From Geoalkalibacter subterraneus (GTDB lineage: Bacteria; Desulfobacterota; Desulfuromonadia; Desulfuromonadales; Geoalkalibacteraceae): 64,000 nucleotides of DNA. Numbering within the stretch: the stretch's first letter is position 1; the number at the start of each line of letters is the position of its first letter. The stretch covers positions 868,001 to 932,000 of the forward strand of contig NZ_CP010311.1 in NCBI RefSeq assembly GCF_000827125.1, read 5' to 3'. The notes below the pieces were generated by a model. The model did no database searches and was not told the DNA's origin. It saw only the letters and a program-made list of their open reading frames with translations. This document shows, piece after piece, positions 1-64,000 of this stretch. Both the position numbers and the translations under genes were made by a program.

Positions 1-330
1 GCTTCGCTGATTGCCGCCTTTGTCTGCTCGGTGACCATCGAGTACTGCCTTTCCATGTTCAACCAGCGCAAAGTGTGCTTTATCATCTCGGACAGGAACC
101 AGGAGATCGCCGACAAGGTGATGGATCATCTCAAGATCGGCGCGACATTCCTGCAGGGTTCCGGTGCCTACAAGAAGTCGGAAAAGCGTATGCTGATGGT
201 TGTTATCAACAATATTCAGCTCAAGCGCCTGGAAGAGCTGGTTTTCACCACGGATGACTACGCCCTGTTCATTGTCGAGAATACCTTTGCGGTCATCGGT
301 TCCACCTTCTCGCGGCGCAAGATTTATTGA
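1..330 (+). CDS. YitT/DUF2179-family membrane protein, C-terminal part
   Basis: The frame is open from the window edge and ends with TGA at 328-330, so only the last ~109 residues are visible. The first ~15 residues are hydrophobic and look like the end of the last membrane segment. The rest matches the soluble DUF2179 domain that closes YitT-type proteins: a strand reading [17 protein letters not shown], an alpha/beta region with [12 protein letters not shown], and a tail ending in FAVIGSTF. The family sits in the inner membrane with the DUF2179 domain in the cytosol; its substrate is not established. A hairpin terminator follows 60 bases downstream. The assignment comes from the recognisable DUF2179 tail; the N-terminal membrane domain lies outside the window. 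Confidence 0.75.
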
Positions 331-389
331 TAAAATTCGGGTGTACGCTTGACCAGGCCGGCCCCGGCACAGTAGAATCCCACAGCTTG

Positions 390-410
390 CGGGCCGGTTT
401 TTCCGGCCCG
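390..410 (+). terminator. Rho-independent terminator after the YitT-like gene
   Basis: An 8-bp perfect GC stem (CGGGCCGG/CCGGCCCG) closes a loop of five T and is followed by TTGCTTTTG. The trailing T-run is interrupted, so termination may be partial. It separates the YitT-like gene from prfC. Confidence 0.55.
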
Positions 411-467
411 TTGCTTTTGCGACGCCATCAACTTTATATCTGGATTCATACTGACAGGACGTTGAAC

Positions 468-2054
468 GTGAAGAAACACAATCAGAAAGAAATCGATCGC
501 CGCCGCACTTTCGGCATCATCAGCCACCCCGATGCCGGTAAGACCACCCTGACCGAGAAGCTGCTGCTGTTCGGCGGCGCCATCCAGATGGCCGGCGCCG
601 TCAAGGCACGCAAGGCCTCGCGCCACGCCACCAGCGACTGGATGTCGGTGGAGCAGGAGCGCGGCATTTCGGTGACCAGCTCGGTGATGAAATTCAATTA
701 CCGCGACTTCGACATCAATCTGCTCGACACCCCCGGTCACCAGGATTTCTCCGAGGATACCTACCGGGTGCTGACAGCGGTAGACAGCGCCGTTATGGTG
801 ATCGACAACGCAAAAGGCGTCGAGACCCAGACCCGCAAGCTGATGGAAGTCTGCCGCATGCGCAATACGCCCATTCTGACCTTCATCAACAAGCTCGACC
901 GCGAAGGTCTTGACCCGCTGGACATCCTGGCTGACATTGAGGAGACGCTGCAGATCGAATGTGCACCTCTCTCCTGGCCCATCGGCATGGGCAAGCGCTT
1001 CAAGGGAACCTACAACCTCTATCGCAAGGAACTCAACCTGTTTGCTGCCGGCGCTGACCGTGTGCAGGATGAAGGGGTGACCATCCGCGATCTCTCCGAC
1101 CCGCGCCTCGATGAACTGCTGGGAATTCAGGCCGATGACCTGCGCGCCGATGTCGAGTTGCTCGAAGGGGCGGCCAATCCCTTTGACCTTGAGGAATACC
1201 TCAAGGGAAACCAGACGCCGGTCTTTTTCGGCAGCGCGGTCAATAATTTCGGCGTGCGCGAGATGCTTGACGCCTTTGTCGAAGTAGCGCCCGCTCCCGC
1301 CCCGCGTGCCACGGAAACGCGCGAAGTTTCCCCTTACGAAGATGCTTTCAGCGGCTTTGTCTTTAAAATCCAGGCCAACATGGACCCGGCCCACCGTGAC
1401 CGGATCGCCTTTCTACGCATCTGCTCGGGGAAGTTCACCCGCGGCATGAAGGTGCGCCATCACCGCATCGGCAAGGATATCTCGCTGGCCAACGCCACCA
1501 TATTCATGGCGCAGGACCGCGCCAATGTGGAGGAAGCCTACCCGGGCGATATCATCGGCCTGCACAATCACGGCACCATCAAGGTGGGCGATACCTTTAC
1601 CGAGAAAGAGCCTCTTAAATTCACCGGCATCCCCAGCTTCGCCCCCGACCATTTCCGCCGCGTGCGGTTGAAGAATCCCCTTAAAGCCAAGCAGCTGCAG
1701 AAAGGGCTGGTACAGCTTTCGGAGGAGGGCGCGGTCCAGGTGTTTCGGCCCCTGTTCGGCAGTGATTACATCCTTGGGGCGGTCGGTGTGCTGCAGTTTG
1801 ATGTGACGATGGCGCGACTCAAGGATGAATACGGTGTAGATGCCACCTATGAGGGGATCGATTATGCCACCGCCCGCTGGGTGGAGTGCGACGATCGCGC
1901 CAAGCTGGAGGAGTTCGAGAAGAGGAACCAGGGCAACTTGGCGCTCGATGCCGAAGAGAACCTGACCTACCTGGCCTCAAGCGAGTGGCGTCTCAACCAT
2001 GTCGCCGAGCAGTGGCCCGATATCCGCTTCCTCAAGGCCCGTGAACATGCATGA
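468..2054 (+). CDS. prfC: Peptide chain release factor 3 (RF3)
   Basis: RF3 is the translational GTPase that recycles RF1/RF2 from the ribosome after peptide release. The product is 528 residues, matching the usual family length. The G domain is at the N-terminus: G1 is [10 protein letters not shown], the switch region is [10 protein letters not shown]3 is DTPGHQDF, and G4 is FINKLDRE. The beta-barrel and C-terminal domains follow. The frame can be extended upstream to a TTG at 327, but that part overlaps the terminator hairpin and has no family similarity. I chose the GTG at 468, which has an AGGAC motif about 7 bases upstream and gives the standard N-terminus [20 protein letters not shown]. 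It stops two bases before the convergent histidine kinase gene. Confidence 0.96.
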
Positions 2055-2056
2055 TT

Positions 2057-4210
2057 TCAGAACCGACACGATTGGGTCGGCTCTGAATCGACCTGTTTGC
2101 CCGCGGCGATCGGCAGACTGAAATAAAAGGTGCTGCCGACGCCGACTTCACTCTCCAGCCACACCCTCCCCCCGTGAGCCAGGACCACCTCGCGCACCAG
2201 GGCCAAGCCCAGACCGATCCCGCCGGGAATGCGTCTTTCGCTGTCATCGATGCGGTAGAACTGCTCGAAGATCCGTTCCCGTTCCGCCAGTGCGATTCCC
2301 ATCCCCTGGTCACGCACCGAAATCAGCAGCATCTCCCCTTCATGACGTGCAGCGCAGACGATCTCCCCTCCTCCCGGAGAATATTTGACGGCATTGGACA
2401 CCAGATTTTTGATGACCTGCATAATGCGCCGTGGGTCGGCTTCTGCAAGGGGGAGTTCCTCTGGGCACTCTATCCGCAGAGTGTGCTTTTGAGAGGTCAT
2501 TCGGAACTGGCTGACGGCCTGCTCCAAGAGGGGGCAGATCTCAACCGTGGCAAACTGGTATTGACCGATTTCGGCCTGCAGGCGCTGCAGATCGAGAAAA
2601 TTGCTGATCAGTTCGTTGAGGCGTTCGGTCTCCTGCAGGACAGTTCGCAGAAAATCAACCTGCTGTTCCCGGTCAACCTCATTTTCGAGCATGAATTCCA
2701 CAAAACCAAGAATTGCCGTCAAGGGAGTGCGCATTTCATGGCTGACAGCCGAGATCATCTCATCCTTGGCTCGCTCCATTTTTTTACGTTCGGTGATTTC
2801 ATGGGTGACATAGACTCCACCCCAGATCTCATTGGCGTGATCGATGAGCGGATATAGGGAAATATGGAAAAAACGCTTATTTGACGGGGTGGTGCGCTCA
2901 CAGCAGCGGGGTTCCTTCTCACGCAGGAGTTGCTCCAGGGAGCAGTCATCCCGGAAGTGGCGGGAATCGAAGAGCAGATCATGACCGTCGTGGCCGGGAT
3001 AGGCGCTGCCCAGTTCACGCACGAGAGAGGATGCGGCACGGTTCATCTTGAGGATCTGCCCTCTGCTGTCCACAATGGCCACTGCATCGGTAATGGCGTC
3101 AAAGGTCTGCTCCCACTGGTTTTCGCTGCGTCGTAGATTGTTCTCAGCGGTTTGTCGTTCTCTGATCTCCTGCTTCAGTTCCTGGTTGAGGTTGTCGAGT
3201 TCGCGCGTGTAAACCAGAACACGGCCGGTCATCGGCCGCAGAATGGCGCCCATGCCGAAGGCTCCCAGTGCGGTGAGCAAGAGCACGGAAACGGCCAGGG
3301 AGGCAAACTGGTTGCGCAATGGCGCCATGAATTCGCGGTCGTCCATGTTCAGAACCAACCCCCAGGCGGTTCCGGCGATAGGGGCATGAGCAATGACTAC
3401 TCCTTTACCTTTTTGAGCGGGATCTATACGATTGACCCCGGTTTTCCCGGAGGCAGACAATGCAAATGCCGTTGTCAGCACAGGACTCTGGACATCTTGA
3501 TTATACGTTTCTTCTTCGCCTTTTCTGCCTGGGAAAAAAACAACGGCCTGATTTTTTATGGCTTTTCCAAGAAAGCTTTCGCCGGTCTCTCCCATTCCGG
3601 ATTTGTCCCACAGGATCCGCTGCAGCTTGGCCGTAGAAAAAAAGACGATATCCTGGCCGATCGGAGTGTCCTCAAATGAAAAGATGGGATTGACGACGGC
3701 CAGAACCAGCTCCCCCCGCAGAACAAATGGATCCACCAGGTACGTTTCAGAGGTTGGCCTGGTGAGGCGAGAAAAAATTTCAGGATTGCGTTCGATTGTG
3801 GGGTAAAGACCGTTCTGCGCCACAGTTTGTCCATCGGCACTCAGACGGATGAGGCCCCGTACGGTGCTGGAGGCCTGCCGTGCCTCATCCATCCGAAGGT
3901 CACTGAACTCCCGCAGTTGATCCAGGCTCCAGCGCCCCTGTGCATAATGTTCGAGAGCCCGCCGCAGTTGGGAGCGACTGCCGATCTGAAGGGTGATTTC
4001 CTGAATGCTGTTGAGGTATTCTTCTACGGCCAGGGTGCGGATCTGAACGGCATGCAGCAGATTGCTTTCTTCGAATTGCCGCATACTGCGCAGTAGCGGC
4101 CAGGTACTTACCGCCGCCACGATAAGAAGTGCGGCGAGCGTGTAAACGACCGAGCAGAAGAGGATTTTTTTTCTTAATCCCTGAATGGCAAAGCGAGGAA
4201 AAGCCGGCAT
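2057..4210 (-). CDS. Membrane-bound sensor histidine kinase with PAS domain
   Basis: About 717 residues. A membrane segment at ~15-39 precedes a ~270-residue extracytoplasmic sensor region of the Cache type, and a second segment lies near 307-330. Then come a coiled linker, a PAS domain (WEQTFDAITDAVAIVDSRG), a HisKA box (VSHEMRTPLTAILGFVEF, phospho-acceptor His at ~491), and the ATPase boxes N (NLVSNAVKYSPGG), G1 (DQGMGIA) and G2 (GIGLGLALV). It should autophosphorylate on His in response to an unknown ligand. No response regulator is adjacent, so it is an orphan kinase. The frame extends upstream through an ATG at 4249 to a TTG at 4288; I prefer the ATG at 4210 because it places a short cytosolic tail before the first membrane segment. 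It converges on prfC and diverges from asnS. Confidence 0.88.
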   Translation of the reverse strand: MPAFPRFAIQGLRKKILFCSVVYTLAALLIVAAVSTWPLLRSMRQFEESNLLHAVQIRTLAVEEYLNSIQEITLQIGSRSQLRRALEHYAQGRWSLDQLREFSDLRMDEARQASSTVRGLIRLSADGQTVAQNGLYPTIERNPEIFSRLTRPTSETYLVDPFVLRGELVLAVVNPIFSFEDTPIGQDIVFFSTAKLQRILWDKSGMGETGESFLGKAIKNQAVVFFPGRKGEEETYNQDVQSPVLTTAFALSASGKTGVNRIDPAQKGKGVVIAHAPIAGTAWGLVLNMDDREFMAPLRNQFASLAVSVLLLTALGAFGMGAILRPMTGRVLVYTRELDNLNQELKQEIRERQTAENNLRRSENQWEQTFDAITDAVAIVDSRGQILKMNRAASSLVRELGSAYPGHDGHDLLFDSRHFRDDCSLEQLLREKEPRCCERTTPSNKRFFHISLYPLIDHANEIWGGVYVTHEITERKKMERAKDEMISAVSHEMRTPLTAILGFVEFMLENEVDREQQVDFLRTVLQETERLNELISNFLDLQRLQAEIGQYQFATVEICPLLEQAVSQFRMTSQKHTLRIECPEELPLAEADPRRIMQVIKNLVSNAVKYSPGGGEIVCAARHEGEMLLISVRDQGMGIALAERERIFEQFYRIDDSERRIPGGIGLGLALVREVVLAHGGRVWLESEVGVGSTFYFSLPIAAGKQVDSEPTQSCRF

Positions 4211-4345
4211 GAGTCTGGTCTCGGTTGATGAGTCGTGAAAATACGACATGATTATGTTTAAATGTAGCAGACTTGCTTCGTGGGGCAATTGCGGCGGCGG
4301 TCTTTTTTTCTGATGCGAATTTTGTCGATTTAAGCGAGGAGGCCT

Positions 4346-5749
4346 ATGGATTTCGATGAATCTTCACTGCCGCGCACCCGGGTGCGCGATGCTTTGTCAA
4401 GCCATGCACGGCCGGGAGCATGCCTGGTGAAGGGCTGGGTCAGGACGGTGCGTGCAGGCAAAAATGTAGCATTTCTTGCGGTTAATGATGGAAGCTGCCT
4501 GGACAGTCTGCAGGCTGTCGTGGATTCTTCACTACAGAATTATCCGGAGATCCGCAAAATCGGGACCGGTGCGTGCATCGCGGTTCGTGGCGAACTTGTG
4601 CCGTCGCCGGCGCAAGGGCAGGCCATGGAACTTCAGGTGCAGCAACTTGAAATTCTGGGGGAGGCGGATCCGCAATATCCATTGCAGAAAAAACGTCATA
4701 GCTTTGAATATCTGCGTTCCATTGCACACCTGCGTGTGCGCTCCAACACCTTCGGCGCCGTGTTCCGCATGCGCTCAGCTCTTTCCTTTGCCGTCCACCA
4801 GTTTTTTCGCGAGCGGGGATTTCTTTATGTCCACACCCCCATTATTACCGCCAATGATTGCGAGGGTGCGGGCGAGATGTTTCGGGTCACCACCCTGGAC
4901 CCCCAGGCCCCCCCTTTGAATAACGGCCGGATCGACTGGTCGCAGGATTTTTTTGGCGAACGCACAGGTTTGACGGTCAGTGGACAACTGCAGGGTGAGT
5001 CCTTCGCCACGGCCTTTTCAGACATCTACACCTTCGGGCCGACTTTCCGCGCTGAAAACTCCAACACCAGCCGCCATGCGGCTGAATTCTGGATGATCGA
5101 GCCGGAAATGGCCTTTGCCGACCTGACCGAAAACTGCCGTGTGGCGGCGGATTTTCTGCGTTACCTGTGTCAGTTTTCCCTGGAAGAGTGTGCCGATGAT
5201 CTGAAGTTCTTCGATGCCCGCATAGAAAAGGGGCTGATTGATAAACTTGAAAATCTGGCTGATGCGGAGTTTGCAACCCTGTCCTACACAGATGCGGTCA
5301 AGGAGCTGCAGGCCTGCGGAGAGCAGTTCGAGTTTCCGGTGGAATGGGGCTGTGACCTGCAGTCGGAACACGAACGGTTTTTAACGGAAAAGATAGTGGA
5401 TGGACCCCTGTTTGTAACCGACTACCCCCGGCAGATCAAGGCTTTTTACATGCGCTCAAACGATGACGGGAAAACGGTTGCTGCCATGGACTGCCTGGTG
5501 CCTCGCGTCGGGGAGATTATCGGCGGCAGTCAGCGCGAGGAGCGTCACGATGTGCTTGTACAACGAATGATCGAAGCGGGTATTGCTCCGGAGAGTCTCG
5601 GCTGGTTTCTCGATCTGCGCCGCTGGGGCAGCTGTCCTCATGCCGGGTTCGGTTTGGGTTTCGAGCGCTTCCTGATGTATGTCACCGGCATGAGCAACAT
5701 TCGCGATGTGATCCCCTTTCCGCGCACGACCGGTAATGCGGCGTTCTGA
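4346..5749 (+). CDS. asnS: Asparaginyl-tRNA synthetase
   Basis: Class IIb aminoacyl-tRNA synthetase, 467 residues, close to the usual length. The N-terminal OB-fold anticodon-binding domain starts with VKGWVRTVRAGKNVAFLAVNDGS. The catalytic core carries motif 2 (FGPTFRAENSNTSRHAAEFWMIEPEMAF) in two adjoining blocks and motif 3 near the end (GFGLGFERFLMYVTGMSNIRD) likewise, ending IPFPRTTGNAAF, typical of AsnRS rather than AspRS. A strong GAGGAGG Shine-Dalgarno site precedes the ATG. It is transcribed divergently from the upstream kinase and ends in a bidirectional terminator shared with the next, convergent gene. The gene supplies Asn-tRNA(Asn) directly. Confidence 0.95.
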   Translation: MDFDESSLPRTRVRDALSSHARPGACLVKGWVRTVRAGKNVAFLAVNDGSCLDSLQAVVDSSLQNYPEIRKIGTGACIAVRGELVPSPAQGQAMELQVQQLEILGEADPQYPLQKKRHSFEYLRSIAHLRVRSNTFGAVFRMRSALSFAVHQFFRERGFLYVHTPIITANDCEGAGEMFRVTTLDPQAPPLNNGRIDWSQDFFGERTGLTVSGQLQGESFATAFSDIYTFGPTFRAENSNTSRHAAEFWMIEPEMAFADLTENCRVAADFLRYLCQFSLEECADDLKFFDARIEKGLIDKLENLADAEFATLSYTDAVKELQACGEQFEFPVEWGCDLQSEHERFLTEKIVDGPLFVTDYPRQIKAFYMRSNDDGKTVAAMDCLVPRVGEIIGGSQREERHDVLVQRMIEAGIAPESLGWFLDLRRWGSCPHAGFGLGFERFLMYVTGMSNIRDVIPFPRTTGNAAF

Positions 5750-5773
5750 CCTGGGGACTTATGGCCGGCAAGC

Positions 5774-5807
5774 AAAAAGGGACGGCATCACAATGCCGTC
5801 CCTTTTT
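5774..5807. terminator. Bidirectional terminator between asnS and the kinase-like gene
   Basis: A perfect 15-bp stem, A5GGGACGGCAT pairing with ATGCCGTCCCT5, with a 4-base loop. It has an A-run on one side and a T-run on the other, so it works for both convergent genes. Confidence 0.9.
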
Positions 5808-5845
5808 GCATCAAAATTGCTTGATTTAAAAGCGGTCTGATCGAA

Positions 5846-6673
5846 TCAGTGCTCGTTGATATAGTTGCGGTATTTGATGACTCGCAGCCGGTCGATAACC
5901 TCGGCGACATCGGGGCAGGCTGCTGCAACGCGTAGCATCTCCTGCCGTTCGTCTTCACTGTGAGCGGTGCCGGTCAGAGTCGCTTTGCCGTTTTTGACAA
6001 AAACTTCGACGTTCAGTTCTTCCACGACCTCTGAACTCAACAGCCCGATTTCAATGCGCTTGCGCATGATAAGATCTTTGAGGATCTTTTTGTTGGCGGC
6101 CTTGTTCTCCTGCAAATCGGTATCCGCCACACCGTCACAGATGAGCTGGACGGCCGTTTCCTCGGTAATCCGCTCAGTGTTGATGATCAGGTCATAACCC
6201 AAGGGGTCTTTCCAGTCACGATCGAAATAATACTTGATGAAACCGGCGCGCTGCTGATCGCTGCGGCGCACAAGTTTGCGGGCCAGATCAGGATCAAGCC
6301 ACTCGCGCTCAGCCCAGCGCTCTACCCGCAGATCGAAGGGTGCAATCACCCTGACCCGGAAGACGCTGTCGATCTCCTGCAGAAGATCCTGACCGCCGCG
6401 TCCATAGATGATGACGTTGCCTTTGAGGGCGTATTCGAGAATGATCAGCTCGATCTGGTGCAGGTCGACTTCGACCTGGGAGTCCTGTTTCTCTACGAAT
6501 GCCGGCGGTTTTTCGTCGGCCTTTTCCAGCGCTTCGGCGGACAGGCCGTATTTTTCCGCCACCTTCATCAGCATCTCCCCGTCTACCAGGGTGTAGCCGA
6601 GTTTTTCGGCGGCCTTGTGAGCGATGGGGATGCCGCCGCTGCCCATTTCTCGAGATATGGTGATGATCGCCAT
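5846..6673 (-). CDS. Cytidylate kinase-like protein with C-terminal BON domain
   Basis: 275 residues. The N-terminal ~190 residues match the cytidylate-kinase-like family (Cytidylate_kin2): a start of MAIITISREMGSGG with a glycine-rich phosphate loop, RGGQDLL, and RVERWAERE. The last ~75 residues form a BON domain (EVFVKNGKATLTGTAHSEDE, then VAEVIDRLRV), a small fold usually linked to membranes or phospholipids. True cytidylate kinases lack such a tail, so a regulatory or signal-binding role is possible; the substrate is unknown. A TTG seven codons upstream could extend the frame, but the ATG at 6673 has GAGAGA at good spacing and gives the standard family N-terminus. It shares a terminator with asnS. 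Confidence 0.8.
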   Translation of the reverse strand: MAIITISREMGSGGIPIAHKAAEKLGYTLVDGEMLMKVAEKYGLSAEALEKADEKPPAFVEKQDSQVEVDLHQIELIILEYALKGNVIIYGRGGQDLLQEIDSVFRVRVIAPFDLRVERWAEREWLDPDLARKLVRRSDQQRAGFIKYYFDRDWKDPLGYDLIINTERITEETAVQLICDGVADTDLQENKAANKKILKDLIMRKRIEIGLLSSEVVEELNVEVFVKNGKATLTGTAHSEDERQEMLRVAAACPDVAEVIDRLRVIKYRNYINEH

Positions 6674-6782
6674 GGAATCTCTCTCAATCTGCAATTATTG
6701 ACATTAGGAAAACAAAAAAACAGTGTTAATTTAAGAAATTCGACATCATATTGCAAGTTTTAAATTTCTGCATGCCTGTTGA

Positions 6783-7234
6783 TCAGTCCAGGCCCGGCTT
6801 ATAGTCGAGATGATGACGTGCCTCGATAAACCGTACCGTTCGGCTGGCTGAGCGCATGACGATAGAATGCGTGGTTGCGCCGCCGGAGAAATAACGCACG
6901 CCGTTGAGCAGGTCGCCGTTGGTGACTCCGGTCGCTGCAAAAACCACTTCCCCTTGGCGCAGATGGTAGTGCCTTCCAGCGGATCGACAGCGATATCCGC
7001 ATCATGGCCTCCCTGTCCAACCTTTTCGCCGATATAGAGCATCGGCGCCTCGTCCATTTCGCCTTCCCCGATGACCACTGTGCCGCTGATGCCGACCGAA
7101 TCGAGCATTTTGCGCATGGCATCGGCGGCCGCCTCGTCGGCTGCCATCTTGTTTCCTTTTCCGACCCAGCGTCCGCAGGCCAGCGCGGCTGCTTCGGTGA
7201 CACGGACCAGTTCCAGAACCAGGTTGCGATTCAT
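6783..7234 (-). pseudogene. glpX: glpX (class II fructose-1,6-bisphosphatase) with internal deletion and frameshift
   Basis: Codons 1-95 are a clean GlpX N-terminus: [20 protein letters not shown], then [20 protein letters not shown] and DPLEGTTIC. At about 6946-6955 the sequence jumps, in another frame, to the GlpX C-terminus: [18 protein letters not shown], then [10 protein letters not shown] and [14 protein letters not shown], with a stop at 6783-6785. Compared with E. coli GlpX roughly 180 residues of the sugar-phosphate-binding core are missing. Read without a frame change, the N-terminal frame continues into unrelated sequence to 6746. The ATG at 7234 has an AGAGG ribosome site. The two ends are well preserved, which suggests a recent deletion or an assembly error. 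No active bisphosphatase can be made from this copy. Confidence 0.85.
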
Positions 7235-7388
7235 AAGTACCTCTTTGAGAAAGGATTGTATTTGTAGAGATTTGCCGTTGACCATCCCGCGTGAGTGCAA
7301 GGGCTCAAGCCGCTTGTCTCTGCTGCAGGGGAGGCATCATGGCATGTTTTTGGGCATAAACTCAATATTTGCCATGGCATGTTGTGTT

Positions 7389-7577
7389 TTATCGCCCTAT
7401 AATTGGGCTGTTTTTCTCTGCGTGCACAACTGCGGAGAGAGTGTTTCCGGGCGCATCCGGAATACTGCCGTAGCCGTGACGGCTTTTCTCCCCGCCGAAA
7501 ATCAGCGTCAGGACCATGCCGAGCAACAGCAGCACAAGTAGGATGAAAAGAAATATGGTATCGCGGGAAAACTTCAC
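7389..7577 (-). CDS. Small single-span membrane protein, 62 residues
   Basis: The product has a short charged start (KFSRD), one strongly hydrophobic segment (TIFLFILLVLLLLGMVLTLI) and a polar tail. A perfect AGGAGG lies 5 bases before the GTG at 7577, so this start is favoured over the ATG at 7592, which would overlap the ribosome site. Function is unknown. It is divergent from the HAD gene. The hydrophobic pattern together with the strong ribosome site supports a real gene, although its last ~25 residues look less constrained. Confidence 0.6.
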   Translation of the reverse strand: MKFSRDTIFLFILLVLLLLGMVLTLIFGGEKSRHGYGSIPDAPGNTLSAVVHAEKNSPIIGR

Positions 7578-7618
7578 ACAATCCTCCTGCATGCCGGATC
7601 TTGGAGGTTTTTGACCCT

Positions 7619-8263
7619 ATGCTGACCGATCTGAGTGAGACCCGGTCCATCGTATTCGATCTTGACGGTACCCTGTATGTCTGCCCGCAGTTGGGCAAAC
7701 AGATTGAGGAAGCTGCTGTCGAGCTTGTCGCGGAGTCACGCGGGGTGTCGAGGGAGAGGGGGCGTGAAATTCTGGCGCGTGCACGCTCGCGGTTGACGGA
7801 AATCTTTGAAGAACAGCCGACGTTGACCCGCACCTGCATCGAGTTGGGAATTGAAATCCGGGAATTTCACCAGATGCTGCAGTACAGGGTGCGTCCTGAG
7901 CAGTATCTTGATCATGATCCGGTCCTGGTGGCGCTGCTCGATTCTCTGCGTGAGCAGTGCGATCTTTATATTTATACCAACAACAGCCTGCCTTTGAGCC
8001 ATAAAATACTCTCTCTGCTCGGTGTCGAGGAGATGTTTGCCCGGCTTTACACCATCGAGTTCGCCCAGGCTCCGAAGCCCGATCCGGAAGCTTTCAGGCG
8101 CGTGCTGGAGGATATCGGGGGGCCGCCGGAAAGTTTCCTTTTTGTCGGAGACCGGGCCGCTATTGACCTCAAATTGCCGGCCCATCTGGGGATTCCTACC
8201 CTGCTGGTCGGAGAAACCGCAGATCTGCTTCAGATCCACAAGTTGCTGGGAATCATTCCCTGA
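7619..8263 (+). CDS. HAD-family hydrolase (phosphoglycolate phosphatase/YjjG-like)
   Basis: 214 residues with all HAD motifs. Motif I is VFDLDGTLYVCP (nucleophile Asp and acid-base Asp). An all-helical cap follows (residues ~20-95). Motif II is IYTNNS, motif III is the Lys of APKPDPEAF, and motif IV is FVGDRAAIDLKLPAHLG. The protein should be a soluble Mg-dependent phosphatase. The TLYVCPQLG context and the cap resemble pyrimidine 5'-nucleotidase-like (YjjG/Sdt1) members, but substrate cannot be read from sequence. GGAGG sits 11 bases before the ATG at 7619; a TTG at 7601 overlaps that site and is unlikely. The fold-back repeat follows downstream. Confidence 0.85.
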   Translation: MLTDLSETRSIVFDLDGTLYVCPQLGKQIEEAAVELVAESRGVSRERGREILARARSRLTEIFEEQPTLTRTCIELGIEIREFHQMLQYRVRPEQYLDHDPVLVALLDSLREQCDLYIYTNNSLPLSHKILSLLGVEEMFARLYTIEFAQAPKPDPEAFRRVLEDIGGPPESFLFVGDRAAIDLKLPAHLGIPTLLVGETADLLQIHKLLGIIP

Positions 8264-8336
8264 ATCCGGTTTGGGCTGCAATGGATGCTTGTCTGAGCTT
8301 TGGGATATGGGTTAGAATCGCCTCTTTTCAATAATT

Positions 8337-8464
8337 GTCACTGTCCGGCGTGGGATCCCATCTCCCATGACAAGGGGCACTTTTCGCCATCCCTGGCCGT
8401 TTGATTGTCGCCATCCCTGGCGCCAAACACCCTTGTCATGGGAGATGGGATCCCACGTAGTGAC
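8337..8464. repeat. 128-bp fold-back (inverted-repeat) element
   Basis: Two perfect 27-bp arms (8350-8376 and 8430-8456, starting GTGGGATCCCATCTCCCATG) are inverted around a 53-bp centre. The centre holds two direct copies of TCGCCATCCCTGGC (8384-8397 and 8408-8421). Outside the arms GTCACT/AGTGAC (8337-8342, 8459-8464) extends the symmetry imperfectly. The element has no coding capacity. The structure fits a REP/BIME- or MITE-like interspersed repeat; whether it recurs in the genome cannot be judged from one copy. Confidence 0.8.
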
Positions 8465-8505
8465 TCGATACCAATGTTCAACATAAGTTTTCAGGTTGGA
8501 TCCTC

Positions 8506-9663
8506 ATGACGGAGAATAACGAAAATAACATCGAACTTGAAGTCTTTCTGCGGGAGCGGATTGCCGAGAGCGGCCCCATTCCTTTTGTCGATTTCATGGA
8601 GCAGTGTCTCTACCACCCGCGCTGGGGGTATTATGCGGCTCCCCGGCAGCGCATCGGCAAGGAAGGCGATTTCTTTACCTCCAGCAGTGTCCACTCGCTG
8701 TTCGGTCGGCTTGTTTTCCGACAGCTTCGCCAGATGGCCGAAATTCTTGAGGAGGAAACATTTACGGTGGTTGAGCAGGGTGCGGGAGAAGGGCACCTGT
8801 GCCTGGACATTCTCAACGCCGCGCGCAATGAGGATCCCGATTTTTATGATCGCCTGGAATATGTTCTGGTCGAGATCGGTGAAGACGGGCGCCGCCGCCA
8901 AAAGGAGCTTCTGGCTGAACATGCTTCAAGGGTGAAATGGGCCGATTTTGACCAGCTGGAGCCGGTTGTCGGTTGTTTTTTGTCCAACGAGCTGGTCGAT
9001 GCCTTCCCGGTGCATCTGGTTGAGCAGACACCGGAAGGGCTGCGTGAAATTTATGTCGATTGGCAGGACGGTGCATTTAATGAAAAAATGGGAGCCCTGT
9101 CGACATCGCGTATCGAAGAATATTTTTCGCGTCTTGGAATCACCCTGCGCGAAGGCAATCGTGCGGAAGTCAATCTGGCTGCAGAGGATTGGATGACCGA
9201 AGTTGCGCAAAAGCTGAAGCGCGGTTTTGTCATTACGATCGATTATGGATACCAGGCGCAGGAGTTGTTTTCTCCGCTGCGCCGCACTGGAACCCTGCTC
9301 TGCTATCAGCATCATCAGACCAACGAAAATCCTCTCGAAAATGTCGGGCGGCAGGACATTACCTCCCATGTGGATTTTACCACCCTCCCTCTTGTCGGAG
9401 AGGAGTTCGGCTTAAAACCGCTTTATTTCGGGCCGCAGTACCGTTTTCTGATGGGGCTTGGGTTTGTCGAAGAACTGATGAGGCTGCAGGCTGATTTGAA
9501 AGACCCCAAGGAAGAGCGCGCTCTTCGCATGACGTTGAAAAATCTGATAATGCCTGACCAGGGAATGGGAGAGACCTTTAAAGTCCTGGTGCAGGGTAAA
9601 CAGGTCGGTACCCCGAAGCTTCTTTGTCAACGGGCCATCGGCGACATCCCGGTGCCGCTGTAA
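8506..9663 (+). CDS. SAM-dependent methyltransferase, MidA/NDUFAF7 family
   Basis: 385 residues of the DUF185/MidA family. Recognised from [19 protein letters not shown] at the N-terminus, the [19 protein letters not shown] block, the SAM-binding motif [16 protein letters not shown], the ESVLVEIG-like strand ([14 protein letters not shown]), [13 protein letters not shown], and [13 protein letters not shown]. The mitochondrial relative NDUFAF7 methylates an arginine of a respiratory complex I subunit; the bacterial substrate is not proven, but a protein arginine is the obvious candidate. The ribosome site (GGATCC region) is weak. It lies between the fold-back repeat and a NifU-like gene that has its own promoter. 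Confidence 0.85.
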
Positions 9664-9683
9664 ACCCGGCCGGGCCGGGTCGG

Positions 9684-9712
9684 TTGCGCAGGGCGAGCGT
9701 TGTGCCTATAAT
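9684..9712 (+). promoter_or_regulatory. Sigma-70 promoter for the NifU-like gene
   Basis: TTGCGC (9684-9689) and a perfect TATAAT (9707-9712) are separated by 17 bases. The predicted start is about 25 bases before the NifU-like ATG. Confidence 0.65.
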
Positions 9713-9743
9713 TAAAACACAACATCACAGGAGGTTACACCAG

Positions 9744-9965
9744 ATGAAAGAACAGGTTCAAAAGGTACTTGATGAGGTTCGTCCCGCATTGCAGGCCGAT
9801 GGCGGCGATGTCGAGCTGGTTGAAGTCGGCGATGACGGCATTGTGAAAGTGCGTCTGACAGGTGCGTGCGGGTCCTGCCCCATGTCTACCATGACCCTTA
9901 AAATGGGGATCGAGAAAACACTCAAAGAGAAAATTCCTGGCGTCAAAGAGGTGGTCCAGGTCTGA
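9744..9965 (+). CDS. NifU-like C-terminal domain Fe-S scaffold protein
   Basis: 73 residues, corresponding to the stand-alone NifU C-terminal (Nfu) domain. The N-terminal helix reads [21 protein letters not shown] and the cluster-binding motif is [13 protein letters not shown] with CXXC. Such proteins hold a [4Fe-4S] cluster for transfer to apo-enzymes, fitting the many Fe-S proteins nearby. The frame is open upstream to 9624, but AGGAGG lies just before the ATG at 9744 and a consensus promoter lies in between, so the short form is the gene. A 64-residue protein follows 30 bases downstream. Confidence 0.92.
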
Positions 9966-9995
9966 TTCTCATCTCAACCAGAAAGGGAGGCGAGG

Positions 9996-10190
9996 ATGAT
10001 TAAAGTCAAGACATTCGGAGAACCGTTGCAGCCATTTAAGACACACAAGGAGCTTGACGAACTGGATGAGCGGGTCAATGCCTTCATCCGGGAGAACAAG
10101 ATCGAGAAAGTGCTCAGCGTCAGCGACACGGCCACCACTGAAAGTGGCTCGTCCATCGGTTTGGTCAGGGTTCTGGTCTACGAAGACTGA
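9996..10190 (+). CDS. Conserved hypothetical protein, 64 residues
   Basis: A small soluble acidic protein (start MIKVKTFGEPLQPFKTHKEL, end SSIGLVRVLVYED) with an excellent GGGAGGCGAGG ribosome site. The predicted fold is alpha/beta: two strands at the ends around a charged helix. Function is not recognised. It lies 30 bases after the NifU-like gene and before a strong terminator, so the two are probably cotranscribed. It could be an accessory to that scaffold, but this is inference only. Confidence 0.7.
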   Translation: MIKVKTFGEPLQPFKTHKELDELDERVNAFIRENKIEKVLSVSDTATTESGSSIGLVRVLVYED

Positions 10191-10210
10191 TCCTCGTCGA
10201 CTTATTCCTT

Positions 10211-10249
10211 AACGTAAAAAAGGCTCCTCAAAGGAGCTTTTTTTACGTT
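10211..10249. terminator. Bidirectional terminator
   Basis: A 17-bp stem with one wobble pair (AACGTA6GGCTCC / GGAGCT7ACGTT) around a 5-base loop, with A- and T-runs within the stem. It ends the nifU-like operon and the convergent DUF362 operon. Confidence 0.9.
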
Positions 10250-10261
10250 GTGCGGCATCTC

Positions 10262-10903
10262 TCAGGTTCGGCCATGGATAAAGTCGGCCAGGCGCAGCAG
10301 GAATCCCTGTTGAGTTTCGATTGCACCCTCCGGACAGAGTTCCTGGCAGCAGAAACAGGAAATGCAGTTATTCAAATCGATGCGCACCCGCTTTGAATCA
10401 AGGGTCATGGCCTGCGGTGGACAATGTTTGACGCACAGGCCGCAACTGCAGCACAAGCGTGGATCGACTTTGGGGAGGTTGATAATGCTATCCGCCGCTA
10501 TCACCTCCCGGGCCACTTCCAGCCGGTGTCCGCTCTCGCCCGAACCGCCGATGGGGACAGATTCGGTGAACGTCGCAAGCTTCGCCCCCGTTTCCTCGAT
10601 CACCTGAAGAATTCCGCATTTCTGCGCCACCTGACGGCAGCTGCCGATCCCCGGGGAATCCCCGACAACGGCGACGGCCCCGGCTGACTGCACTCTCAGA
10701 ATCACTTCTCGGACAATTGAAGGGTGGGTGGTCACCGCTTTCTCCGGCGCTTTGCCGGCCAGCATGTTGGGCTTGATCAGAACCTTCTGTCCTGGACGGA
10801 TAAAGGCTTTGATGCCCCCTAGAGGCGAGAGGAGTGTATCCAGGGCGGCGGCAACTGTCGCGGGGTCATAGTCGGGCAGTGCCTGCAGGGAAACCGTTTT
10901 CAT
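10262..10903 (-). CDS. DUF362 protein with two 4Fe-4S motifs, probably internally deleted
   Basis: 213 residues. Residues 1-~148 are the N-terminal part of a DUF362 domain: GQKVLIKPNMLAG, THPSIVREVI, VVGDSPGIGS, and ADSIINLPKV. This runs straight into a ferredoxin tail with CSCGLCVKHCPPQAM and CISCFCCQELCPEGAI. In the full-length relatives I know (about 350-380 residues), INLPK is followed by KTHG and some 150 further residues before the ferredoxin module. Here that part is absent and the junction is in frame. It may be a genuine short form or a deletion product. It is the last gene of a three-gene operon; its ATG overlaps the yjbQ stop by 4 bases. Confidence 0.75.
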   Translation of the reverse strand: MKTVSLQALPDYDPATVAAALDTLLSPLGGIKAFIRPGQKVLIKPNMLAGKAPEKAVTTHPSIVREVILRVQSAGAVAVVGDSPGIGSCRQVAQKCGILQVIEETGAKLATFTESVPIGGSGESGHRLEVAREVIAADSIINLPKVDPRLCCSCGLCVKHCPPQAMTLDSKRVRIDLNNCISCFCCQELCPEGAIETQQGFLLRLADFIHGRT

Positions 10904-11295
10904 GCAGAGATTGTCTTGAACAGCACCTGGCGCGGGCGCGGTCCGTCGAACTCGCAGAAATAAATACCCTGCCAGCGCCCCAGAACGACTCGCCCTTCTT
11001 CGATCATCAGCATTTCGCTGTTTCCCACCAGCGTCGTTTTGACGTGTGCCGCGCTGTTTCCTTCGGCGTGGCGGTACCCTCCCTGCAGGGGAACTATTTT
11101 GTCCAACGCCTTAAGCATGTCGGTGATCACATCCGGGTCTGCGTTTTCGTTGATCGTGACAGCCGCAGTCGTGTGGGGAACGAACAACATCCCGCAGCCG
11201 TTTTTAATGCCGGCCTCGCGGATTGCTTCCTGTACCTCGGTTGTGATGTCGATCAGTTCAACCTGACTTTTGCTCTGGATGTCGATCCGGATCAT
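10900..11295 (-). CDS. yjbQ: YjbQ family protein (UPF0047)
   Basis: 131 residues. The UPF0047 signatures are intact: MLFVPHTTAAVTINENADPD, GNSAAHVKTTLVG, and GRWQGIYFCEFDGPR. The His and Glu residues of the family metal/phosphate pocket are present. Weak thiamine-phosphate synthase activity has been reported for the E. coli member; its physiological role is uncertain. The frame is open upstream inside the hydrolase gene; I chose the ATG at 11295, which gives the standard N-terminus and a 38-base overlap with the hydrolase. A 4-base overlap joins it to the DUF362 gene. Confidence 0.88.
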   Translation of the reverse strand: MIRIDIQSKSQVELIDITTEVQEAIREAGIKNGCGMLFVPHTTAAVTINENADPDVITDMLKALDKIVPLQGGYRHAEGNSAAHVKTTLVGNSEMLMIEEGRVVLGRWQGIYFCEFDGPRPRQVLFKTISA

Positions 11296-12124
11296 TTTCG
11301 TCTTCTTCCTGAAGCCGTTTGATTGCAGCTTCAAACGCGTCCCGGTGATAGAGCAGGGTGCTGTGTCCGAGACCTGAAAGTTCCATGTTGTGGGCGCCCT
11401 CCATGCGGCCTGAGTCAAAAGGCAGGACCAGGTTGTCGTTTCGGCTGAAAATCGAGGTAAATTGGACATTGCCCGGAATGGGAGCCGCTGCAAGCCGTTT
11501 GAGAAAATCCGAGTTGGGGATGAGGTCCTGCCCTACGGGGGTGACCGCCAGGGGGGCCAGCCGCGAGCCGCCATGAGGGGATCCGAGGCAGACACAGTGT
11601 CGAACCTTGTCGCTGCCCTCTCGAAGTTGAATGAGGTTGCGCGCGATCAGGCCTCCCATTGAGTGTCCGATGAGATCGACGCGCTCTACGCCGTGACGAA
11701 AGCGGATCAGGTCGATTTTTTTAGCCACCGCTTCGGTGAGTGGTTCGATATCCTTCCGATAATAATTCAGAGTCATGGAATAGACTGGATTGGATCGTGA
11801 CTGGCGCAGACGATGCTTGAAAAGCCACCAGCATGAGCGATTATGAAACAGCCCGTGCAGCAGCAGAACGGGGGTGCCCTGGCCGCGTGTCTTTTGGGGG
11901 ACAGGAATCCATCCCAGAGGGTGGGCCAGCACAGTGGCCAGCAGGTAACAGAATTCCATGGCCATCAGGCGTATGGCAAAGATGAGAACCGCGGGTTTGA
12001 AACGTTGTTTCATGAGTTGCGGTTCGCGGTTGGCAGCTTCACACCAGGCTATGGTATAACTGAACAGAACGACAACCCCGACCGCGAGAGCAAGAATGGT
12101 CAAGGCGATAAGAATCAGATTCAT
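11258..12124 (-). CDS. Membrane-anchored alpha/beta hydrolase (lipase-like)
   Basis: 288 residues. One N-terminal membrane segment (LILIALTILALAVGVVVLFS) and a second hydrophobic stretch around residues 50-68 precede an alpha/beta-hydrolase domain. The oxyanion strand is VLLLHGLFHNRSCWW, the nucleophile elbow is GHSMGG, and an LGSPHGGS block typical of triacylglycerol lipases follows. A late His (GLGHSTLLYHRD) is the likely third catalytic residue. It is likely an envelope lipase or esterase. The ATG at 12124 has GGAG 8 bases upstream, so the longer frame to 12166 is not needed. It heads the hydrolase-yjbQ-DUF362 operon. Confidence 0.8.
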   Translation of the reverse strand: MNLILIALTILALAVGVVVLFSYTIAWCEAANREPQLMKQRFKPAVLIFAIRLMAMEFCYLLATVLAHPLGWIPVPQKTRGQGTPVLLLHGLFHNRSCWWLFKHRLRQSRSNPVYSMTLNYYRKDIEPLTEAVAKKIDLIRFRHGVERVDLIGHSMGGLIARNLIQLREGSDKVRHCVCLGSPHGGSRLAPLAVTPVGQDLIPNSDFLKRLAAAPIPGNVQFTSIFSRNDNLVLPFDSGRMEGAHNMELSGLGHSTLLYHRDAFEAAIKRLQEEDENDPDRHPEQKSG

Positions 12125-12311
12125 CGCAGGTTCTCCAACGGTTTCGAATTGAGGCGTGTTTTTCAAGATGCCTTTCGCGAATGGTGGTTAATCGCCCCCT
12201 TTGCGGGGTGGAGCAACCTTCATCATTATGGCAGGTCAGCTATAAAGGGTCAATCAGCGCTCTTGATGGCTTTTTGACGAAAATGGCCGATTGCCGCGGG
12301 AAGAGAAGACT

Positions 12312-13217
12312 ATGCTCGATTGTCTGAACCGATTCAAACGTCACCTTCACTATGAACGTGGACTGTCTGAGCACACCATCAAGGCCTATTGCCGCGATAT
12401 CGAAGGTTTTCGCAGATTTCTTGCTGGTCGGCTCACGAGGGGAAATCCCTCTGTTGAAGATCTGCGTAAAGTAGACCTGAGAACCCTGCGGGCATTTCTC
12501 GCGGGACTTGGAAAGGTCAATGGCCGTACAACCATCGGACGCAAAATTGCCGCCTTGCGGTGTTTCTTTCGTTACCTCGTTCGAGAAGGGCTGTTGGAAG
12601 CGGATCCCACCGAGCTGCTGAGCACGCCGAAAAAAGAGCGCACGCTGCCGCATTCTCTCAGTGTCGATCAGGCGTGCGGGTTGATGGAAAAGACTGGAGG
12701 CAATGACCTGCTGGAGCTGCGTGATCGAGCCATTCTCGAGACTCTTTACTCTTGCGGCCTCAGGATCAGCGAGCTGACCGGGCTTGATGTGGGCCGCGTT
12801 GATCTCGATCAGCGCCTGGTGCGGGTTATGGGAAAGGGGCGCAAGGAGAGGATTGTTCCCCTGGGACGAAAGGCTCTGGCCGCACTGGAGGCCTATCTGC
12901 AGGAGCGCGGAAATCCGCCGCCCGATGCGCCCCTGTTTCTTAACTATCGAGGCGAGCGTCTGACGCCGCGCAGCATTCAGAGGCACATGAAGAAACACCT
13001 GATTCAAGCCGGGATTTTTTCACCGGCCACTCCCCATACGCTGCGCCACTCCTTTGCCACGCATCTGCTGGTTGAGGGGGGCGCGGATCTGCGCGCGATC
13101 CAGGAACTTCTCGGTCACGCTTCCCTGTCCACCACCCAGAAATATACCCAGGTCGGAATCGACCATCTCATGGCGGTCTATGATAAGGCCCATCCCCGCG
13201 GGCGCAAGAAAAAATAA
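12312..13217 (+). CDS. xerC: Site-specific tyrosine recombinase XerC/XerD
   Basis: 301 residues. The N-terminal SAM-like core-binding domain (FKRHLHYERGLSEHTIKAYC) and the catalytic domain are complete. Active-site residues are visible: Arg in CGLRISELTGL, Lys in GKGRKERIVPL, HxxR in HTLRHSFATH, His in LLGHASLSTT and the nucleophile Tyr in QKYTQV. Length and motifs fit the chromosomal dimer-resolution enzyme rather than a phage integrase. No attachment-site structure is visible nearby. GAGAAG precedes the ATG at 12312; an upstream TTG at 12291 is less likely. XerC versus XerD cannot be separated with certainty. Confidence 0.85.
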   Translation: MLDCLNRFKRHLHYERGLSEHTIKAYCRDIEGFRRFLAGRLTRGNPSVEDLRKVDLRTLRAFLAGLGKVNGRTTIGRKIAALRCFFRYLVREGLLEADPTELLSTPKKERTLPHSLSVDQACGLMEKTGGNDLLELRDRAILETLYSCGLRISELTGLDVGRVDLDQRLVRVMGKGRKERIVPLGRKALAALEAYLQERGNPPPDAPLFLNYRGERLTPRSIQRHMKKHLIQAGIFSPATPHTLRHSFATHLLVEGGADLRAIQELLGHASLSTTQKYTQVGIDHLMAVYDKAHPRGRKKK

Positions 13218-13249
13218 AAAACCCCCTCCGAATCTCGGAGAGGGTTTTT
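13217..13249. terminator. Terminator between xerC and the CoA-transferase gene
   Basis: A 15-bp stem with one mismatch (A5CCCCCTCCGA / TCGGAGAGGGT5) and flanking A- and T-runs. It serves both convergent genes. Confidence 0.88.
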
Positions 13250-13276
13250 GTTTTCAATGGGAGATCGAAGCTGCAA

Positions 13277-14863
13277 TTATTCGCAGAGATCGATATTGAT
13301 ATCCCAGTTCTTGATGCGCATGGTGCCGTTGGTTGCAAGGTTCTGCTGCATCTTGAAACAGCGGTCGAAGAGCTGAGGCTCGTGACCAATCCCCTTGGAG
13401 AGGCACTCTTTCTTGGCGCGCTCGAAGTAGTCCAGCAGAATCGGGCGATACTCGGGGTGTGCGCAGGTGTTGATGATTTTGAGGGCACGATCTTTCGGTG
13501 CCAGGCCGCGCAGGTCGGCAAGACCCTGCTCGGTGACCACGCAGTCGAGGTCGTGCTCGGTGTGGTCGATATGAGGCGCCTTCGGGACCACGCAGGTGAT
13601 GCCCAGCGGATCGGTCTTGGTGGGGCGTACCGACGGGGTGTGCATGATCTTGAGATAGCCGTTGCGCAGGAAGTCGCCGGAACCGCCCAGGCCGTTGATC
13701 ATGCGGGTGCCGCCGACCAGGGTTGAGTTGGCGTGAGCATACATGTCGAACTCGACCGGGGTATTCATGGCGATGCACCCCAGACGACGGATCGGCTCGG
13801 GAGCGTTGGAAATGGACAGGGGGCGCAGCACGATCTTGTCGAAATACTTCTCCCAGTTGTCAAAGAAGCGTGGGAAGCCGGGATCTTCAGACAGAGACAG
13901 GGAGCAGGCCGAAGCGCAGTTGAGCTTGCCGGAGTCGAACAGGTCGAGCATGGTGTCCTGCAGAACTTCGGTATAAACGGTCAGATTGGAGAACGGACCT
14001 TTTGCCAGGCCGCCGACGACAGCGTTGGCGATGGAGCCGACACCGGACTGCAGGGGCAGCAGGTTCTCGGGCAGGCGGCCCATTTTGACTTCGTGAGCAA
14101 AGAAGTCGAGGATGTGGTCAGCAATGGCTTCCGAGGTGTCGTCCATCTCGGAGAAGGCACGGCCCTTGTCGCGGCGCTTGGACTCAACCACGGCGACGAT
14201 CTTGTCGGGATCGCAGGGGACATAGGAGGTGCCGATGCGGTCGTCCGCCTTGGTGATCAGGAAAGGCTGACGACGCGGCGGCTTGTACTGCATGAAGATG
14301 TCATGCATGCCTTCGAAGGAGGGCTGTCCGGTGTTGACCTCGATGATGATTTTGTCGCAGAGGTTAATGGTTTCCGCGACGATGCCGCAGGAGGTGGTCA
14401 GGGCCAGCCCGCAGTCTTCGTTGATGGCAGAAACTTCAATGATGCCAATGTCGTAGCGACCGTTTTCCGTGTAGAAACCGTAACCGGCGTCCTGTGCGAA
14501 CAGGCCGAGGTGCTTGTCGCCCATGCGGATGCGGCCTTCGTTGATCCCCTTGGCAATGTTCTTGCCGGTCTGGTAAGGCCAGCGGCGGTCGATCATGTCA
14601 AGGGTCGCCCAGCGGTCTTCCGTTTCAGCACCGACGGAAGCACCGATGAACAGGTTGAATTTCAGTTTGCCCTGCAGATTGTTTTTCTCGACGTGGTCTG
14701 CCAGCGCGATGGGAACCTCTTTGGGGTAGCCGGCGGGGGTGAAACCGGACCACATCAAATTCATGCCGGACTTGAAGTGCTCAATGGTGTCTTCGGCCTT
14801 CACGACCTTCTTGAGCAGGGACTTGCGACGAACGCGACTTTCCAGGGTTCCGAAATCGGACAT
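13277..14863 (-). CDS. Succinyl-CoA:acetate CoA-transferase (acetyl-CoA hydrolase/transferase family)
   Basis: 528 residues. Recognised from WSGFTPAGYPKEVP, FIGASVGAETEDRW, the IIEVSAINEDCGLALTTSCG block with the catalytic-Glu region, and the C-terminal GSGDFLRNGYLKIMHTPS, TEHDLDCVVTEQGLADLRG and HPEYRPILLDYFERAK. In acetate-oxidising Desulfuromonadales, enzymes of this family move CoA from succinyl-CoA to acetate, joining acetate activation to the TCA cycle in place of succinyl-CoA synthetase. AGGAGGAGAG precedes the ATG. A promoter with a palindromic spacer lies ~240 bases upstream, giving a long leader. The acetate/succinate specificity is inferred from family and lineage. Confidence 0.88.
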   Translation of the reverse strand: MSDFGTLESRVRRKSLLKKVVKAEDTIEHFKSGMNLMWSGFTPAGYPKEVPIALADHVEKNNLQGKLKFNLFIGASVGAETEDRWATLDMIDRRWPYQTGKNIAKGINEGRIRMGDKHLGLFAQDAGYGFYTENGRYDIGIIEVSAINEDCGLALTTSCGIVAETINLCDKIIIEVNTGQPSFEGMHDIFMQYKPPRRQPFLITKADDRIGTSYVPCDPDKIVAVVESKRRDKGRAFSEMDDTSEAIADHILDFFAHEVKMGRLPENLLPLQSGVGSIANAVVGGLAKGPFSNLTVYTEVLQDTMLDLFDSGKLNCASACSLSLSEDPGFPRFFDNWEKYFDKIVLRPLSISNAPEPIRRLGCIAMNTPVEFDMYAHANSTLVGGTRMINGLGGSGDFLRNGYLKIMHTPSVRPTKTDPLGITCVVPKAPHIDHTEHDLDCVVTEQGLADLRGLAPKDRALKIINTCAHPEYRPILLDYFERAKKECLSKGIGHEPQLFDRCFKMQQNLATNGTMRIKNWDINIDLCE

Positions 14864-15099
14864 CTCTCTCCTCCTGTGAATTTAAGTCGAACAGACTGCG
14901 TGGCGACAGGCCACGTCAGGTTTTGCAGAGCTGAAAAAGTGGGTTGTTTTTAAGCGAATTTTCGGCATTGGGTCTGCAATAAAAACAACTGAAATAATTA
15001 AATAAAAACAGGAATGTCCTGTTTATAGTCATCAACCGCAATGATGGGATGCGTGCGATGAGTAGATTTTAAAATCACGTTATATTCAAAATCCACTCC
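14864..15099 (-). other. Long untranslated leader of the CoA-transferase gene
   Basis: About 230 bases between the predicted transcription start (~15093) and the ATG. It is AT-rich. It holds two short perfect hairpins: AAACAGGA/TCCTGTTT (15005-15023) and CGTGGC/GCCACG (about 14899-14915). I saw no known riboswitch core and no open frame with a ribosome site. Confidence 0.4.
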
Positions 15100-15128
15100 C
15101 TTATAATATGCCGTAAACGGCAAGTCAA
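15100..15128 (-). promoter_or_regulatory. Sigma-70 promoter with palindromic spacer, CoA-transferase gene
   Basis: Reading the minus strand: TTGACT (15128-15123), a 17-base spacer, then TATAAG (15105-15100). The spacer holds the near-perfect palindrome TGCCGTTTACGGCA (15109-15122), a likely operator. The promoter match is strong; the regulator is unknown. Confidence 0.7.
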
Positions 15129-15201
15129 GCAAAAAGAATGGATTTTACTTTTTGTGGTAGGCCGAGGAGTTTGATCCGTCGGAAGGAAGCGGGAATACTC
15201 G

Positions 15202-15942
15202 CTAAAATGCTTTGGCAACAATCTTCTGCGCTTTGGGGATATATTCGCTCTTGGGAAACTCCTTCATCAGGGTGTTGAAGGCGTCTACGGCTTTGTCGCG
15301 ATTGCCCAATTCCAGGTAGGCGCGTCCCAGATAAAAATAGGCCTCGTCACGCTCAAAGAAATTGGGGTAGGTCTCAAAGAGATATTCCAGCCGCTGGGCA
15401 GCAGCTTTCGGATGGCCGGTTCGCAGGTAGAAGCGGCCGACATAGAGTTCGTGGGCGGCAAGATGATCGCGACAGCGCTGTATAAGGGCACCGACTTCTT
15501 CGCGCCGGGGATCCTCGGGGTATTTCTCAAGCAGGATCTCGAATGTCGCCAAGGCGTTGCGTGTTGCGGTCTGGTCGCGGTCCACCGACAGGATCTGGCG
15601 GTAATAGGTGAGCCCCAGCTGGTAAAGGACGTCGGCGTTGCGGGGGTGATCGGGGTGCTGTTTGAGAAAGTCTTCGTAGGCCACAGCTGCTTCCACATAA
15701 CGCTCGGCCTCGAAGTAGGCATCGGCAATCTTGATTTCGGCAAGGATGTTGAGTTCCGGTGAATAATAACTGTCGCGAACTTTTTCCCAGGAGGCGATTG
15801 CCTCGTCATACAGACCGCGCTCGAAATAGCTTTCACCTTCGGTGAAATGCTTCTGGACTCCGCCAAGGTTATCGGTATCCGGGCTGGGAGCGCAGGCCGA
15901 GAGGGCGAGAATAAACGTGAGCAGGAAAAATCGTTTCAACAT
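15202..15942 (-). CDS. bamD: BamD-like outer-membrane lipoprotein
   Basis: 246 residues. A lipoprotein signal peptide ends in LALSAC (lipid-modified Cys 17). It is followed by tetratricopeptide-like repeats (YFERGLYDEAIASWEKV, YFEAERYVEAAVAYEDFLKQ, YLELGNRDKAVDAFNTLMKE) matching the BamD/ComL family that works with BamA in outer-membrane protein insertion. The frame extends 21 codons further upstream, but only the ATG at 15942 gives a proper signal peptide and has AAGG about 10 bases before it. It is ~75 bases downstream of rpoH on the same strand, so cotranscription is possible in the order bamD-like after no obvious terminator... the order on the minus strand is rpoH first, then this gene. 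Confidence 0.82.
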   Translation of the reverse strand: MLKRFFLLTFILALSACAPSPDTDNLGGVQKHFTEGESYFERGLYDEAIASWEKVRDSYYSPELNILAEIKIADAYFEAERYVEAAVAYEDFLKQHPDHPRNADVLYQLGLTYYRQILSVDRDQTATRNALATFEILLEKYPEDPRREEVGALIQRCRDHLAAHELYVGRFYLRTGHPKAAAQRLEYLFETYPNFFERDEAYFYLGRAYLELGNRDKAVDAFNTLMKEFPKSEYIPKAQKIVAKAF

Positions 15943-16018
15943 GAACCGCATACCTTTGCCGTGAATCGGGGAATAAATTGAAGGCGCAGGGTGAAGGTAA
16001 GTCAAGTTCGTAATTTTG

Positions 16019-16891
<873 letters not shown>

Positions 16892-16921
16892 GGGCGTGAG
16901 CCTCCCGGTGAAAAGGTTTTG

Positions 16922-16948
16922 TTAGCACTCGTGCAAAGTGAGTGCTAA
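16922..16948. promoter_or_regulatory. CIRCE operator (HrcA-binding site) upstream of rpoH
   Basis: A perfect inverted repeat TTAGCACTC-N9-GAGTGCTAA, identical to the CIRCE consensus. It starts 31 bases before the rpoH start codon and overlaps the predicted transcription start of the rpoH promoter. Confidence 0.97.
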
Positions 16949-16950
16949 AT

Positions 16951-16979
16951 TTTATAACAAGAATTGTCCCCAAATGCAA
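16951..16979 (-). promoter_or_regulatory. Sigma-70 promoter for rpoH
   Basis: On the minus strand: TTGCAT (16979-16974), a 17-base spacer, and TATAAA (16956-16951). The start point falls inside CIRCE, so HrcA binding would block initiation directly. Confidence 0.75.
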
Positions 16980-17024
16980 GCGGCGAAAGGAAAAACCCGG
17001 GGTGCCGCGTGATATTCAGACACG

Positions 17025-17053
17025 TTGACAGCCTGTGGCCGTCCGGCCATAAT
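17025..17053 (+). promoter_or_regulatory. Sigma-70 promoter for the crcB operon
   Basis: A perfect TTGACA (17025-17030), a 17-base spacer and CATAAT (17048-17053). The spacer contains the palindrome GGCCGTCCGGCC. The leader to crcB is ~80 bases and does not show a fluoride-riboswitch core. Confidence 0.75.
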
Positions 17054-17139
17054 GATGCGGCACCTTAACAAGTGCGCCGACCTTTTCATTCGCTCCAGCG
17101 TGTTTTCATCAACCGTATTTATCCCTTGCGATCAGGGCT

Positions 17140-17511
17140 ATGAAAGTTTTCTATATTGGATTGTTCGGCGCGGCCGGCTGTCTGGCGCGCTACTGGGTTT
17201 CTGGCTGGGGGTACGCGCTTTTCGGACGCAGCCTTCCCTATGGAACCCTGATGGTCAATATGCTCGGATCGTTTCTGCTCGGCATGCTGATGGAAGCGGG
17301 GCTGCGCACCACGATCTTTTCCGTTGATGTGCGTACTGGATTGGCCGTCGGATTCATGGGGGGCTTTACCACTTTTTCGACTTTTTCCTATGAAACCTGG
17401 CGGCTGATCGAAGAGGGCAGTTTATGGCAGGCGGGAGCCACTGTTCTGCTCAATGTCATCGCTTGCGTTGTGCTTGCAGGGCTGGGCATCTATGTTGCCC
17501 GCCAGTTTTAA
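17140..17511 (+). CDS. crcB: Fluoride channel CrcB/FluC
   Basis: 123 residues with four membrane segments. Family motifs are complete: GAAGCLARYWVSGW at the N-terminus, YGTLMVNMLGSFLLG with the conserved Asn, and GFMGGFTTFSTFSYET with the FTTFSTFSxE block that lines the fluoride pore. The protein acts as a dual-topology dimer that exports fluoride. The ribosome site is weak (CAGGG very close to the ATG). The next gene, a DUF190 protein that often accompanies crcB, starts 15 bases after the stop, so this is an operon. Confidence 0.95.
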   Translation: MKVFYIGLFGAAGCLARYWVSGWGYALFGRSLPYGTLMVNMLGSFLLGMLMEAGLRTTIFSVDVRTGLAVGFMGGFTTFSTFSYETWRLIEEGSLWQAGATVLLNVIACVVLAGLGIYVARQF

Positions 17512-17526
17512 CCCGGAGGTGTGCGC

Positions 17527-17868
17527 ATGAAGCTTGAGGGCGAGCAGACCCTGATGCGAATTTTTGTTGGTGAAAGCGACCGCTGGCAGAGAAAACCGCT
17601 TTACGAGGCCATTGTGGAGATGCTGAAAAGCGAAGGGTTTGCCGGTGCGACTGTCCTCAAGGGGGTCATGGGATTCGGCGCCGGCAGCGTGGTGCACAGC
17701 GATCGATTGTTGCGCCTGTCTTCAGATCTGCCGGTCGTGATCGAAGTCGTTGAATCTGCGGAGATGATTGAAAATGTGCTGGACCGCCTCGATGAGATGG
17801 TCTCCGGCGGTATGATCACCCTCGAGAAAGCCCGTGTCATCCGCTATCGGCCTGAGGAGAAGAAATAA
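17527..17868 (+). CDS. DUF190 (UPF0166) protein
   Basis: 113 residues. Typical DUF190 features: an EQTLMRIFVGESDRW start, a ferredoxin-like fold resembling PII proteins, GVMGFGAGSVVHSDRLLRLS, and LPVVIEVVES. GGAGG lies 8 bases before the ATG at 17527. Members are frequently next to crcB and are thought to help fluoride resistance or its regulation, but the molecular role is not established. Its stop codon directly abuts the ATG of the TerB-like gene. Confidence 0.88.
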   Translation: MKLEGEQTLMRIFVGESDRWQRKPLYEAIVEMLKSEGFAGATVLKGVMGFGAGSVVHSDRLLRLSSDLPVVIEVVESAEMIENVLDRLDEMVSGGMITLEKARVIRYRPEEKK

Positions 17869-18348
17869 ATGATTGATTCATTGAAGAAAATTTTTGGTTT
17901 CCAGTCGAGCGAGGCGGAAGAAACTCCCAGCGAGGGGCCGGACAGAACCTGGGTGGCGACAGCGGTGCTGCTGCTTGAAATGGCCCATACGGATGATGGT
18001 TTTCACGAACTGGAGTCCATTCTTGTCGACCGGATTCTGGGTGAAAAATTCGACCTCGACGCCCGCGCACTCAAGGATCTTCGTCTCTATGCGGAACAAC
18101 GGCGGCAGGAAAGCCTTGATCTTTATCAGTTTGCCAGGGAGATCAACGATCACTTCAGCAAAAAGGAAAAGCTTGAAGTGATGGAGCATCTGTGGCAGAT
18201 CGTTTTTGCAGATGGGAAGATAGATCCTTATGAAGAGGCACTGAGCCGCCAACTGGCCACATTGTTGAAGTTGTCGCATAAAGAGATGATCGATGCGAAA
18301 TTGCATGTGCGTGAGATGTTGGCGCAGGGCGAAGGGGGAAAGAGGTGA
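17869..18348 (+). CDS. TerB-family protein (tellurite-resistance TerB-like)
   Basis: 159 residues, all-helical. Residues ~25-150 form a TerB-like domain with the two acidic repeat signatures EMAHTDDGFHELE and IVFADGKIDPYEE. The ter name is historical; such stand-alone TerB proteins are soluble or membrane-associated with unknown function, possibly metal binding through the acidic pairs. It lies in the crcB operon with no spacing to the DUF190 gene and four bases before the next gene, so it is cotranscribed. A role in fluoride response is only suggested by position. Confidence 0.82.
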   Translation: MIDSLKKIFGFQSSEAEETPSEGPDRTWVATAVLLLEMAHTDDGFHELESILVDRILGEKFDLDARALKDLRLYAEQRRQESLDLYQFAREINDHFSKKEKLEVMEHLWQIVFADGKIDPYEEALSRQLATLLKLSHKEMIDAKLHVREMLAQGEGGKR

Positions 18349-18352
18349 TCGG

Positions 18353-18976
18353 GTGAGTTCTGCTCTGCTCCTACCCTTGACCCGCATCGTACCCTGGTCC
18401 CAATCCTTGTTGGCGGAGGTCCTGGCAACCGGTGATCTTGCAGTGGATCTGACCGCGGGGGCGGGGCGCGATACTCTTTTTCTGTGGCAACAGGTGGCGC
18501 CTTCGGGTTCAGTGGTGGCTTTCGATGTCCAGGAGGCCGCGCTGGAAAGGACCCGTCTTCTGTTGCAGGCTGAAGGGGTGCCCGTGTTTCTGCACTCCTA
18601 TGAAGACCCTGGCAGCTTTGCAAAGCCTGGTGTTCATCTGATCCATGACAGCCATGCTCAATGGCTGCAGTATGACTTTGATTCGCCGCGTGTCGTTATC
18701 GCCAACCTGGGATACCTCCCCGACGGAGACCGTTCACTGGTTACGCAGAAGGATTCGACTCTGAGAGCCCTGACTGTTGCGTTGCGGCACCTCAGGGATC
18801 AGGGTCGTCTGGCGGTCGTGGGCTACCCCGGTCATGAAGGGGGACAGGAAGAGGTCGAGGCGGTCGGGTTTCTGCTGAGCGGTCTTGATCCCGAAAGGTG
18901 GCAGGTTCTGCATCTTCGGGCGGCAAATTGCCCTCAGGCCCCATTGCTGTGGGTGGCTGAGAAAAAAGCGGCCTGA
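18353..18976 (+). CDS. Class I SAM methyltransferase, YtqB/MnmM-like (PF06962 type)
   Basis: 207 residues. SAM-binding motif I is AVDLTAGAGRDTLFLWQQV. The strand-2 acidic residue is in VVAFDVQEAALERT, and a VIANLGYLPDGDRSLVTQ block is characteristic of the PF06962 'rRNA methylase' family (NLGYLPGGD). B. subtilis YtqB (MnmM) in this family methylates the wobble uridine of tRNA; this member may do the same. The GTG start at 18353 has AAAGAGG upstream. It is the last gene of the crcB operon and is followed by a strong terminator. Confidence 0.8.
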   Translation: MSSALLLPLTRIVPWSQSLLAEVLATGDLAVDLTAGAGRDTLFLWQQVAPSGSVVAFDVQEAALERTRLLLQAEGVPVFLHSYEDPGSFAKPGVHLIHDSHAQWLQYDFDSPRVVIANLGYLPDGDRSLVTQKDSTLRALTVALRHLRDQGRLAVVGYPGHEGGQEEVEAVGFLLSGLDPERWQVLHLRAANCPQAPLLWVAEKKAA

Positions 18977-19005
18977 ACGGCGGCGGCATCCATACTGACC
19001 AACAA

Positions 19006-19042
19006 CGCAAAAAAGGCCGGGAAATCTCCCGGCCTTTTTGCG
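19006..19042. terminator. Bidirectional terminator between the crcB operon and ompA-like gene
   Basis: A 16-bp stem (CGCA5-6GGCCGGGA / TCCCGGCCT5GCG) with flanking A- and T-runs, placed between convergent genes. Confidence 0.92.
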
Positions 19043-19067
19043 TGTCGTTCGTGATTGCCGAAGATGA

Positions 19068-20339
19068 TTATTCTTCAGGCGGCAGCACCATGCAGCAGAT
19101 GGTTTCGACGCGGCGGTTCTGATAGCGTCCTTCAGCGGTGCTGTTGTCGGCAACCGGTTGCGCCTCGCCGTAGCCACGTGCGACCAGCCGCTTGCGGTCA
19201 ATTCCATGTTCGCTGACCAGGTAGTCAACGACTGCCTGGGCGCGGCGCATGGAAAGATCCTTGTTGTAGGATTCACTGCCCAGAGAGTCTGTATGACCCG
19301 CGACCAGGATGTAAGGCACGTCGCGGTGCTTCTGGATGAAGGCCGCCGCACGGGCGAGTTCTGATTCGTACTCGGGTTTAATGGCTGTTTTGTCAAGATC
19401 GAAGTTGATGTGCATGGTCATTTTGAGGGTGCAGCCGTCCTCATCGACCAGTTCGCCTGCCGGGGTGTCGGGGCATTTGTCGCGATAATCGGGTACGCCG
19501 TCGCCGTCGCTGTCGAGGGCACAGCCCTTGTCGTCAACAGAGGCGCCTTTGGGGGTGTCGGGGCACTGGTCAAGATGATCGGGGACACCGTCGCCATCGC
19601 TGTCAAGGGGGCAGCCCTTGTCATCGACCTGGACGCCTTTGGGGGTGCCGGGGCATTTGTCGCGATAGTCGGGGACACCGTCGCCGTCACTGTCAAGAGG
19701 GCAGCCCTTGTTGTCGACCTGAACACCCCTGGGGGTGCCGGGGCACTGGTCGCGCTCATCGGGTACGCCGTCGCCGTCGCTGTCGCGGGGCTCGGGCTTG
19801 GCCGCTTCGGCGAACTGCCATGCAAGGCCGGCGGAATAGCTCATGTTGTTGACAGCCTCGCCGGTCAGCAGATGCCGCACATCGGCGCGCAGGGCGGTTC
19901 TTTCTGTCAGCCAGTATTTGATCCCGCCACCCCAGTTGAAGAGAGCTTCGCTGTCGTCGGAGCCGTCTTCGTAGTCTTTATTCTGCAGCCCCACGCCGGC
20001 GGCCAGATAGGGCACCAGGGCGTTGTCCGTCAGGAAATGATAAAGGCCATCCATGCGGAAGTGCATCACATCGACGTCGCCGTTGCCTTCGTCAATGTCG
20101 GTGGGGGTCAGGCCGGCGACAAATTCAGCGCCCCAGGACTTGGTAAAGTTGTAGCCGATACCAAGACTGTACTGAATGTCATCTTTAATGTTCTCGGCGC
20201 CGTCATAAACGTAGCCGCCCACCATGGGGGAAAGGGTAAAGGCCCTCTCCTTCTGCTCGGCCGAAGCGGTTGCAACCCCAGCCAGGGCCAGGCTGACGGC
20301 CAGGGCGCAGGACAGAATCCCTCGATACAATGTGTTCAT
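19068..20339 (-). CDS. OmpA-family outer-membrane protein with four thrombospondin type-3 repeats
   Basis: 423 residues. A Sec signal peptide is cleaved after ATASA (residue ~27). An OmpA-type eight-strand beta barrel follows (to ~180). Next come exactly four 30-residue repeats at 186-305, each starting DSDGDGVPD and holding two Cys; these are calcium-binding TSP3 repeats. The OmpA C-terminal peptidoglycan-binding domain is at 306-423 with VAGHTDSLGSESYN and LSMRRAQAVVDYL. It should tie the outer membrane to the cell wall. GGAGG precedes the ATG at 20339; the frame upstream to 20447 is not likely coding. A terminator follows. Confidence 0.93.
   Translation of the reverse strand: MNTLYRGILSCALAVSLALAGVATASAEQKERAFTLSPMVGGYVYDGAENIKDDIQYSLGIGYNFTKSWGAEFVAGLTPTDIDEGNGDVDVMHFRMDGLYHFLTDNALVPYLAAGVGLQNKDYEDGSDDSEALFNWGGGIKYWLTERTALRADVRHLLTGEAVNNMSYSAGLAWQFAEAAKPEPRDSDGDGVPDERDQCPGTPRGVQVDNKGCPLDSDGDGVPDYRDKCPGTPKGVQVDDKGCPLDSDGDGVPDHLDQCPDTPKGASVDDKGCALDSDGDGVPDYRDKCPDTPAGELVDEDGCTLKMTMHINFDLDKTAIKPEYESELARAAAFIQKHRDVPYILVAGHTDSLGSESYNKDLSMRRAQAVVDYLVSEHGIDRKRLVARGYGEAQPVADNSTAEGRYQNRRVETICCMVLPPEE
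19425..19784 (-). repeat. Four tandem 90-bp coding repeats (TSP3)
   Basis: Each 90-bp unit encodes DSDGDGVPD...C...C in the OmpA-like protein. The copies are very similar at the DNA level (GTCGCCATCGCTGTC-type cores recur), so copy number could change by slippage. Confidence 0.85.
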
Positions 20340-20509
20340 GAAATAAATCCTCCAAAGGTGAATTGTCGGGACGCCGGTGTGAATAGCCTGTGCGTCTCTT
20401 TTATTAAACGATATAGCAAACAATAGCAGGGCAATCTGCGATTGCAATGAAGCTTTGTAACAATTTGCGGCGCACCGAAAAGATTTGTCCGGGCAGAAAG
20501 GATGGTCCG

Positions 20510-21676
20510 TCAGTCTGATGGAAGGTTCTGAGGCAGGACCAGCTGGAACGTCGTTCCGTTTTCCGGCGTTGATTCGAAAACGACCCGCCCGCCGAGAAAC
20601 TCTTCTGCAAGCAGGCGCATCCCGTAGGTGCCAATTCCACGTCCATGGCCTTTGGTCGAAAATGAACGTTGGAAGAGTTGCTGTTGGACGTCCTTCTTGA
20701 TGAAGGCGCGGTTGTGGACCCGGAACTGCACCTGTTGCCCCTGCCGCTTGAATCCGAGCGTGACCCTGTCGCCTTTACGGCCGGCCTCCAGGGCGTTTTT
20801 CAGCATGTTGCCCAGCACTCGGCCGACCAGCGCTTTGTCACTGGTGAACCAGGGATCACCCGAGCCTGTTTCGATGTGGATGGTCTGATGGTCCGCGACC
20901 GGATGGCTTTGATAGAGTTCTGCAGCCCGCTTGAGAATTTCAGGGCCGTTGAGCAACTGCGGCCTGACTTTCAACTCTCTATTCTCCGCGGCCAGCAACA
21001 TGCGTTGAGCGTTGATCTCTTCCACGACCTGTGAGGCGGCAGATTCGATCAGGCGCACCATTTCGGGGGCCTCCGCTCCGTCGGGGTTTTCCGCCAGAAG
21101 TTGAGCGAAGCTTTTGACGCCGCCGGCCAGATTGAGAATGTCGTGGAAAAAGATGTTTTCCAGAACAGAGCGGCGCTTCTGGTCGCTGATGTCCTGGACC
21201 GCAAAAACAACGAACCTCTCCCCCCGATGCTCCAAGGGCATTGTGTCGACCCTGAGATCAAGACTTTCGGTGTGTTTGTCGAAAGTACGGGTCAGGCGGT
21301 ATTCCTGGTGTCCGGGCTGTCCGTCAATCGCGGCAAGTATGGCATTGACCGCACCGCAGGTTCGGCACATATCCGCTGTGCCGCAACCGCCCGGAAGGGT
21401 GTCGGCATTGATGCAGCCAAAGACTTCACCCGGGCGGGAGCCGAGGACAGAATCTTCTGATGCGGCACCGAGAAATTCAAGGACGGCACGGTTGCTGAAA
21501 ATGATCTGCCGATGCGTATTGAGGACAACAAGTTGAATCGGGATTGCATCCAGAAAACGGCGCAGCAGTGAATCTTCAGCAAAATACTGATACTGGGCAA
21601 ACGCCTGGGGTTGTGTCAGACGCTCCGCCGGTGCATGACTGGTCTTTTCAATGTTGTCGACAGTTTGGGATGGCAT
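20510..21676 (-). CDS. Soluble PAS histidine kinase with Cys-rich PAS insertion
   Basis: 388 residues with no membrane segment. A PAS domain (LDAIPIQLVVLNTHRQIIFS) carries an insertion with four Cys at about 88, 98, 104 and 107 (FGCINADTLPGGCGTADMCRTCGAVNAI, read in two parts). The dimerisation box reads ENIFFHDILNLAGG with the likely phospho-acceptor His ~178, a divergent H box. An HATPase domain closes the protein (NMLKNALEAGRKGD, GRGIGTYGMRLLAEEFLGG). The Cys cluster suggests a metal, Fe-S or redox sensor in the cytosol. No response regulator is adjacent. The ATG at 21676 is preferred to a TTG at 21691. The xdhC-mocA pair lies upstream on the same strand. Confidence 0.85.
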   Translation of the reverse strand: MPSQTVDNIEKTSHAPAERLTQPQAFAQYQYFAEDSLLRRFLDAIPIQLVVLNTHRQIIFSNRAVLEFLGAASEDSVLGSRPGEVFGCINADTLPGGCGTADMCRTCGAVNAILAAIDGQPGHQEYRLTRTFDKHTESLDLRVDTMPLEHRGERFVVFAVQDISDQKRRSVLENIFFHDILNLAGGVKSFAQLLAENPDGAEAPEMVRLIESAASQVVEEINAQRMLLAAENRELKVRPQLLNGPEILKRAAELYQSHPVADHQTIHIETGSGDPWFTSDKALVGRVLGNMLKNALEAGRKGDRVTLGFKRQGQQVQFRVHNRAFIKKDVQQQLFQRSFSTKGHGRGIGTYGMRLLAEEFLGGRVVFESTPENGTTFQLVLPQNLPSD

Positions 21677-21811
21677 GCGGGTCCGTTCCAAATGAAAAAG
21701 GAGGTAGGCAGCTTTATCAGAATCCGAAGTCCTCTGGAATACAAGGTTTCTTGCAGATTATCACACCTTGCCTTCTTTACTCAAAGGAAACCGGCGCAGA
21801 GACAGGTTTGG

Positions 21812-22414
21812 TCAGCGCCCCTGCCGTTTCTGGAGCAGGGCGTTCAAATGAGAGTAGTCTTCCGATGTATCCATGTCGAGAAGGATGCCGGGATCATCCA
21901 CGGGGAATCGCCGGGTGTCTGCCTTGTGGCGATTGCGCAGATCACGCAGGGTTTCCCCCGCACGCAGCCGGCGGAGAACGGATTGGGCAAACAGGGGAGG
22001 GTGCCCGCTGCGCCCCATGTGGGTCGGGATCAGGATTGCGCAGGGAGCCTGACGGTAGGACTGGATCAGGGCCTGGATGGTTGTGGGGCGAATCAAAGGC
22101 ATGTCCGCCAGCGCAATTAAAATCGCGGCATAACTTGGATCCAGGGCAGACAGGCCCGCCAGCACCGAAGATGCCATGTCGCCCGCAGGGTCGGGATTGG
22201 TGACAAGGATCGTGTCCCGCGCTTCAGCCGCGCTTGATACCTCCAGGCCCTGGGGACCAAGCACGACGGCTATTCGCGCTACCTGCCCTTCGGTCAGAGC
22301 GTTGAGGACGAGTTGGAGTGCAGGGCGCTCATTGAGGGGCAAAAGCTGTTTGCAGCGGCCCATCCTTGTCGAGCGGCCTGCTGCCAGCACGATCGCCGCG
22401 ATCGGCATCGACAT
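21812..22414 (-). CDS. mocA: Molybdenum cofactor cytidylyltransferase (MocA-like nucleotidyltransferase)
   Basis: 200 residues. MobA/MocA-type fold: AAIVLAAGRSTRMGRCKQLLPL with the nucleotide-binding glycines and Lys, GDMASSVLAGLSAL, and ADMPLIRPTTIQALI for the metal-binding Asp. The C-terminus reads GHPPLFAQSVLRRL and DDPGILLDMDTSEDY. The family transfers CMP to molybdopterin, giving the cytosine dinucleotide form used by xanthine-dehydrogenase-type enzymes. AGGAGACAAC precedes the ATG. It overlaps xdhC by 86 bases. The matching enzyme is probably the molybdenum hydroxylase encoded at 58.4-62.4 kb. Confidence 0.88.
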   Translation of the reverse strand: MSMPIAAIVLAAGRSTRMGRCKQLLPLNERPALQLVLNALTEGQVARIAVVLGPQGLEVSSAAEARDTILVTNPDPAGDMASSVLAGLSALDPSYAAILIALADMPLIRPTTIQALIQSYRQAPCAILIPTHMGRSGHPPLFAQSVLRRLRAGETLRDLRNRHKADTRRFPVDDPGILLDMDTSEDYSHLNALLQKRQGR

Positions 22415-23168
22415 GTTGTCTCCTGAAAGAAATCAGTTGTGCAACGACGCTGACCGCAATTTCCGAGGGAGTCTGGGCGCCGATGTCGAGACCGATGGGC
22501 GATGTCACGCGCCCCAGTTGGTCTTCCGAGAGCCCTGAACGCCGCAGGTAGTCGACTAGGGCTGCCCTTTTGCGCCGACTGCCCAGCATGCCGATAAAGC
22601 CGGCTTCGGTGTCCAGGGCGGCCCGCACCACTGAAAAATCACGCTCGTGCTCGCTGGTAACGACGGCGATGGCAGAGCGTTTGCCACATTTCAGCCGCGG
22701 AAAGGCCTCTTCGAAAGAGCAGAAAATCGTTTCATCGGCACATTCCAGCGGCGGCCTCTGTGGGTTCTCCTCCACCACCGTGACGTAAAATCCGCTTTGG
22801 TTCGCCAGTTGGGCCAGCATCCGCCCGATATGCCCGGCTCCAAAAATAACCAGGTACGGCCGCGGATTGATTGGTTCGAGATAGAACATCAGGCGACCGC
22901 CGCAGGCATGACCGAAGTCCTCGGTCAAGTCAAATTCCGCTGTGCTCGGCCGGCCTTTTTCCACCGTCTCAAGAGCTTTTTGAATGACTTCAACCTCCAG
23001 GCGTCCGCCGCCGATGGTCCCATGGATGCTGCCGTCCGATCGAACCAGCATTTTAGCCCCGGCTTTGCGCGGAGTGGAGCCGGTTGAGCGGATCAGTGTG
23101 ACCAGGGTGGCGGGCTGTTCGCCGTTTTTCAGGCGGATGATCTCCTCGTAAAGAGTGATATCTTCCAT
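22329..23168 (-). CDS. xdhC: XdhC-family molybdenum enzyme maturation chaperone
   Basis: 279 residues. The N-terminal XdhC/CoxI domain reads ATLVTLIRSTGSTPRKAGAK and GTIGGGRLEVEVIQ with a Cys in GHACGG. The C-terminal Rossmann domain reads YLVIFGAGHIGRMLAQLA, then AIAVVTSEHERD, IGMLGSRRKRAAL, and SPIGLDIGAQTPSEIAVSV. These proteins bind the molybdenum cofactor, help add the terminal sulfur and insert it into the enzyme. Its last ~28 residues lie in the overlap with mocA. A promoter is predicted about 90 bases upstream. Confidence 0.92.
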   Translation of the reverse strand: MEDITLYEEIIRLKNGEQPATLVTLIRSTGSTPRKAGAKMLVRSDGSIHGTIGGGRLEVEVIQKALETVEKGRPSTAEFDLTEDFGHACGGRLMFYLEPINPRPYLVIFGAGHIGRMLAQLANQSGFYVTVVEENPQRPPLECADETIFCSFEEAFPRLKCGKRSAIAVVTSEHERDFSVVRAALDTEAGFIGMLGSRRKRAALVDYLRRSGLSEDQLGRVTSPIGLDIGAQTPSEIAVSVVAQLISFRRQHVDADRGDRAGSRPLDKDGPLQTAFAPQ

Positions 23169-23559
23169 GTGACTGTCTGGACTCCCTGTGTGGGTGTTGT
23201 TTTTGATTGAGAATCCTGAATGGCAAAGCCGCCGCTTCGGATTTTCGTTTGTGAGTATACCAAGGGCCTTTCACATTTCAAAGAGGCTTGTGCTTTATGC
23301 CGGACGGCTTTTGGCCCAGCTCCATTTCTTGAGGGAAAAGTATGATTTTTCGAGCTTTTCCCCTTTGACAATCAGGCGCAACACGCTTGACCTGCCGGAG
23401 GGCTTGGATTACATTGACGCTCCGACGGTCTGCCCACGGGCAGGTATCTTCTTGAAACTCAGGGTCCGGATGCTCGCCGGAGAATTTTGCGCGATTTGAT
23501 TCTTCTTTGAAACAGTCCAGTGACTCAGTCCCATCTGCCGATAAAAGGAATTACAGTCT
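23169..23559. other. Intergenic region between xdhC and the DUF6178 gene
   Basis: 391 bases between divergent genes. Apart from a predicted promoter for xdhC (23254-23281, minus strand), I see no conserved RNA, no terminator and no frame with a ribosome site. Short frames on both strands look like chance. Confidence 0.4.
23254..23281 (-). promoter_or_regulatory. Sigma-70 promoter for xdhC-mocA
   Basis: On the minus strand: TTGAAA (23281-23276), a 16-base spacer, and TATACT (23259-23254). It gives a leader of about 80 bases. Confidence 0.5.
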
Positions 23560-25257
23560 ATGCCACGAATCGATCTGCCCCAGGAAAAGAAAAAGGGGCA
23601 TCTGACCCTGCTGCGTGAGACACGTACTCTTCGTGCCGGCGAATACAACGCTCTGACGGTCGAGGAGCGCCTGCGCATTGTGCGCAATGCCGTGGGGAGG
23701 CAGAAGTACGATCTGATCATCGAGGCCGTTGACAGCACCGAGTTGGTGCAGCGTCTGCCGTCGCAGGAAATCTATCTTCTGCTCAAGGAACTGGGGGCTG
23801 AAGACTGCACGGAACTGCTGGCAATGACCAACACCGAACAGATGATGATTTTCTTTGATCTTGATTTCTGGCGTGACGAGGAGTTTTTGCCCGATTCCGC
23901 TCTGCAATGGCTGGCCATGCTGCTGGAAACCGGCGAGGACAATGTCCTGCGGACGGCGCACGAACTCGATTTCGACCTTTTGACCGTTTTGTTGCAGAAG
24001 TTCATTACGATTACCCGCGGGCTCGAGTCTCTGACCGATGAGGATGCCCTGGCTGAAGGCAGGCTTGAGCGCTTGTACGACATGGACTTTCGTGATTCCG
24101 AAAGCGCCAAGATTGTCGGGATGTTCCTGGATATCCTCTATCGCCACGACCGCGATTTTTATATCGGGTTGATGGAGTCGGTCCGCAACGAGATCCCGGC
24201 CGAAATCGAGGAAGTCGCTCAGGAGAACCGGCGCGGACGCCTGCTTGACCGTGGTTTCCCCGATCCTTTCGAGGCTATGAGTGTCTTCAGTCCCATTGAC
24301 GCCGGCATCTTCGAGCGGCGATCCGAAAGTAAGATCCCCTTCCAGGCGGGTGAGAATGGAGTCGAGGCGCCGGGTTTCTTCCTGGTGGAGCCGGCGGGGG
24401 ATCTGCTCGGCGAAATTCTTTCCCGCGGGATTGAGCCCGAAACCTGCTGGGAGATGGCCTATCTGCTCAACAAGGTCATGATGGCCGAGCGGGCCGATGT
24501 CGGAGATCTGGAGCAGATTGCCGAAAAGGCGCGGGAGGTCTACGGCTATCTCAATATTGCACTTGAATACCTGGGGCGCGGGGATTTTGAAAAGGCCATG
24601 CAGCGCTTTACCCATGCATACCTTGAGCACCTGCTGCGGCTGGGGCTGGGGTTGGTCATGCCCCTGCGGGAGCGGGCCCGTGTTGTGAAGCAATCCGGTG
24701 CGATGACCTTTCTCGATGGCCCTTTCAGGGCGTTGGTCGAGTCCCTGTGCTATAAACGGCCCCGTTTCTATGAAGGAATGGTTGAGGTCAATCGCGCTGG
24801 GGAGCGCTTTTTTAAGCGGCTCGACGACATTCGTCTTGCCGAGCAGTGGTTGAGTCGTATCGAGATCCAGGTACAGCTTTTTGATGGGCGACTCGGTTTT
24901 GATCTGCCCGATCCGCAGGGCGAAGTGCTCAAGGGGTGCGTGCCCGATCAGGTCGGCGACCTGGCGCTCTCGGACTTGTTTCTGACCGCCTGGGGAAATC
25001 GCCTGCTGGGCCGTGATTTTTCCCCGGTCCCCATTGCCAAGCGTCTTTTGCCTGAGTTGCACAAAGTTGTCTGCGCCGATGGTACCCTGCGCGAGGAGGT
25101 TCGCCGGGAAATTCGCCAGGCCACAGAGTCCCTTTTGCCCGGGGCGGGTGAATTTTCCGATTATTGCCTGGACCTGTGGCAGGAGCAATTCTGCACCCTT
25201 GCACCTGATGCGCTCGATGTGCGATTCATCGGGGCGATGATCATTCGATTGGACTGA
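23560..25257 (+). CDS. DUF6178 family protein
   Basis: 565 residues, soluble and mostly helical. I recognise it as the large conserved protein of Desulfuromonadales classed as DUF6178, from VEERLRIVRNAVGRQKYDLI, the LLKELGAEDCTELLAMTNTE block resembling MgtE-N-like helical repeats, and FFDLDFWRDEEFLPDSALQW. The function is unknown. AAAGGA lies 11 bases before the ATG. It stands alone, divergent from xdhC and followed by a MITE-like element 32 bases after the stop. The long antisense frame in this region is a GC-driven shadow. Confidence 0.75.
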   Translation: MPRIDLPQEKKKGHLTLLRETRTLRAGEYNALTVEERLRIVRNAVGRQKYDLIIEAVDSTELVQRLPSQEIYLLLKELGAEDCTELLAMTNTEQMMIFFDLDFWRDEEFLPDSALQWLAMLLETGEDNVLRTAHELDFDLLTVLLQKFITITRGLESLTDEDALAEGRLERLYDMDFRDSESAKIVGMFLDILYRHDRDFYIGLMESVRNEIPAEIEEVAQENRRGRLLDRGFPDPFEAMSVFSPIDAGIFERRSESKIPFQAGENGVEAPGFFLVEPAGDLLGEILSRGIEPETCWEMAYLLNKVMMAERADVGDLEQIAEKAREVYGYLNIALEYLGRGDFEKAMQRFTHAYLEHLLRLGLGLVMPLRERARVVKQSGAMTFLDGPFRALVESLCYKRPRFYEGMVEVNRAGERFFKRLDDIRLAEQWLSRIEIQVQLFDGRLGFDLPDPQGEVLKGCVPDQVGDLALSDLFLTAWGNRLLGRDFSPVPIAKRLLPELHKVVCADGTLREEVRREIRQATESLLPGAGEFSDYCLDLWQEQFCTLAPDALDVRFIGAMIIRLD

Positions 25258-25289
25258 CCTATGGTTGCGACGGGATCAATGATGATGTC

Positions 25290-25454
25290 CTAGTGTCCCG
25301 TGCGGTTAGTTCGTTTAGATAATTCTGAGCAATTTTGCCTGCTGGCAAGGCACGCCGACGCAGGCCTAGCCGAAGCTAAGCCGAGGAGGCGCAACGAAGG
25401 CAGCGGGCAAAAGGGCCATAATTAATGAATGGAACTAACCGCACGGGACACTAG
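25290..25454. mobile_element. 165-bp MITE-like element with 23-bp perfect terminal inverted repeats
   Basis: The terminal arms (25290-25312 and 25432-25454) are perfectly inverted and begin CTAGTGTCCCGTGCGG. The interior is itself an imperfect palindrome, so the whole unit can fold into one long hairpin. It encodes nothing. Both ends carry TA just inside a CTAG, as expected for an element moved by an IS630/Tc1-type transposase with TA target duplication. It sits neatly between two genes. Confidence 0.8.
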
Positions 25455-25476
25455 CAGAAATCCAGAAGGTGGAAGG

Positions 25477-27153
25477 TCAGGCAATGCCGTCGCGGCCGAT
25501 ACTTTTAACGTAGAACAGGGAGCTGTCGGCGATTGCCAGCAATTCCTCCAGATCCTGCGCGTCTTCGGGAAATCCCGCAATTCCGAAGCTGGCAGTGAGC
25601 CGCACATCAAGGCCGTGCGCGGCGAGGTAGGAGGTCGCGGACATGTGTGCGCGGATCTCTTCAGCCTTGCGAACGGCATCGGCGCGATTCTTGTCCGGCA
25701 GGACTACCACGTATTCGTCTCCGCCATAGGCGACGGCAAAAGCGGGGGCTTCGATGCAGGCCTTGATCGTCTGGGCCACTTCCCGCAGTGCCTGACTTCC
25801 CCTGATGTGCCCATGAGTGTCAACCACCTGTTTAAAGCGGTCGACATCCAGGAATATCAGAGCCAGCGGCCTATTGAGCCGGGCGCACTTTTCAAAGTGG
25901 TGCTTGAGCCCCTGATAGAAGTAGCGGGTATTGTAGAGCCCGGTCAGATCGTCGCGGATTGACAGTTCTTTGAAGCGCCGCTCGCTGGCGCGCAATTGTT
26001 CTTCGGCCTCGACCCGGCGGCGGCGGTCCTCTTCCAGGCGCTCAAGCATCTTGTTGTATTCGTGAACAAGTTCGCCGATCTCACTGTTGCTCCTGACGCC
26101 GATACGCTCAGACAGGCTCTCATCCGTCTGGACTTCTGCGATGTGCTGGCGTAACCGTCCCAGCGGTTTGGTGACGATGCGCCTGATGATGATCAGGTGA
26201 ACCGCGGAAAAAAGGATGCCGATTGCCGCCAGGGAGGCAAAGACAACCATTGCCAGACGCCGGCCGAGATGGTTGAAGATGCGCGGCACTCGAACTTCCA
26301 GCAGAAGCGCCGGTTCTCCGTGGATATCGGGGTAATGAGCAAAAATCCGCATGCGATCCGGTGCCTGAGGGTCGCGGTAGAAGCGGGGCTGCGAGAGTTC
26401 AGAGTCTTCGCCGAGGAGATGGGAGAAGTCCGGGTCGTGCAGCAAAGCGCGTGCTTCGGGCAGCAGATCAAAGCGATCGAGGTAGTACGGCAGCCGGTAT
26501 TTCTCGTCGGGAACCCGGGCCTCACTGGCGGGATGCAGAGCAAAGCTGACGCGCGTTTGCTCATTGAGGCGCTTGATTTCGTCCTGATCCAGAAAACGCC
26601 CCATGATGACCGTGCCCTGGCGCGCGCCAGTGCCCATGCTGGTCAGAACCGGACTCGACGCGATCTGCAGGGGACCATGGCCCGTGACGAGGATGCCGGT
26701 TTTGGGTTTTTTCGGATCTTCGAACTGCAGTAGAGGATGATCAAGCGGCCAGGTCCCCGAGGGAAGCTCGCTGATGTGGCGCTGCTGCTGTGCCGGCCGG
26801 TCAAATTGATTGCTCCAGACCGTTTCGCCTTCTTTGTCGATAAAGATGAGCAGATCAAGGCGTGTCTTGCGAAAAGTGTCGGGAGACAGGCTGGTGACCT
26901 GGAACTTCAGGTTGCGATCCTGTACGAACCGATAGGTTTCATCCCACTGCGCCCAGTCGCCGATGAGCACCCCCAGATGCTCCGATTCTCGCCGCAGGGC
27001 CTGGGCGACGCGGGCCAGGTTGATTTCGGCAATCTCCTCTTCGGCGGTGATCTCCACCGGCGTCAGCAAAACGCGGATCAACACGACGCCGAAGGCGAGA
27101 AACAGCATGAAAAAAAGAATCATCAGCAAGATGATGCGGGTTTGCAGGCGCAT
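25477..27153 (-). CDS. CHASE4-HAMP-GGDEF membrane diguanylate cyclase
   Basis: About 558 residues. An N-terminal membrane segment (~7-30) leads to a periplasmic CHASE4-type sensor (RRESEHLGVLIGDWAQWDETY). A second segment lies near 302-325, then a HAMP linker and a short coiled coil. The GGDEF domain runs from ~395 to the end with RDDLTGLYNTRYFYQGL, FLDVDRFKQVVDTHGH and the active-site loop YGGDEYVV (476-483). GGDEY is a conservative variant of GGDEF, so activity is likely. The RxxD inhibitory site is absent, so product feedback is not expected. The ATG at 27153 is chosen over a TTG at 27162; neither has a good ribosome site. The radical-SAM gene is 26 bases upstream. Confidence 0.88.
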   Translation of the reverse strand: MRLQTRIILLMILFFMLFLAFGVVLIRVLLTPVEITAEEEIAEINLARVAQALRRESEHLGVLIGDWAQWDETYRFVQDRNLKFQVTSLSPDTFRKTRLDLLIFIDKEGETVWSNQFDRPAQQQRHISELPSGTWPLDHPLLQFEDPKKPKTGILVTGHGPLQIASSPVLTSMGTGARQGTVIMGRFLDQDEIKRLNEQTRVSFALHPASEARVPDEKYRLPYYLDRFDLLPEARALLHDPDFSHLLGEDSELSQPRFYRDPQAPDRMRIFAHYPDIHGEPALLLEVRVPRIFNHLGRRLAMVVFASLAAIGILFSAVHLIIIRRIVTKPLGRLRQHIAEVQTDESLSERIGVRSNSEIGELVHEYNKMLERLEEDRRRRVEAEEQLRASERRFKELSIRDDLTGLYNTRYFYQGLKHHFEKCARLNRPLALIFLDVDRFKQVVDTHGHIRGSQALREVAQTIKACIEAPAFAVAYGGDEYVVVLPDKNRADAVRKAEEIRAHMSATSYLAAHGLDVRLTASFGIAGFPEDAQDLEELLAIADSSLFYVKSIGRDGIA

Positions 27154-27179
27154 GAGAAACAACTTCGGGGGAGAGAGGT

Positions 27180-28871
27180 TTACAGCCGTATTTCTTTAAC
27201 CTTCAGGCCACGGCCCGAGGCGGTCTCATAAATAAAGAGGATAATGCGGCGCTCGTCAAGCTCTTCAAGGTGATGAAACGCAGCTGCAAAAAATTGAATC
27301 TTGACGCCCTGTCCCTTGACGCGTGCGGTTTCTTCCTGAACAAGGCGATGAACGTGCTGTTGCTCCTGCGGGTGGAGGCGCGAATCAAAAAAATCCGGCG
27401 CGTTGCCGGGCACGACTCTCTCGCAATGGGCGAAGTCCCGGGCGAGCTGCTCGCGAAGAATATTCTGCCGGGGCGCAGAGAAGCCCTGGGAGACGAATCG
27501 GGCAAGATGTTCAAAGACTGCTTTCTGCGACAGGGGAAAGCGCAAAAGCCCCTCCCGGCGCCAGTAGTTTTCAAGCTGCTCCAGCGCCGCGCTGAACGAG
27601 CCCGCTGACTTCTGCAGTGCACCCAGAAAACGGTCCAGCCGTCCGGCGTTGTAGGTCAGATCCAGCAGGCGGCTGATGCCGCGAAGACGCTCGAGGTCGG
27701 TGTGGTCCAGATCTGCGGTGCGCAAGACCGTATAAGGAGGGTTGGGGTCGAACTTCAATTGCAGATTTGGAGCCTGTTCGCGCAGGGGGGCACCCGGAAG
27801 CAGTTTGACCGGCTCGATCTGCAGGTGATGGGGGCGAAGGGCGGCAACCCGGTCGAGGGATTTCAGAAAGTCGATGTAGCCTTCCTCCGGCAGCCCGGCG
27901 ATCAGGTCCAGGTGCAGCGCAACATTGCTTTTTTCACGCAGGCGGCGCACATTGGTTTCCAGGAGTTCAAGGGACGCCTCGCGGTTGATGACGTTCAGCG
28001 TGCCGGGGAGGGTGGATTGCACCCCGATCTCAAACTGGAACATCCCCGGCGGGACCTCCTCAAGCAGACTCAGGGTTGCTTCGTCGAGCAGATGGGCGCC
28101 GATCTCGAAATGAAAATGACTGCCGCGATTGTGGGTGAGGATTTCGCGGAAGATTTCCCGTGCGCGTTTTGCGTCGTAATTGAAGGTGCGATCCACCAGC
28201 TTGATTTTGGGAACCTCATGGTCCATCAGCAGGCGCAGGTCTGATCGGATCCTCTCCATGCTGAAGGCGCGCACCCGCTCATCGCGCGCGCTCAGGCAGA
28301 AAGCGCAGCGATAGGGGCAACCGCGGCTGGTCTCGTAATAGACGAATCCACGGTTGAGATCGATCAGGCCAAGGGCAAACGGCGAGGGGATCGCATCCAG
28401 ATCTTCTATCGGCGGGGTATCGGGCCCCTGGCCCCCCTGGTTTCCCTCTCGCCACATCAGGCGTGGCACCTGCGACGGCTTTTCCCCTTTTGCCCAGGCC
28501 TGAAGCAGGCCGCGAAAGGGAAGCTCCCCCTCTCCACGGATGAGGGCGGTCAGACCGGGGTGTCGGTCGAAAAGGGACGGGGCTTCGAACGAGACTTCCG
28601 GGCCGCCCACGACGATGCGCAGATCCGGACACACCACGCCGAGGGCGTCGATGAGATCGAAGGTCTCCCGCCGGTTCCAGAGGTAGACCGAAAATGCCAC
28701 CACGTCGGGATCTTCGGCCAGAATCATGGCCAGGATATTTTCCCGGGGTTCGTGAATGGTGAATTCGCGGATCACGAACTGCCCCAGGTCGCTGCAGTAG
28801 GCGGCCAGATAGGGCAGGGCGAGGCTGGCATGGATAAATTTGCTGTGAAGTGTCGCCAAAAGAATACGCAT
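27180..28871 (-). CDS. B12-binding radical SAM protein with DUF4080 C-terminus
   Basis: 563 residues. The N-terminal cobalamin-binding-like domain (MRILLATLHSKFIHASLALP, ENILAMILAEDPDVVAFSVY, VVGGPEVSF) is followed by a radical SAM core with YETSRGCPYRCAFCLSARDE (CxxxCxxC for the [4Fe-4S] cluster) and FHFEIGAHLLDEATL. A DUF4080 tail closes it. Members are common in anaerobes; their reaction is unknown, probably a methylation or other modification needing B12. The ATG at 28871 gives the standard start; the frame upstream to 28889 is less likely. It diverges from the second radical SAM gene 72 bases away. Confidence 0.88.
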   Translation of the reverse strand: MRILLATLHSKFIHASLALPYLAAYCSDLGQFVIREFTIHEPRENILAMILAEDPDVVAFSVYLWNRRETFDLIDALGVVCPDLRIVVGGPEVSFEAPSLFDRHPGLTALIRGEGELPFRGLLQAWAKGEKPSQVPRLMWREGNQGGQGPDTPPIEDLDAIPSPFALGLIDLNRGFVYYETSRGCPYRCAFCLSARDERVRAFSMERIRSDLRLLMDHEVPKIKLVDRTFNYDAKRAREIFREILTHNRGSHFHFEIGAHLLDEATLSLLEEVPPGMFQFEIGVQSTLPGTLNVINREASLELLETNVRRLREKSNVALHLDLIAGLPEEGYIDFLKSLDRVAALRPHHLQIEPVKLLPGAPLREQAPNLQLKFDPNPPYTVLRTADLDHTDLERLRGISRLLDLTYNAGRLDRFLGALQKSAGSFSAALEQLENYWRREGLLRFPLSQKAVFEHLARFVSQGFSAPRQNILREQLARDFAHCERVVPGNAPDFFDSRLHPQEQQHVHRLVQEETARVKGQGVKIQFFAAAFHHLEELDERRIILFIYETASGRGLKVKEIRL

Positions 28872-28943
28872 GAGCGCCAGAATAACCAACAGTCGCTTCG
28901 GCGTGAAGAGAAATTTTGTGTAAACCGCAGGAGAACTCCATAG

Positions 28944-30281
28944 ATGTCAGAACAGAAAACATTTCTTACCGTAGTTGCCGATGATGGCGGTGAAATGTTC
29001 GAACATCCCGACCTGATGATGGCCGGTATGAACGGCATGACCCCTTGTCTCCCCGTTGCTGCAGAGATGATTCCCCTTCCTGAAGGCAGTCGTCTCTTCA
29101 CCCTGCCCGAGATGCCCCCGGTGGGGTATGATCCTCAGCGCAGGGAGTTCATTACCGTTGAGCATCTGCCCCGCGAATGGGGAGGCGGTCGTGCCCAGGC
29201 CGTATGCGCTTTTATGGCGCCGGGGTACACCCGGACCCTGTTGCCCGCCGCCGATTATCAGCGTAAAAAGCAGACGCTTCCCCTGTGGGCCTATACCGCT
29301 GTAGCCTGGTGCGTGGAAGAGGAACGTTTTTATGTGGCGGCCTCCCGGGTTGACAGCAACCGGCAATGGGAGCCCGATCACTTCGATGACCGCGAGCTTG
29401 ATCCGCTGGTTCGGCGCCGTCTACGCCAACAGAGCGGCAACCGCCTGCTGGAGCAGTTGGCGCGCTGCGCCCTTGATTACCACTGTTTTGCCGCCAAAAA
29501 CCTGTTCTTTGAACGCTGGGAGGCGCCGCTGCCGACATCGCCCGCCTGCAATTCGGCTTGTCTCGGTTGCCTGTCCCTCCAGCCTGAAGCCAATGAATGC
29601 TGCCCTTCCAGCCAGGAACGCATTCAGTTTGTCCCGACCGTCGAGGAGTTGTGCGAGGTGGCGGTCCCCCACCTGGAAAAGGCCAAAAACGCGATCGTTT
29701 CCTTTGGCCAGGGCTGCGAGGGAGACCCGATTCTGCAGGCCGAAACCATCATTCCCGCGGTCAGGGAAATGCGTCGTCGCACCGGCAGGGGCACCATCAA
29801 TTTCAACTCCAACGCATCGATTCCCGATGTGATCCCCCGTCTTGCCGAAGTGGGCCTCGATTCGATCCGCGTATCGCTCAATTCAGTGCGGGAAAAGCGC
29901 TATACGGCTTATCATCGCCCGCGTGGGTACTGTTTTGCTGACGTGGTTGAATCTCTGCGACGCGCCAAAAGCTCCGGGCTGTTTACCATGATCAATTACC
30001 TGGTGTTCCCCGGTGTGACCGATCAGCGGGAGGAGATCGAGGCTTTTGTTGAGCTGGTGGAAGAGACCGGAGTCGACCTGGTGCAGCTGCGCAACCTGAG
30101 CATCGACCCGGCCTGGTACTGGAGTGCGATGGATGAAGAATCCAACGGCAATGGTATGCTGGCGATGATGCAGGAGATCAAAAAGCGGGTGCCGCGGCTT
30201 CAGTACGGTTATTTCAATCGAACCCGGGAACAGTTCTTCCCGCCCGGATTTGAGCGCGCCTGGCCGATTGATGAGATTTAA
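28944..30281 (+). CDS. Radical SAM protein of unknown function
   Basis: 445 residues. The first ~180 residues are a non-radical-SAM region. The cluster motif SPACNSACLGCLSLQP (CxxxCxxC) starts near residue 195, followed by FVPTVEELCEVAVPHLEKAK, the SFGQGCEGDPIL glycine-rich motif, and INFNSNASIPDVIPRLAEVG plus SIRVSLNSVREKRY in the barrel. The late-placed radical SAM core and the additional Cys in ECCPSSQERI are notable. The substrate is unknown. AGGAGA lies upstream of the ATG. It is divergent from the DUF4080 radical SAM gene and 51 bases before the two-component cassette. Confidence 0.82.
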   Translation: MSEQKTFLTVVADDGGEMFEHPDLMMAGMNGMTPCLPVAAEMIPLPEGSRLFTLPEMPPVGYDPQRREFITVEHLPREWGGGRAQAVCAFMAPGYTRTLLPAADYQRKKQTLPLWAYTAVAWCVEEERFYVAASRVDSNRQWEPDHFDDRELDPLVRRRLRQQSGNRLLEQLARCALDYHCFAAKNLFFERWEAPLPTSPACNSACLGCLSLQPEANECCPSSQERIQFVPTVEELCEVAVPHLEKAKNAIVSFGQGCEGDPILQAETIIPAVREMRRRTGRGTINFNSNASIPDVIPRLAEVGLDSIRVSLNSVREKRYTAYHRPRGYCFADVVESLRRAKSSGLFTMINYLVFPGVTDQREEIEAFVELVEETGVDLVQLRNLSIDPAWYWSAMDEESNGNGMLAMMQEIKKRVPRLQYGYFNRTREQFFPPGFERAWPIDEI

Positions 30282-30332
30282 TTGCCCCGCATTGAACGTT
30301 GAAAAGATGACGTTCTCTGAAAAGATGTCGAT

Positions 30333-31778
30333 ATGAGCTTGTTTCGGCCCAAATCCTTTCTCGTTCTCGTTCTGATTGGCTTCAGCGTGGTTCTGATGCC
30401 GCTGTTGATTGCCCTGATTTCCGCCCAGGTTTCAGTGCGGGGGATGGTGGATCAGGGGACCGAAACGGTGTACCGCTCTGTTTCCGCGACCGAAGGGGGG
30501 CGGGTGCTGGTAGAGCGCCTGGTGGATCTGGAGCGAAGTGCCCGCCAGTACCAGGTACTCAAGGAGCCCGCCCTGCTTGAGGATGTTGCGCACAAGCGCG
30601 ATGATGTCCTCACTCGGATCGAGAATCTTGCGGTTCTGGCCGATCCGTCCCAGCATGGCGTTCTGGAGAGCCTGCGGGAAGGAGTCGATGCGTTGACCGC
30701 TGAGCTGCTCTTTGCTGCTGGCAATGGAGAGAGTTCTGTCTCCGATCTCGATCTTGATGAATTCGTGCGTCTCAACGCTATGGCTAAGACGGTTTATTTC
30801 AACAGCTATGACCTCATTGTACGGGAGGTGGACAGTCTGCATGCCAGAGCCTCCAAGGTGCAGAATCTTCTGATCTGGACGTCCCTGGGTCTGCTGCCCC
30901 TGACCCTGTTGCTGGTCGCGTTCTTCGTCAGGCGGCTTTCGCGCCCGGTGCAGCAGATCAATAAAAAGATCATGCGCCTGGGCGAGGGGGACTTTTCCAC
31001 CGAGATCAGTGTCGGCGGTCCTCAAGACCTTCGTGATCTGGGGCAGCGCCTGGATTGGCTTCGCCAGCGCCTCGGCGAAGTTGAGAGAGAAAAACATCGC
31101 TTCCTTGCCCATGTTTCCCATGAGCTGAAAACCCCGCTGGCCTCAATCCGCGAAGGTTCGGAACTTCTCATCGAACAGGTGGGCGGCCCCCTGACCAAAC
31201 AGCAGCGCGAGATTGCCAGAATACTTGGAAAAAACAGCGTACAGTTGCAGAAGATGATTGAAAACCTGCTTGGATTCAGCCGTAATCCGACCCGCAGCAT
31301 CCGAAGTGAAACAAAGGTCGATCTGCAGGAGATGATCGAAGCGCTGCTGCAGGATCATCGGGCCGTGGTCCTGAAAAAAAACCTGCAGATCAAAACCCAT
31401 CTTCGTCCTGGAGAGCTGACCGTCGACCGGGACCGTCTGCGCACTGTTTTGGACAATTTACTGTCCAATGCGGTAAAAAACACTCCCTCCGGGGGACGGG
31501 TGGAAGTCTCAGTAAGGTCTGCGGACGATGAAACCCTGATAGATGTGTCCGATTCAGGTCCCGGGGTGGATGAAACAGAGGAAAAAAAGATTTTTGAACC
31601 ATTCTTTCAGGGCAGCGCCCCCTGTCTCGGTCCCGTCCAGGGGACAGGGCTCGGCTTGTCAATTGTCAAGGAATATGTCGATGGGTTCAATGGGCGGATC
31701 GAACTTCAAAAAAGTACCTATGGTGGAGCGCTGTTTCGCCTCCATTTGCCGATGAAGATGGAGACCCCTCATGAGTAG
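30333..31778 (+). CDS. glrK: GlrK/QseE-like sensor histidine kinase
   Basis: 481 residues. Two membrane segments (~8-30 and ~178-200) flank a helical periplasmic domain. A HAMP domain follows (RRLSRPVQQINKKIMRLGEGDF). The H box is HVSHELKTPLASIREGSELL with His 263, and the ATPase boxes are NLLSNAVKNTPSGG, DSGPGVDETEEKKIFEPFFQG and GTGLGLSIVKEYVDG. The lineup kinase, lipoprotein, sigma-54 regulator is the same as E. coli glrK-qseG-glrR, where GlrK phosphorylates GlrR. It overlaps the lipoprotein gene by 8 bases. Orthology is inferred from order and domain layout. Confidence 0.85.
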   Translation: MSLFRPKSFLVLVLIGFSVVLMPLLIALISAQVSVRGMVDQGTETVYRSVSATEGGRVLVERLVDLERSARQYQVLKEPALLEDVAHKRDDVLTRIENLAVLADPSQHGVLESLREGVDALTAELLFAAGNGESSVSDLDLDEFVRLNAMAKTVYFNSYDLIVREVDSLHARASKVQNLLIWTSLGLLPLTLLLVAFFVRRLSRPVQQINKKIMRLGEGDFSTEISVGGPQDLRDLGQRLDWLRQRLGEVEREKHRFLAHVSHELKTPLASIREGSELLIEQVGGPLTKQQREIARILGKNSVQLQKMIENLLGFSRNPTRSIRSETKVDLQEMIEALLQDHRAVVLKKNLQIKTHLRPGELTVDRDRLRTVLDNLLSNAVKNTPSGGRVEVSVRSADDETLIDVSDSGPGVDETEEKKIFEPFFQGSAPCLGPVQGTGLGLSIVKEYVDGFNGRIELQKSTYGGALFRLHLPMKMETPHE

Positions 31779-32364
31779 GACTTTTCAGTTTTTACTGCCG
31801 GCGCTGTTTGCCGTACTGTTGCTCGGCGGGTGTGCTTTCCTGCGCGAACTCCATCTCCCTGCTCAGCTTCCTGCCGCGCCCGAGATCGCTGATGAGGCCG
31901 TGAACGCAGAGGGAAATCTGATCGACGCAGAGTTTGAACACAGTGTCGATACAAGCGAGGCTGAATCCCTTTTAACGTTTTTAGCTTACCTTGAGACGCT
32001 GTCTCCTGATGAGCAGGATCAGGTCTATCAAGAAGTAAAGAACCAGTTCGATGACAGTCCTGATCAGCAGGTGCGCTTGCGCCTGGCCCTGCTTCAAATT
32101 CAACCGGGAAGGTCTTTTACCGACTTTTCCGAGGGCCGGAAACTTTTACAGGACTACGGACGGGACTCTCAGGAACAGGGGGATGCAGGTCTTGGCGCCC
32201 TGGCCAATCTGCTTGAAGCGCTTGCCCGCGAGCATAATCTTCTCACCGCGCAATTAGTCGATGAAAAGCGTGCCAATGAACATTTGGCACGCCAGTTGAA
32301 TGAACTTAAAAATATTGAAAATATCTTGAAATCCCGTGAAGTCGAAAGCCTTCCCGGCATGTGA
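31771..32364 (+). CDS. qseG: QseG-like outer-membrane lipoprotein
   Basis: 197 residues. A lipoprotein signal ends in VLLLGGC (Cys 21). The mature protein is acidic and helical with a C-terminal coiled coil (DEKRANEHLARQLNELKNIE). In enterobacteria QseG sits between glrK and glrR and interacts with the GlrK sensor domain. Sequence similarity is limited here, so the name rests mainly on position, lipobox and helical character. It overlaps glrK by 8 bases and lies 23 bases before glrR. Confidence 0.7.
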   Translation: MSRTFQFLLPALFAVLLLGGCAFLRELHLPAQLPAAPEIADEAVNAEGNLIDAEFEHSVDTSEAESLLTFLAYLETLSPDEQDQVYQEVKNQFDDSPDQQVRLRLALLQIQPGRSFTDFSEGRKLLQDYGRDSQEQGDAGLGALANLLEALAREHNLLTAQLVDEKRANEHLARQLNELKNIENILKSREVESLPGM

Positions 32365-32387
32365 GCGGTCTATAAAGATTTCCCCCT

Positions 32388-33740
32388 ATGAGCCAAAACG
32401 AAAAGAAAATTCTTCTGGTTGATGACGATCAGGATCTGCTGCAATTGCTTTCAATGCGGCTTGAGCGGCATGGTTACCAGGTGAGCCTGGCACAGAGTGC
32501 GGAAGAAGCTCTGGCCCGTATCCCTGTGATCCGTCCGCACCTGGTCATAACCGATTTACGCATGGAAGGGATGGACGGCCTGGCCCTTTTCGATGCGGTG
32601 CGCCGGAGCCACGGTTCCCTGCCGGTGATTATCCTGACCGCACATGGCTCCATCCCTGACGCGGTGGATGCGACGAGACGCGGAGTTTTTACCTTTCTGA
32701 CCAAGCCCTTTGACAGTCGCGACCTGCTGCGGGAAATCGAAAGAGCCCTTACCCTCTCGGCTGACACTGCCGGGCAGGCGGATTCCGATGGCGACCAGGA
32801 CTGGCGCAGGGAGCTGCTGACGCGCAGTCCGCTGATGGAAGATCTGCTGGCCAAGGCCCACCTCGCTGCAGCCAGCGGCGCAAGTGTGCTGCTTCGTGGC
32901 GAAAGCGGTACCGGCAAAGAGTTGCTGGCCCGCGCCATTCATCGTGCCAGCAACCGTCGCGACAAACCTTTTGTCGCCATTAACTGCGGCGCCATTCCCG
33001 ATTCCCTGCTCGAGTCAGAACTTTTCGGGCATGCCAAGGGCGCATTTACCGGTGCAGATCGCAACCACCCCGGTCTTTTCAAGTCTGCCGACGGGGGAAC
33101 GCTTTTCCTGGATGAAATCGGAGACATGCCTTCCGCGCTACAGGTCAAGTTGCTGCGCGTCGTCCAGGAGCGGCAGGTGCGCGCGGTTGGAGCTTCACAA
33201 ACGATTCCTGTTGACGTACGCATTATTTCTGCGACTCATCGGAATCTTGAGGAGGAAATTGAAGCCGGAAATTTCCGCGAAGACCTCTACTATCGCCTCA
33301 ACGTGGTTTCGCTCGATTTGCCGACGCTTGCGCAGAGGCGCGAGGATATCCCTCTGCTGGCCGACCATTTTCTGCGTCAGTTCAGTGAGCAGATTGGCAA
33401 GAAGGTCAGTGGTTTTTCCCCGGAAGCGATGGAAACCCTGGTTGGCGCTTCATGGCCCGGCAATATCCGGCAGCTGTGCAATGTTGTGGAGCAGGCCGTC
33501 GCATTATCGACGACGTCGGTCATCGCCGCCGATCTTGTCAATCATGCCTTGCGTGAAACGCCCGAGGAAATTCCTCCCTTTGCCGAGGCCCGGCGCCGCT
33601 TTGAGCAGGACTACCTGGTCCGTTTGCTCAAAATAACCAATGGTAATGTTGCGCAGGCCGCACGCCTGGCCAAGCGCAACCGGACGGAATTTTACAAATT
33701 GCTCAATCGCCACCATATTGCTCCGGCATTATTTAAGTAG
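32388..33740 (+). CDS. glrR: GlrR-like sigma-54-dependent response regulator
   Basis: 450 residues, with NtrC-family architecture. The receiver domain holds LVDDDQDLL and phospho-acceptor Asp 56 in LVITDLRMEGMDG. The AAA+ domain has Walker A GESGTGKE (~171), the sigma-54 contact loop GAFTGA (~218), and Walker B GGTLFLDEIGDM. A Fis-type helix-turn-helix ends the protein (GNVAQAARLAKRNRTEFYKLLNRH). Phosphorylated by the adjacent GlrK-like kinase, it should activate sigma-54 promoters. Two sites fitting the enterobacterial GlrR pattern lie directly downstream, ahead of a -24/-12 promoter. Confidence 0.9.
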   Translation: MSQNEKKILLVDDDQDLLQLLSMRLERHGYQVSLAQSAEEALARIPVIRPHLVITDLRMEGMDGLALFDAVRRSHGSLPVIILTAHGSIPDAVDATRRGVFTFLTKPFDSRDLLREIERALTLSADTAGQADSDGDQDWRRELLTRSPLMEDLLAKAHLAAASGASVLLRGESGTGKELLARAIHRASNRRDKPFVAINCGAIPDSLLESELFGHAKGAFTGADRNHPGLFKSADGGTLFLDEIGDMPSALQVKLLRVVQERQVRAVGASQTIPVDVRIISATHRNLEEEIEAGNFREDLYYRLNVVSLDLPTLAQRREDIPLLADHFLRQFSEQIGKKVSGFSPEAMETLVGASWPGNIRQLCNVVEQAVALSTTSVIAADLVNHALRETPEEIPPFAEARRRFEQDYLVRLLKITNGNVAQAARLAKRNRTEFYKLLNRHHIAPALFK

Positions 33741-33791
33741 ATAACCATTTCAAGCTCATTCAGGGTTCGCGCAAGGCTCTCTAGGAGAGCA

Positions 33792-33809
33792 TGTCTCCAG
33801 AAGGCGACA
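33792..33809. promoter_or_regulatory. GlrR-type enhancer site 1
   Basis: TGTCTCCAGAAGGCGACA. It fits the TGTC-N10-GACA pattern described for enterobacterial GlrR and is identical over 18 bases to site 2, which lies 90 bases downstream. Its centre is ~165 bases upstream of the sigma-54 promoter. Confidence 0.7.
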
Positions 33810-33881
33810 ATTGCCTATTACGTTGTTTTTCCCGGCAGTTTGAAAAAAATTGTCAGTTTGATGACTCAACCTGGGGTGCTT

Positions 33882-33899
33882 TGTCTCCAGAAGGCGACA
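33882..33899. promoter_or_regulatory. GlrR-type enhancer site 2
   Basis: Second exact copy of TGTCTCCAGAAGGCGACA, ~100 bases upstream of the predicted transcription start. The distance suits an enhancer for a sigma-54 activator. Confidence 0.7.
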
Positions 33900-33961
33900 G
33901 GTTCGGGCGTAGTTCTTCTACCAACCTGGCCATATTGTGTGCTCGCCGCGCGGCTGCAGAC

Positions 33962-33978
33962 TTGGTACTTTGTTTGCT
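33962..33978 (+). promoter_or_regulatory. Sigma-54 (-24/-12) promoter
   Basis: TTGGTACTTTGTTTGCT. GG at 33964-33965 and GC at 33976-33977 are 10 bases apart, matching TGGCAC-N5-TTGC with one difference in the -24 box. Transcription would start near 33989 and read the secreted-protein gene at 34079. Confidence 0.7.
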
Positions 33979-34078
33979 TCTAATTCATGCATAGATTTTG
34001 GTAGGATGTAAATCCCTGGAATTTTCTCGTCAAGCCTGATCTTTTATGAGCCATTAGCGTAATGGTAAGGAGTTTTTC

Positions 34079-34555
34079 TTGAAAAATTCCATTTGGCGTT
34101 CATTGGCCGTGCTGGGCGTCGCCATGGTCATGGGGCTTGCCGCATACGCCGGCCAGACCGGATATCCCGATGATATGGAGGTGCGCCGCATTACGGCACT
34201 TCCCGAAGTCCGGTCTCTGGAGTATGATGGAGTTCGCTTGAGCTATCGCCTTGGTGAAGTGCGGACTCAGGATCGTCCTTATCTGGCAGGGAGTCAGGAC
34301 TTTCCCGCCCAAAGCGAACTGAAGATTTTTGCATCACTGACCGATGTGGAAAGCGGCCATGCACTCGATGGCGCACAGGTTTATTTCAATGCAGAAACAC
34401 CGATTGGAGTTGAAGTCACTGCCATTGGCAAAAAGGCTGCCTGGGGGTACTATACAGTGCTCACGGAGCCACGCAGTGGTCGATATGAATTTACTTTCAC
34501 CGCCCAGTTCGGAGGCACCTTTGTGGAAGATCGGTTTTGCTACGATTTCAACTGA
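34079..34555 (+). CDS. Secreted protein of unknown function, predicted GlrR target
   Basis: 158 residues. A signal peptide (KNSIWRSLAVLGVAMVMG) is cleaved near AYA-GQ. The mature domain is beta-rich and Ig-like (SELKIFASLTDVESGHALDG, then VYFNAETPIGVEVTAIG and GRYEFTFTAQFGGTFVEDRF), faintly like the YtkA/FixH class of small periplasmic domains. It starts with TTG, with AAGGAG 6 bases upstream. It lies directly after the two GlrR-like sites and a sigma-54 promoter. The function is not known. Confidence 0.78.
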   Translation: MKNSIWRSLAVLGVAMVMGLAAYAGQTGYPDDMEVRRITALPEVRSLEYDGVRLSYRLGEVRTQDRPYLAGSQDFPAQSELKIFASLTDVESGHALDGAQVYFNAETPIGVEVTAIGKKAAWGYYTVLTEPRSGRYEFTFTAQFGGTFVEDRFCYDFN

Positions 34556-34599
34556 TAAAACGTTTGACTTTCGACAACTCGGTTTGACCTGTTTTTATT

Positions 34600-34641
34600 C
34601 CCGTCCGGCGGCTCCTGCCCTTCCGTTGGACGGGTTTTTTT
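34600..34641 (+). terminator. Rho-independent terminator after the secreted-protein gene
   Basis: Arms CCCGTCC (34600-34606) and GGACGGG (34628-34634) are followed by seven T. It lies just upstream of the ribosome site of the next gene, so read-through would be limited. Confidence 0.7.
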
Positions 34642-34659
34642 CGCGATGGAGACCTCATT

Positions 34660-35367
34660 ATGATTCGTAAAGTCGTGATTGGATCCGTGTCTGTCCTTCT
34701 GTTGCTGCCGTCCGGCGGTCTGGCTGAAACCCGATATGTCAGTGATCAGTTGGTGATCACATTGCGGGAAGCTGCACGGGATTCTGCGCCGATGATCAAG
34801 ACTCTGCGTACCGATACCGCCGTAGAGATTCTTGGAGAGCAGGGGGCGTTTTTTCGTGTCCGTGAGCCGGGAGGCAAGGAAGGCTACGTGCTTAAGCAGT
34901 ATATCAGCCCTCAACTGCCGAAGCCCCGCCAGATCGATCATCTGAAGAAAGAAAACGCGTCCCTGGATGGCATGCTGAAAAAATGCCGGGAAGAGCTTTC
35001 AGGCCTTCACGACACATCAAAAGATGTACGTGCCCAGGACAGGGAGCGGATTGCCGAGTTGGAGGCCCTGATTGCTGATCTGGAACAGGAAAAACAGACC
35101 CGCATGGAGAACTACGATGTCATCCGTGAAAAATATGAAAAGCTCAAAGCCCAATCGGAAAACGTCGTTCAGTTGGCTGAGGAGAATAAGCAGCTGCATA
35201 CCGACCAATCCCGTTTGAGTGAGGAGAATGTCCGTTTGGCCGAGCAGAATCAGAAGCTGATGATGAAAGGAATCATTCAATGGTTTCTTGCCGGGGGCGG
35301 GGTCTTTTTTATCGGCTGGCTCAGCGGGAAGTTTTCCCGGCGGAAAAAGTCCTCATTCATGGGTTGA
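34660..35367 (+). CDS. TIGR04211-type SH3 domain protein (YgiM-like)
   Basis: 235 residues. Signal peptide, then a bacterial SH3 domain at ~24-85 (ETRYVSDQLVITLREA, then AVEILGEQGAFFRVREPGG), a long coiled coil (~90-205), and one C-terminal membrane segment (GIIQWFLAGGGVFFIGWLSG) with a basic end. This is the YgiM layout: the SH3 domain in the periplasm, anchored at its C-terminus in the inner membrane. The function is unknown, possibly cell-wall related. GGAG lies 9 bases before the ATG. It is separated from the preceding gene by a terminator. Confidence 0.88.
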   Translation: MIRKVVIGSVSVLLLLPSGGLAETRYVSDQLVITLREAARDSAPMIKTLRTDTAVEILGEQGAFFRVREPGGKEGYVLKQYISPQLPKPRQIDHLKKENASLDGMLKKCREELSGLHDTSKDVRAQDRERIAELEALIADLEQEKQTRMENYDVIREKYEKLKAQSENVVQLAEENKQLHTDQSRLSEENVRLAEQNQKLMMKGIIQWFLAGGGVFFIGWLSGKFSRRKKSSFMG

Positions 35368-35461
35368 ACCACTGAAAGTATGAAAAACTGGTAAATATTT
35401 TTTCAGCTTTTCAGCATGGGGACCTAACCTCGATATTTCAACCAGATGAAAATATAAAAAA

Positions 35462-35489
35462 ATGGGCGGCCATAAAAGGCCGCCCTCAT
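35462..35489 (-). terminator. Terminator of the frdCAB operon
   Basis: The stem GGGCGGCC/GGCCGCCC with flanking ATG/CAT pairs and a 6-base loop is followed on the minus strand by a T-rich run (ATTTTTTTATATTTT). It lies 36 bases past the frdB stop. Confidence 0.88.
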
Positions 35490-35524
35490 TGAAGTGGAAT
35501 TTATAGTGATTTGAGTGACGCTTA

Positions 35525-36303
35525 TCAGGCTTCTTTGGGCAGCGCCTTGAGCAGTTCGCGGTTCATGCGGGCGATGAAGGAGACGCTGATCCCCTTCGGG
35601 CATGCCGCTTCGCACTCGTAGTGGTTGGTGCAGTTGCCAAAGCCTTCGCCATCCATCGCTTCGACCATGGCCCGGACACGGCGTGCCGCCTCCACCCGGC
35701 CCTGGGGCAGCAGCGCGAGCTGCGAAACCTTGGCCGAGGTGAACAGCATGGCAGACGCATTGGGGCAGGCTGCCACACAGGCACCGCAACCGATGCAGGC
35801 TGCTGCATCCATGGCTGCGTCGGCATCAGGCTTGGGAATGACCGTTGCGTTTGAATCGGGCACCCCGCCATTGTGGGTGGAACCGCCCGAGGGGCAGCCG
35901 CCGGTGTGGCAGCTCACATAGCCATAGGCCTGCATGATGCGGTCAAGGGCGTTGCGGTCGACCACCAGGTCCTTGACAATGGGGAACGCCTTGGAACGCC
36001 AGGGCTCAACGAAGACAGAATCGCCATCCTTGAAGCGCCGCATGTGCAACTGACATACGGTAATTTCGTCGTCAGGCCCATGTGCGATGCCGTTGATCAC
36101 CTGCGAGCACATGCCGCAGATTCCCTCGCGACAATCGTGATCAAAGGCGATGGGGTCTATCCCCTTTTTGATCAGATCCTCGTTGACTTCGTCGAGCATT
36201 TCGAGGAAAGACGAATCGGGGCTGACATCCTTGGCTTCGTACTTTTCCAGTTTGCCTTTGTCGTTGGGCCCCTTCTGCCGCCAAACGTACAGTGTGAGAT
36301 TCA

Positions 36304-36304
<1 letters not shown>
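35525..36304 (-). CDS. frdB: Fumarate reductase/succinate dehydrogenase iron-sulfur subunit
   Basis: 259 residues. Three clusters are visible: [2Fe-2S] in [19 protein letters not shown], [4Fe-4S] in [15 protein letters not shown], and [3Fe-4S] in [17 protein letters not shown]. The subunit passes electrons between FAD and the haem b subunit. In Geobacter sulfurreducens the equivalent FrdCAB works both as fumarate reductase and succinate dehydrogenase. Its start codon overlaps the frdA stop (TAATG). A terminator follows. Confidence 0.95.
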
Positions 36305-38220
<1,916 letters not shown>

Positions 38221-38231
38221 GATAGTTCCCC

Positions 38232-38903
38232 CTAAAGTTTAACGATGCCTACGAGAATGGAGATCGGAATGGAGACATAACCGACCATCAGCACGATTGC
38301 AATCCACTTGCCGACAGTTTCGATCGTCGGCAGCGTACGGGCGTTGTTGAGGCCCGAGGATTGGAACATGCTGCCGATGCCGTGGCTGAGATGCAGCAGC
38401 AGAAAAACCATGGCAATGACATAGGTCAGTGCGATGAAGAATTTCTGGAAGCTCAGCACCACCATGGAGTAGACGTCCATGCGTCCGGCGGCGTCGACAA
38501 GATTGGAAATGTCGGGATTCGTGACACGCACCGTGAAGTGGAACAGGTGGTAGATAACGAAGATCAACAGCACGATACCGGTGTAGATCATGATCTGTGC
38601 CGCATAGCTGGTGCGCAGGTTTTTCTTCTGGGCATATTCAACCGGGCGGGCCATCTTGTTCTCAAGCGTCAGCTTGATGCCCAGCCAGATATGAACCAGA
38701 AAAACACCCAGCATCACCAGGCGGAACAGCCAGACCACCGGCCCTAAGGAGTGGAGCTTTGCCGCATAGGCGTTGATGCCGTCGGGACCAACAAAGACCG
38801 AGCTGTTCCCGATGAGGTGGACGATGACGAACATAACCAGGATCAAACCTGTTGTCGCCATGAGGACTTTCTTACCCACCGAGGATCCAAATAACATTTG
38901 CAT
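38232..38903 (-). CDS. frdC: Fumarate reductase/succinate dehydrogenase cytochrome b subunit
   Basis: About 223 residues with five membrane segments. The type-B layout shows conserved His for two haems b in [28 protein letters not shown], and [13 protein letters not shown]. It anchors the complex and exchanges electrons with menaquinone. Several ATG codons lie close together (38912, 38909, 38903, 38897). I chose 38903 because AGGGG sits 9 bases before it; the true start could be any of them. Confidence 0.92.
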
Positions 38904-39207
38904 ACCCATCATCCCCTGGAAAAGATTGTTTGACTCACCTGCCCGACCTCATGCCGGGAGGCACTCTCTCCGATATTTATCTATTGAAGCAAAACCGGAT
39001 TGCTCCGGTGGCGAAAAACCGACTCAGATCGGCGGAGCGCGTCCGCAGACCATGCATCTGTTCATGCCGACATTCATGGAACGAAGTCTTCCATTGACAA
39101 TGTGTTGGGAAAAAGGGACAAAGAAGTCGCGACCCAGCAGGATGCAAGCTCTTTCATCTCCTTAATATAACATAATAAAAATGCTTCTATTGCAGATGGA
39201 ATTTGTA

Positions 39208-39223
39208 GATTGTATACACAATC
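39208..39223. promoter_or_regulatory. Candidate operator in the frd leader
   Basis: GATTGTATACACAATC is a 16-base near-perfect palindrome with ATTGT/ACAAT arms. Such sequences are typical of GntR/FCD-type regulators. It lies ~300 bases before frdC, just downstream of the candidate promoter. Confidence 0.45.
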
Positions 39224-39229
39224 CATACT

Positions 39230-39258
39230 CTTCTAGCAGTCCATGACAAAAATGTCAA
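39230..39258 (-). promoter_or_regulatory. Candidate sigma-70 promoter for frdCAB
   Basis: On the minus strand: a perfect TTGACA (39258-39253), a 17-base spacer, and a weak TAGAAG (39235-39230). Confidence 0.4.
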
Positions 39259-39535
39259 TTTTTACTTTCATGACAATGGCAAAGAAATCGTCTGGTTTGG
39301 AACGGCGTTTGAATCTTGACCCTGTGGGTCGGAATAGTTTTTGAGATCAAGGATGACGCACTGGCAAAAATTGAGAGGATGGTTAAGCAAAAATTTTGTC
39401 CTGCAAGGCCTGGTGGTTTTTCAGGGGCGAAGGCATACATCAGGTATGTCGAGATTCTGAAAAAACGCCGTAACGCCGTAGGGCGGGATTTTTGCGACGC
39501 CATCAAGGATAACTTTTATCTGAAAAGGGGACATT

Positions 39536-39856
39536 ATGGATTGGCGCAGACTTGTTGCCGGTTTGAGCTTGTGCCTGCTCGTTGTCGGGTGCGGTGCGGG
39601 GCTCGGCGCCCGGACGAACGAGCTGATTGAGCGCGACTACCTGACGATGACGGATACAGAACTGTTAGGGTATTATCAGCGGCTCAGCGATCAGTTGGCG
39701 CGAGAATCCCGCGCCAGCCGGACCAAGGGGTCCACCCCTTTTGGCGGCCCTTCTCTTGAGGCCGGTCCCCGGGAGAGTGATGGGCGCATTGAGCTTCTGC
39801 GCAGCCGGTGGAATGAAGTTCGCTCGCTGCTTTACGAGCGCGAACTGCTGCCCTGA
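39536..39856 (+). CDS. Small lipoprotein of unknown function
   Basis: 106 residues. Signal peptide with lipobox LLVVGC (Cys 19). The mature part is short, helical and charged (DTELLGYYQRLSDQLARESR, RIELLRSRWNEVRSLLYERE). AGGGG lies 5 bases before the ATG. No known domain is recognised. It stands alone, convergent with the DUF748 gene. Confidence 0.75.
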   Translation: MDWRRLVAGLSLCLLVVGCGAGLGARTNELIERDYLTMTDTELLGYYQRLSDQLARESRASRTKGSTPFGGPSLEAGPRESDGRIELLRSRWNEVRSLLYERELLP

Positions 39857-39904
39857 TGTTTCCGACGCTCCATAGTGCCAGTCTGAAGGCATGAGGGGGC
39901 AGGG

Positions 39905-42835
39905 TCAGATACCCAGTTCAACCCGCGGTTGTGCCTGTTGCTGTGACTGATAGTCGGGACTGCAGGTCAGGATTCTGTCTTCAGCGATCCCTGCTTCAAT
40001 GAGGCTGGTTTGTACAGTGCCGGCTCGCTGCCGGGCCAGTTCATACATCGCCTGCTTTTCCTCCTCGCTGGCAGGTGGCGAAGGTTCAGGCTTTGATTCT
40101 CCGGTGGACGCAGCGCCCTCGTCCTTTTTGTTGTCCTGTGATTCGGCGCGCTCGGCACGCAGTACTTCGAGGTCGGGTGGCGCCGCAATGCCGCATACCA
40201 CCAATCTGGCATCCGGACGGTCCTGAAGCAGCTGGGCCATCTCCTTCAACTTCTGCTGTTGCTGCTCCGTCGGGTTGTATTCCCCCGGGCCAAACAGCAT
40301 GGGATCAAAACGCAGGGTCGTTGCCATATCATAGAGTTTCCCCACTGCCCAGATTGCGCCGGCAGGCAACGCGGCGCCGGTCAGCAGCGATGCGCCCAGC
40401 GGGGCATAGTAGCTGACCATCCCCTTTTTCAACGTCTGAAAGACTGCCGTGCGCACCACCTTGCCGATCCGAAAGGCCGGGTCGTTGAAATCCCCCTGAA
40501 TCGGGATGTCGAGGTGGATGGTGCCGTCACTGTCGCGCACCAGGTTGAGGGCCGTCCCGAGGGGCACGCCAAGCTCGCCGCTGGCTTCGGTCTGGTCTTC
40601 TTCGCGCACTGCCTCAACTTCCAGTTGGGCGAAAACCAGATCAAGATTTGAATCGAGCAGGTCGTTCTCGACCTGGCCGTTGATTTCGCCGTCAAGCCGA
40701 CCGCTTTTAAAGCGATAGCCGATGGCCTTGCGCAGGTAGCCGTCCACGGCGGAGAGATTGATGTTCCTGAGCTTTAGAAGCAGATCGCTTGAGAACTGGT
40801 CGCCAAAGGGGTTCAGGCTCCCGTCGAGATTCAGAATGCCATGCTCACCGACATGACTCTTAGCCGTGATGCGGGTGTCTTGCCCAGGCTTGCTGTTGTC
40901 GATGCCGGTCGCTTCCAGCGAGAGGTCGGAGAGGGTCTGATGCACCTCGGGCGTGACGCTGCGGTCGATGAAATCGATGCGATTGTCTCCGGCCAGCAGG
41001 AAGCGCTGCAGCGAAAATTCAAAATGGGATTCTGAATCCGTTTCGGCATCGGCGGACGGCTTTTCCTGTACGCCGGTATCCGGGCCATCCTCCCGGGCTG
41101 AAGGGGCAAGCGCCTGCACGGCTTCAATCCGGCCATCCTTGTCGCGCAACACCCAGGCATTGAGATCCTCGATCTGCAATTCCTTTGTGCGCAACGCCTT
41201 CAGCTCTTTGAGGGACGCCTGGGTCAGCTCAATTCGCCCCGAGCTTAAAACAGCATCAGGGGCGTGGGTGGAGAGAGTCTCCCTGTTTTTACGCTCGACA
41301 GCCCGCAGGTTGTCAAGTCGAATTGATGCCGCGCCGATTGAGTTCATGCCGGCCATATCCAGATCCGTCACGGTGAAACGTTCCAGCTGCAGCAGCTTGC
41401 TCTCCTGGCGCAGATTTGAGATGTCAAGCCCTTCCAGGGACAAGGTCGCGGCGAGGCCAAGCTGTTCGGCAGGGGCCCCTTCTGCGGGGACTTCCACTTT
41501 GATGTCGGCGGTGAATTTTTGTTGCGCGATCCCATATCCGGCTTCAATCAGGTCAAGAGCAAGATCCGGAACCGCCAGTGTCCCTTGCGCCTCAATGGCT
41601 GGTTGCGGTTTCCGGGTGCTGTGCTCCAGGGCGACATTGCCTTCCCAGGTCAGGCTGCCGCGTTTCAGGGAAACCTGCAAATCGCGGTAATTCAGGCCGG
41701 CGAGGTGAAGGCTGCCGTCAAGAGATGCTTCAAGGGCTTCCTGATTTTTTTGCTGTGCGCAGATGCGCTGGGTCAGCTCCATATCCCCGCCTGCACTGCG
41801 TTCCGTCACATCGTCGGTCCACTGCAGGGATTCGGACAGTAGATGCAGGTCGCCATCGACGCTCCACTCCGGCGGAGCTTCCTCCGGCAGAAGCCGCACC
41901 TTTGTCTTCCCGTCCCAGGTCAATTCGAGGTGGCCTATTCCTGCTTGTGAATGGTCCAGGGATGCCGAATCCAGACCGATTGATCCCTCCACCGAGAAAC
42001 CTGGCAAGGAGGTTTCCTGGTCCGTCTTCATTGCGATCTGCAGGTCCGTATCGAAATTGCCGCTCAGCTGCGAGACTGAATGTTCTTCCAGCAGCGGCTG
42101 CAGCCAGCCGATGGGCAGCTGGTCGATGCGCAGACGGGCGGAAGCTTCCGGGTGAGAGGACAGCGGACGTGTCTCGCCTTCCAATCGTATGCGTCCCTGG
42201 TTGACGGTCAGATCCAGATCGAACGGGGTCGCCTGTTCAGGGCTCCAGGTTTCAAATGAGCCGAGCCGGGCGTTGGCAACCCGGGCGTTGACAACGATCT
42301 TTGGATCGCGATAGTGGATGCGGACATTCTCAAGGGCCACCTGCCCGATTCCAAACCCCCAGGGTTCTTTCCCGTCGGCCTTGTCCTCGTCTTCTTCGGG
42401 CTTTTTTCCGGACTCTGATTCTGAAGGGAGATTCAACTCTCCAATGGTCCAGCTACCGTTATCGTCTCGTTGAAGGTGCAGATCCACATCACGCAGGGCG
42501 ATCTCGGGAATATAGATGTTTTTCTGCCACAGGGGGAACCAGTCGATTTGAGCCTGGATCTGGACCGCCGCCAGCCTCTGTTGCTCCGACTGAACATTGC
42601 CGCGGAATGCTTTGATCACCAGAACCCCGGTAAATGGATTGAAATCCACATCCTTGACCTGGGCATTGGGCGCGCCCTGATCGGACAGGGCCTTTTCAAT
42701 CCCCCAGCGGATCGCAAATGGCGTAGCCGCCAGCAGAATGATCGTTGCGATCACAAGTCCTGCAAGGATCCACCAGAGACGGCGGCGGCGTTTTAAAGGC
42801 GGGGAAGATTCTTCCTGTGGCTTGGGTTCAGTCAT
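39905..42835 (-). CDS. DUF748/AsmA-like envelope protein
   Basis: 976 residues. A single N-terminal membrane anchor (LWWILAGLVIATIILLAATP) is followed by a long beta-rich periplasmic repeat region of the DUF748/AsmA superfamily (AQIDWFPLWQKNIYIPEIAL, VNARVANARLGSFETW, GILNLDGSLNPFGDQFS). A linker with acidic low-complexity sequence precedes an OmpA-like alpha/beta end piece (RLVVCGIAAPPDLEVLRAER, RAGTVQTSLIEAGIAEDRIL). AsmA-like proteins bridge the two membranes and are thought to carry phospholipids or help outer-membrane assembly. It follows the lipoprotein, GAF and sensor genes on the same strand. Confidence 0.85.
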   Translation of the reverse strand: MTEPKPQEESSPPLKRRRRLWWILAGLVIATIILLAATPFAIRWGIEKALSDQGAPNAQVKDVDFNPFTGVLVIKAFRGNVQSEQQRLAAVQIQAQIDWFPLWQKNIYIPEIALRDVDLHLQRDDNGSWTIGELNLPSESESGKKPEEDEDKADGKEPWGFGIGQVALENVRIHYRDPKIVVNARVANARLGSFETWSPEQATPFDLDLTVNQGRIRLEGETRPLSSHPEASARLRIDQLPIGWLQPLLEEHSVSQLSGNFDTDLQIAMKTDQETSLPGFSVEGSIGLDSASLDHSQAGIGHLELTWDGKTKVRLLPEEAPPEWSVDGDLHLLSESLQWTDDVTERSAGGDMELTQRICAQQKNQEALEASLDGSLHLAGLNYRDLQVSLKRGSLTWEGNVALEHSTRKPQPAIEAQGTLAVPDLALDLIEAGYGIAQQKFTADIKVEVPAEGAPAEQLGLAATLSLEGLDISNLRQESKLLQLERFTVTDLDMAGMNSIGAASIRLDNLRAVERKNRETLSTHAPDAVLSSGRIELTQASLKELKALRTKELQIEDLNAWVLRDKDGRIEAVQALAPSAREDGPDTGVQEKPSADAETDSESHFEFSLQRFLLAGDNRIDFIDRSVTPEVHQTLSDLSLEATGIDNSKPGQDTRITAKSHVGEHGILNLDGSLNPFGDQFSSDLLLKLRNINLSAVDGYLRKAIGYRFKSGRLDGEINGQVENDLLDSNLDLVFAQLEVEAVREEDQTEASGELGVPLGTALNLVRDSDGTIHLDIPIQGDFNDPAFRIGKVVRTAVFQTLKKGMVSYYAPLGASLLTGAALPAGAIWAVGKLYDMATTLRFDPMLFGPGEYNPTEQQQQKLKEMAQLLQDRPDARLVVCGIAAPPDLEVLRAERAESQDNKKDEGAASTGESKPEPSPPASEEEKQAMYELARQRAGTVQTSLIEAGIAEDRILTCSPDYQSQQQAQPRVELGI

Positions 42836-42883
42836 GGGTCTCTTATTCTGTGCCTGTTGCAGGAAATTTTACTGCGTGGCGGG

Positions 42884-43345
42884 TCAAACACGTCGTTTGC
42901 GGCCTCTCAGGCTGCGAAACGGCAGGCGCAATGAATTTACTATAACCAAAATCACCTGCCGTGCAACCACAAAGGAAGGCGGGGTGTGGGCGACCGACGA
43001 ATATCTCCTGACACAGGTTTCCGACCCGGATCTCCCCGTCGGTGCTGAGGCCCTGATCTTGTTCCGGCCGTCGAAAAAAAAAGAGAACCTGCCCTCATTG
43101 ACGGTTGTCGTAATGCAGGTGCCTTTTCCGGTATCCCAGCACTGGTGAATCGTTTTTTCTTCGTTGCCGATTTTTTCTCGAATCTCAACGCGTGCCCCGG
43201 CGATGGGGCCGTCGACAACAATTCCCGATATGTTCAAGGTGTCGGCGGGTGTCGGTTGACGTACTTCGCTGCTGCTCCCGCCACCGCAGGCAGCAAGGCT
43301 GAGCGCTGCGATAAAAAGAAGGATCCGTGCGATGTGAAGCGGCAT
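42884..43345 (-). CDS. Lipoprotein, probably C-terminally truncated
   Basis: 153 residues as read. Lipobox LSLAAC (Cys 20), then a carboxypeptidase-regulatory-like start (TLNISGIVVDGPIAGARVEI, ending around VNEGRFSFFFDGR). After this point (residue ~90) the composition becomes Arg-rich and loses beta character, ending RLPFRSLRGRKRRV. The change occurs at a run of nine A on the plus strand (43074-43082), so a frameshift or truncated relic is likely. Relatives with this start are much longer. GGAG lies 11 bases before the ATG. It is 25 bases after the GAF gene. Confidence 0.55.
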   Translation of the reverse strand: MPLHIARILLFIAALSLAACGGGSSSEVRQPTPADTLNISGIVVDGPIAGARVEIREKIGNEEKTIHQCWDTGKGTCITTTVNEGRFSFFFDGRNKIRASAPTGRSGSETCVRRYSSVAHTPPSFVVARQVILVIVNSLRLPFRSLRGRKRRV

Positions 43346-43370
43346 GGATTTTGGTTCTCCGGAAAGGGTT

Positions 43371-44129
43371 TCAGTCAGAGGATTTTTCAAGACGGCGGTC
43401 ATGCTTGGCCACCTTGCGCCCCAGAAGCGAAATCACTTCGGTTGCAGCCTTGATAATGGCCTCGTCGCTGAATCCCGCCTGGCTCATCTCCCGGTAGAAG
43501 GATTTGCCTACCATGCGCGCCAGTTTCCCGGGGTTTTGCGCTGTCTGGGCAAGAGATTCGCTCACATTGGCGCGGGTCTGCTGCATCAGGGCGTGCTGGG
43601 CGAAGCGTGACTTGAGGATGCTCTGCAGCTGGACGACCTGGATGGATTTCCCGACGACCAGCGCGATGCAGGTCAGAAGATAGAGGTCGCGTTCGGTGTA
43701 GCGCCTTTCATCGAGGGGGGAGTTGACATTGATCACGCCGAGTACTTTGCCTCCGATAAAAATCGGCGCCGACAGGAACCCCTTGCTGCTGCGATCGGGC
43801 CAGCGCGCCTTGGAGGCATAGGGGGATTTTTCGATGTCGGCCACCAGCAGCGCTTCGCCGGTGGCGGCCACATGCCCGGCGATGCCTTCCCTGTGGCGGG
43901 CATTTTCGCTGTAGGCGGCAGGCGGCAGGTAGCCGTGGCTGGCAAAAATCTTCATACGGGGATCGCGCGGGCTGTCCTCCCGGAGCAGCATGATGGAGCA
44001 GTTCTGCGAGGTCAGAAGGTCTGCTGCCATGGCCGCCGATTCATTGAGACTGTCTTCGAGGTTGTCCTGTTGTTCAAGAAAGGTGGAAAGCCCCACCAGG
44101 TGGACGAACGAGATATCCGTTTTTGTCAT
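43371..44129 (-). CDS. GAF-domain signalling protein
   Basis: 252 residues. A GAF domain occupies ~10-165 (AADLLTSQNCSIMLLRED, GIAGHVAATGEALLVADIEK, SAPIFIGGKVLGVINVNSP, FTERD-like YTERDLYLLTCIAL). A helical tail follows that could be an interaction region. There is no kinase, cyclase or other output domain, so it must signal through a partner. It lies 38 bases after the membrane-sensor gene, with which it is probably cotranscribed. Confidence 0.85.
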   Translation of the reverse strand: MTKTDISFVHLVGLSTFLEQQDNLEDSLNESAAMAADLLTSQNCSIMLLREDSPRDPRMKIFASHGYLPPAAYSENARHREGIAGHVAATGEALLVADIEKSPYASKARWPDRSSKGFLSAPIFIGGKVLGVINVNSPLDERRYTERDLYLLTCIALVVGKSIQVVQLQSILKSRFAQHALMQQTRANVSESLAQTAQNPGKLARMVGKSFYREMSQAGFSDEAIIKAATEVISLLGRKVAKHDRRLEKSSD

Positions 44130-44167
44130 AAGCCCTCGTCGCTGATGTCCCTGAACTCAATAGCCTC

Positions 44168-45079
44168 TCAGGTATGGTCTTTTTCGGTGAGCCCCAGTTC
44201 CGGATAGTGCTTTGCAACGCATTCCGGGCAGAAGCTGTGAGAAAATTCCGATTCGGAGTGGGAGCTGATATATTCCTCGAGCATTTCCCAGTTTCCGTTC
44301 TCATCGCGGATCTTCTTGCAGAACGAGCAGATCGGCAGCAACCCGCTGAGCACCTTGATCTGTTCTGTCTTGGAGTGAATGATGCCGGTGGCTTTGCGCA
44401 GCTGGGCGTAAATGATCAGGAAAATAAAGGCCAGAACCGCTGTGATGATGGCCAGGGAAAAGATGACGAAATGAATGACGTCATGCTGGTAGCGTGATAC
44501 GTCGAGATAAATTTCGTAGGCGCCGATCACTCTGCCGTTTTCATCGCTGATGGGAATATAGGTCTCTACAATATCCACATCAAAGCGCTGTTCGTCTTCG
44601 AGATCCCAGAACTCCCCCTCGGTTTCAAGCTGCGAATAAATTTCCCCTCCCAGCGCCTGTTCAAGCTTCTTGTTCTCAGAATCCAGTCGGCCGATGATGG
44701 CCCTCTCAGTGCTGTAGAGAATGGTTTTTCCCGCAGTGAATATTTTGATCTTGGGAACATCCAGTGCACGCAGGGTCTCCCGCAATCGACGGTCAAATTC
44801 CTGGAAATTTTCCGGATCCAGGCCCAGCCGTGCATTTCCTTGCGCATCTCGGTGAATCAGGTCCGATCTGCCCTGTTCGAGCAGGGCCTCGCTGATGCGC
44901 ACCGCGCTCGACTCCGCTTCGTTGTGAATGTAGTTTTTAAAAGCAAGAAAAATGCCGGTGCCGGAGAGGGTCAGGATCACGATGAAGGAAATCGAAGAGG
45001 AGAGCAGGAAAAACCTGCGAAGCCGACGATTGGGATCGTCTTCATGGGTATGCATGTGCGCGTGCTGAGGTTTTTGCAT
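44168..45079 (-). CDS. Two-span membrane sensor with C-terminal CxxC zinc-finger-like module
   Basis: 303 residues. Membrane segments at ~24-48 and ~205-228 enclose a ~155-residue periplasmic sensor (EFDRRLRETLRALDVPKIKI, IVETYIPISDENGRVIGAYE). The cytosolic end is a ~50-residue module with CSFCKKIRDENGNW and FCPECVAKHYPEL, two CxxC pairs that probably bind zinc. The same module ends many PAS/GAF sensor proteins, usually after other domains. Here it follows the second membrane segment almost directly and there is no enzymatic output. An N-terminal His-rich stretch (HAHMHTHED) is unusual. Confidence 0.8.
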   Translation of the reverse strand: MQKPQHAHMHTHEDDPNRRLRRFFLLSSSISFIVILTLSGTGIFLAFKNYIHNEAESSAVRISEALLEQGRSDLIHRDAQGNARLGLDPENFQEFDRRLRETLRALDVPKIKIFTAGKTILYSTERAIIGRLDSENKKLEQALGGEIYSQLETEGEFWDLEDEQRFDVDIVETYIPISDENGRVIGAYEIYLDVSRYQHDVIHFVIFSLAIITAVLAFIFLIIYAQLRKATGIIHSKTEQIKVLSGLLPICSFCKKIRDENGNWEMLEEYISSHSESEFSHSFCPECVAKHYPELGLTEKDHT

Positions 45080-45220
45080 GAATAACTCGCCTGTCTATGG
45101 TCGATAACAAAGAGAAGATCAAAGACCATAAGTGTAATTCACGTCAGGCGGGATGAAAAGTAAAAAACGGGTCTTTCAGGGGGGGGGGCTGTCGATGCGG
45201 TCAGCTGAAATGACAGACTA

Positions 45221-45255
45221 GAGGCCGCCGCGTTTGGAAAAAACGCGGCGGCCTC
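45221..45255. terminator. Perfect 15-bp hairpin after the DUF481 gene
   Basis: GAGGCCGCCGCGTTT and its exact inverse enclose a 5-base loop. It is 7 bases past the DUF481 stop. No clear T-run follows on the minus strand, so termination may rely on the strong stem or another factor. Confidence 0.55.
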
Positions 45256-45261
45256 TGGCTC

Positions 45262-46281
45262 TTAGAAGGAATACTGCAGGCTCAAGCTGGTCTTGAAGTC
45301 GTCTTTTTTGATATCCTCAGCCGGGTCGCTGTCACGCTCCCAGACATTGGACAGACGCAAGGACCAGGACCCGCCGAGGGAGGTCAGCAGGGCACCTTCG
45401 TTGCGCAGGGTGTAGTCTCCGAAGCTTTCGAGTTGCGGATAAAGCAGCAGCCGATCCGTAAATTTGAGCCAGGGGGTGATCTGCCAACGTGCGTTGGCGC
45501 CCAGGCGCGCGGTAATCCACTGGTCATCCTCCCCGTCGACGCGGTCTTCGGAAAAGTAGGCAATACCGGCCTCAAGCGCGAGAGCCTTGATGTCGTCTTC
45601 CCACAACTGGTAGCCGACGCCGGGGCCGACGATGGTTCGCAGGTTAAGATCCTTGAATTTGTCTTTCAGCATTTCAAGGCTGAGCAAGCCATAGAACTTC
45701 TGTGTGAAGAAGTAGTCGTATTTCAAAGATCCATAGGTGTCGCGGGTTGTCAGCTCGCCGTCTTCTTCAGCGTAGTTATAGAGGAAGGAAAGGCTGAAGC
45801 GATCCCTGAGGCTGCGGCGCATTGCCTCCGCACCGAACGATACGCTGGTGCGTTCCGTATTGCCGGCTTGGTGGGTGCCGCCCAGAAAGACGCTGCCATC
45901 CCAGTAGGTATCGGGAACATTGATGGAGCGCACCTGCGTCCAGTCGATCGGGGTGGCTCCCCGTACTTCGCTGGCCTGTAGGGTGATCTGGTCATCGTCG
46001 GTGGCAAGTTTGCCGCTCAGCACCTCCTTGCCGTTGAAGCGCAATGTGACATCTGTGTCGCTGTTGATGGAAGCGATCGCATCCATGGCAATGGCGACGT
46101 CCCCGGCGTAGGGGGTGTTGAAGGTCAGTTTGCCCTCTTTGGCGGAGACGACGCTGCCGGTAAGGCGATCGCCGTTTTTAAGGATGAGCTCGTCGGCTTC
46201 AACTGTTGGAACGATGGACAGGGACAAAAGAAGTATGAAAGTCCATGGTATGAAAGCCCGCAGCAGGGAAAGGGGTGTCAT
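45262..46281 (-). CDS. DUF481 outer-membrane beta-barrel protein
   Basis: 339 residues. A signal peptide ends near TVEADE. An N-terminal ~110-residue SH3-like region (LILKNGDRLTGSVVSAKEGK, LRFNGKEVLSGKL) is followed by a DUF481 barrel of paired strands (SVFLGGTHQAGNTERTSVSF, RDTYGSLKYDYFFTQKFYGL) ending in LSLQYSF, with the terminal Phe expected for outer-membrane barrels. The function is unknown; relatives are salt-induced outer-membrane proteins. AGGAGAC precedes the ATG at 46281; the frame upstream to 46434 has no signal-peptide logic. Confidence 0.88.
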   Translation of the reverse strand: MTPLSLLRAFIPWTFILLLSLSIVPTVEADELILKNGDRLTGSVVSAKEGKLTFNTPYAGDVAIAMDAIASINSDTDVTLRFNGKEVLSGKLATDDDQITLQASEVRGATPIDWTQVRSINVPDTYWDGSVFLGGTHQAGNTERTSVSFGAEAMRRSLRDRFSLSFLYNYAEEDGELTTRDTYGSLKYDYFFTQKFYGLLSLEMLKDKFKDLNLRTIVGPGVGYQLWEDDIKALALEAGIAYFSEDRVDGEDDQWITARLGANARWQITPWLKFTDRLLLYPQLESFGDYTLRNEGALLTSLGGSWSLRLSNVWERDSDPAEDIKKDDFKTSLSLQYSF

Positions 46282-46448
46282 GAAAGTCTCCTGTTGATGG
46301 AAAATATTCGTGTCACGACCGGAAAAATGATGCCCGGCAGAATATGGGCATTTAAAAGCGAGGGGGGGAGAATAGCGGACGGTGGTGAAAAGATCAATAG
46401 GTGGCTTGGGGATGGGAGAATCCGGTCGAATCATGAACGGGAAATCTC

Positions 46449-47033
46449 CTATCCCGTCGGTGGAGGATGTCCCAGGTGATGGCGTGCCGCATGAATGAAC
46501 TGCCGGCAGTCTTCCAGCAATTGGGGGTAGTGAATCTTGAGTTGGGGCAGGCCCTGGGCAAGAGGAGTCGGGCGGGAAAGTCGGCGAGAGAGGTTTTGCA
46601 GAACTCTGCCGATCACCTGCGGATTGCGGTAACCGGCCAGCCAGTCGTGTTCGATCATGCGTGGCGCGATGCGTTGCAGATCGGGGGGAAGCTGGTCGAA
46701 GTTATATTGCAGCAAACGGTAAACGTGTGCGGCAAAATCCTCCAGCGGTTGTGGGTGGTGGCGGTGCCACTCCCGGGCCAGGATGTGGTCATAGAAAATG
46801 TCGACCATAATGCCCCGGCAGTGTCCGAACTTCGGGTCGAGCCGCTGCCTGCTTTTTTGAAAAAAAGGATTGCCCTGGGCAAAGGCGTCGATCCGGCGAT
46901 GTTCCTCAATCCCTTGTCGCAGCAGGGGAGAGCAGCTCTCCTCGATGGCACCTTTGACGAAATCTCCCATTAAATTGCCCAGCAGACCCTCGTCGCTGCC
47001 GTCGGAGAGATAGAGGTGCATCAGGAAGTTCAT
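46449..47033 (-). CDS. acpH: Acyl carrier protein phosphodiesterase (AcpH)
   Basis: 194 residues. The family signature is clear: MNFLMHLYLSDGSDEGLLGN, the LMGDFVKG block, GIEEHRRIDAFAQGNPFFQKS, and GIMVDIFYDHILAREWHRHH. The conserved His and Asp residues bind the metal ions of an HD-like fold. The enzyme removes 4'-phosphopantetheine from holo-ACP. Its start lies 30 bases after the stop of the MshEN gene on the same strand, so it may be cotranscribed with it and the M23 gene. Confidence 0.88.
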   Translation of the reverse strand: MNFLMHLYLSDGSDEGLLGNLMGDFVKGAIEESCSPLLRQGIEEHRRIDAFAQGNPFFQKSRQRLDPKFGHCRGIMVDIFYDHILAREWHRHHPQPLEDFAAHVYRLLQYNFDQLPPDLQRIAPRMIEHDWLAGYRNPQVIGRVLQNLSRRLSRPTPLAQGLPQLKIHYPQLLEDCRQFIHAARHHLGHPPPTG

Positions 47034-47063
47034 CGGTCACTCACTCTTTGTCTCCGGCAAACA

Positions 47064-48122
47064 TCAGGTCATCATGATCTTGTTGCGCAGAATCAGGATA
47101 TCAAGGGCCAGCGTTGCTTTCTGCGTCAGTTTCTGCAGATCGAAAAACTCTCCCGTCAGCATGGAAGGCTGCCCGGTGACATAGAGGATGCAGATGACGC
47201 GACCCTGCTTGACCCAGGGAATCAGGAGGGTTGTTTCCGGCGGCAGGTTCTGCAGTTCTTCAAGAAGTCGATTGTTTTCGGTGGTATCCGGCGGCGTGCC
47301 GAGGTAGAAGCTGCCTGTCTCGACGACGGTCTTGAGAATGGAGGGGTCGTTCAGAGAAATATGAAAATGGTCGAAATCGGGGACCTTCTTGCCGTTGATC
47401 CTTGCCTGCCAACCGTGCGCCATTCCGTCGCGGATAAGAAAAAGCGCCGATTTGTCAAAGGTGCGCCCAATATATTTCAGAACGAGGGGCGCGATCTGAT
47501 CGCGTTCGCGTACATCGGCAAGAGCCTGTGACAGTTCGTCAATGGCATATCGGGAGATATTCTCGCGCCACGACGGATCATTTGTTCTGGCTGGTGATAT
47601 TGACGCAGTCGAGCTTCCGGAAGATCCGGTTTTTTTTGCCGGCGGATTTTTTTTGAGAATCTGCTTGATCACCGGAACATAACGGACATCGCGGTCGATG
47701 CCGTAGTGCTTCTCCAGCGCTAAAAACAGGCTAACCTCCGGCGCCACCAGGGGATGAATGGCATAACCGCTGATAAACCCGATTTCGTCCACGGCTCGCA
47801 GGTCCGAGGGATCAACCATTGCCAGGTAGAGTCGTTTTTTCTCCTGCCGCAGCGGTACGACTTTGTATTTCTGTGCAATCTTGCGGGGGATCAAGCGGAC
47901 CAGTTCCGCCGGGATATTGAGCAATTCTTCACTTCCGGTGAAGGGAACCCTGAGCTTTTCGCTGAGAACCCGGGCGATGTCTTCTTCTTCGGCCACTCCC
48001 ATCTCGATCAGGTTGGTGCCGAGCCTGCCTCCGAATATGGTCTGGTATTTCAGCGCTTCGTCCAGTTGCTGAAGGGAAATCAGCCCTTCCTGAACGAGCA
48101 TTGTGCCGAGTTTGATGGCCAT
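47064..48122 (-). CDS. Stand-alone MshEN (c-di-GMP-binding) protein with GAF-like C-terminus
   Basis: 352 residues. Residues ~1-145 form a GspE-N/MshEN domain with both tandem halves of the c-di-GMP motif (KLGTMLVQEGLISLQQLDEA and RLGTNLIEMGVAEEEDIARV, ending LRVPF). The usual ATPase of MshE/GspE is missing. A Ser/Lys-rich linker (~155-180) leads to a C-terminal GAF-like domain (SALFLIRDGMAHGWQARING, LLIPWVKQGRVICILYVTG). It is likely a c-di-GMP receptor acting through protein contacts. Binding is inferred from the motif. It lies between acpH and the M23 peptidase on the same strand. Confidence 0.82.
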   Translation of the reverse strand: MAIKLGTMLVQEGLISLQQLDEALKYQTIFGGRLGTNLIEMGVAEEEDIARVLSEKLRVPFTGSEELLNIPAELVRLIPRKIAQKYKVVPLRQEKKRLYLAMVDPSDLRAVDEIGFISGYAIHPLVAPEVSLFLALEKHYGIDRDVRYVPVIKQILKKNPPAKKTGSSGSSTASISPARTNDPSWRENISRYAIDELSQALADVRERDQIAPLVLKYIGRTFDKSALFLIRDGMAHGWQARINGKKVPDFDHFHISLNDPSILKTVVETGSFYLGTPPDTTENNRLLEELQNLPPETTLLIPWVKQGRVICILYVTGQPSMLTGEFFDLQKLTQKATLALDILILRNKIMMT

Positions 48123-48175
48123 CCGTGTTACGCCTCTGAAAAAAAATGTATTTTGTGCATTCCGCTGAAGATGGA

Positions 48176-49534
48176 TCAGGGGTTCGACTCGATCTGCGCC
48201 TGACGGATATTCGCGTCACCATCCAGCTGTGCCAGCAGGGGGGCTGCATGCTGCTTGAATTCAGCCATATTTTGTGAAGAGACGGACGGGGCGGCAGGAG
48301 CTTTGATGCGGGCCGGGTTGATCGGTGCGCCGTTTTTACGCATGCGAAAACAGAGATGGGGGCCGGTGGCCAGTCCGGTGCTGCCGACGTAGCCGATCAC
48401 CTGCCCCTGGCTCAGTCGCTTGCCTTGGGTCATGCCGCGCGCGAATTTGCTCATGTGCAGATAAAGGGAGGTGTAGCCGTTGACGTGGCGGATTTCCATG
48501 AAATTGCCGTTGGCCCGAGTGTAGCCAATGCGGATGATGGTGCCGTCTCCCACCGTCTTGATGGGGGTCCCCGTCGGCGCGGCGTAGTCGATGGCGGGGT
48601 GAGATTTCCAGGTTTTGGTGATCGGGTGGTAGCGCCGCATCGTGTAGCCGGATGAGATGCGGGTGAAAGACAGGGGAGCCTTGAGAAAAGCCTTGCGCAG
48701 GCTGCGCCCTTCAGAGTCATAGTAGGCGGCGGAGCGCTCTCCGTCCTTGAACAGGATGGCGTCGAATGTTTTGCCCTGGTTGATGAACTGTGCCGCAAGG
48801 ATGCGGCCGTAACCGCTGGGTTCTCCCTCCCGGTAGCGCTTCTCCACCAGCGCCTTGAAGCTGTCGCCCTGGCGGATGTCGAGGATGAAGTCGACATCCC
48901 AGGCGAAAATGTCCGCCAGCCTCATGGCAAGCTCGGGGGCTTCTCCGGAATCGGCGATTGCGGAGAACAGGTTGGATTCGATCCGCCCCTGAACAATTTC
49001 CGTTTCAACGGTATAAGGGATGGGGATGCGCTCGATCTCAAACCCTTCTTCTCCCTTTTTGACCAGCAGCTGTTCTTCCCGGTCGATCTCATAGAGAAAA
49101 CTCTCAAAGTCTCCATCTGCCAGGCAGATCTGATAGGGCTGGCCCGCACAGATTCCGGTCAGGGGGAAAACCTTTTGGCTCTGCTGCGACAGGCGGTGAA
49201 TCTCCTGCGGAGAAAAGTGGTCTTTGAATAAAGCGGTGATGGTATCGCCGGGTGCGATGAAATCCTTGATGACCTCACGCGCGATTTCCGGCTCCGGACG
49301 ATGATTCTCCAGAGAGGAGATCGCTGGAGGGCTATCGGCGTCGTCGGCAGCCTGTACCTCTACGGGGTCCGGTTGGAAATGGGCTTCCGTCACGCCGGCA
49401 TCCTGTTGAAGCAGGAAAAAACCGGCGGTAAACGCTGCGGCCAGGCACATGAAAAGCAGAGGCAACCGGTCGCGAAAGCGGCTCCGCCGTTTGCTCCTGT
49501 TGGAGCTCTGGGGGGGATTGAAATCAAAATCCAT
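48176..49534 (-). CDS. M23 family metallopeptidase (MepM-like)
   Basis: 452 residues. An N-terminal membrane anchor (LPLLFMCLAAAFTAGFFLLQ) and a long central OapA/LysM-like region (FIAPGDTITALFKDHFSPQE) precede the lysostaphin-type zinc domain: HPAIDYAAPTGTPIKTVGDG (HxxxD), YTSLYLHMSKFARG (HxH-type) and GPHLCFRMRKNG. It should be a periplasmic endopeptidase cleaving peptidoglycan cross-links for growth or division. The domain order matches E. coli MepM/YebA. It is the first gene of the M23-MshEN-acpH run on the minus strand. Confidence 0.9.
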   Translation of the reverse strand: MDFDFNPPQSSNRSKRRSRFRDRLPLLFMCLAAAFTAGFFLLQQDAGVTEAHFQPDPVEVQAADDADSPPAISSLENHRPEPEIAREVIKDFIAPGDTITALFKDHFSPQEIHRLSQQSQKVFPLTGICAGQPYQICLADGDFESFLYEIDREEQLLVKKGEEGFEIERIPIPYTVETEIVQGRIESNLFSAIADSGEAPELAMRLADIFAWDVDFILDIRQGDSFKALVEKRYREGEPSGYGRILAAQFINQGKTFDAILFKDGERSAAYYDSEGRSLRKAFLKAPLSFTRISSGYTMRRYHPITKTWKSHPAIDYAAPTGTPIKTVGDGTIIRIGYTRANGNFMEIRHVNGYTSLYLHMSKFARGMTQGKRLSQGQVIGYVGSTGLATGPHLCFRMRKNGAPINPARIKAPAAPSVSSQNMAEFKQHAAPLLAQLDGDANIRQAQIESNP

Positions 49535-49737
49535 ACACTATCCTGAGACAATTGAAATGTGCCGGGAAAAGCCAGCCCTTGCCGATGCTATCAGCCTTGC
49601 GTGGGAATTGTCCAGAGTCAATCGCTGTGAAGTCGAGAAGAGCAATAGGCCTTTTCATCCTCGAACATCTGCGGTAAAAATGATGAATTCTGCAACCGTT
49701 TAAAGTTTCCGGTCTTTTCTGTCGACAAGGATAAACA

Positions 49738-50874
49738 ATGGCCAACCGACAAAGAATCATTGATGAATTTACTCGCCTGGCGTCCATTGCCAGCCCGTCT
49801 TTTCATGAAGGGGAGATCGCGCGCTATCTGACCCGCCGCTTCCAGGAACTGGGTGGAGAGGTTTTCACGGATGACGCCGGCACCCGCATCGGGGCCGAAA
49901 GCGGCAACCTGATAGTGACCTTTCCCGCGGAGGGGCGCGACAGCGAGCCGCTGATGCTCTCGGTGCACATGGATATGGTCGAGCCGGCCGCAGGGGTAAA
50001 ACCCGTCTTGAACAACGGGGTTTTCACCAGTGCGGGGCCGACGGTTCTCGGCGCCGACGACAAGGCGGGGATTGTCGAAATTATGGAGGCCATTGAACTG
50101 CTGCGCGAGCGCGGCATTCCCCGCGGGCCGTTGGAGGTGGTGGTGACCGTGTGCGAGGAGGCCGGGCTGCTCGGCGCCAAAAATCTCGATTATTCCCGCC
50201 TGCGAAGCCGACGTGGGCTGGCGCTGGATACCACCGGGATTGATCTGGCGATTCACCGCGCGCCCTGCGCTGACAAGCTGCGCTTTGAAATCACCGGCCG
50301 CGATTCCCATGCGGGGATTGCGCCGGAGCGCGGCGTGTCGGCCATCGAAACGGCGGCGCGTGCTGTCACCGCCATGCGTCTCGGCCGCATCGATGATGAA
50401 ACCACCGCGAATATCGGCACCATCCGCGGCGGTCAGGCCATCAATATCGTGCCTCGCAACGTGGTGCTCGAAGGGGAGGTGCGCAGCCACGACCCGGCCA
50501 AACTCAAGAGCCAGGGTGAGCACATGATCGCCTGTTTCGGGCAGGCGGCGGGCGAGATGAGCCGTGAAATCGACGGGGTCATGGTGCGTCCGGAGATCCG
50601 CTGCGAGGTCATCTCCGACTATCCGGTCATGCACGTGCCGCTGGAGAGCGACATGGTAGCGCTGGTGAGGGCTGCGGGGGAAGCGATCGGTCATCCGCTG
50701 ACGGTGCGTGCGGCGGGCGGTGGCAGCGACGCCAATATCTTCAACAGTCACGGCATCGAGACCTTGATTGTCGGCACCGGCATGACCCATGTGCACACTG
50801 AGCAGGAGTCGGTGCGGGTCACGGATATGGAGCGCGTGGCCGAATTCCTGGTGGAGGTGATGAAGCGGGCATGA
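49738..50874 (+). CDS. M20 family peptidase (PepT/PepV-like aminopeptidase)
   Basis: 378 residues. Di-zinc M20 features: the first ligand and catalytic Asp in LSVHMDMVEP, a bridging Asp in TVLGADDKAGIVEIMEA, the catalytic Glu pair in VVVTVCEEAGLLGAKN, and the terminal His in GTGMTHVHTEQESV. The dimerisation domain lies between ~190 and 300. It resembles the tripeptidase T-like group that cuts short peptides in the cytosol. AAGGA lies 6 bases before the ATG. The stop overlaps the start of the aminotransferase gene (ATGA), so the two are translated from one message. Confidence 0.9.
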   Translation: MANRQRIIDEFTRLASIASPSFHEGEIARYLTRRFQELGGEVFTDDAGTRIGAESGNLIVTFPAEGRDSEPLMLSVHMDMVEPAAGVKPVLNNGVFTSAGPTVLGADDKAGIVEIMEAIELLRERGIPRGPLEVVVTVCEEAGLLGAKNLDYSRLRSRRGLALDTTGIDLAIHRAPCADKLRFEITGRDSHAGIAPERGVSAIETAARAVTAMRLGRIDDETTANIGTIRGGQAINIVPRNVVLEGEVRSHDPAKLKSQGEHMIACFGQAAGEMSREIDGVMVRPEIRCEVISDYPVMHVPLESDMVALVRAAGEAIGHPLTVRAAGGGSDANIFNSHGIETLIVGTGMTHVHTEQESVRVTDMERVAEFLVEVMKRA

Positions 50875-52046
50875 AATACCGGATCAACCCCCTGGTCGAA
50901 GCAGTGAACTTCCCCCCCATCTCCGAGGTCTGGGAGTGGGTTGCGGCCAAGCGCTGTCCCCGGGACATCCCCTTGATCGATCTTTGCCAGGCGGTGCCGT
51001 CCCATCCGCCGGATGCGGGGCTCGTCGCTCATCTGAAAAATCTGATGGATGATCCTGCGACCTATCGCTATACCCCGGACGAGGGCCTTGCGGAGGTGCG
51101 CGAAGGTTTAAGCGCCTATTACCAGCGCCGCTACGGGGCGCAGATGATACCGGAGTACCTGTGCCTGACGATCGGTGCCAGCCAGGCCTTCTGGCTGACG
51201 ATGGTGACCCTGTGCCGCCCCGGCGACGAGGTGGTGGTCGTGGTGCCTTATTACTTCGACCACGTGATGGCCCTCGACATGCTCGGCATCCGCAGCGTCT
51301 TTGTGCCCTTCGACGATCAGAACGGCGGCATCCCGGACCCCCGCGCCCTGGCCTCGCGCATCAACGAGCGGACCCGGGCGCTGCTGATGGTGACGCCCAG
51401 CAATCCCACCGGTGTGGTGATGCCGCCGGAGGTGCTGGAGGAAATTCATGAGCTGGCGCGTAAAAACGACGTCGCTCTCGTCCTGGATGAAACCTACCAG
51501 GCGTTTATCCCCGGCGGCGGCCGTCCCCACAACCTGTTCTGCGATCCCGACTGGAGCGATCATTTCATTCACATCGCCTCCTACGGCAAAACCTTCGCCC
51601 TGACCGGCATGCGTGCCGGCGTGCTGGCCGCCTCCCCCGATTTTATGCGGCAGGCCCTCAAGGCGCAGGATACCATGGCGGTGTGCGCGCCGCGCCTGAC
51701 GCAGCAGGCCATTTTGTACGGAGTGACCCGCCTCGACGGCTGGGTCGCGGCAAAAAGGGACGAGATGCAGCGCCGTCACGACCTGTTCGTGGAGGAGTTC
51801 ACCAAGGGCGGCAATCCCTTCAGGCTGGTTGCCAGCGGTTCCTTTTTCGCCTGGGTACGCCATCCCTTCACCGGGCACAGCGGGCGGCAGGTGGCGCGCC
51901 TGCTGCTGGAGGAAGCGGGGGTGCTGACCCTCGGCGGCGAGGTGTTCGGCCCCGCCCTGTCCGGCTACCTGCGCATTGCGCTGGGGAATATCACCGAGGA
52001 TCGAATTGCCGAGGCGGTGGGGCGGTTGCGTGAGTTTCCGGTTTAA
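50871..52046 (+). CDS. PLP-dependent class I/II aminotransferase
   Basis: 391 residues. Fold-type I signatures: YRYTPDEGLAEVREGLSAYY, the cofactor-stacking region LTIGASQAFWLTMVTLCRPGDEV, SNPTGVVMPPEVLEE, LVLDETYQAFI, and the Schiff-base Lys in SYGKTFALTGMRAG. An Arg near the C-terminus (GYLRIALGNI) binds the substrate carboxylate. The natural amino acid is not evident; being joined to a peptidase gene by a 4-base overlap suggests use of peptide-derived amino acids. The hrpB frame runs antisense across most of this gene. Confidence 0.9.
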   Translation: MKYRINPLVEAVNFPPISEVWEWVAAKRCPRDIPLIDLCQAVPSHPPDAGLVAHLKNLMDDPATYRYTPDEGLAEVREGLSAYYQRRYGAQMIPEYLCLTIGASQAFWLTMVTLCRPGDEVVVVVPYYFDHVMALDMLGIRSVFVPFDDQNGGIPDPRALASRINERTRALLMVTPSNPTGVVMPPEVLEEIHELARKNDVALVLDETYQAFIPGGGRPHNLFCDPDWSDHFIHIASYGKTFALTGMRAGVLAASPDFMRQALKAQDTMAVCAPRLTQQAILYGVTRLDGWVAAKRDEMQRRHDLFVEEFTKGGNPFRLVASGSFFAWVRHPFTGHSGRQVARLLLEEAGVLTLGGEVFGPALSGYLRIALGNITEDRIAEAVGRLREFPV

Positions 52047-54605
52047 AGGCTGTGATGGGTGGAGTGTGATGGGGGATGGAGGGCAGCGTTTTTTATTGCG
52101 GGGGCGGGTGGCGCGAGTGGCAACTGCGCTCCAGGGGTCGTCGGGCCATGGGTGCTTCGGGTAGCGGCCGGACAGTTCTTTTTTGACCTCGGGGTAGATG
52201 TTGTTCCAGAAACTGCGCAGATCCTGGGTCACCGCCAGGGGGCGGCGCGCGGGCGAGAGCAGATGAATTGTCACCGGAACGCGCCCCTCAAATACAGCCG
52301 GGGTGTCAGCCAGACCGAAAAGTTCCTGCAATTTAACCGCCAGCACCGGTCCCTCGGGTCCGTAATCGACCCGCACGCGCGAACCGCTCGGCACCTCCAG
52401 GTGCATCGGCGCCAATGTGTCCAGCCGCTGGCGGGTACGCCAGTCCAGCAGCGCGTGCAGCGCCGGTAGCGGATCGAAGCGGGCCAGGTCGTCCAGGGTG
52501 CGGCAACCGGTCAGGTAGGGTCCCAGCCAATTTCCCAGGTCCGCTGTCAGCTTTTCATCTGAGACATCCAGCCATTCACCGGATTCGTCCTGTTCGGCGA
52601 CAAATCGCAGCCGCGCCAGAAACTGGCGGCTGTCGCGTGACCACCCCAACCCCTCAAGCCCGCGGCGGCGCAATCCCTGCAACAACGCCGGAATCCGCTC
52701 TGACTCTTCTGCCCTTACAGGCTTTTGTGCCAGCACCAGCGCGTCAAAAGCCAGGATTTCGCGCGCGGTCACTCGCTGCTCGCGCTCATCCCAGTCCACT
52801 TCACGGCGTCGGATCAGGCGCGATTGAAAATCCTGCTCGATCCATTCCCGCTCCAGACGGCTGGCCCGGCGGATCTCCCCTTCGCGCCGGTCGCCGCCGA
52901 ACACCTCGACCGCCACCAGAAAGGGAAAAGCCCTGACCGCACTGTCTTTGCCCAAGTGCACGCCGCGGCCGTTGGCGAGCAGATAGCGGCGTGATCCGGG
53001 TTCACGCTGCGCTGCGATGCGATCGGGAAACGCGGCTGCCAGCAGCCGGCCGACCTGCTCCACCGAAGGCGAGCGATGCGGCTCCGGCTTCTCCCCCAAC
53101 CGCCGCAGCCAATATTCTGCCGCCTGCACTACCCGGCGGCGGGAGTGTGTATCGTTGTTGCCGTTGCCGCCTCCGTCCAGCCAGGCCAGGTCTTCCAGCA
53201 GATCGCTGTCGAGCGTTCCCCGTCCCGATTCGCGGCGAGGCACAGCAACCTGTTCGCTCAGAATCGCCGCCAGGCGGCAGGCCAGACGCGGGTATTGGCG
53301 CTTTTGCCCCTGCAGTATCATAGCTGCCAGCCGCGGGTGCGCACCCAATTCCGCCATGGCGCGCCCCTGAGGCGTAATGCGATAGTGGTCATCCAGGGCG
53401 CCAAGCTGGGCCAGCAGTTTGCGCGCCGCCGTCAGGGCACCGGCGGGCGGAGGGTCGAGCCAGCTTAGTGCATCGCTGTCATCTATCCCCCACAGGGCCA
53501 GGTCCAGCGCCAGATCGCACAGATCCACACGGCGAATCTCCGGAACATTATGCGCCCGCAGGCTCCCCTGGGTCGCGTCCGTCCACAGTCGGTAGCAGAT
53601 CCCGGGGCCGAGGCGGGCGGCGCGTCCCGCCCGCTGGGTGGCTGAAGCTGCGGAAATGCGCTCCGTTTCAAGCCGCGACGTGGCGCTGGCGGCATCGAAG
53701 GCGACACGCCGCGCCAGGCCGGAATCGACCACCACCTGCACCCCCTCGATGGTGAGGCTGGTCTCGGCGATGTTGGTTGCAAGAACCACTTTGCGTCGGG
53801 GCTGGGGCAGAATGACACGCTCCTGGGCGGCAAACGGGAGGTTTCCATACAACGGGCAGAGTAGGACAGGTGAGTCTTGGAGACGGGATTCCAGCAGGTT
53901 GGCGCAGCGACGGATCTCCGCCGCTCCCGGAAGAAAGACCAGCACGTCGCCTTCGTGGCGGCGCAGAACGGTTTCCACGCAATGCGCTGTTTCCTCCACC
54001 ACCGGCCTGCCCGGGTCGCGGTCCAGATAGCGGATGTCGAGAGGGTGGCTGCGCCCCGTGGTCGTGAGCAGCGGCGCGTCACCCAGCAGGCGGCTGACCG
54101 GTTCGGCATCCAGGGTGGCGGACATCACCAGCAGGCGCAGGTCGTCGCGCAGCCCCTGCTGCACATCACGACACAGGGCCAGGGCGAGGTCCGAATGAAG
54201 ATTACGCTCGTGGAATTCATCGAAGATCACCAGCCCGACCCCTTCGAGCAGGGGATCGCTCTGCAGCCGCCGCGCCAGAATACCTTCGGTTACCACCTCG
54301 ATGCGGGTGCGGGGCGACACCCTGCGGTCAAAACGGATGGCATAGCCGATCGTTTCTCCGACCCTTTCGCCCCGTTGCTGCGCCATGAACCGCGCTGCAT
54401 TGGACGCGGCCAGGCGGCGCGGTTCCAGCATCAGGATGCGCTTTCCGGCAAGCCAGGCTTCTTCGAGTAGAGCGGGCGGCACCCGGGTGGTCTTGCCCGT
54501 TCCAGGCGGCGCCTGCAGCACGGCACAACGGCCCAGCGACAGCGCCTCCTTCAGTTGCGGAAGAATCCCCTCGACAGACAGAGGCTCCTCACTCCTCACT
54601 CCCAA
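51108..54605 (-). CDS. hrpB: ATP-dependent RNA helicase HrpB, with read-through antisense tail
   Basis: The frame is 1165 residues; the HrpB family is about 820-850. Helicase motifs: Walker A APPGTGKTTRVPPALL, DEFHERN, MSATLDAEPVS, TNIAETSLTIEGV and QRAGRAARLGPG. The family-specific C-terminal domain ends at FWNNIYPEVKKELSGRYPKH, PWPDDPWSAVATRATRPR, about residue 838 (near 52090). The remaining ~320 residues are antisense to the aminotransferase gene and look non-native. A stop (TAA, 52093-52095) lies one frame away right after a run of five C, so a one-base indel would give a normal end. No good start exists; TTG at 54605 is used. It is 3 bases past the protease stop. Confidence 0.85.
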   Translation of the reverse strand: MGVRSEEPLSVEGILPQLKEALSLGRCAVLQAPPGTGKTTRVPPALLEEAWLAGKRILMLEPRRLAASNAARFMAQQRGERVGETIGYAIRFDRRVSPRTRIEVVTEGILARRLQSDPLLEGVGLVIFDEFHERNLHSDLALALCRDVQQGLRDDLRLLVMSATLDAEPVSRLLGDAPLLTTTGRSHPLDIRYLDRDPGRPVVEETAHCVETVLRRHEGDVLVFLPGAAEIRRCANLLESRLQDSPVLLCPLYGNLPFAAQERVILPQPRRKVVLATNIAETSLTIEGVQVVVDSGLARRVAFDAASATSRLETERISAASATQRAGRAARLGPGICYRLWTDATQGSLRAHNVPEIRRVDLCDLALDLALWGIDDSDALSWLDPPPAGALTAARKLLAQLGALDDHYRITPQGRAMAELGAHPRLAAMILQGQKRQYPRLACRLAAILSEQVAVPRRESGRGTLDSDLLEDLAWLDGGGNGNNDTHSRRRVVQAAEYWLRRLGEKPEPHRSPSVEQVGRLLAAAFPDRIAAQREPGSRRYLLANGRGVHLGKDSAVRAFPFLVAVEVFGGDRREGEIRRASRLEREWIEQDFQSRLIRRREVDWDEREQRVTAREILAFDALVLAQKPVRAEESERIPALLQGLRRRGLEGLGWSRDSRQFLARLRFVAEQDESGEWLDVSDEKLTADLGNWLGPYLTGCRTLDDLARFDPLPALHALLDWRTRQRLDTLAPMHLEVPSGSRVRVDYGPEGPVLAVKLQELFGLADTPAVFEGRVPVTIHLLSPARRPLAVTQDLRSFWNNIYPEVKKELSGRYPKHPWPDDPWSAVATRATRPRNKKRCPPSPITLHPSQPLNRKLTQPPHRLGNSILGDIPQRNAQVAGQGGAEHLAAEGQHPRFLQQQARHLPPAVPGEGMAYPGEKGTAGNQPEGIAALGELLHEQVVTALHLVPFCRDPAVEAGHSVQNGLLRQARRAHRHGILRLEGLPHKIGGGGQHAGTHAGQGEGFAVGGDVNEMIAPVGIAEQVVGTAAAGDKRLVGFIQDESDVVFTRQLMNFLQHLRRHHHTGGIAGRHHQQRPGPLVDARGQGAGVRDAAVLIVEGHKDAADAEHVEGHHVVEVIRHHDHHLVAGAAQGHHRQPEGLAGTDRQAQVLRYHLRPVAALVIGA

Positions 54606-54608
54606 AGC

Positions 54609-57560
54609 CTACACCTTGCGGATCTCAAGCCCCTGCGGCCCAAGTTTCTCATTGGCTTTTTTCAGATGTTCTTCGCTGGAGATCACCGACACCACGCTTT
54701 GATCGCGACCTTCTACCAGGTAGCGCTGGGCAACGCGTCTGACAGTGCCGCGATCAGTGGCCAGGACTTTTTCGCGCAGTTCGCGCCGCATCTGCGGGGT
54801 CAATCCCTGGGTGGCGTTGGCGAACTCACGGTAGCCTTTGCCTCCCGGGGACAGCGGCTTGTCCAGTTCGGCAAAGACAGCGAGAATGGCTTCTTTGACC
54901 TCCTGATCGCTGAATTCTCCGGCCGCCGCCCACTGTGCCGCCTGATCATAGACGCTGAGGGTGCGTGCCAGATGGGGATCGCGGTAGGAAAGCATGGAGA
55001 GCAGGCCCGCTTCCGGGTTGCACGAGGCCATGCCGCCGTATGCTCCGCCCTTCTCGCGGATTTCACGATGCAGAAATCCAGATCTCAACAGCTTGCCCAA
55101 CACCATCAACCCGGCGCTGTCGGCGTGGGTATAGGGTACGGTCGGAAAGACCCGCGTCACATAGGAGACCGGCATGCCTGCCGCCCATCCGAGTCGTGCC
55201 GTTTGTGCGGTGAAGGGGGGCGGCGGGGTGAGCTCCTGCCCTTTTTCCGGCAGCCGCTCGAGAAAGGATTTCAGGGCGGGGCGCCCCTGGTCGAAAAAAC
55301 GCTGCTCGGCCACCATTCCGCAGCACATCCCCTCCCGGCGCAGCAGGCGTCGCGCCAGGTCCTTCATCGTTTCGGCGAACGCCTCCAGCTCCGCGCCGCG
55401 CAGTTCCGCAGTCTTTTTGGCCAGCGCCACCAGCTCCAGTCCCGACCAGGCCTCGCGCAGGCGTCCAGCCGGCCTGAGCCTAGCGGCCGCGGCGCGGGCG
55501 GCGTAGCTGTGTCCTGAAGCGGGGATGGAGTTTTCCAGCGAGGTGCGGATCTGCCCCAGAACCGTGGCGAGGCGGTCAAGGTCGCTGAAGTCTGGAGCGC
55601 TGAGCAGGTCGCCCAGCAGGTCGAAGAGCTTGTCCAGGTTGCGGGCCAGCGCCTTGCCTTTGACCTGAATCAGGGTCTTGATTTGTTCCGTATCCTGCGG
55701 GTTTTCCAAAACTTCGGGGGCTGCGGAGATGCCGCCGGTGCCCGCTTCGATGCGCTCGGCAATACGCTCATAGCTGTCCCCCGCGGCGCCGATATGCGTC
55801 AGCAGGGCGCAGAACAGCGGGACATAGGCCTGCAGTTCATCGGGCAGGCCTCCCGCGTCGAAATGGGCGATCGTATAAACGATGCCGTTGGTGGGCTGAT
55901 CGAACCAGCGCACCGGAGTGCCCGCTTCTTCGCTGGTGGTATATTGCGCGGCCTTTTCTTCCGCTGGAATGTCGGAGAGATCCAGCGTCGGCAGGCACGA
56001 GAGATCCTCCTTCGCCTCTTGTGCCTGCTGCAGGGCGCGGGCGCGCTCGACAATGCGCTGTTCTTCTTCCGGCGACATGGCAGCCCGGATTTTCTCCAGC
56101 CGCTCTTTCTCCGCCTGCTGTTCCCGCTCTTTCTGCTCCGGGTCGGGGCAAAGAGTCAGAGTCACGCGATGGGGATTTTTTAGCAGCCACTTTCGGATCA
56201 GGCCTTCGAAGAAAGACCCGCGGTCGATTTCCTGGCGCAGCCGCTTCAGGTTCGCAGAAATGCTCAGCGGCGAAACCGGGTCTTCACAGTGCATCCACGG
56301 ACCCATCATGCGCATGCATAGCACCAGGGGGTAGGGGTAGCTGTCGCCGGTGACTTCGCGATGGCTGAATTCGTAACGGTGGATGGCGCCGTCGATGCGC
56401 TCCCGGGAAAAGCCTTCGCGTGCCACCTCCTCGAGGGTCTGCAGCACCAGTTTCTCGATCGCCTCGGCCTGCTCGGGATCGGTTCCCTGCAGTCCTGCGG
56501 CGAAAACCGTGGTGCGGTAATCGTCGTGATAGCCGCATCCCGGTGCCAGGTTGGTGCCGAGCCTGGAGTCGAGCAGTGCCTTGTAGAGGGGTGCCGCCGG
56601 ATTGCCCAGCAGCAGGATCGAGAGGATGTCGAGAGCCATGCGCTCGAAGGTCTCGGAGATATCCGCCGTCAGCCAGCCCAGTTGCACCATGGAACGGCGC
56701 GCGGTTTCCTCCCCTGCGTCGATGGGGAAGGTTTCTGTCACCTTTCGCGGCTGATCATAGCGCTGTTCCGGGGGCACTGCCGAATCGACCTGACGGCGGG
56801 AGAACTCCTTGAGCGCTTTTCCCTCAATTCGCTCCAGGTGCTTCTCCAGCGGCAGGTTGCCATAACTCAGCATCCAGCTGTTGCTGGGATGATAGTAGGC
56901 GGCATGAAAGGCTTTGAGGTCGGCGTGGGTCAGGTCGGGAATCTGCGACGGTTCTCCCCCGGAATTGTGATGATAGGTCACAGTAGGGAAGAGGGCGCGG
57001 TTGAGGCGCCGCCCCAGCAGCGACGAGGGGTCGGACATGGCACCCTTCATCTCGTTGTAGACCACCCCTTTGAATTCCAGGGGCGAGGATGGGTCGAGCG
57101 GATCGGCGAACTCGAGGCGGTGCCCTTCCTGGCTGAAGTTCATCTCCGTCAACAGCGGAAAAAAAGCCGCATCGAGATAGATATCCATCAGGTTGTAGAA
57201 ATCCTTCTCGTTCATGCTGGAAAAAGGATACAGTGTCCAGTCGCTGGAGGTCAGCGCGTTCATGAAAGTGTTGAGGCTGCGCTTGAGCATGGAGAAGAAC
57301 GGATCGCGCACCGGGTAACGGCGCGATCCGCACAACACGGTATGCTCAAGAATATGGGCGATTCCGGTGGAGTCCGCGGGCGTGGTGCGGAAGCCGACCG
57401 CGAACAGGTTGTTGCTGTCTTCGTTGGCCAGATGCACCATGCGGGCACCGGTGGCCTCATGGCGCAGCTGCACCATGTCGATATTGATCTCTTTGAGGGG
57501 AGTGACGGCGGTGACCTCGAAGCCATGGAGGTGCTGGCCGACGCTGGGAATCTCAGGCAT
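54609..57560 (-). CDS. M16C insulinase-type metalloprotease (PreP-like)
   Basis: 983 residues, the usual size for presequence-protease (PreP/Cym1) relatives. The inverted zinc motif is HILEH (His 69, Glu 72, His 73) in STGIAHILEHTVLCGSRRYP. YPFSSMNEKDFYNLMDIYLD and VYNEMKGAMSDPSSLLGRRL are family blocks; the latter supplies the distal Glu. Four homologous half-domains form a closed chamber that degrades unfolded peptides, normally in the cytosol in bacteria as no signal peptide is seen. AAAGGAT precedes the ATG. hrpB follows closely on the same strand. Confidence 0.92.
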   Translation of the reverse strand: MPEIPSVGQHLHGFEVTAVTPLKEINIDMVQLRHEATGARMVHLANEDSNNLFAVGFRTTPADSTGIAHILEHTVLCGSRRYPVRDPFFSMLKRSLNTFMNALTSSDWTLYPFSSMNEKDFYNLMDIYLDAAFFPLLTEMNFSQEGHRLEFADPLDPSSPLEFKGVVYNEMKGAMSDPSSLLGRRLNRALFPTVTYHHNSGGEPSQIPDLTHADLKAFHAAYYHPSNSWMLSYGNLPLEKHLERIEGKALKEFSRRQVDSAVPPEQRYDQPRKVTETFPIDAGEETARRSMVQLGWLTADISETFERMALDILSILLLGNPAAPLYKALLDSRLGTNLAPGCGYHDDYRTTVFAAGLQGTDPEQAEAIEKLVLQTLEEVAREGFSRERIDGAIHRYEFSHREVTGDSYPYPLVLCMRMMGPWMHCEDPVSPLSISANLKRLRQEIDRGSFFEGLIRKWLLKNPHRVTLTLCPDPEQKEREQQAEKERLEKIRAAMSPEEEQRIVERARALQQAQEAKEDLSCLPTLDLSDIPAEEKAAQYTTSEEAGTPVRWFDQPTNGIVYTIAHFDAGGLPDELQAYVPLFCALLTHIGAAGDSYERIAERIEAGTGGISAAPEVLENPQDTEQIKTLIQVKGKALARNLDKLFDLLGDLLSAPDFSDLDRLATVLGQIRTSLENSIPASGHSYAARAAAARLRPAGRLREAWSGLELVALAKKTAELRGAELEAFAETMKDLARRLLRREGMCCGMVAEQRFFDQGRPALKSFLERLPEKGQELTPPPPFTAQTARLGWAAGMPVSYVTRVFPTVPYTHADSAGLMVLGKLLRSGFLHREIREKGGAYGGMASCNPEAGLLSMLSYRDPHLARTLSVYDQAAQWAAAGEFSDQEVKEAILAVFAELDKPLSPGGKGYREFANATQGLTPQMRRELREKVLATDRGTVRRVAQRYLVEGRDQSVVSVISSEEHLKKANEKLGPQGLEIRKV

Positions 57561-57738
57561 GCAAAAATCCTTTCATGCAAAGCTGAAGATGCATTATGAT
57601 TTCAAGCCATTCGTTTTATGACCACGAGGAATTGGAGCGGTCCGAATTTATATCATGGGCGCGGTGAAATAAAAAGGTGATCGATTCGCTATACTCTTGA
57701 CTGCGGCTGAACAGAACAATTCAGAAAATGGAGAACTT

Positions 57739-58386
57739 ATGAAATCCCTGGAAGTTCTTTTCAATAACAACCGCCGCTGGGCGGCAAGCAAGGTCGAGGA
57801 AGATCCGGAATTTTTCAAGCGGCTGCAGAATCAGCAGGCTCCCAGATATCTATGGATCGGCTGTGCCGACAGCCGTGTTCCTGCCAACGAGATCTGCGGC
57901 CTCGATCCGGGGGAGCTGTTTGTCCACCGCAATGTCGCAAATGTCGTGGTGCACAGCGACGTCAACTGCCTCTCCGTCATCCAGTATGCGGTGGAAGTGC
58001 TCAAGGTTGAGCATATCATCGTATGCGGCCATTACGGCTGTGGCGGCGTCAACGCCGCTCTCGGCAGCGGCCAGCATGGATTGATCGACAACTGGCTGCG
58101 GCATATCAAAGACGTCTACTACCTGCACCGCAAGAAGCTCGAGAGCATCACCGACGAAAAAGAGCGCATGGACCGCCTGTGCGAAATCAACGTCGCCCAG
58201 CAGGTGGCCAACGTCTGCCATACCACCATCGTGCAGAACGCCTGGCATCGCGGTCAAAAGCTGCATGTTCACGGCTGGCTCTACCACTTGGAAGACGGCC
58301 TGCTCAACAGCCTCGACCTGTGCATCGACGGCCCGGGTCAGATCCCCATCATCTATCGTATGGACAGTGGTGAAGAGCTGGGGTAA
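57739..58386 (+). CDS. can: Beta-class carbonic anhydrase
   Basis: 215 residues. Zinc ligands Cys 42, His 98 and Cys 101, with Asp 44 and Arg 46 of the catalytic dyad, fall in YLWIGCADSRVPANEI and VCGHYGCGGV; the spacing equals that of E. coli Can. The enzyme interconverts CO2 and bicarbonate in the cytosol. The frame is open upstream to 57697, but the ATG at 57739 has GGAG at good spacing and gives the usual N-terminus (KSLEVLFNNNRRWA). Its 3' end overlaps the convergent FAD-subunit gene by 34 bases. Confidence 0.95.
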   Translation: MKSLEVLFNNNRRWAASKVEEDPEFFKRLQNQQAPRYLWIGCADSRVPANEICGLDPGELFVHRNVANVVVHSDVNCLSVIQYAVEVLKVEHIIVCGHYGCGGVNAALGSGQHGLIDNWLRHIKDVYYLHRKKLESITDEKERMDRLCEINVAQQVANVCHTTIVQNAWHRGQKLHVHGWLYHLEDGLLNSLDLCIDGPGQIPIIYRMDSGEELG

Positions 58387-59363
58387 TCCATCGCGGTTAA
58401 TTTCAGCAATTCCTCTTCGATCAATCCCTTGAACAATTCAATTTTGTACCCGTTGTGCTTCAGCGGTTTGGCTTTTGCCATGGCCGCTGCGGCGGCGTTG
58501 GCAGCCGTGTCTGCGTTGAGGGGGCGGCCTGTCAGTTCGTCTTCCGCCTCTTGGACCCGCCAGGGAACGGGGGCCGCGCCGCTCAGGGCAATACGGGCCT
58601 GGTGGACGCGGTCGCCTTCAAACGTCAGCGCCAGGGCGCAGCCGGCGACGGCGAAATCCCAGGATTGGCGGGCCCGCACCTTGCGGTAGCTGCTGCGCTG
58701 CCCCTGCGCAGGAGCGGGGAGCAGGACGGCGGTGAGGATTTCCTGGTCGTCAAGGACTGTTTCCTTGAGAAAATCATCCTCCGGCAGGACATGAAAGTCC
58801 TCTACCGCCACGGTACGCTTGCCGCCAGGCCCCTGGATTTCAACCTGGGCGTCGAGGGCGACCAGGGCACAGGCGGTGTCTGAAGGATGGACGATGTAGC
58901 AGCCGCTGCCGCCAAGGACGCAATGAAACTGGCTCTGCCCTTTGTAGGCGTAGCAGGTCGGTCCCCCCTTGCGCAGGCAGTCAAATTCTCCGCGGTAATA
59001 CCAGCAGCGCGGCTTCTGGCACAGGTTGCCGCCCAAAGTGCCCTGCTGACGCAGCTGAGGGCTGGCCACCGCGGCAGCCGCCTGGGAAAGTGCGGGGAAC
59101 TGCTGCTGGATATCCTCATGCGCAGCCAATTCAGCAATGGGCAGCAGTGCCCCAAGGCGATAGCCGCCGTCGGAGCGGCGGGACAGGGCGCGCAAGTCGT
59201 CAAGGGCGGACAGGCTGACCACTTTAGAAGCAGCAAAAATCTGGTCGTGCAGGCAGCCGAGCAGATCGGTGCCCCCGGCGTGAAGGCGCACGCTTTCAGT
59301 CTCAAGGTGCTTGAAGGCTTCCTTCAACGTTTGCGGGCGCACATAGGAAAATTGCGGTATCAT
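58353..59363 (-). CDS. Molybdenum hydroxylase FAD subunit with extra Fe-S cluster (PaoB-like)
   Basis: 336 residues. FAD-binding PCMH-type domain: FSYVRPQTLKEAFKHL, LHAGGTDLLGCLHD, and QLRQQGTLGGNLCQ. Four Cys in LCQKPRCWYYRGEFDCLRKG and PTCYA match the [4Fe-4S] insertion known from the FAD subunit of E. coli PaoABC and 4-hydroxybenzoyl-CoA reductase. The C-terminal CO-dehydrogenase flavoprotein domain is present (SSYRKVRARQSWDFAVAGCA). The final ~12 residues lie in the overlap with can. It starts one base after the Moco-subunit stop with AAGGAGG upstream. Confidence 0.9.
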   Translation of the reverse strand: MIPQFSYVRPQTLKEAFKHLETESVRLHAGGTDLLGCLHDQIFAASKVVSLSALDDLRALSRRSDGGYRLGALLPIAELAAHEDIQQQFPALSQAAAAVASPQLRQQGTLGGNLCQKPRCWYYRGEFDCLRKGGPTCYAYKGQSQFHCVLGGSGCYIVHPSDTACALVALDAQVEIQGPGGKRTVAVEDFHVLPEDDFLKETVLDDQEILTAVLLPAPAQGQRSSYRKVRARQSWDFAVAGCALALTFEGDRVHQARIALSGAAPVPWRVQEAEDELTGRPLNADTAANAAAAAMAKAKPLKHNGYKIELFKGLIEEELLKLTAMDYPSSSPLSIR

Positions 59364-59364
59364 C

Positions 59365-61692
59365 TCATCCCTCCTTGCGATTCTCAGTGAGAACCTGCAT
59401 CAGTTGAGGCGGGTTGATCGGGCTGTGGGTGACCCATTTCCCCGTGGCATGATAGACGGCATTGGCGATAGCTGCAGCAGTGGGGATGGTCACCGGCTCC
59501 CCCAACCCCTTGGCTCCGGTGCTGTTGGCCTCGGGGTCGGGCATATCTATGGGCAGCGACGTCATGCGCAGCGGCACATCAAGAGCGGTCGGCAGTTTAT
59601 AATCATGCCAGTTTTTGTTGAGCACCTTGCCGCTCTGACCGTAGTCGAACTGGCGCACCTCGGTCATGCCGAGTCCGATCCCCATAGTGATGCCGCCGAA
59701 GACCTGGTTGTCGTAGGTCAGGCGGTCCATGACCCGGCCGCTGTCGTTGGCGCTGAGAAAACGCAGCACTTTGGCTTCGCCGGTGCGAGTGTTCACCTCA
59801 ACTTCACAAAACTGGGCAGCGAAGGGATTGACGACCTTCCCGTCAGGATTGGGGCCGCGATAGCCGACGCCGACCACTACGCCGCGTTTTTTCAGGGTGG
59901 GGATTGAAGTGATGGCCACTTTCTTCGAGGAGTCGGATTTTGAGACAACGCTCGCTCCCTCGAAGCGTAGATCATCCACCTCGACTTCGAGGTGATCGGC
60001 AGCCATCTTCAGCAGTTGGCGTTTGACCTCCACCGCTGCCGCGCGCACCGTCGGCGATTCCGTCGGTACCGTCTTGCTGCCGCCGCTCGGGGTGGCATAC
60101 TGGGTAGTGCCGGTGTCGGCGTGTTCAATCTGGATCACCTCGGGACGAACGCCGAGTTCTTCCGCCACCACCATCGCCATCACTGTTTTAGTGCCGGTGC
60201 CGATGTCGGAGGCGCCCATGTTGAGATTGACGCTGCCGTCGGAAAAAAGTTTAACGATGACGGTCGACGGCGGTCCGCCTCCACCTGCCACCCAGACGCA
60301 GGCCCCCATGCCGACGCCACGTTTTATATGACTCTTGCCGTTGTTCTCCTGCGCCTGGCGGCGCGCCTGCTGCCAGCCGAATTTTTCCGCCCCCTGGCGG
60401 AGGCACTGTTCAAGGCCGGTGGTGGTGTAGGGGGGCTGCCCTTTGCGGGCCTGGCTGACAGTGGGGATATTCTTCAGCCGCAGCTCTACCGGATCCATGC
60501 CGATCTCTTCGGCCAGTTCATCCAGCAGCTGCTCCAGGGCCCATGAACATTGCGGATGGCCCGGCGCACGGAAAGGACGGGCGGGACCGGCGTTGATGTA
60601 GATGTCGGTTGTTTCGCAGCGCACGTTGGGGCACAGGTAGAGGTCGCGCACCAGCCAGTCGAGCAGCGAGGTGCCGCCGGCGGGGAAGGCGCCGCCGGTG
60701 CCGGTGCCGGTAAACTCCAGGGCGGTGAGGGTGCCGTCCTTTTTGACGCCCCCTTTGAGCTTCATATTGGCGGGGGGACGGTTGCCGACGGCGAGGAAGG
60801 TTTCCTCCCGCGTCAGGAAGAGGCGCACCGGGCGTGCCGCCTTTTTGGCCAGCAGGGCGGCGATGATGGAGTATTTCCCGGTTTTGAGCTTGCTGCCGAA
60901 TCCGCCGCCAAGATAGTGGCCGATGACACGCACCTTGGACAGGGGCAACTTGAGTGTTTCGGCGATCTGCGCCTGTACCGCGTAAACGCCCTGGCTGGAT
61001 TCCCATACGGTGAGGCTGTCGCCGTCCCAGTTGGCGACACAGCCGTGCAGCTCCAGGGGCGTGTGGAGTTCCGCCTCGGTGCGATATTCGCGCTCCCGTA
61101 CCACGTCGGCTTCAGAAAAGCCCGTGGCCACGTCGCCGCGGCTGTATTCATCCTTTTTGAGTTGGTTTCCCTGCTCATGTACCCGCGGCGCATCTTTCTC
61201 CAGGGCCATGCGCTCATCCACCACGAAGGGCAGTTCTTCGTACTCTACCTTGATGGCGTGCGCAGCATCTCGGGCCTGCTGTGGCGTGTCGGCCGCCACT
61301 GCGGCGACCGTATCGCCTTCAAAGCGGCAGACGGGGTCGAACAACCCTGTTTCAATGCCGTCGGCCCAACTCCACTTGAGGTCGGAGGGCGTGGTGCGGT
61401 TGCAGACGACAGCCCTGACGCCGGGCATCTTTTCCGCGGTGCTGGTGTCTACCCCCTTGACCCGGGCGTGCGGATAGGGACAGCGCACGACAGCCCCGTG
61501 GATCATGCGCGGCAGGGACAGGTCGGACGGGTAGACCGCGGTGCCGCTGACCCGTTCATAGCCGTCGACCCGGGGCAGCGGTTTGCCGACGATGTTGGTC
61601 TTTTCCCAGGGCGCTGGTTCGGCGTTCGGTGCCGGCGTCTCCGGTACGGGAATATCCTGAGTATAATAAAGGCCTTGTTGGTCGTCGCTCAT
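59365..61692 (-). CDS. Molybdenum hydroxylase large (Moco-binding) subunit
   Basis: 775 residues, xanthine-dehydrogenase family. Domains in order: aldehyde-oxidase a/b hammerhead (IVGKPLPRVDGYERVSGTAV), Moco-binding 1 (VIGHYLGGGFGSKLKTGKYS, PARPFRAPGHPQCSWALEQL) and Moco-binding 2 with MGASDIGTGTKTVMAMVVAE, ending in NSTGAKGLGEPVTIPTAAAI, where the conserved Glu of GLGEP is the catalytic base. It hydroxylates an aldehyde or N-heterocycle; the substrate cannot be read from sequence. It carries no signal peptide, so export would ride on the Tat signal of the small subunit. It lies 41 bases after that gene. Confidence 0.93.
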   Translation of the reverse strand: MSDDQQGLYYTQDIPVPETPAPNAEPAPWEKTNIVGKPLPRVDGYERVSGTAVYPSDLSLPRMIHGAVVRCPYPHARVKGVDTSTAEKMPGVRAVVCNRTTPSDLKWSWADGIETGLFDPVCRFEGDTVAAVAADTPQQARDAAHAIKVEYEELPFVVDERMALEKDAPRVHEQGNQLKKDEYSRGDVATGFSEADVVREREYRTEAELHTPLELHGCVANWDGDSLTVWESSQGVYAVQAQIAETLKLPLSKVRVIGHYLGGGFGSKLKTGKYSIIAALLAKKAARPVRLFLTREETFLAVGNRPPANMKLKGGVKKDGTLTALEFTGTGTGGAFPAGGTSLLDWLVRDLYLCPNVRCETTDIYINAGPARPFRAPGHPQCSWALEQLLDELAEEIGMDPVELRLKNIPTVSQARKGQPPYTTTGLEQCLRQGAEKFGWQQARRQAQENNGKSHIKRGVGMGACVWVAGGGGPPSTVIVKLFSDGSVNLNMGASDIGTGTKTVMAMVVAEELGVRPEVIQIEHADTGTTQYATPSGGSKTVPTESPTVRAAAVEVKRQLLKMAADHLEVEVDDLRFEGASVVSKSDSSKKVAITSIPTLKKRGVVVGVGYRGPNPDGKVVNPFAAQFCEVEVNTRTGEAKVLRFLSANDSGRVMDRLTYDNQVFGGITMGIGLGMTEVRQFDYGQSGKVLNKNWHDYKLPTALDVPLRMTSLPIDMPDPEANSTGAKGLGEPVTIPTAAAIANAVYHATGKWVTHSPINPPQLMQVLTENRKEG

Positions 61693-61733
61693 GGCTGGCT
61701 CCCTTTATCTTGGTTCGGGGTGCTGAACAAGAA

Positions 61734-62360
61734 TCAGGCTTTTCTCTTCTGTGCTGCTGTCTCGACCGCGTCGAAAATATGAACATAGGCGCCGCAGCGA
61801 CACAGGTTGCCGCTGAGTGCTTCAGCGATCTGCTCTCGCGTCGGGTTGGCGTTGGCGCGCAGAAGCCCTTCCGCAGACATGATCTGTCCCGGGGTGCAGT
61901 AGCCGCACTGATAGGCATCGTGATCGAGAAAGGCCTGCTGGGTGGTGCCCAGTTCCTCGCCCTTCATCAGCCCTTCCAGGGTGGTGATGCGCTGATTTTC
62001 GGCTTCCACCGCCAGCGTCATGCAGGCATAGCGGGGCCGGTCGTCGATCAGCACCGTGCAGGCGCCGCACTCGCCGCGTTCGCAGCCGACCTTGGTGGCT
62101 GTCATCCCCATTCGGTCGCGCAGGACGTAGAGCAGCGTCCAGCGTGGCTCCACCAGCAACCGGTGCTTGCGGCCATTGATGTCCAGGGTGATGCGAACCA
62201 TGTCGTCCGAGGTGATCTCCTGTGCGCCCGCCGTGGCAGGTGCGTTCACTCTCCCCGAAACAGCCACGGAGGCTGCACCGATTCCAACCGTGGTGAGGAA
62301 GCCGCGTCGGTTAATGCCGGTACGATGGGGGCATGAATCCTTTTTGTCCTTATCGCACAT
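61734..62360 (-). CDS. Molybdenum hydroxylase 2[2Fe-2S] subunit with Tat signal (PaoA-like)
   Basis: 208 residues. The Tat signal NRRGFLTTVGIGAASVAVSG has the twin arginines at 18-19. It is followed by a plant-type [2Fe-2S] domain (VGCERGECGACTVLIDD plus a fourth Cys in RYACMTL) and the helical second [2Fe-2S] domain (YQCGYCTPGQIMS and NLCRCGAYVHI). The signal predicts that the complex is exported folded to the periplasm, as for E. coli PaoABC. First gene of the operon; the other two subunits follow. XdhC and MocA are encoded at 21.8-23.2 kb. Confidence 0.93.
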   Translation of the reverse strand: MCDKDKKDSCPHRTGINRRGFLTTVGIGAASVAVSGRVNAPATAGAQEITSDDMVRITLDINGRKHRLLVEPRWTLLYVLRDRMGMTATKVGCERGECGACTVLIDDRPRYACMTLAVEAENQRITTLEGLMKGEELGTTQQAFLDHDAYQCGYCTPGQIMSAEGLLRANANPTREQIAEALSGNLCRCGAYVHIFDAVETAAQKRKA

Positions 62361-62384
62361 GCTGCCCTCCTTCTGTTTTGCGAC

Positions 62385-63002
62385 TCAGCTTTTAAGCTTG
62401 GCGGCGATTTCGGCCACCCGAAGTCCCTGCACCTGGGCGATAGCCAGCTCGTTTTCGCTCGGCTGACGCGAGCCGTCGCCATCCGCCAGGGTACTGGCTC
62501 CGTAGGGGGTTCCGCCGGTGATTTCATCCATGTTGAGCAGGCGCTGTTCCGTGTAGGGTACGCCGACGATCACCATGCCATGATGCAGGAGCGTGGTGTG
62601 GAAACTGGTGATGGTGGTCTCCTGGCCGCCATGCTGAGAGGCGGTGGAGGTGAACACGCTGCCGACCTTGTCCACCAGCGCTCCTTTAAGCCACAGCCCA
62701 CTGGTCTGATCCAGAAAATTTCGCATCTGGGCACACATATTTCCGAAGCGGGTCGGCGTGCCGAAAATCAGGGCATCCGCCTCTTCCAGTTGATCTAGGG
62801 TTGCGGTGGGGATATGGGCGAAAGCTTCCTTTGCCTTGAGGGCGCCGGAACTTTCAAGGACATCCTTCGGGACGAGTTCCGGAACCTGATAGAGGTTGGC
62901 TTCGGCGCCCTGATAACCACGCACTCCTTTGGCCACCGCCTCTGCCATCTGGTAAACATGTCCGTACATGCTGTAAAAGATAATGTTGATCTTAACGCTC
63001 AT
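62385..63002 (-). CDS. wrbA: NAD(P)H:quinone oxidoreductase WrbA
   Basis: 205 residues. Flavodoxin-like fold of the WrbA family: [20 protein letters not shown] binds FMN phosphate, followed by [39 protein letters not shown], and [20 protein letters not shown]. The enzyme reduces quinones by two electrons, protecting against redox stress. Of the possible starts, the ATG at 63002 is six bases after AGGAG, whereas the ATG at 63008 abuts it. It lies 24 bases upstream of the Fe-S subunit gene on the same strand and may belong to that operon. Confidence 0.93.
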
Positions 63003-63204
63003 AATCATCTCCTTTGGCTCTGCTTTATTTTGTTTCTTTTGGAAAACATAGCGTAGATGTCGTCAATGTCCACCGCCCAACAGAATTCGTCGGATGGGGA
63101 TCTGCAGGGCAGATTCCTTTTGGATGGATGCATTTCTTGCGGTAAGCTATTGTTTTTCCTTTTACCGGCGGCACCCGCCGCCTGATGACGAAACAGGTTT
63201 GTGC

Positions 63205-64000
63205 ATGTCTCTTCTGACCGTAAAAAATATTTCCCTTGCTTTCGGCGGTCCGCTGCTGTTGGACGGTGCCGAGCTGACCATCCGTGACGGCGAGCGACTC
63301 TGCCTGCTGGGACGCAACGGCGCCGGCAAAACCACTTTGATGCGCGTTCTCAATGGCGACCTGCCGCCCGACGGCGGCGACATCATGCGCCGCCAGGGTT
63401 TGCGCACCGCCCTGGTCACGCAGGATGTCCCTGCGGATCTGGAGGGGACGGTATTTCCCATCATTGCTTCCGGTCTGGGGGAGCAGGCGGCACTGCTGGA
63501 AGAATTTCACCAGGTAAGCCGATCGCTGCAGTCCTCCACCGATCCGGCACTCATGGAGCGGCTGGCGCAACTTCAGAAGCGGATCGAGGAAACAGGCGGC
63601 TGGCAGATGCAGCAGCTGGTGGAGCAGGTCATCCGCCACCTGAAGCTTGAAGGCGATGCTGCGTTTGCGCATCTGTCGGGCGGGGTTAAGCGCCGCGTCA
63701 TGCTGGGGCGTGCGCTGGTCAGCGATCCGGATCTGCTGCTGCTCGACGAGCCCACCAACCATCTCGACCTGGAGACCATCGCCTGGCTGGAGGATTTCCT
63801 GGTACGGCGCGACAAAGCGCTGATGTTCGTGACCCATGACCGTTCATTCCTGCGCCGCGTGGCGACCCGCATCGTTGAACTCGATCGCGGGCGCCTTTCC
63901 AGCTGGCAGTGCGATTACGACACTTACGTGCAGCGCCGGGAGGAGCAGCTGGAGGCGGAGGAGAAGCAGGCGGCCGAATTCGACAAGAAGCTGGTCCAGG
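63205..64000 (+). CDS. uup: ABC-F ATPase (Uup-like), N-terminal part
   Basis: 265 residues visible; the gene runs off the window. The first nucleotide-binding domain is complete: Walker A GRNGAGKTTLM, the signature LSGGVKRRVMLGRAL, Walker B LLLLDEPTNHLDLETIAWLE, and the His switch in FVTHDRSFL. The linker towards the second domain begins at the edge (QRREEQLEAEEKQAAEFDKK). There are no membrane segments, so it acts on ribosomes or DNA as other ABC-F proteins. The order of motifs and the linker fit Uup better than EttA. CAGG near the ATG is a weak ribosome site; a GTG at 63201 is not in frame. Confidence 0.88.
   Translation, partial: MSLLTVKNISLAFGGPLLLDGAELTIRDGERLCLLGRNGAGKTTLMRVLNGDLPPDGGDIMRRQGLRTALVTQDVPADLEGTVFPIIASGLGEQAALLEEFHQVSRSLQSSTDPALMERLAQLQKRIEETGGWQMQQLVEQVIRHLKLEGDAAFAHLSGGVKRRVMLGRALVSDPDLLLLDEPTNHLDLETIAWLEDFLVRRDKALMFVTHDRSFLRRVATRIVELDRGRLSSWQCDYDTYVQRREEQLEAEEKQAAEFDKKLVQ

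Follow-up and report, generated by a model that had tools for sequence, protein, structure and literature searches.

The window analysed here is a 64-kb stretch of the genome of the metal-reducing bacterium Geoalkalibacter subterraneus Red1, and the term refers to the whole of it. On its plus strand, genes for a histidine kinase, a lipoprotein and a sigma-54-dependent response regulator are followed by two identical palindromic sites, a predicted sigma-54 promoter, a gene for a small exported protein and a hairpin terminator.

The kinase-lipoprotein-regulator cassette

The first gene of the cassette (30333 to 31778, plus strand) encodes a GlrK (QseE)-like histidine kinase of 481 amino acids with a sensor region and HAMP, HisKA and HATPase domains, assigned from Pfam. 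The protein aligns with E. coli GlrK from end to end, sensor included, at 33% identity, and its sensor keeps the arginines of an ERSxRQY stretch that correspond to R70 and R73 of E. coli GlrK, residues that mediate the binding of QseG according to a cryo-EM study (PMC12691602). Judged by this alignment, the kinase is an orthologue of GlrK in its sensor domain as well and has the arginines that contact QseG.

The second gene (31771 to 32364, plus strand) stands in the QseG position and encodes a protein of 197 amino acids that its sequence and the gene order mark as a lipoprotein. Position, lipobox (LLGGC) and a C-terminal LxxLxxIExxLxxR motif are common to this protein and QseG, whose C-terminal end is needed for kinase binding, as the same study states (PMC12691602). 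Profile comparison with E. coli QseG gave a weak C-terminal match (hhalign probability, 15%), and a Pfam search returned no match to a QseG family. The sequence-only reading of this DNA had proposed that the order of kinase, lipoprotein and regulator is kept; the order is indeed kept, but the identity of the lipoprotein as QseG is only weakly supported by its sequence.

The third gene (32388 to 33740, plus strand) encodes a GlrR (QseF)-like response regulator of 450 amino acids with Response_reg and Sigma54_activat domains. Its best family is NF011695 (621 bits), about 190 bits ahead of the next, ZraR (428 bits). It shares 58.5% identity with E. coli GlrR, and the RNRTEFYKLL stretch of the helix-turn-helix is identical in the two proteins. 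The score nevertheless falls short of the curated NF011695 equivalog threshold (763 bits), which E. coli passes and no genome among the 136 of the order reaches. This cut-off is apparently tuned to enterobacteria, and we therefore claim the regulator, with its receiver, GAFTGA ATPase and helix-turn-helix, as an orthologue of GlrR outside the curated equivalog. A PEP-CTERM-box response regulator (TIGR02915) was considered and rejected, the score of 386.6 bits being under the cut-off of 502.6. The GlrR orthologue is present, always as a single copy, in 30 of the 136 genomes, and the same search in 14 named control genomes matched E. coli alone. Read from their translations, genes resembling those for succinate dehydrogenase/fumarate reductase (35525 to 38912, minus strand) converge on the cassette.

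Tandem sites, promoter and exported protein

Behind the regulator gene, an 18-mer, TGTCTCCAGAAGGCGACA, occurs in two identical copies 90 bp apart, which start 51 and 141 nt 3' of the stop codon. These predicted GlrR sites, to which no strand is assigned, lie at 33792 to 33809 and at 33882 to 33899, with centres at about -188 and -98 relative to the predicted transcription start, and their assignment draws on their score and on the conserved position behind glrR. They are the sole matches to TGTC-N10-GACA in the 64 kb. The bare motif is not rare, since 0.91 matches are expected per window and at least two were found in 17 of 100 shuffles; what counts is that the two copies are identical and paired, where they lie, and that they are conserved. 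In the G. subterraneus genome, the exact-pair pattern has two occurrences and the reversed-pattern control none. An exact pair in another genome (G001) lies inside a kinase coding region and is probably due to chance.

The predicted sigma-54 promoter (TGGTACTTTGTTTGCT; 33963 to 33978, plus strand) is recognized from its sequence, which fits the consensus, and both the element and its spacing are conserved. Within TTGGTACTTTGTTTGCT (33962 to 33978), a GG-N10-GC element has its GG at 33964 and its GC at 33976, a position that puts the predicted +1 near 33989 and leaves a leader of 90 nt to a TTG codon at 34079. The TTG start has an AAGGAG six bases upstream, and the N terminus that it gives aligns with homologues from residue 1. 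The sequence-only reading had described the two sites with their 90-bp spacing, a GG-N10-GC sigma-54 element, a predicted start near 33989 and the TTG codon, and the present analysis agrees on all of these.

The TTG gene (34079 to 34555, plus strand) encodes an exported protein of 158 amino acids whose signal segment ends in AYAGQTGY. A search placed homologues immediately behind glrR in four other genomes, and inspection added more. The protein is predicted to form a beta-sandwich (model pLDDT, 75, a moderate value); structure searches returned weak beta-sandwich matches only, such as CBM56, CrdA and DUF4426, and no close solved relative of the predicted fold. At ten loci of one family, the exported protein is reduced to a conserved signal or transmembrane segment, A-L-x-AGQxGY, with a short variable tail, and the conservation of this segment exceeds what an ordinary cleaved signal needs. 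Another genome (G024) has two tandem exported-protein genes, in open reading frames 299 and 1,224 nt after the glrR stop.

The predicted sigma-54 transcript has its 3' end, past the stop codon of the exported-protein gene, in a hairpin terminator (34600 to 34641, plus strand) with the loop CTGCCCT at 34615 to 34621. The following gene (34660 to 35367, plus strand) was assigned, from its NCBIfam score (120 bits; cut-off, 65) and its neighbourhood, to the TIGR04211 SH3-domain and membrane-anchor proteins. In most genomes of the order, a TIGR04211 gene comes after the one for the exported protein; here the terminator stands between the two.

Conservation of the sites behind glrR

The sequence-only reading had proposed a search for such sites in related Desulfuromonadales genomes. 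In 29 of the 30 genomes with a GlrR orthologue, we counted sites within the 220 nt that follow the glrR stop. With up to one mismatch allowed, 26 of the 29 genomes had sites, 51 in all, where the reversed motif gave 4 and the shuffles averaged 1.46. There were 18 exact sites, in 15 genomes, compared to 1 for the reversed motif and 0.05 in shuffles, and nearly all of them had the 10-bp gap. A strong sigma-54 element follows in most of these loci. Three genomes (G066, G127 and G130) have GlrR and no site after its gene. A pattern combining site and promoter (N8 between TGG and TTGC) matched 13 places, among them the window and G010 promoters, against 5 for a control and 14 for an off-spacing control (N9 between TGG and TTGC); by itself the pattern does not establish enrichment across the genome.

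On a symmetric site matrix trained without the window genome (consensus, TGTCGCCAATTGGCGACA), the two window sites ranked first with 22.0 bits each, the next best site in the window reaching 13.8. The three sites of E. coli glmY scored 22.5, 20.9 and 15.5 bits on this matrix. No good match lies before the kinase gene in the window.

Using the GlrR DNA-binding domain, we gathered 80 further loci, among them Desulfobulbaceae, Betaproteobacteria and Gammaproteobacteria, of which 78 could be tested. Sites followed glrR in 63 of the 78 (109 sites, against 10 for the reversed motif; seven loci duplicate genomes already counted within the order), and the other 15 yielded none. Outside the order, the two sites are usually 65 to 66 bp apart. 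In the joint set of 101 loci, from which the seven repeats were removed, a sigma-54 GG-N10-GC element is present in 67; other spacings give 1 to 5, and the opposite strand gives 4. The distances from site to promoter cluster at about 70, 83, 93, 103, 115 and 126 bp, with a Rayleigh P value of <1e-9 at 10.5 to 11 bp that is uncorrected for kinship; the loci are related, and the statistics therefore overstate their independence. The spacing is thus helically phased, as expected of proteins acting from one face of the helix. That the regulatory logic is kept outside the enterobacteria, as had been proposed, is thus borne out at the level of predicted elements: paired sites and a sigma-54 promoter are conserved beside glrR in the order and far beyond.

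Other predicted GlrR targets

The second exact pair of the G. subterraneus genome lies at 1705590 and 1705670 and is followed by TTGGATTTGATTTTGCT and a gene for an acyltransferase of the TIGR03694 family (145 bits; cut-off, 112). Pair and promoter are kept before the orthologous gene in G010 and G062, making three genomes in all. In two gammaproteobacteria, genes of the same family, with scores above the cut-off, stand directly after glrR behind such sites. In G. subterraneus, the gene for this exosortase-associated acyltransferase is the second one predicted to be under GlrR control. Translations indicate PEP-CTERM and exopolysaccharide genes 6 to 18 kb downstream of it. The cluster near this second target (L267, 865 to 12109) comprises, as read from the translations, genes for a PEP-CTERM protein, a second acyltransferase, a PEP-CTERM-box-type response regulator, a TPR protein and exopolysaccharide functions.

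In other clades, different genes follow the promoter and encode an EF-hand/BON protein, a glycine-zipper protein or a CsgD/EpsA-like regulator. The secreted protein had been put forward as the main output of the promoter. It does follow the promoter here, but it is neither the sole nor a universal output, given the second, acyltransferase target, the other genes of other clades and a sister genus with no open reading frame at this place.

A pair of TGTC-N10-GACA sites 89 bp apart also lies upstream of the gene for a NiFe-hydrogenase small subunit in G074 and G082 (L027, 1501 to 1607; L269, with sites some 430 and 341 bp ahead of the gene), and in both genomes a conserved GGGCAYAAAAATTGCC element precedes the gene. 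The inner halves of these sites are mostly CCGACA, and we set this promoter aside as a GlrR target, another sigma-54 activator being the probable regulator. The outer motif alone is therefore not specific to GlrR.

The terminator hairpin and a possible small RNA

Each of the six genomes of the family has the CTGCCCT hairpin a single time, at this locus. Its loop is invariant in the six, and pairing of the stem is kept with changes on both sides at three pairs, a count that was matched in 112 of 500 shuffles. In the sister genus (four genomes), no open reading frame follows the promoter, and an estimated 70 to 125 nt end in the CTGCCCT terminator hairpin; by eye, the next gene after the hairpin begins in a rhodanese-like manner (DVRQxxEYxxGHLPGA) at all four of these loci. 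We found no convincing copy of the hairpin elsewhere, the next model score being 37 bits for a sequence without the loop. Between 33700 and 34760, there was no Rfam match up to an E value of 1, GlmY included, and GlmY or another Rfam family at this promoter was rejected on this ground.

These observations bear on the possibility that in this family the functional output of the promoter is mainly a small RNA and not the protein. This RNA would be the released hairpin or the whole transcript, in the manner of GlmY, the GlrR output of E. coli. The predicted transcript of the sister genus that lacks an open reading frame, the invariant loop with its changed stem and the restriction of the element to this locus speak for it. 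Against this, only six related genomes are concerned, shuffles also reach the count of paired changes, a plain terminator would plausibly account for the hairpin, Rfam offers no match and the remaining families of the order keep the exported protein but have no such hairpin. We regard a small RNA as the main product as unlikely, at perhaps one chance in four; the related proposal, that the GlrR/sigma-54 transcript of the family consists of or includes a small regulatory RNA, unrelated to GlmY and recognizable by its invariant loop, is slightly more plausible but still doubtful. In that case, GlrR would govern an RNA product in two lineages far apart, by way of different genes.

Discussion

We propose, with a probability of about 0.88, that this locus is the home promoter of an envelope-sensing system of the GlrK-QseG-GlrR type and that it drives the transcript of the exported protein. 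An envelope signal, probably passed on through the outer-membrane lipoprotein, would activate the kinase, which would phosphorylate GlrR; GlrR oligomers would then bind the palindromes at about -188 and -98 and loop to the sigma-54 RNA polymerase at -24/-12. The resulting transcript would run from about 33989, encode the small exported beta-sandwich protein and end in the hairpin at 34600 to 34641. The acyltransferase promoter elsewhere in the genome has the same build and would add at least one further target. The analysis shows the gene homologies, the sites and promoter with their conservation and phasing, and the sites of the second target; that GlrR is phosphorylated, binds, loops and activates transcription, and that the signal comes from the envelope, is inferred.

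Sites and promoter could also be real and yet be bound by a different enhancer-binding protein with a TGTC/GACA half-site, glrR being near by coincidence. Genomes of the order with a match carry 35 to 141 sigma-54 activator candidates at first look, and the hydrogenase pair, with its CCGACA inner half-sites, probably answers to one such regulator. However, the sites accompany glrR in Desulfobacterota, Betaproteobacteria and Gammaproteobacteria alike, the helix-turn-helix matches that of E. coli GlrR, and the sites of E. coli glmY, a GlrR target (PMC6075780), score high on the same matrix, so that we consider another activator improbable. Even less can be said for a short palindrome that fell twice near a gene by chance and has no regulatory role: the bare motif is indeed expected about once per window, but conservation, spacing, held-out scoring and sigma-54 phasing contradict this explanation so strongly that we give it almost no weight.

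The proposed GlrR system resembles the enterobacterial GlrK-QseG-GlrR/glmY system, in which GlrR controls glmY and rpoE (PMC6075780; PMC8745638), in its gene order, its orthologous kinase and regulator, its sigma-54 promoter and its sites, TGTC-N10-GACA being the consensus quoted for E. coli GlrR (PMC8745638). It differs in the place of the target, which is 3' of glrR in Geoalkalibacter and upstream of glrK in enterobacteria, in the number of sites (two, compared to three at E. coli glmY) and in the output, which is predicted to be an exported protein, or in the sister genus a transcript with no open reading frame, and not GlmY. According to passages of PMC12691602, qseEGF spans Gammaproteobacteria, Betaproteobacteria and Acidithiobacillia; the clusters treated there and the present one have in common the order of kinase, lipoprotein and regulator and the QseG-contacting arginines of the kinase, and those passages name neither Desulfobacterota nor target promoters. 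By their scores, the second predicted target and the glrR-adjacent genes of the two gammaproteobacteria belong to the PEP-CTERM/exosortase-associated acyltransferases of TIGR03694. A literature search, in which subscription titles were largely uncovered, returned no paper that puts this family under GlrR and no account of a promoter behind glrR, of members in Desulfobacterota or of these targets, which is not proof that the promoter behind glrR is new.

Taken together, the site, its pairing and its place right behind the regulator gene persist from phylum to phylum, and what differs is the gene under control. Outside the enterobacteria, the predicted GlrR targets are exported proteins, an exosortase-associated acyltransferase, a CsgD/EpsA-like regulator, and BON and glycine-zipper proteins, a set that speaks for a role at the cell surface in organisms whose promoter has no GlmY. 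A regulator of enterobacteria would thereby become an example on which the idea of an ancient enhancer code can be tested.
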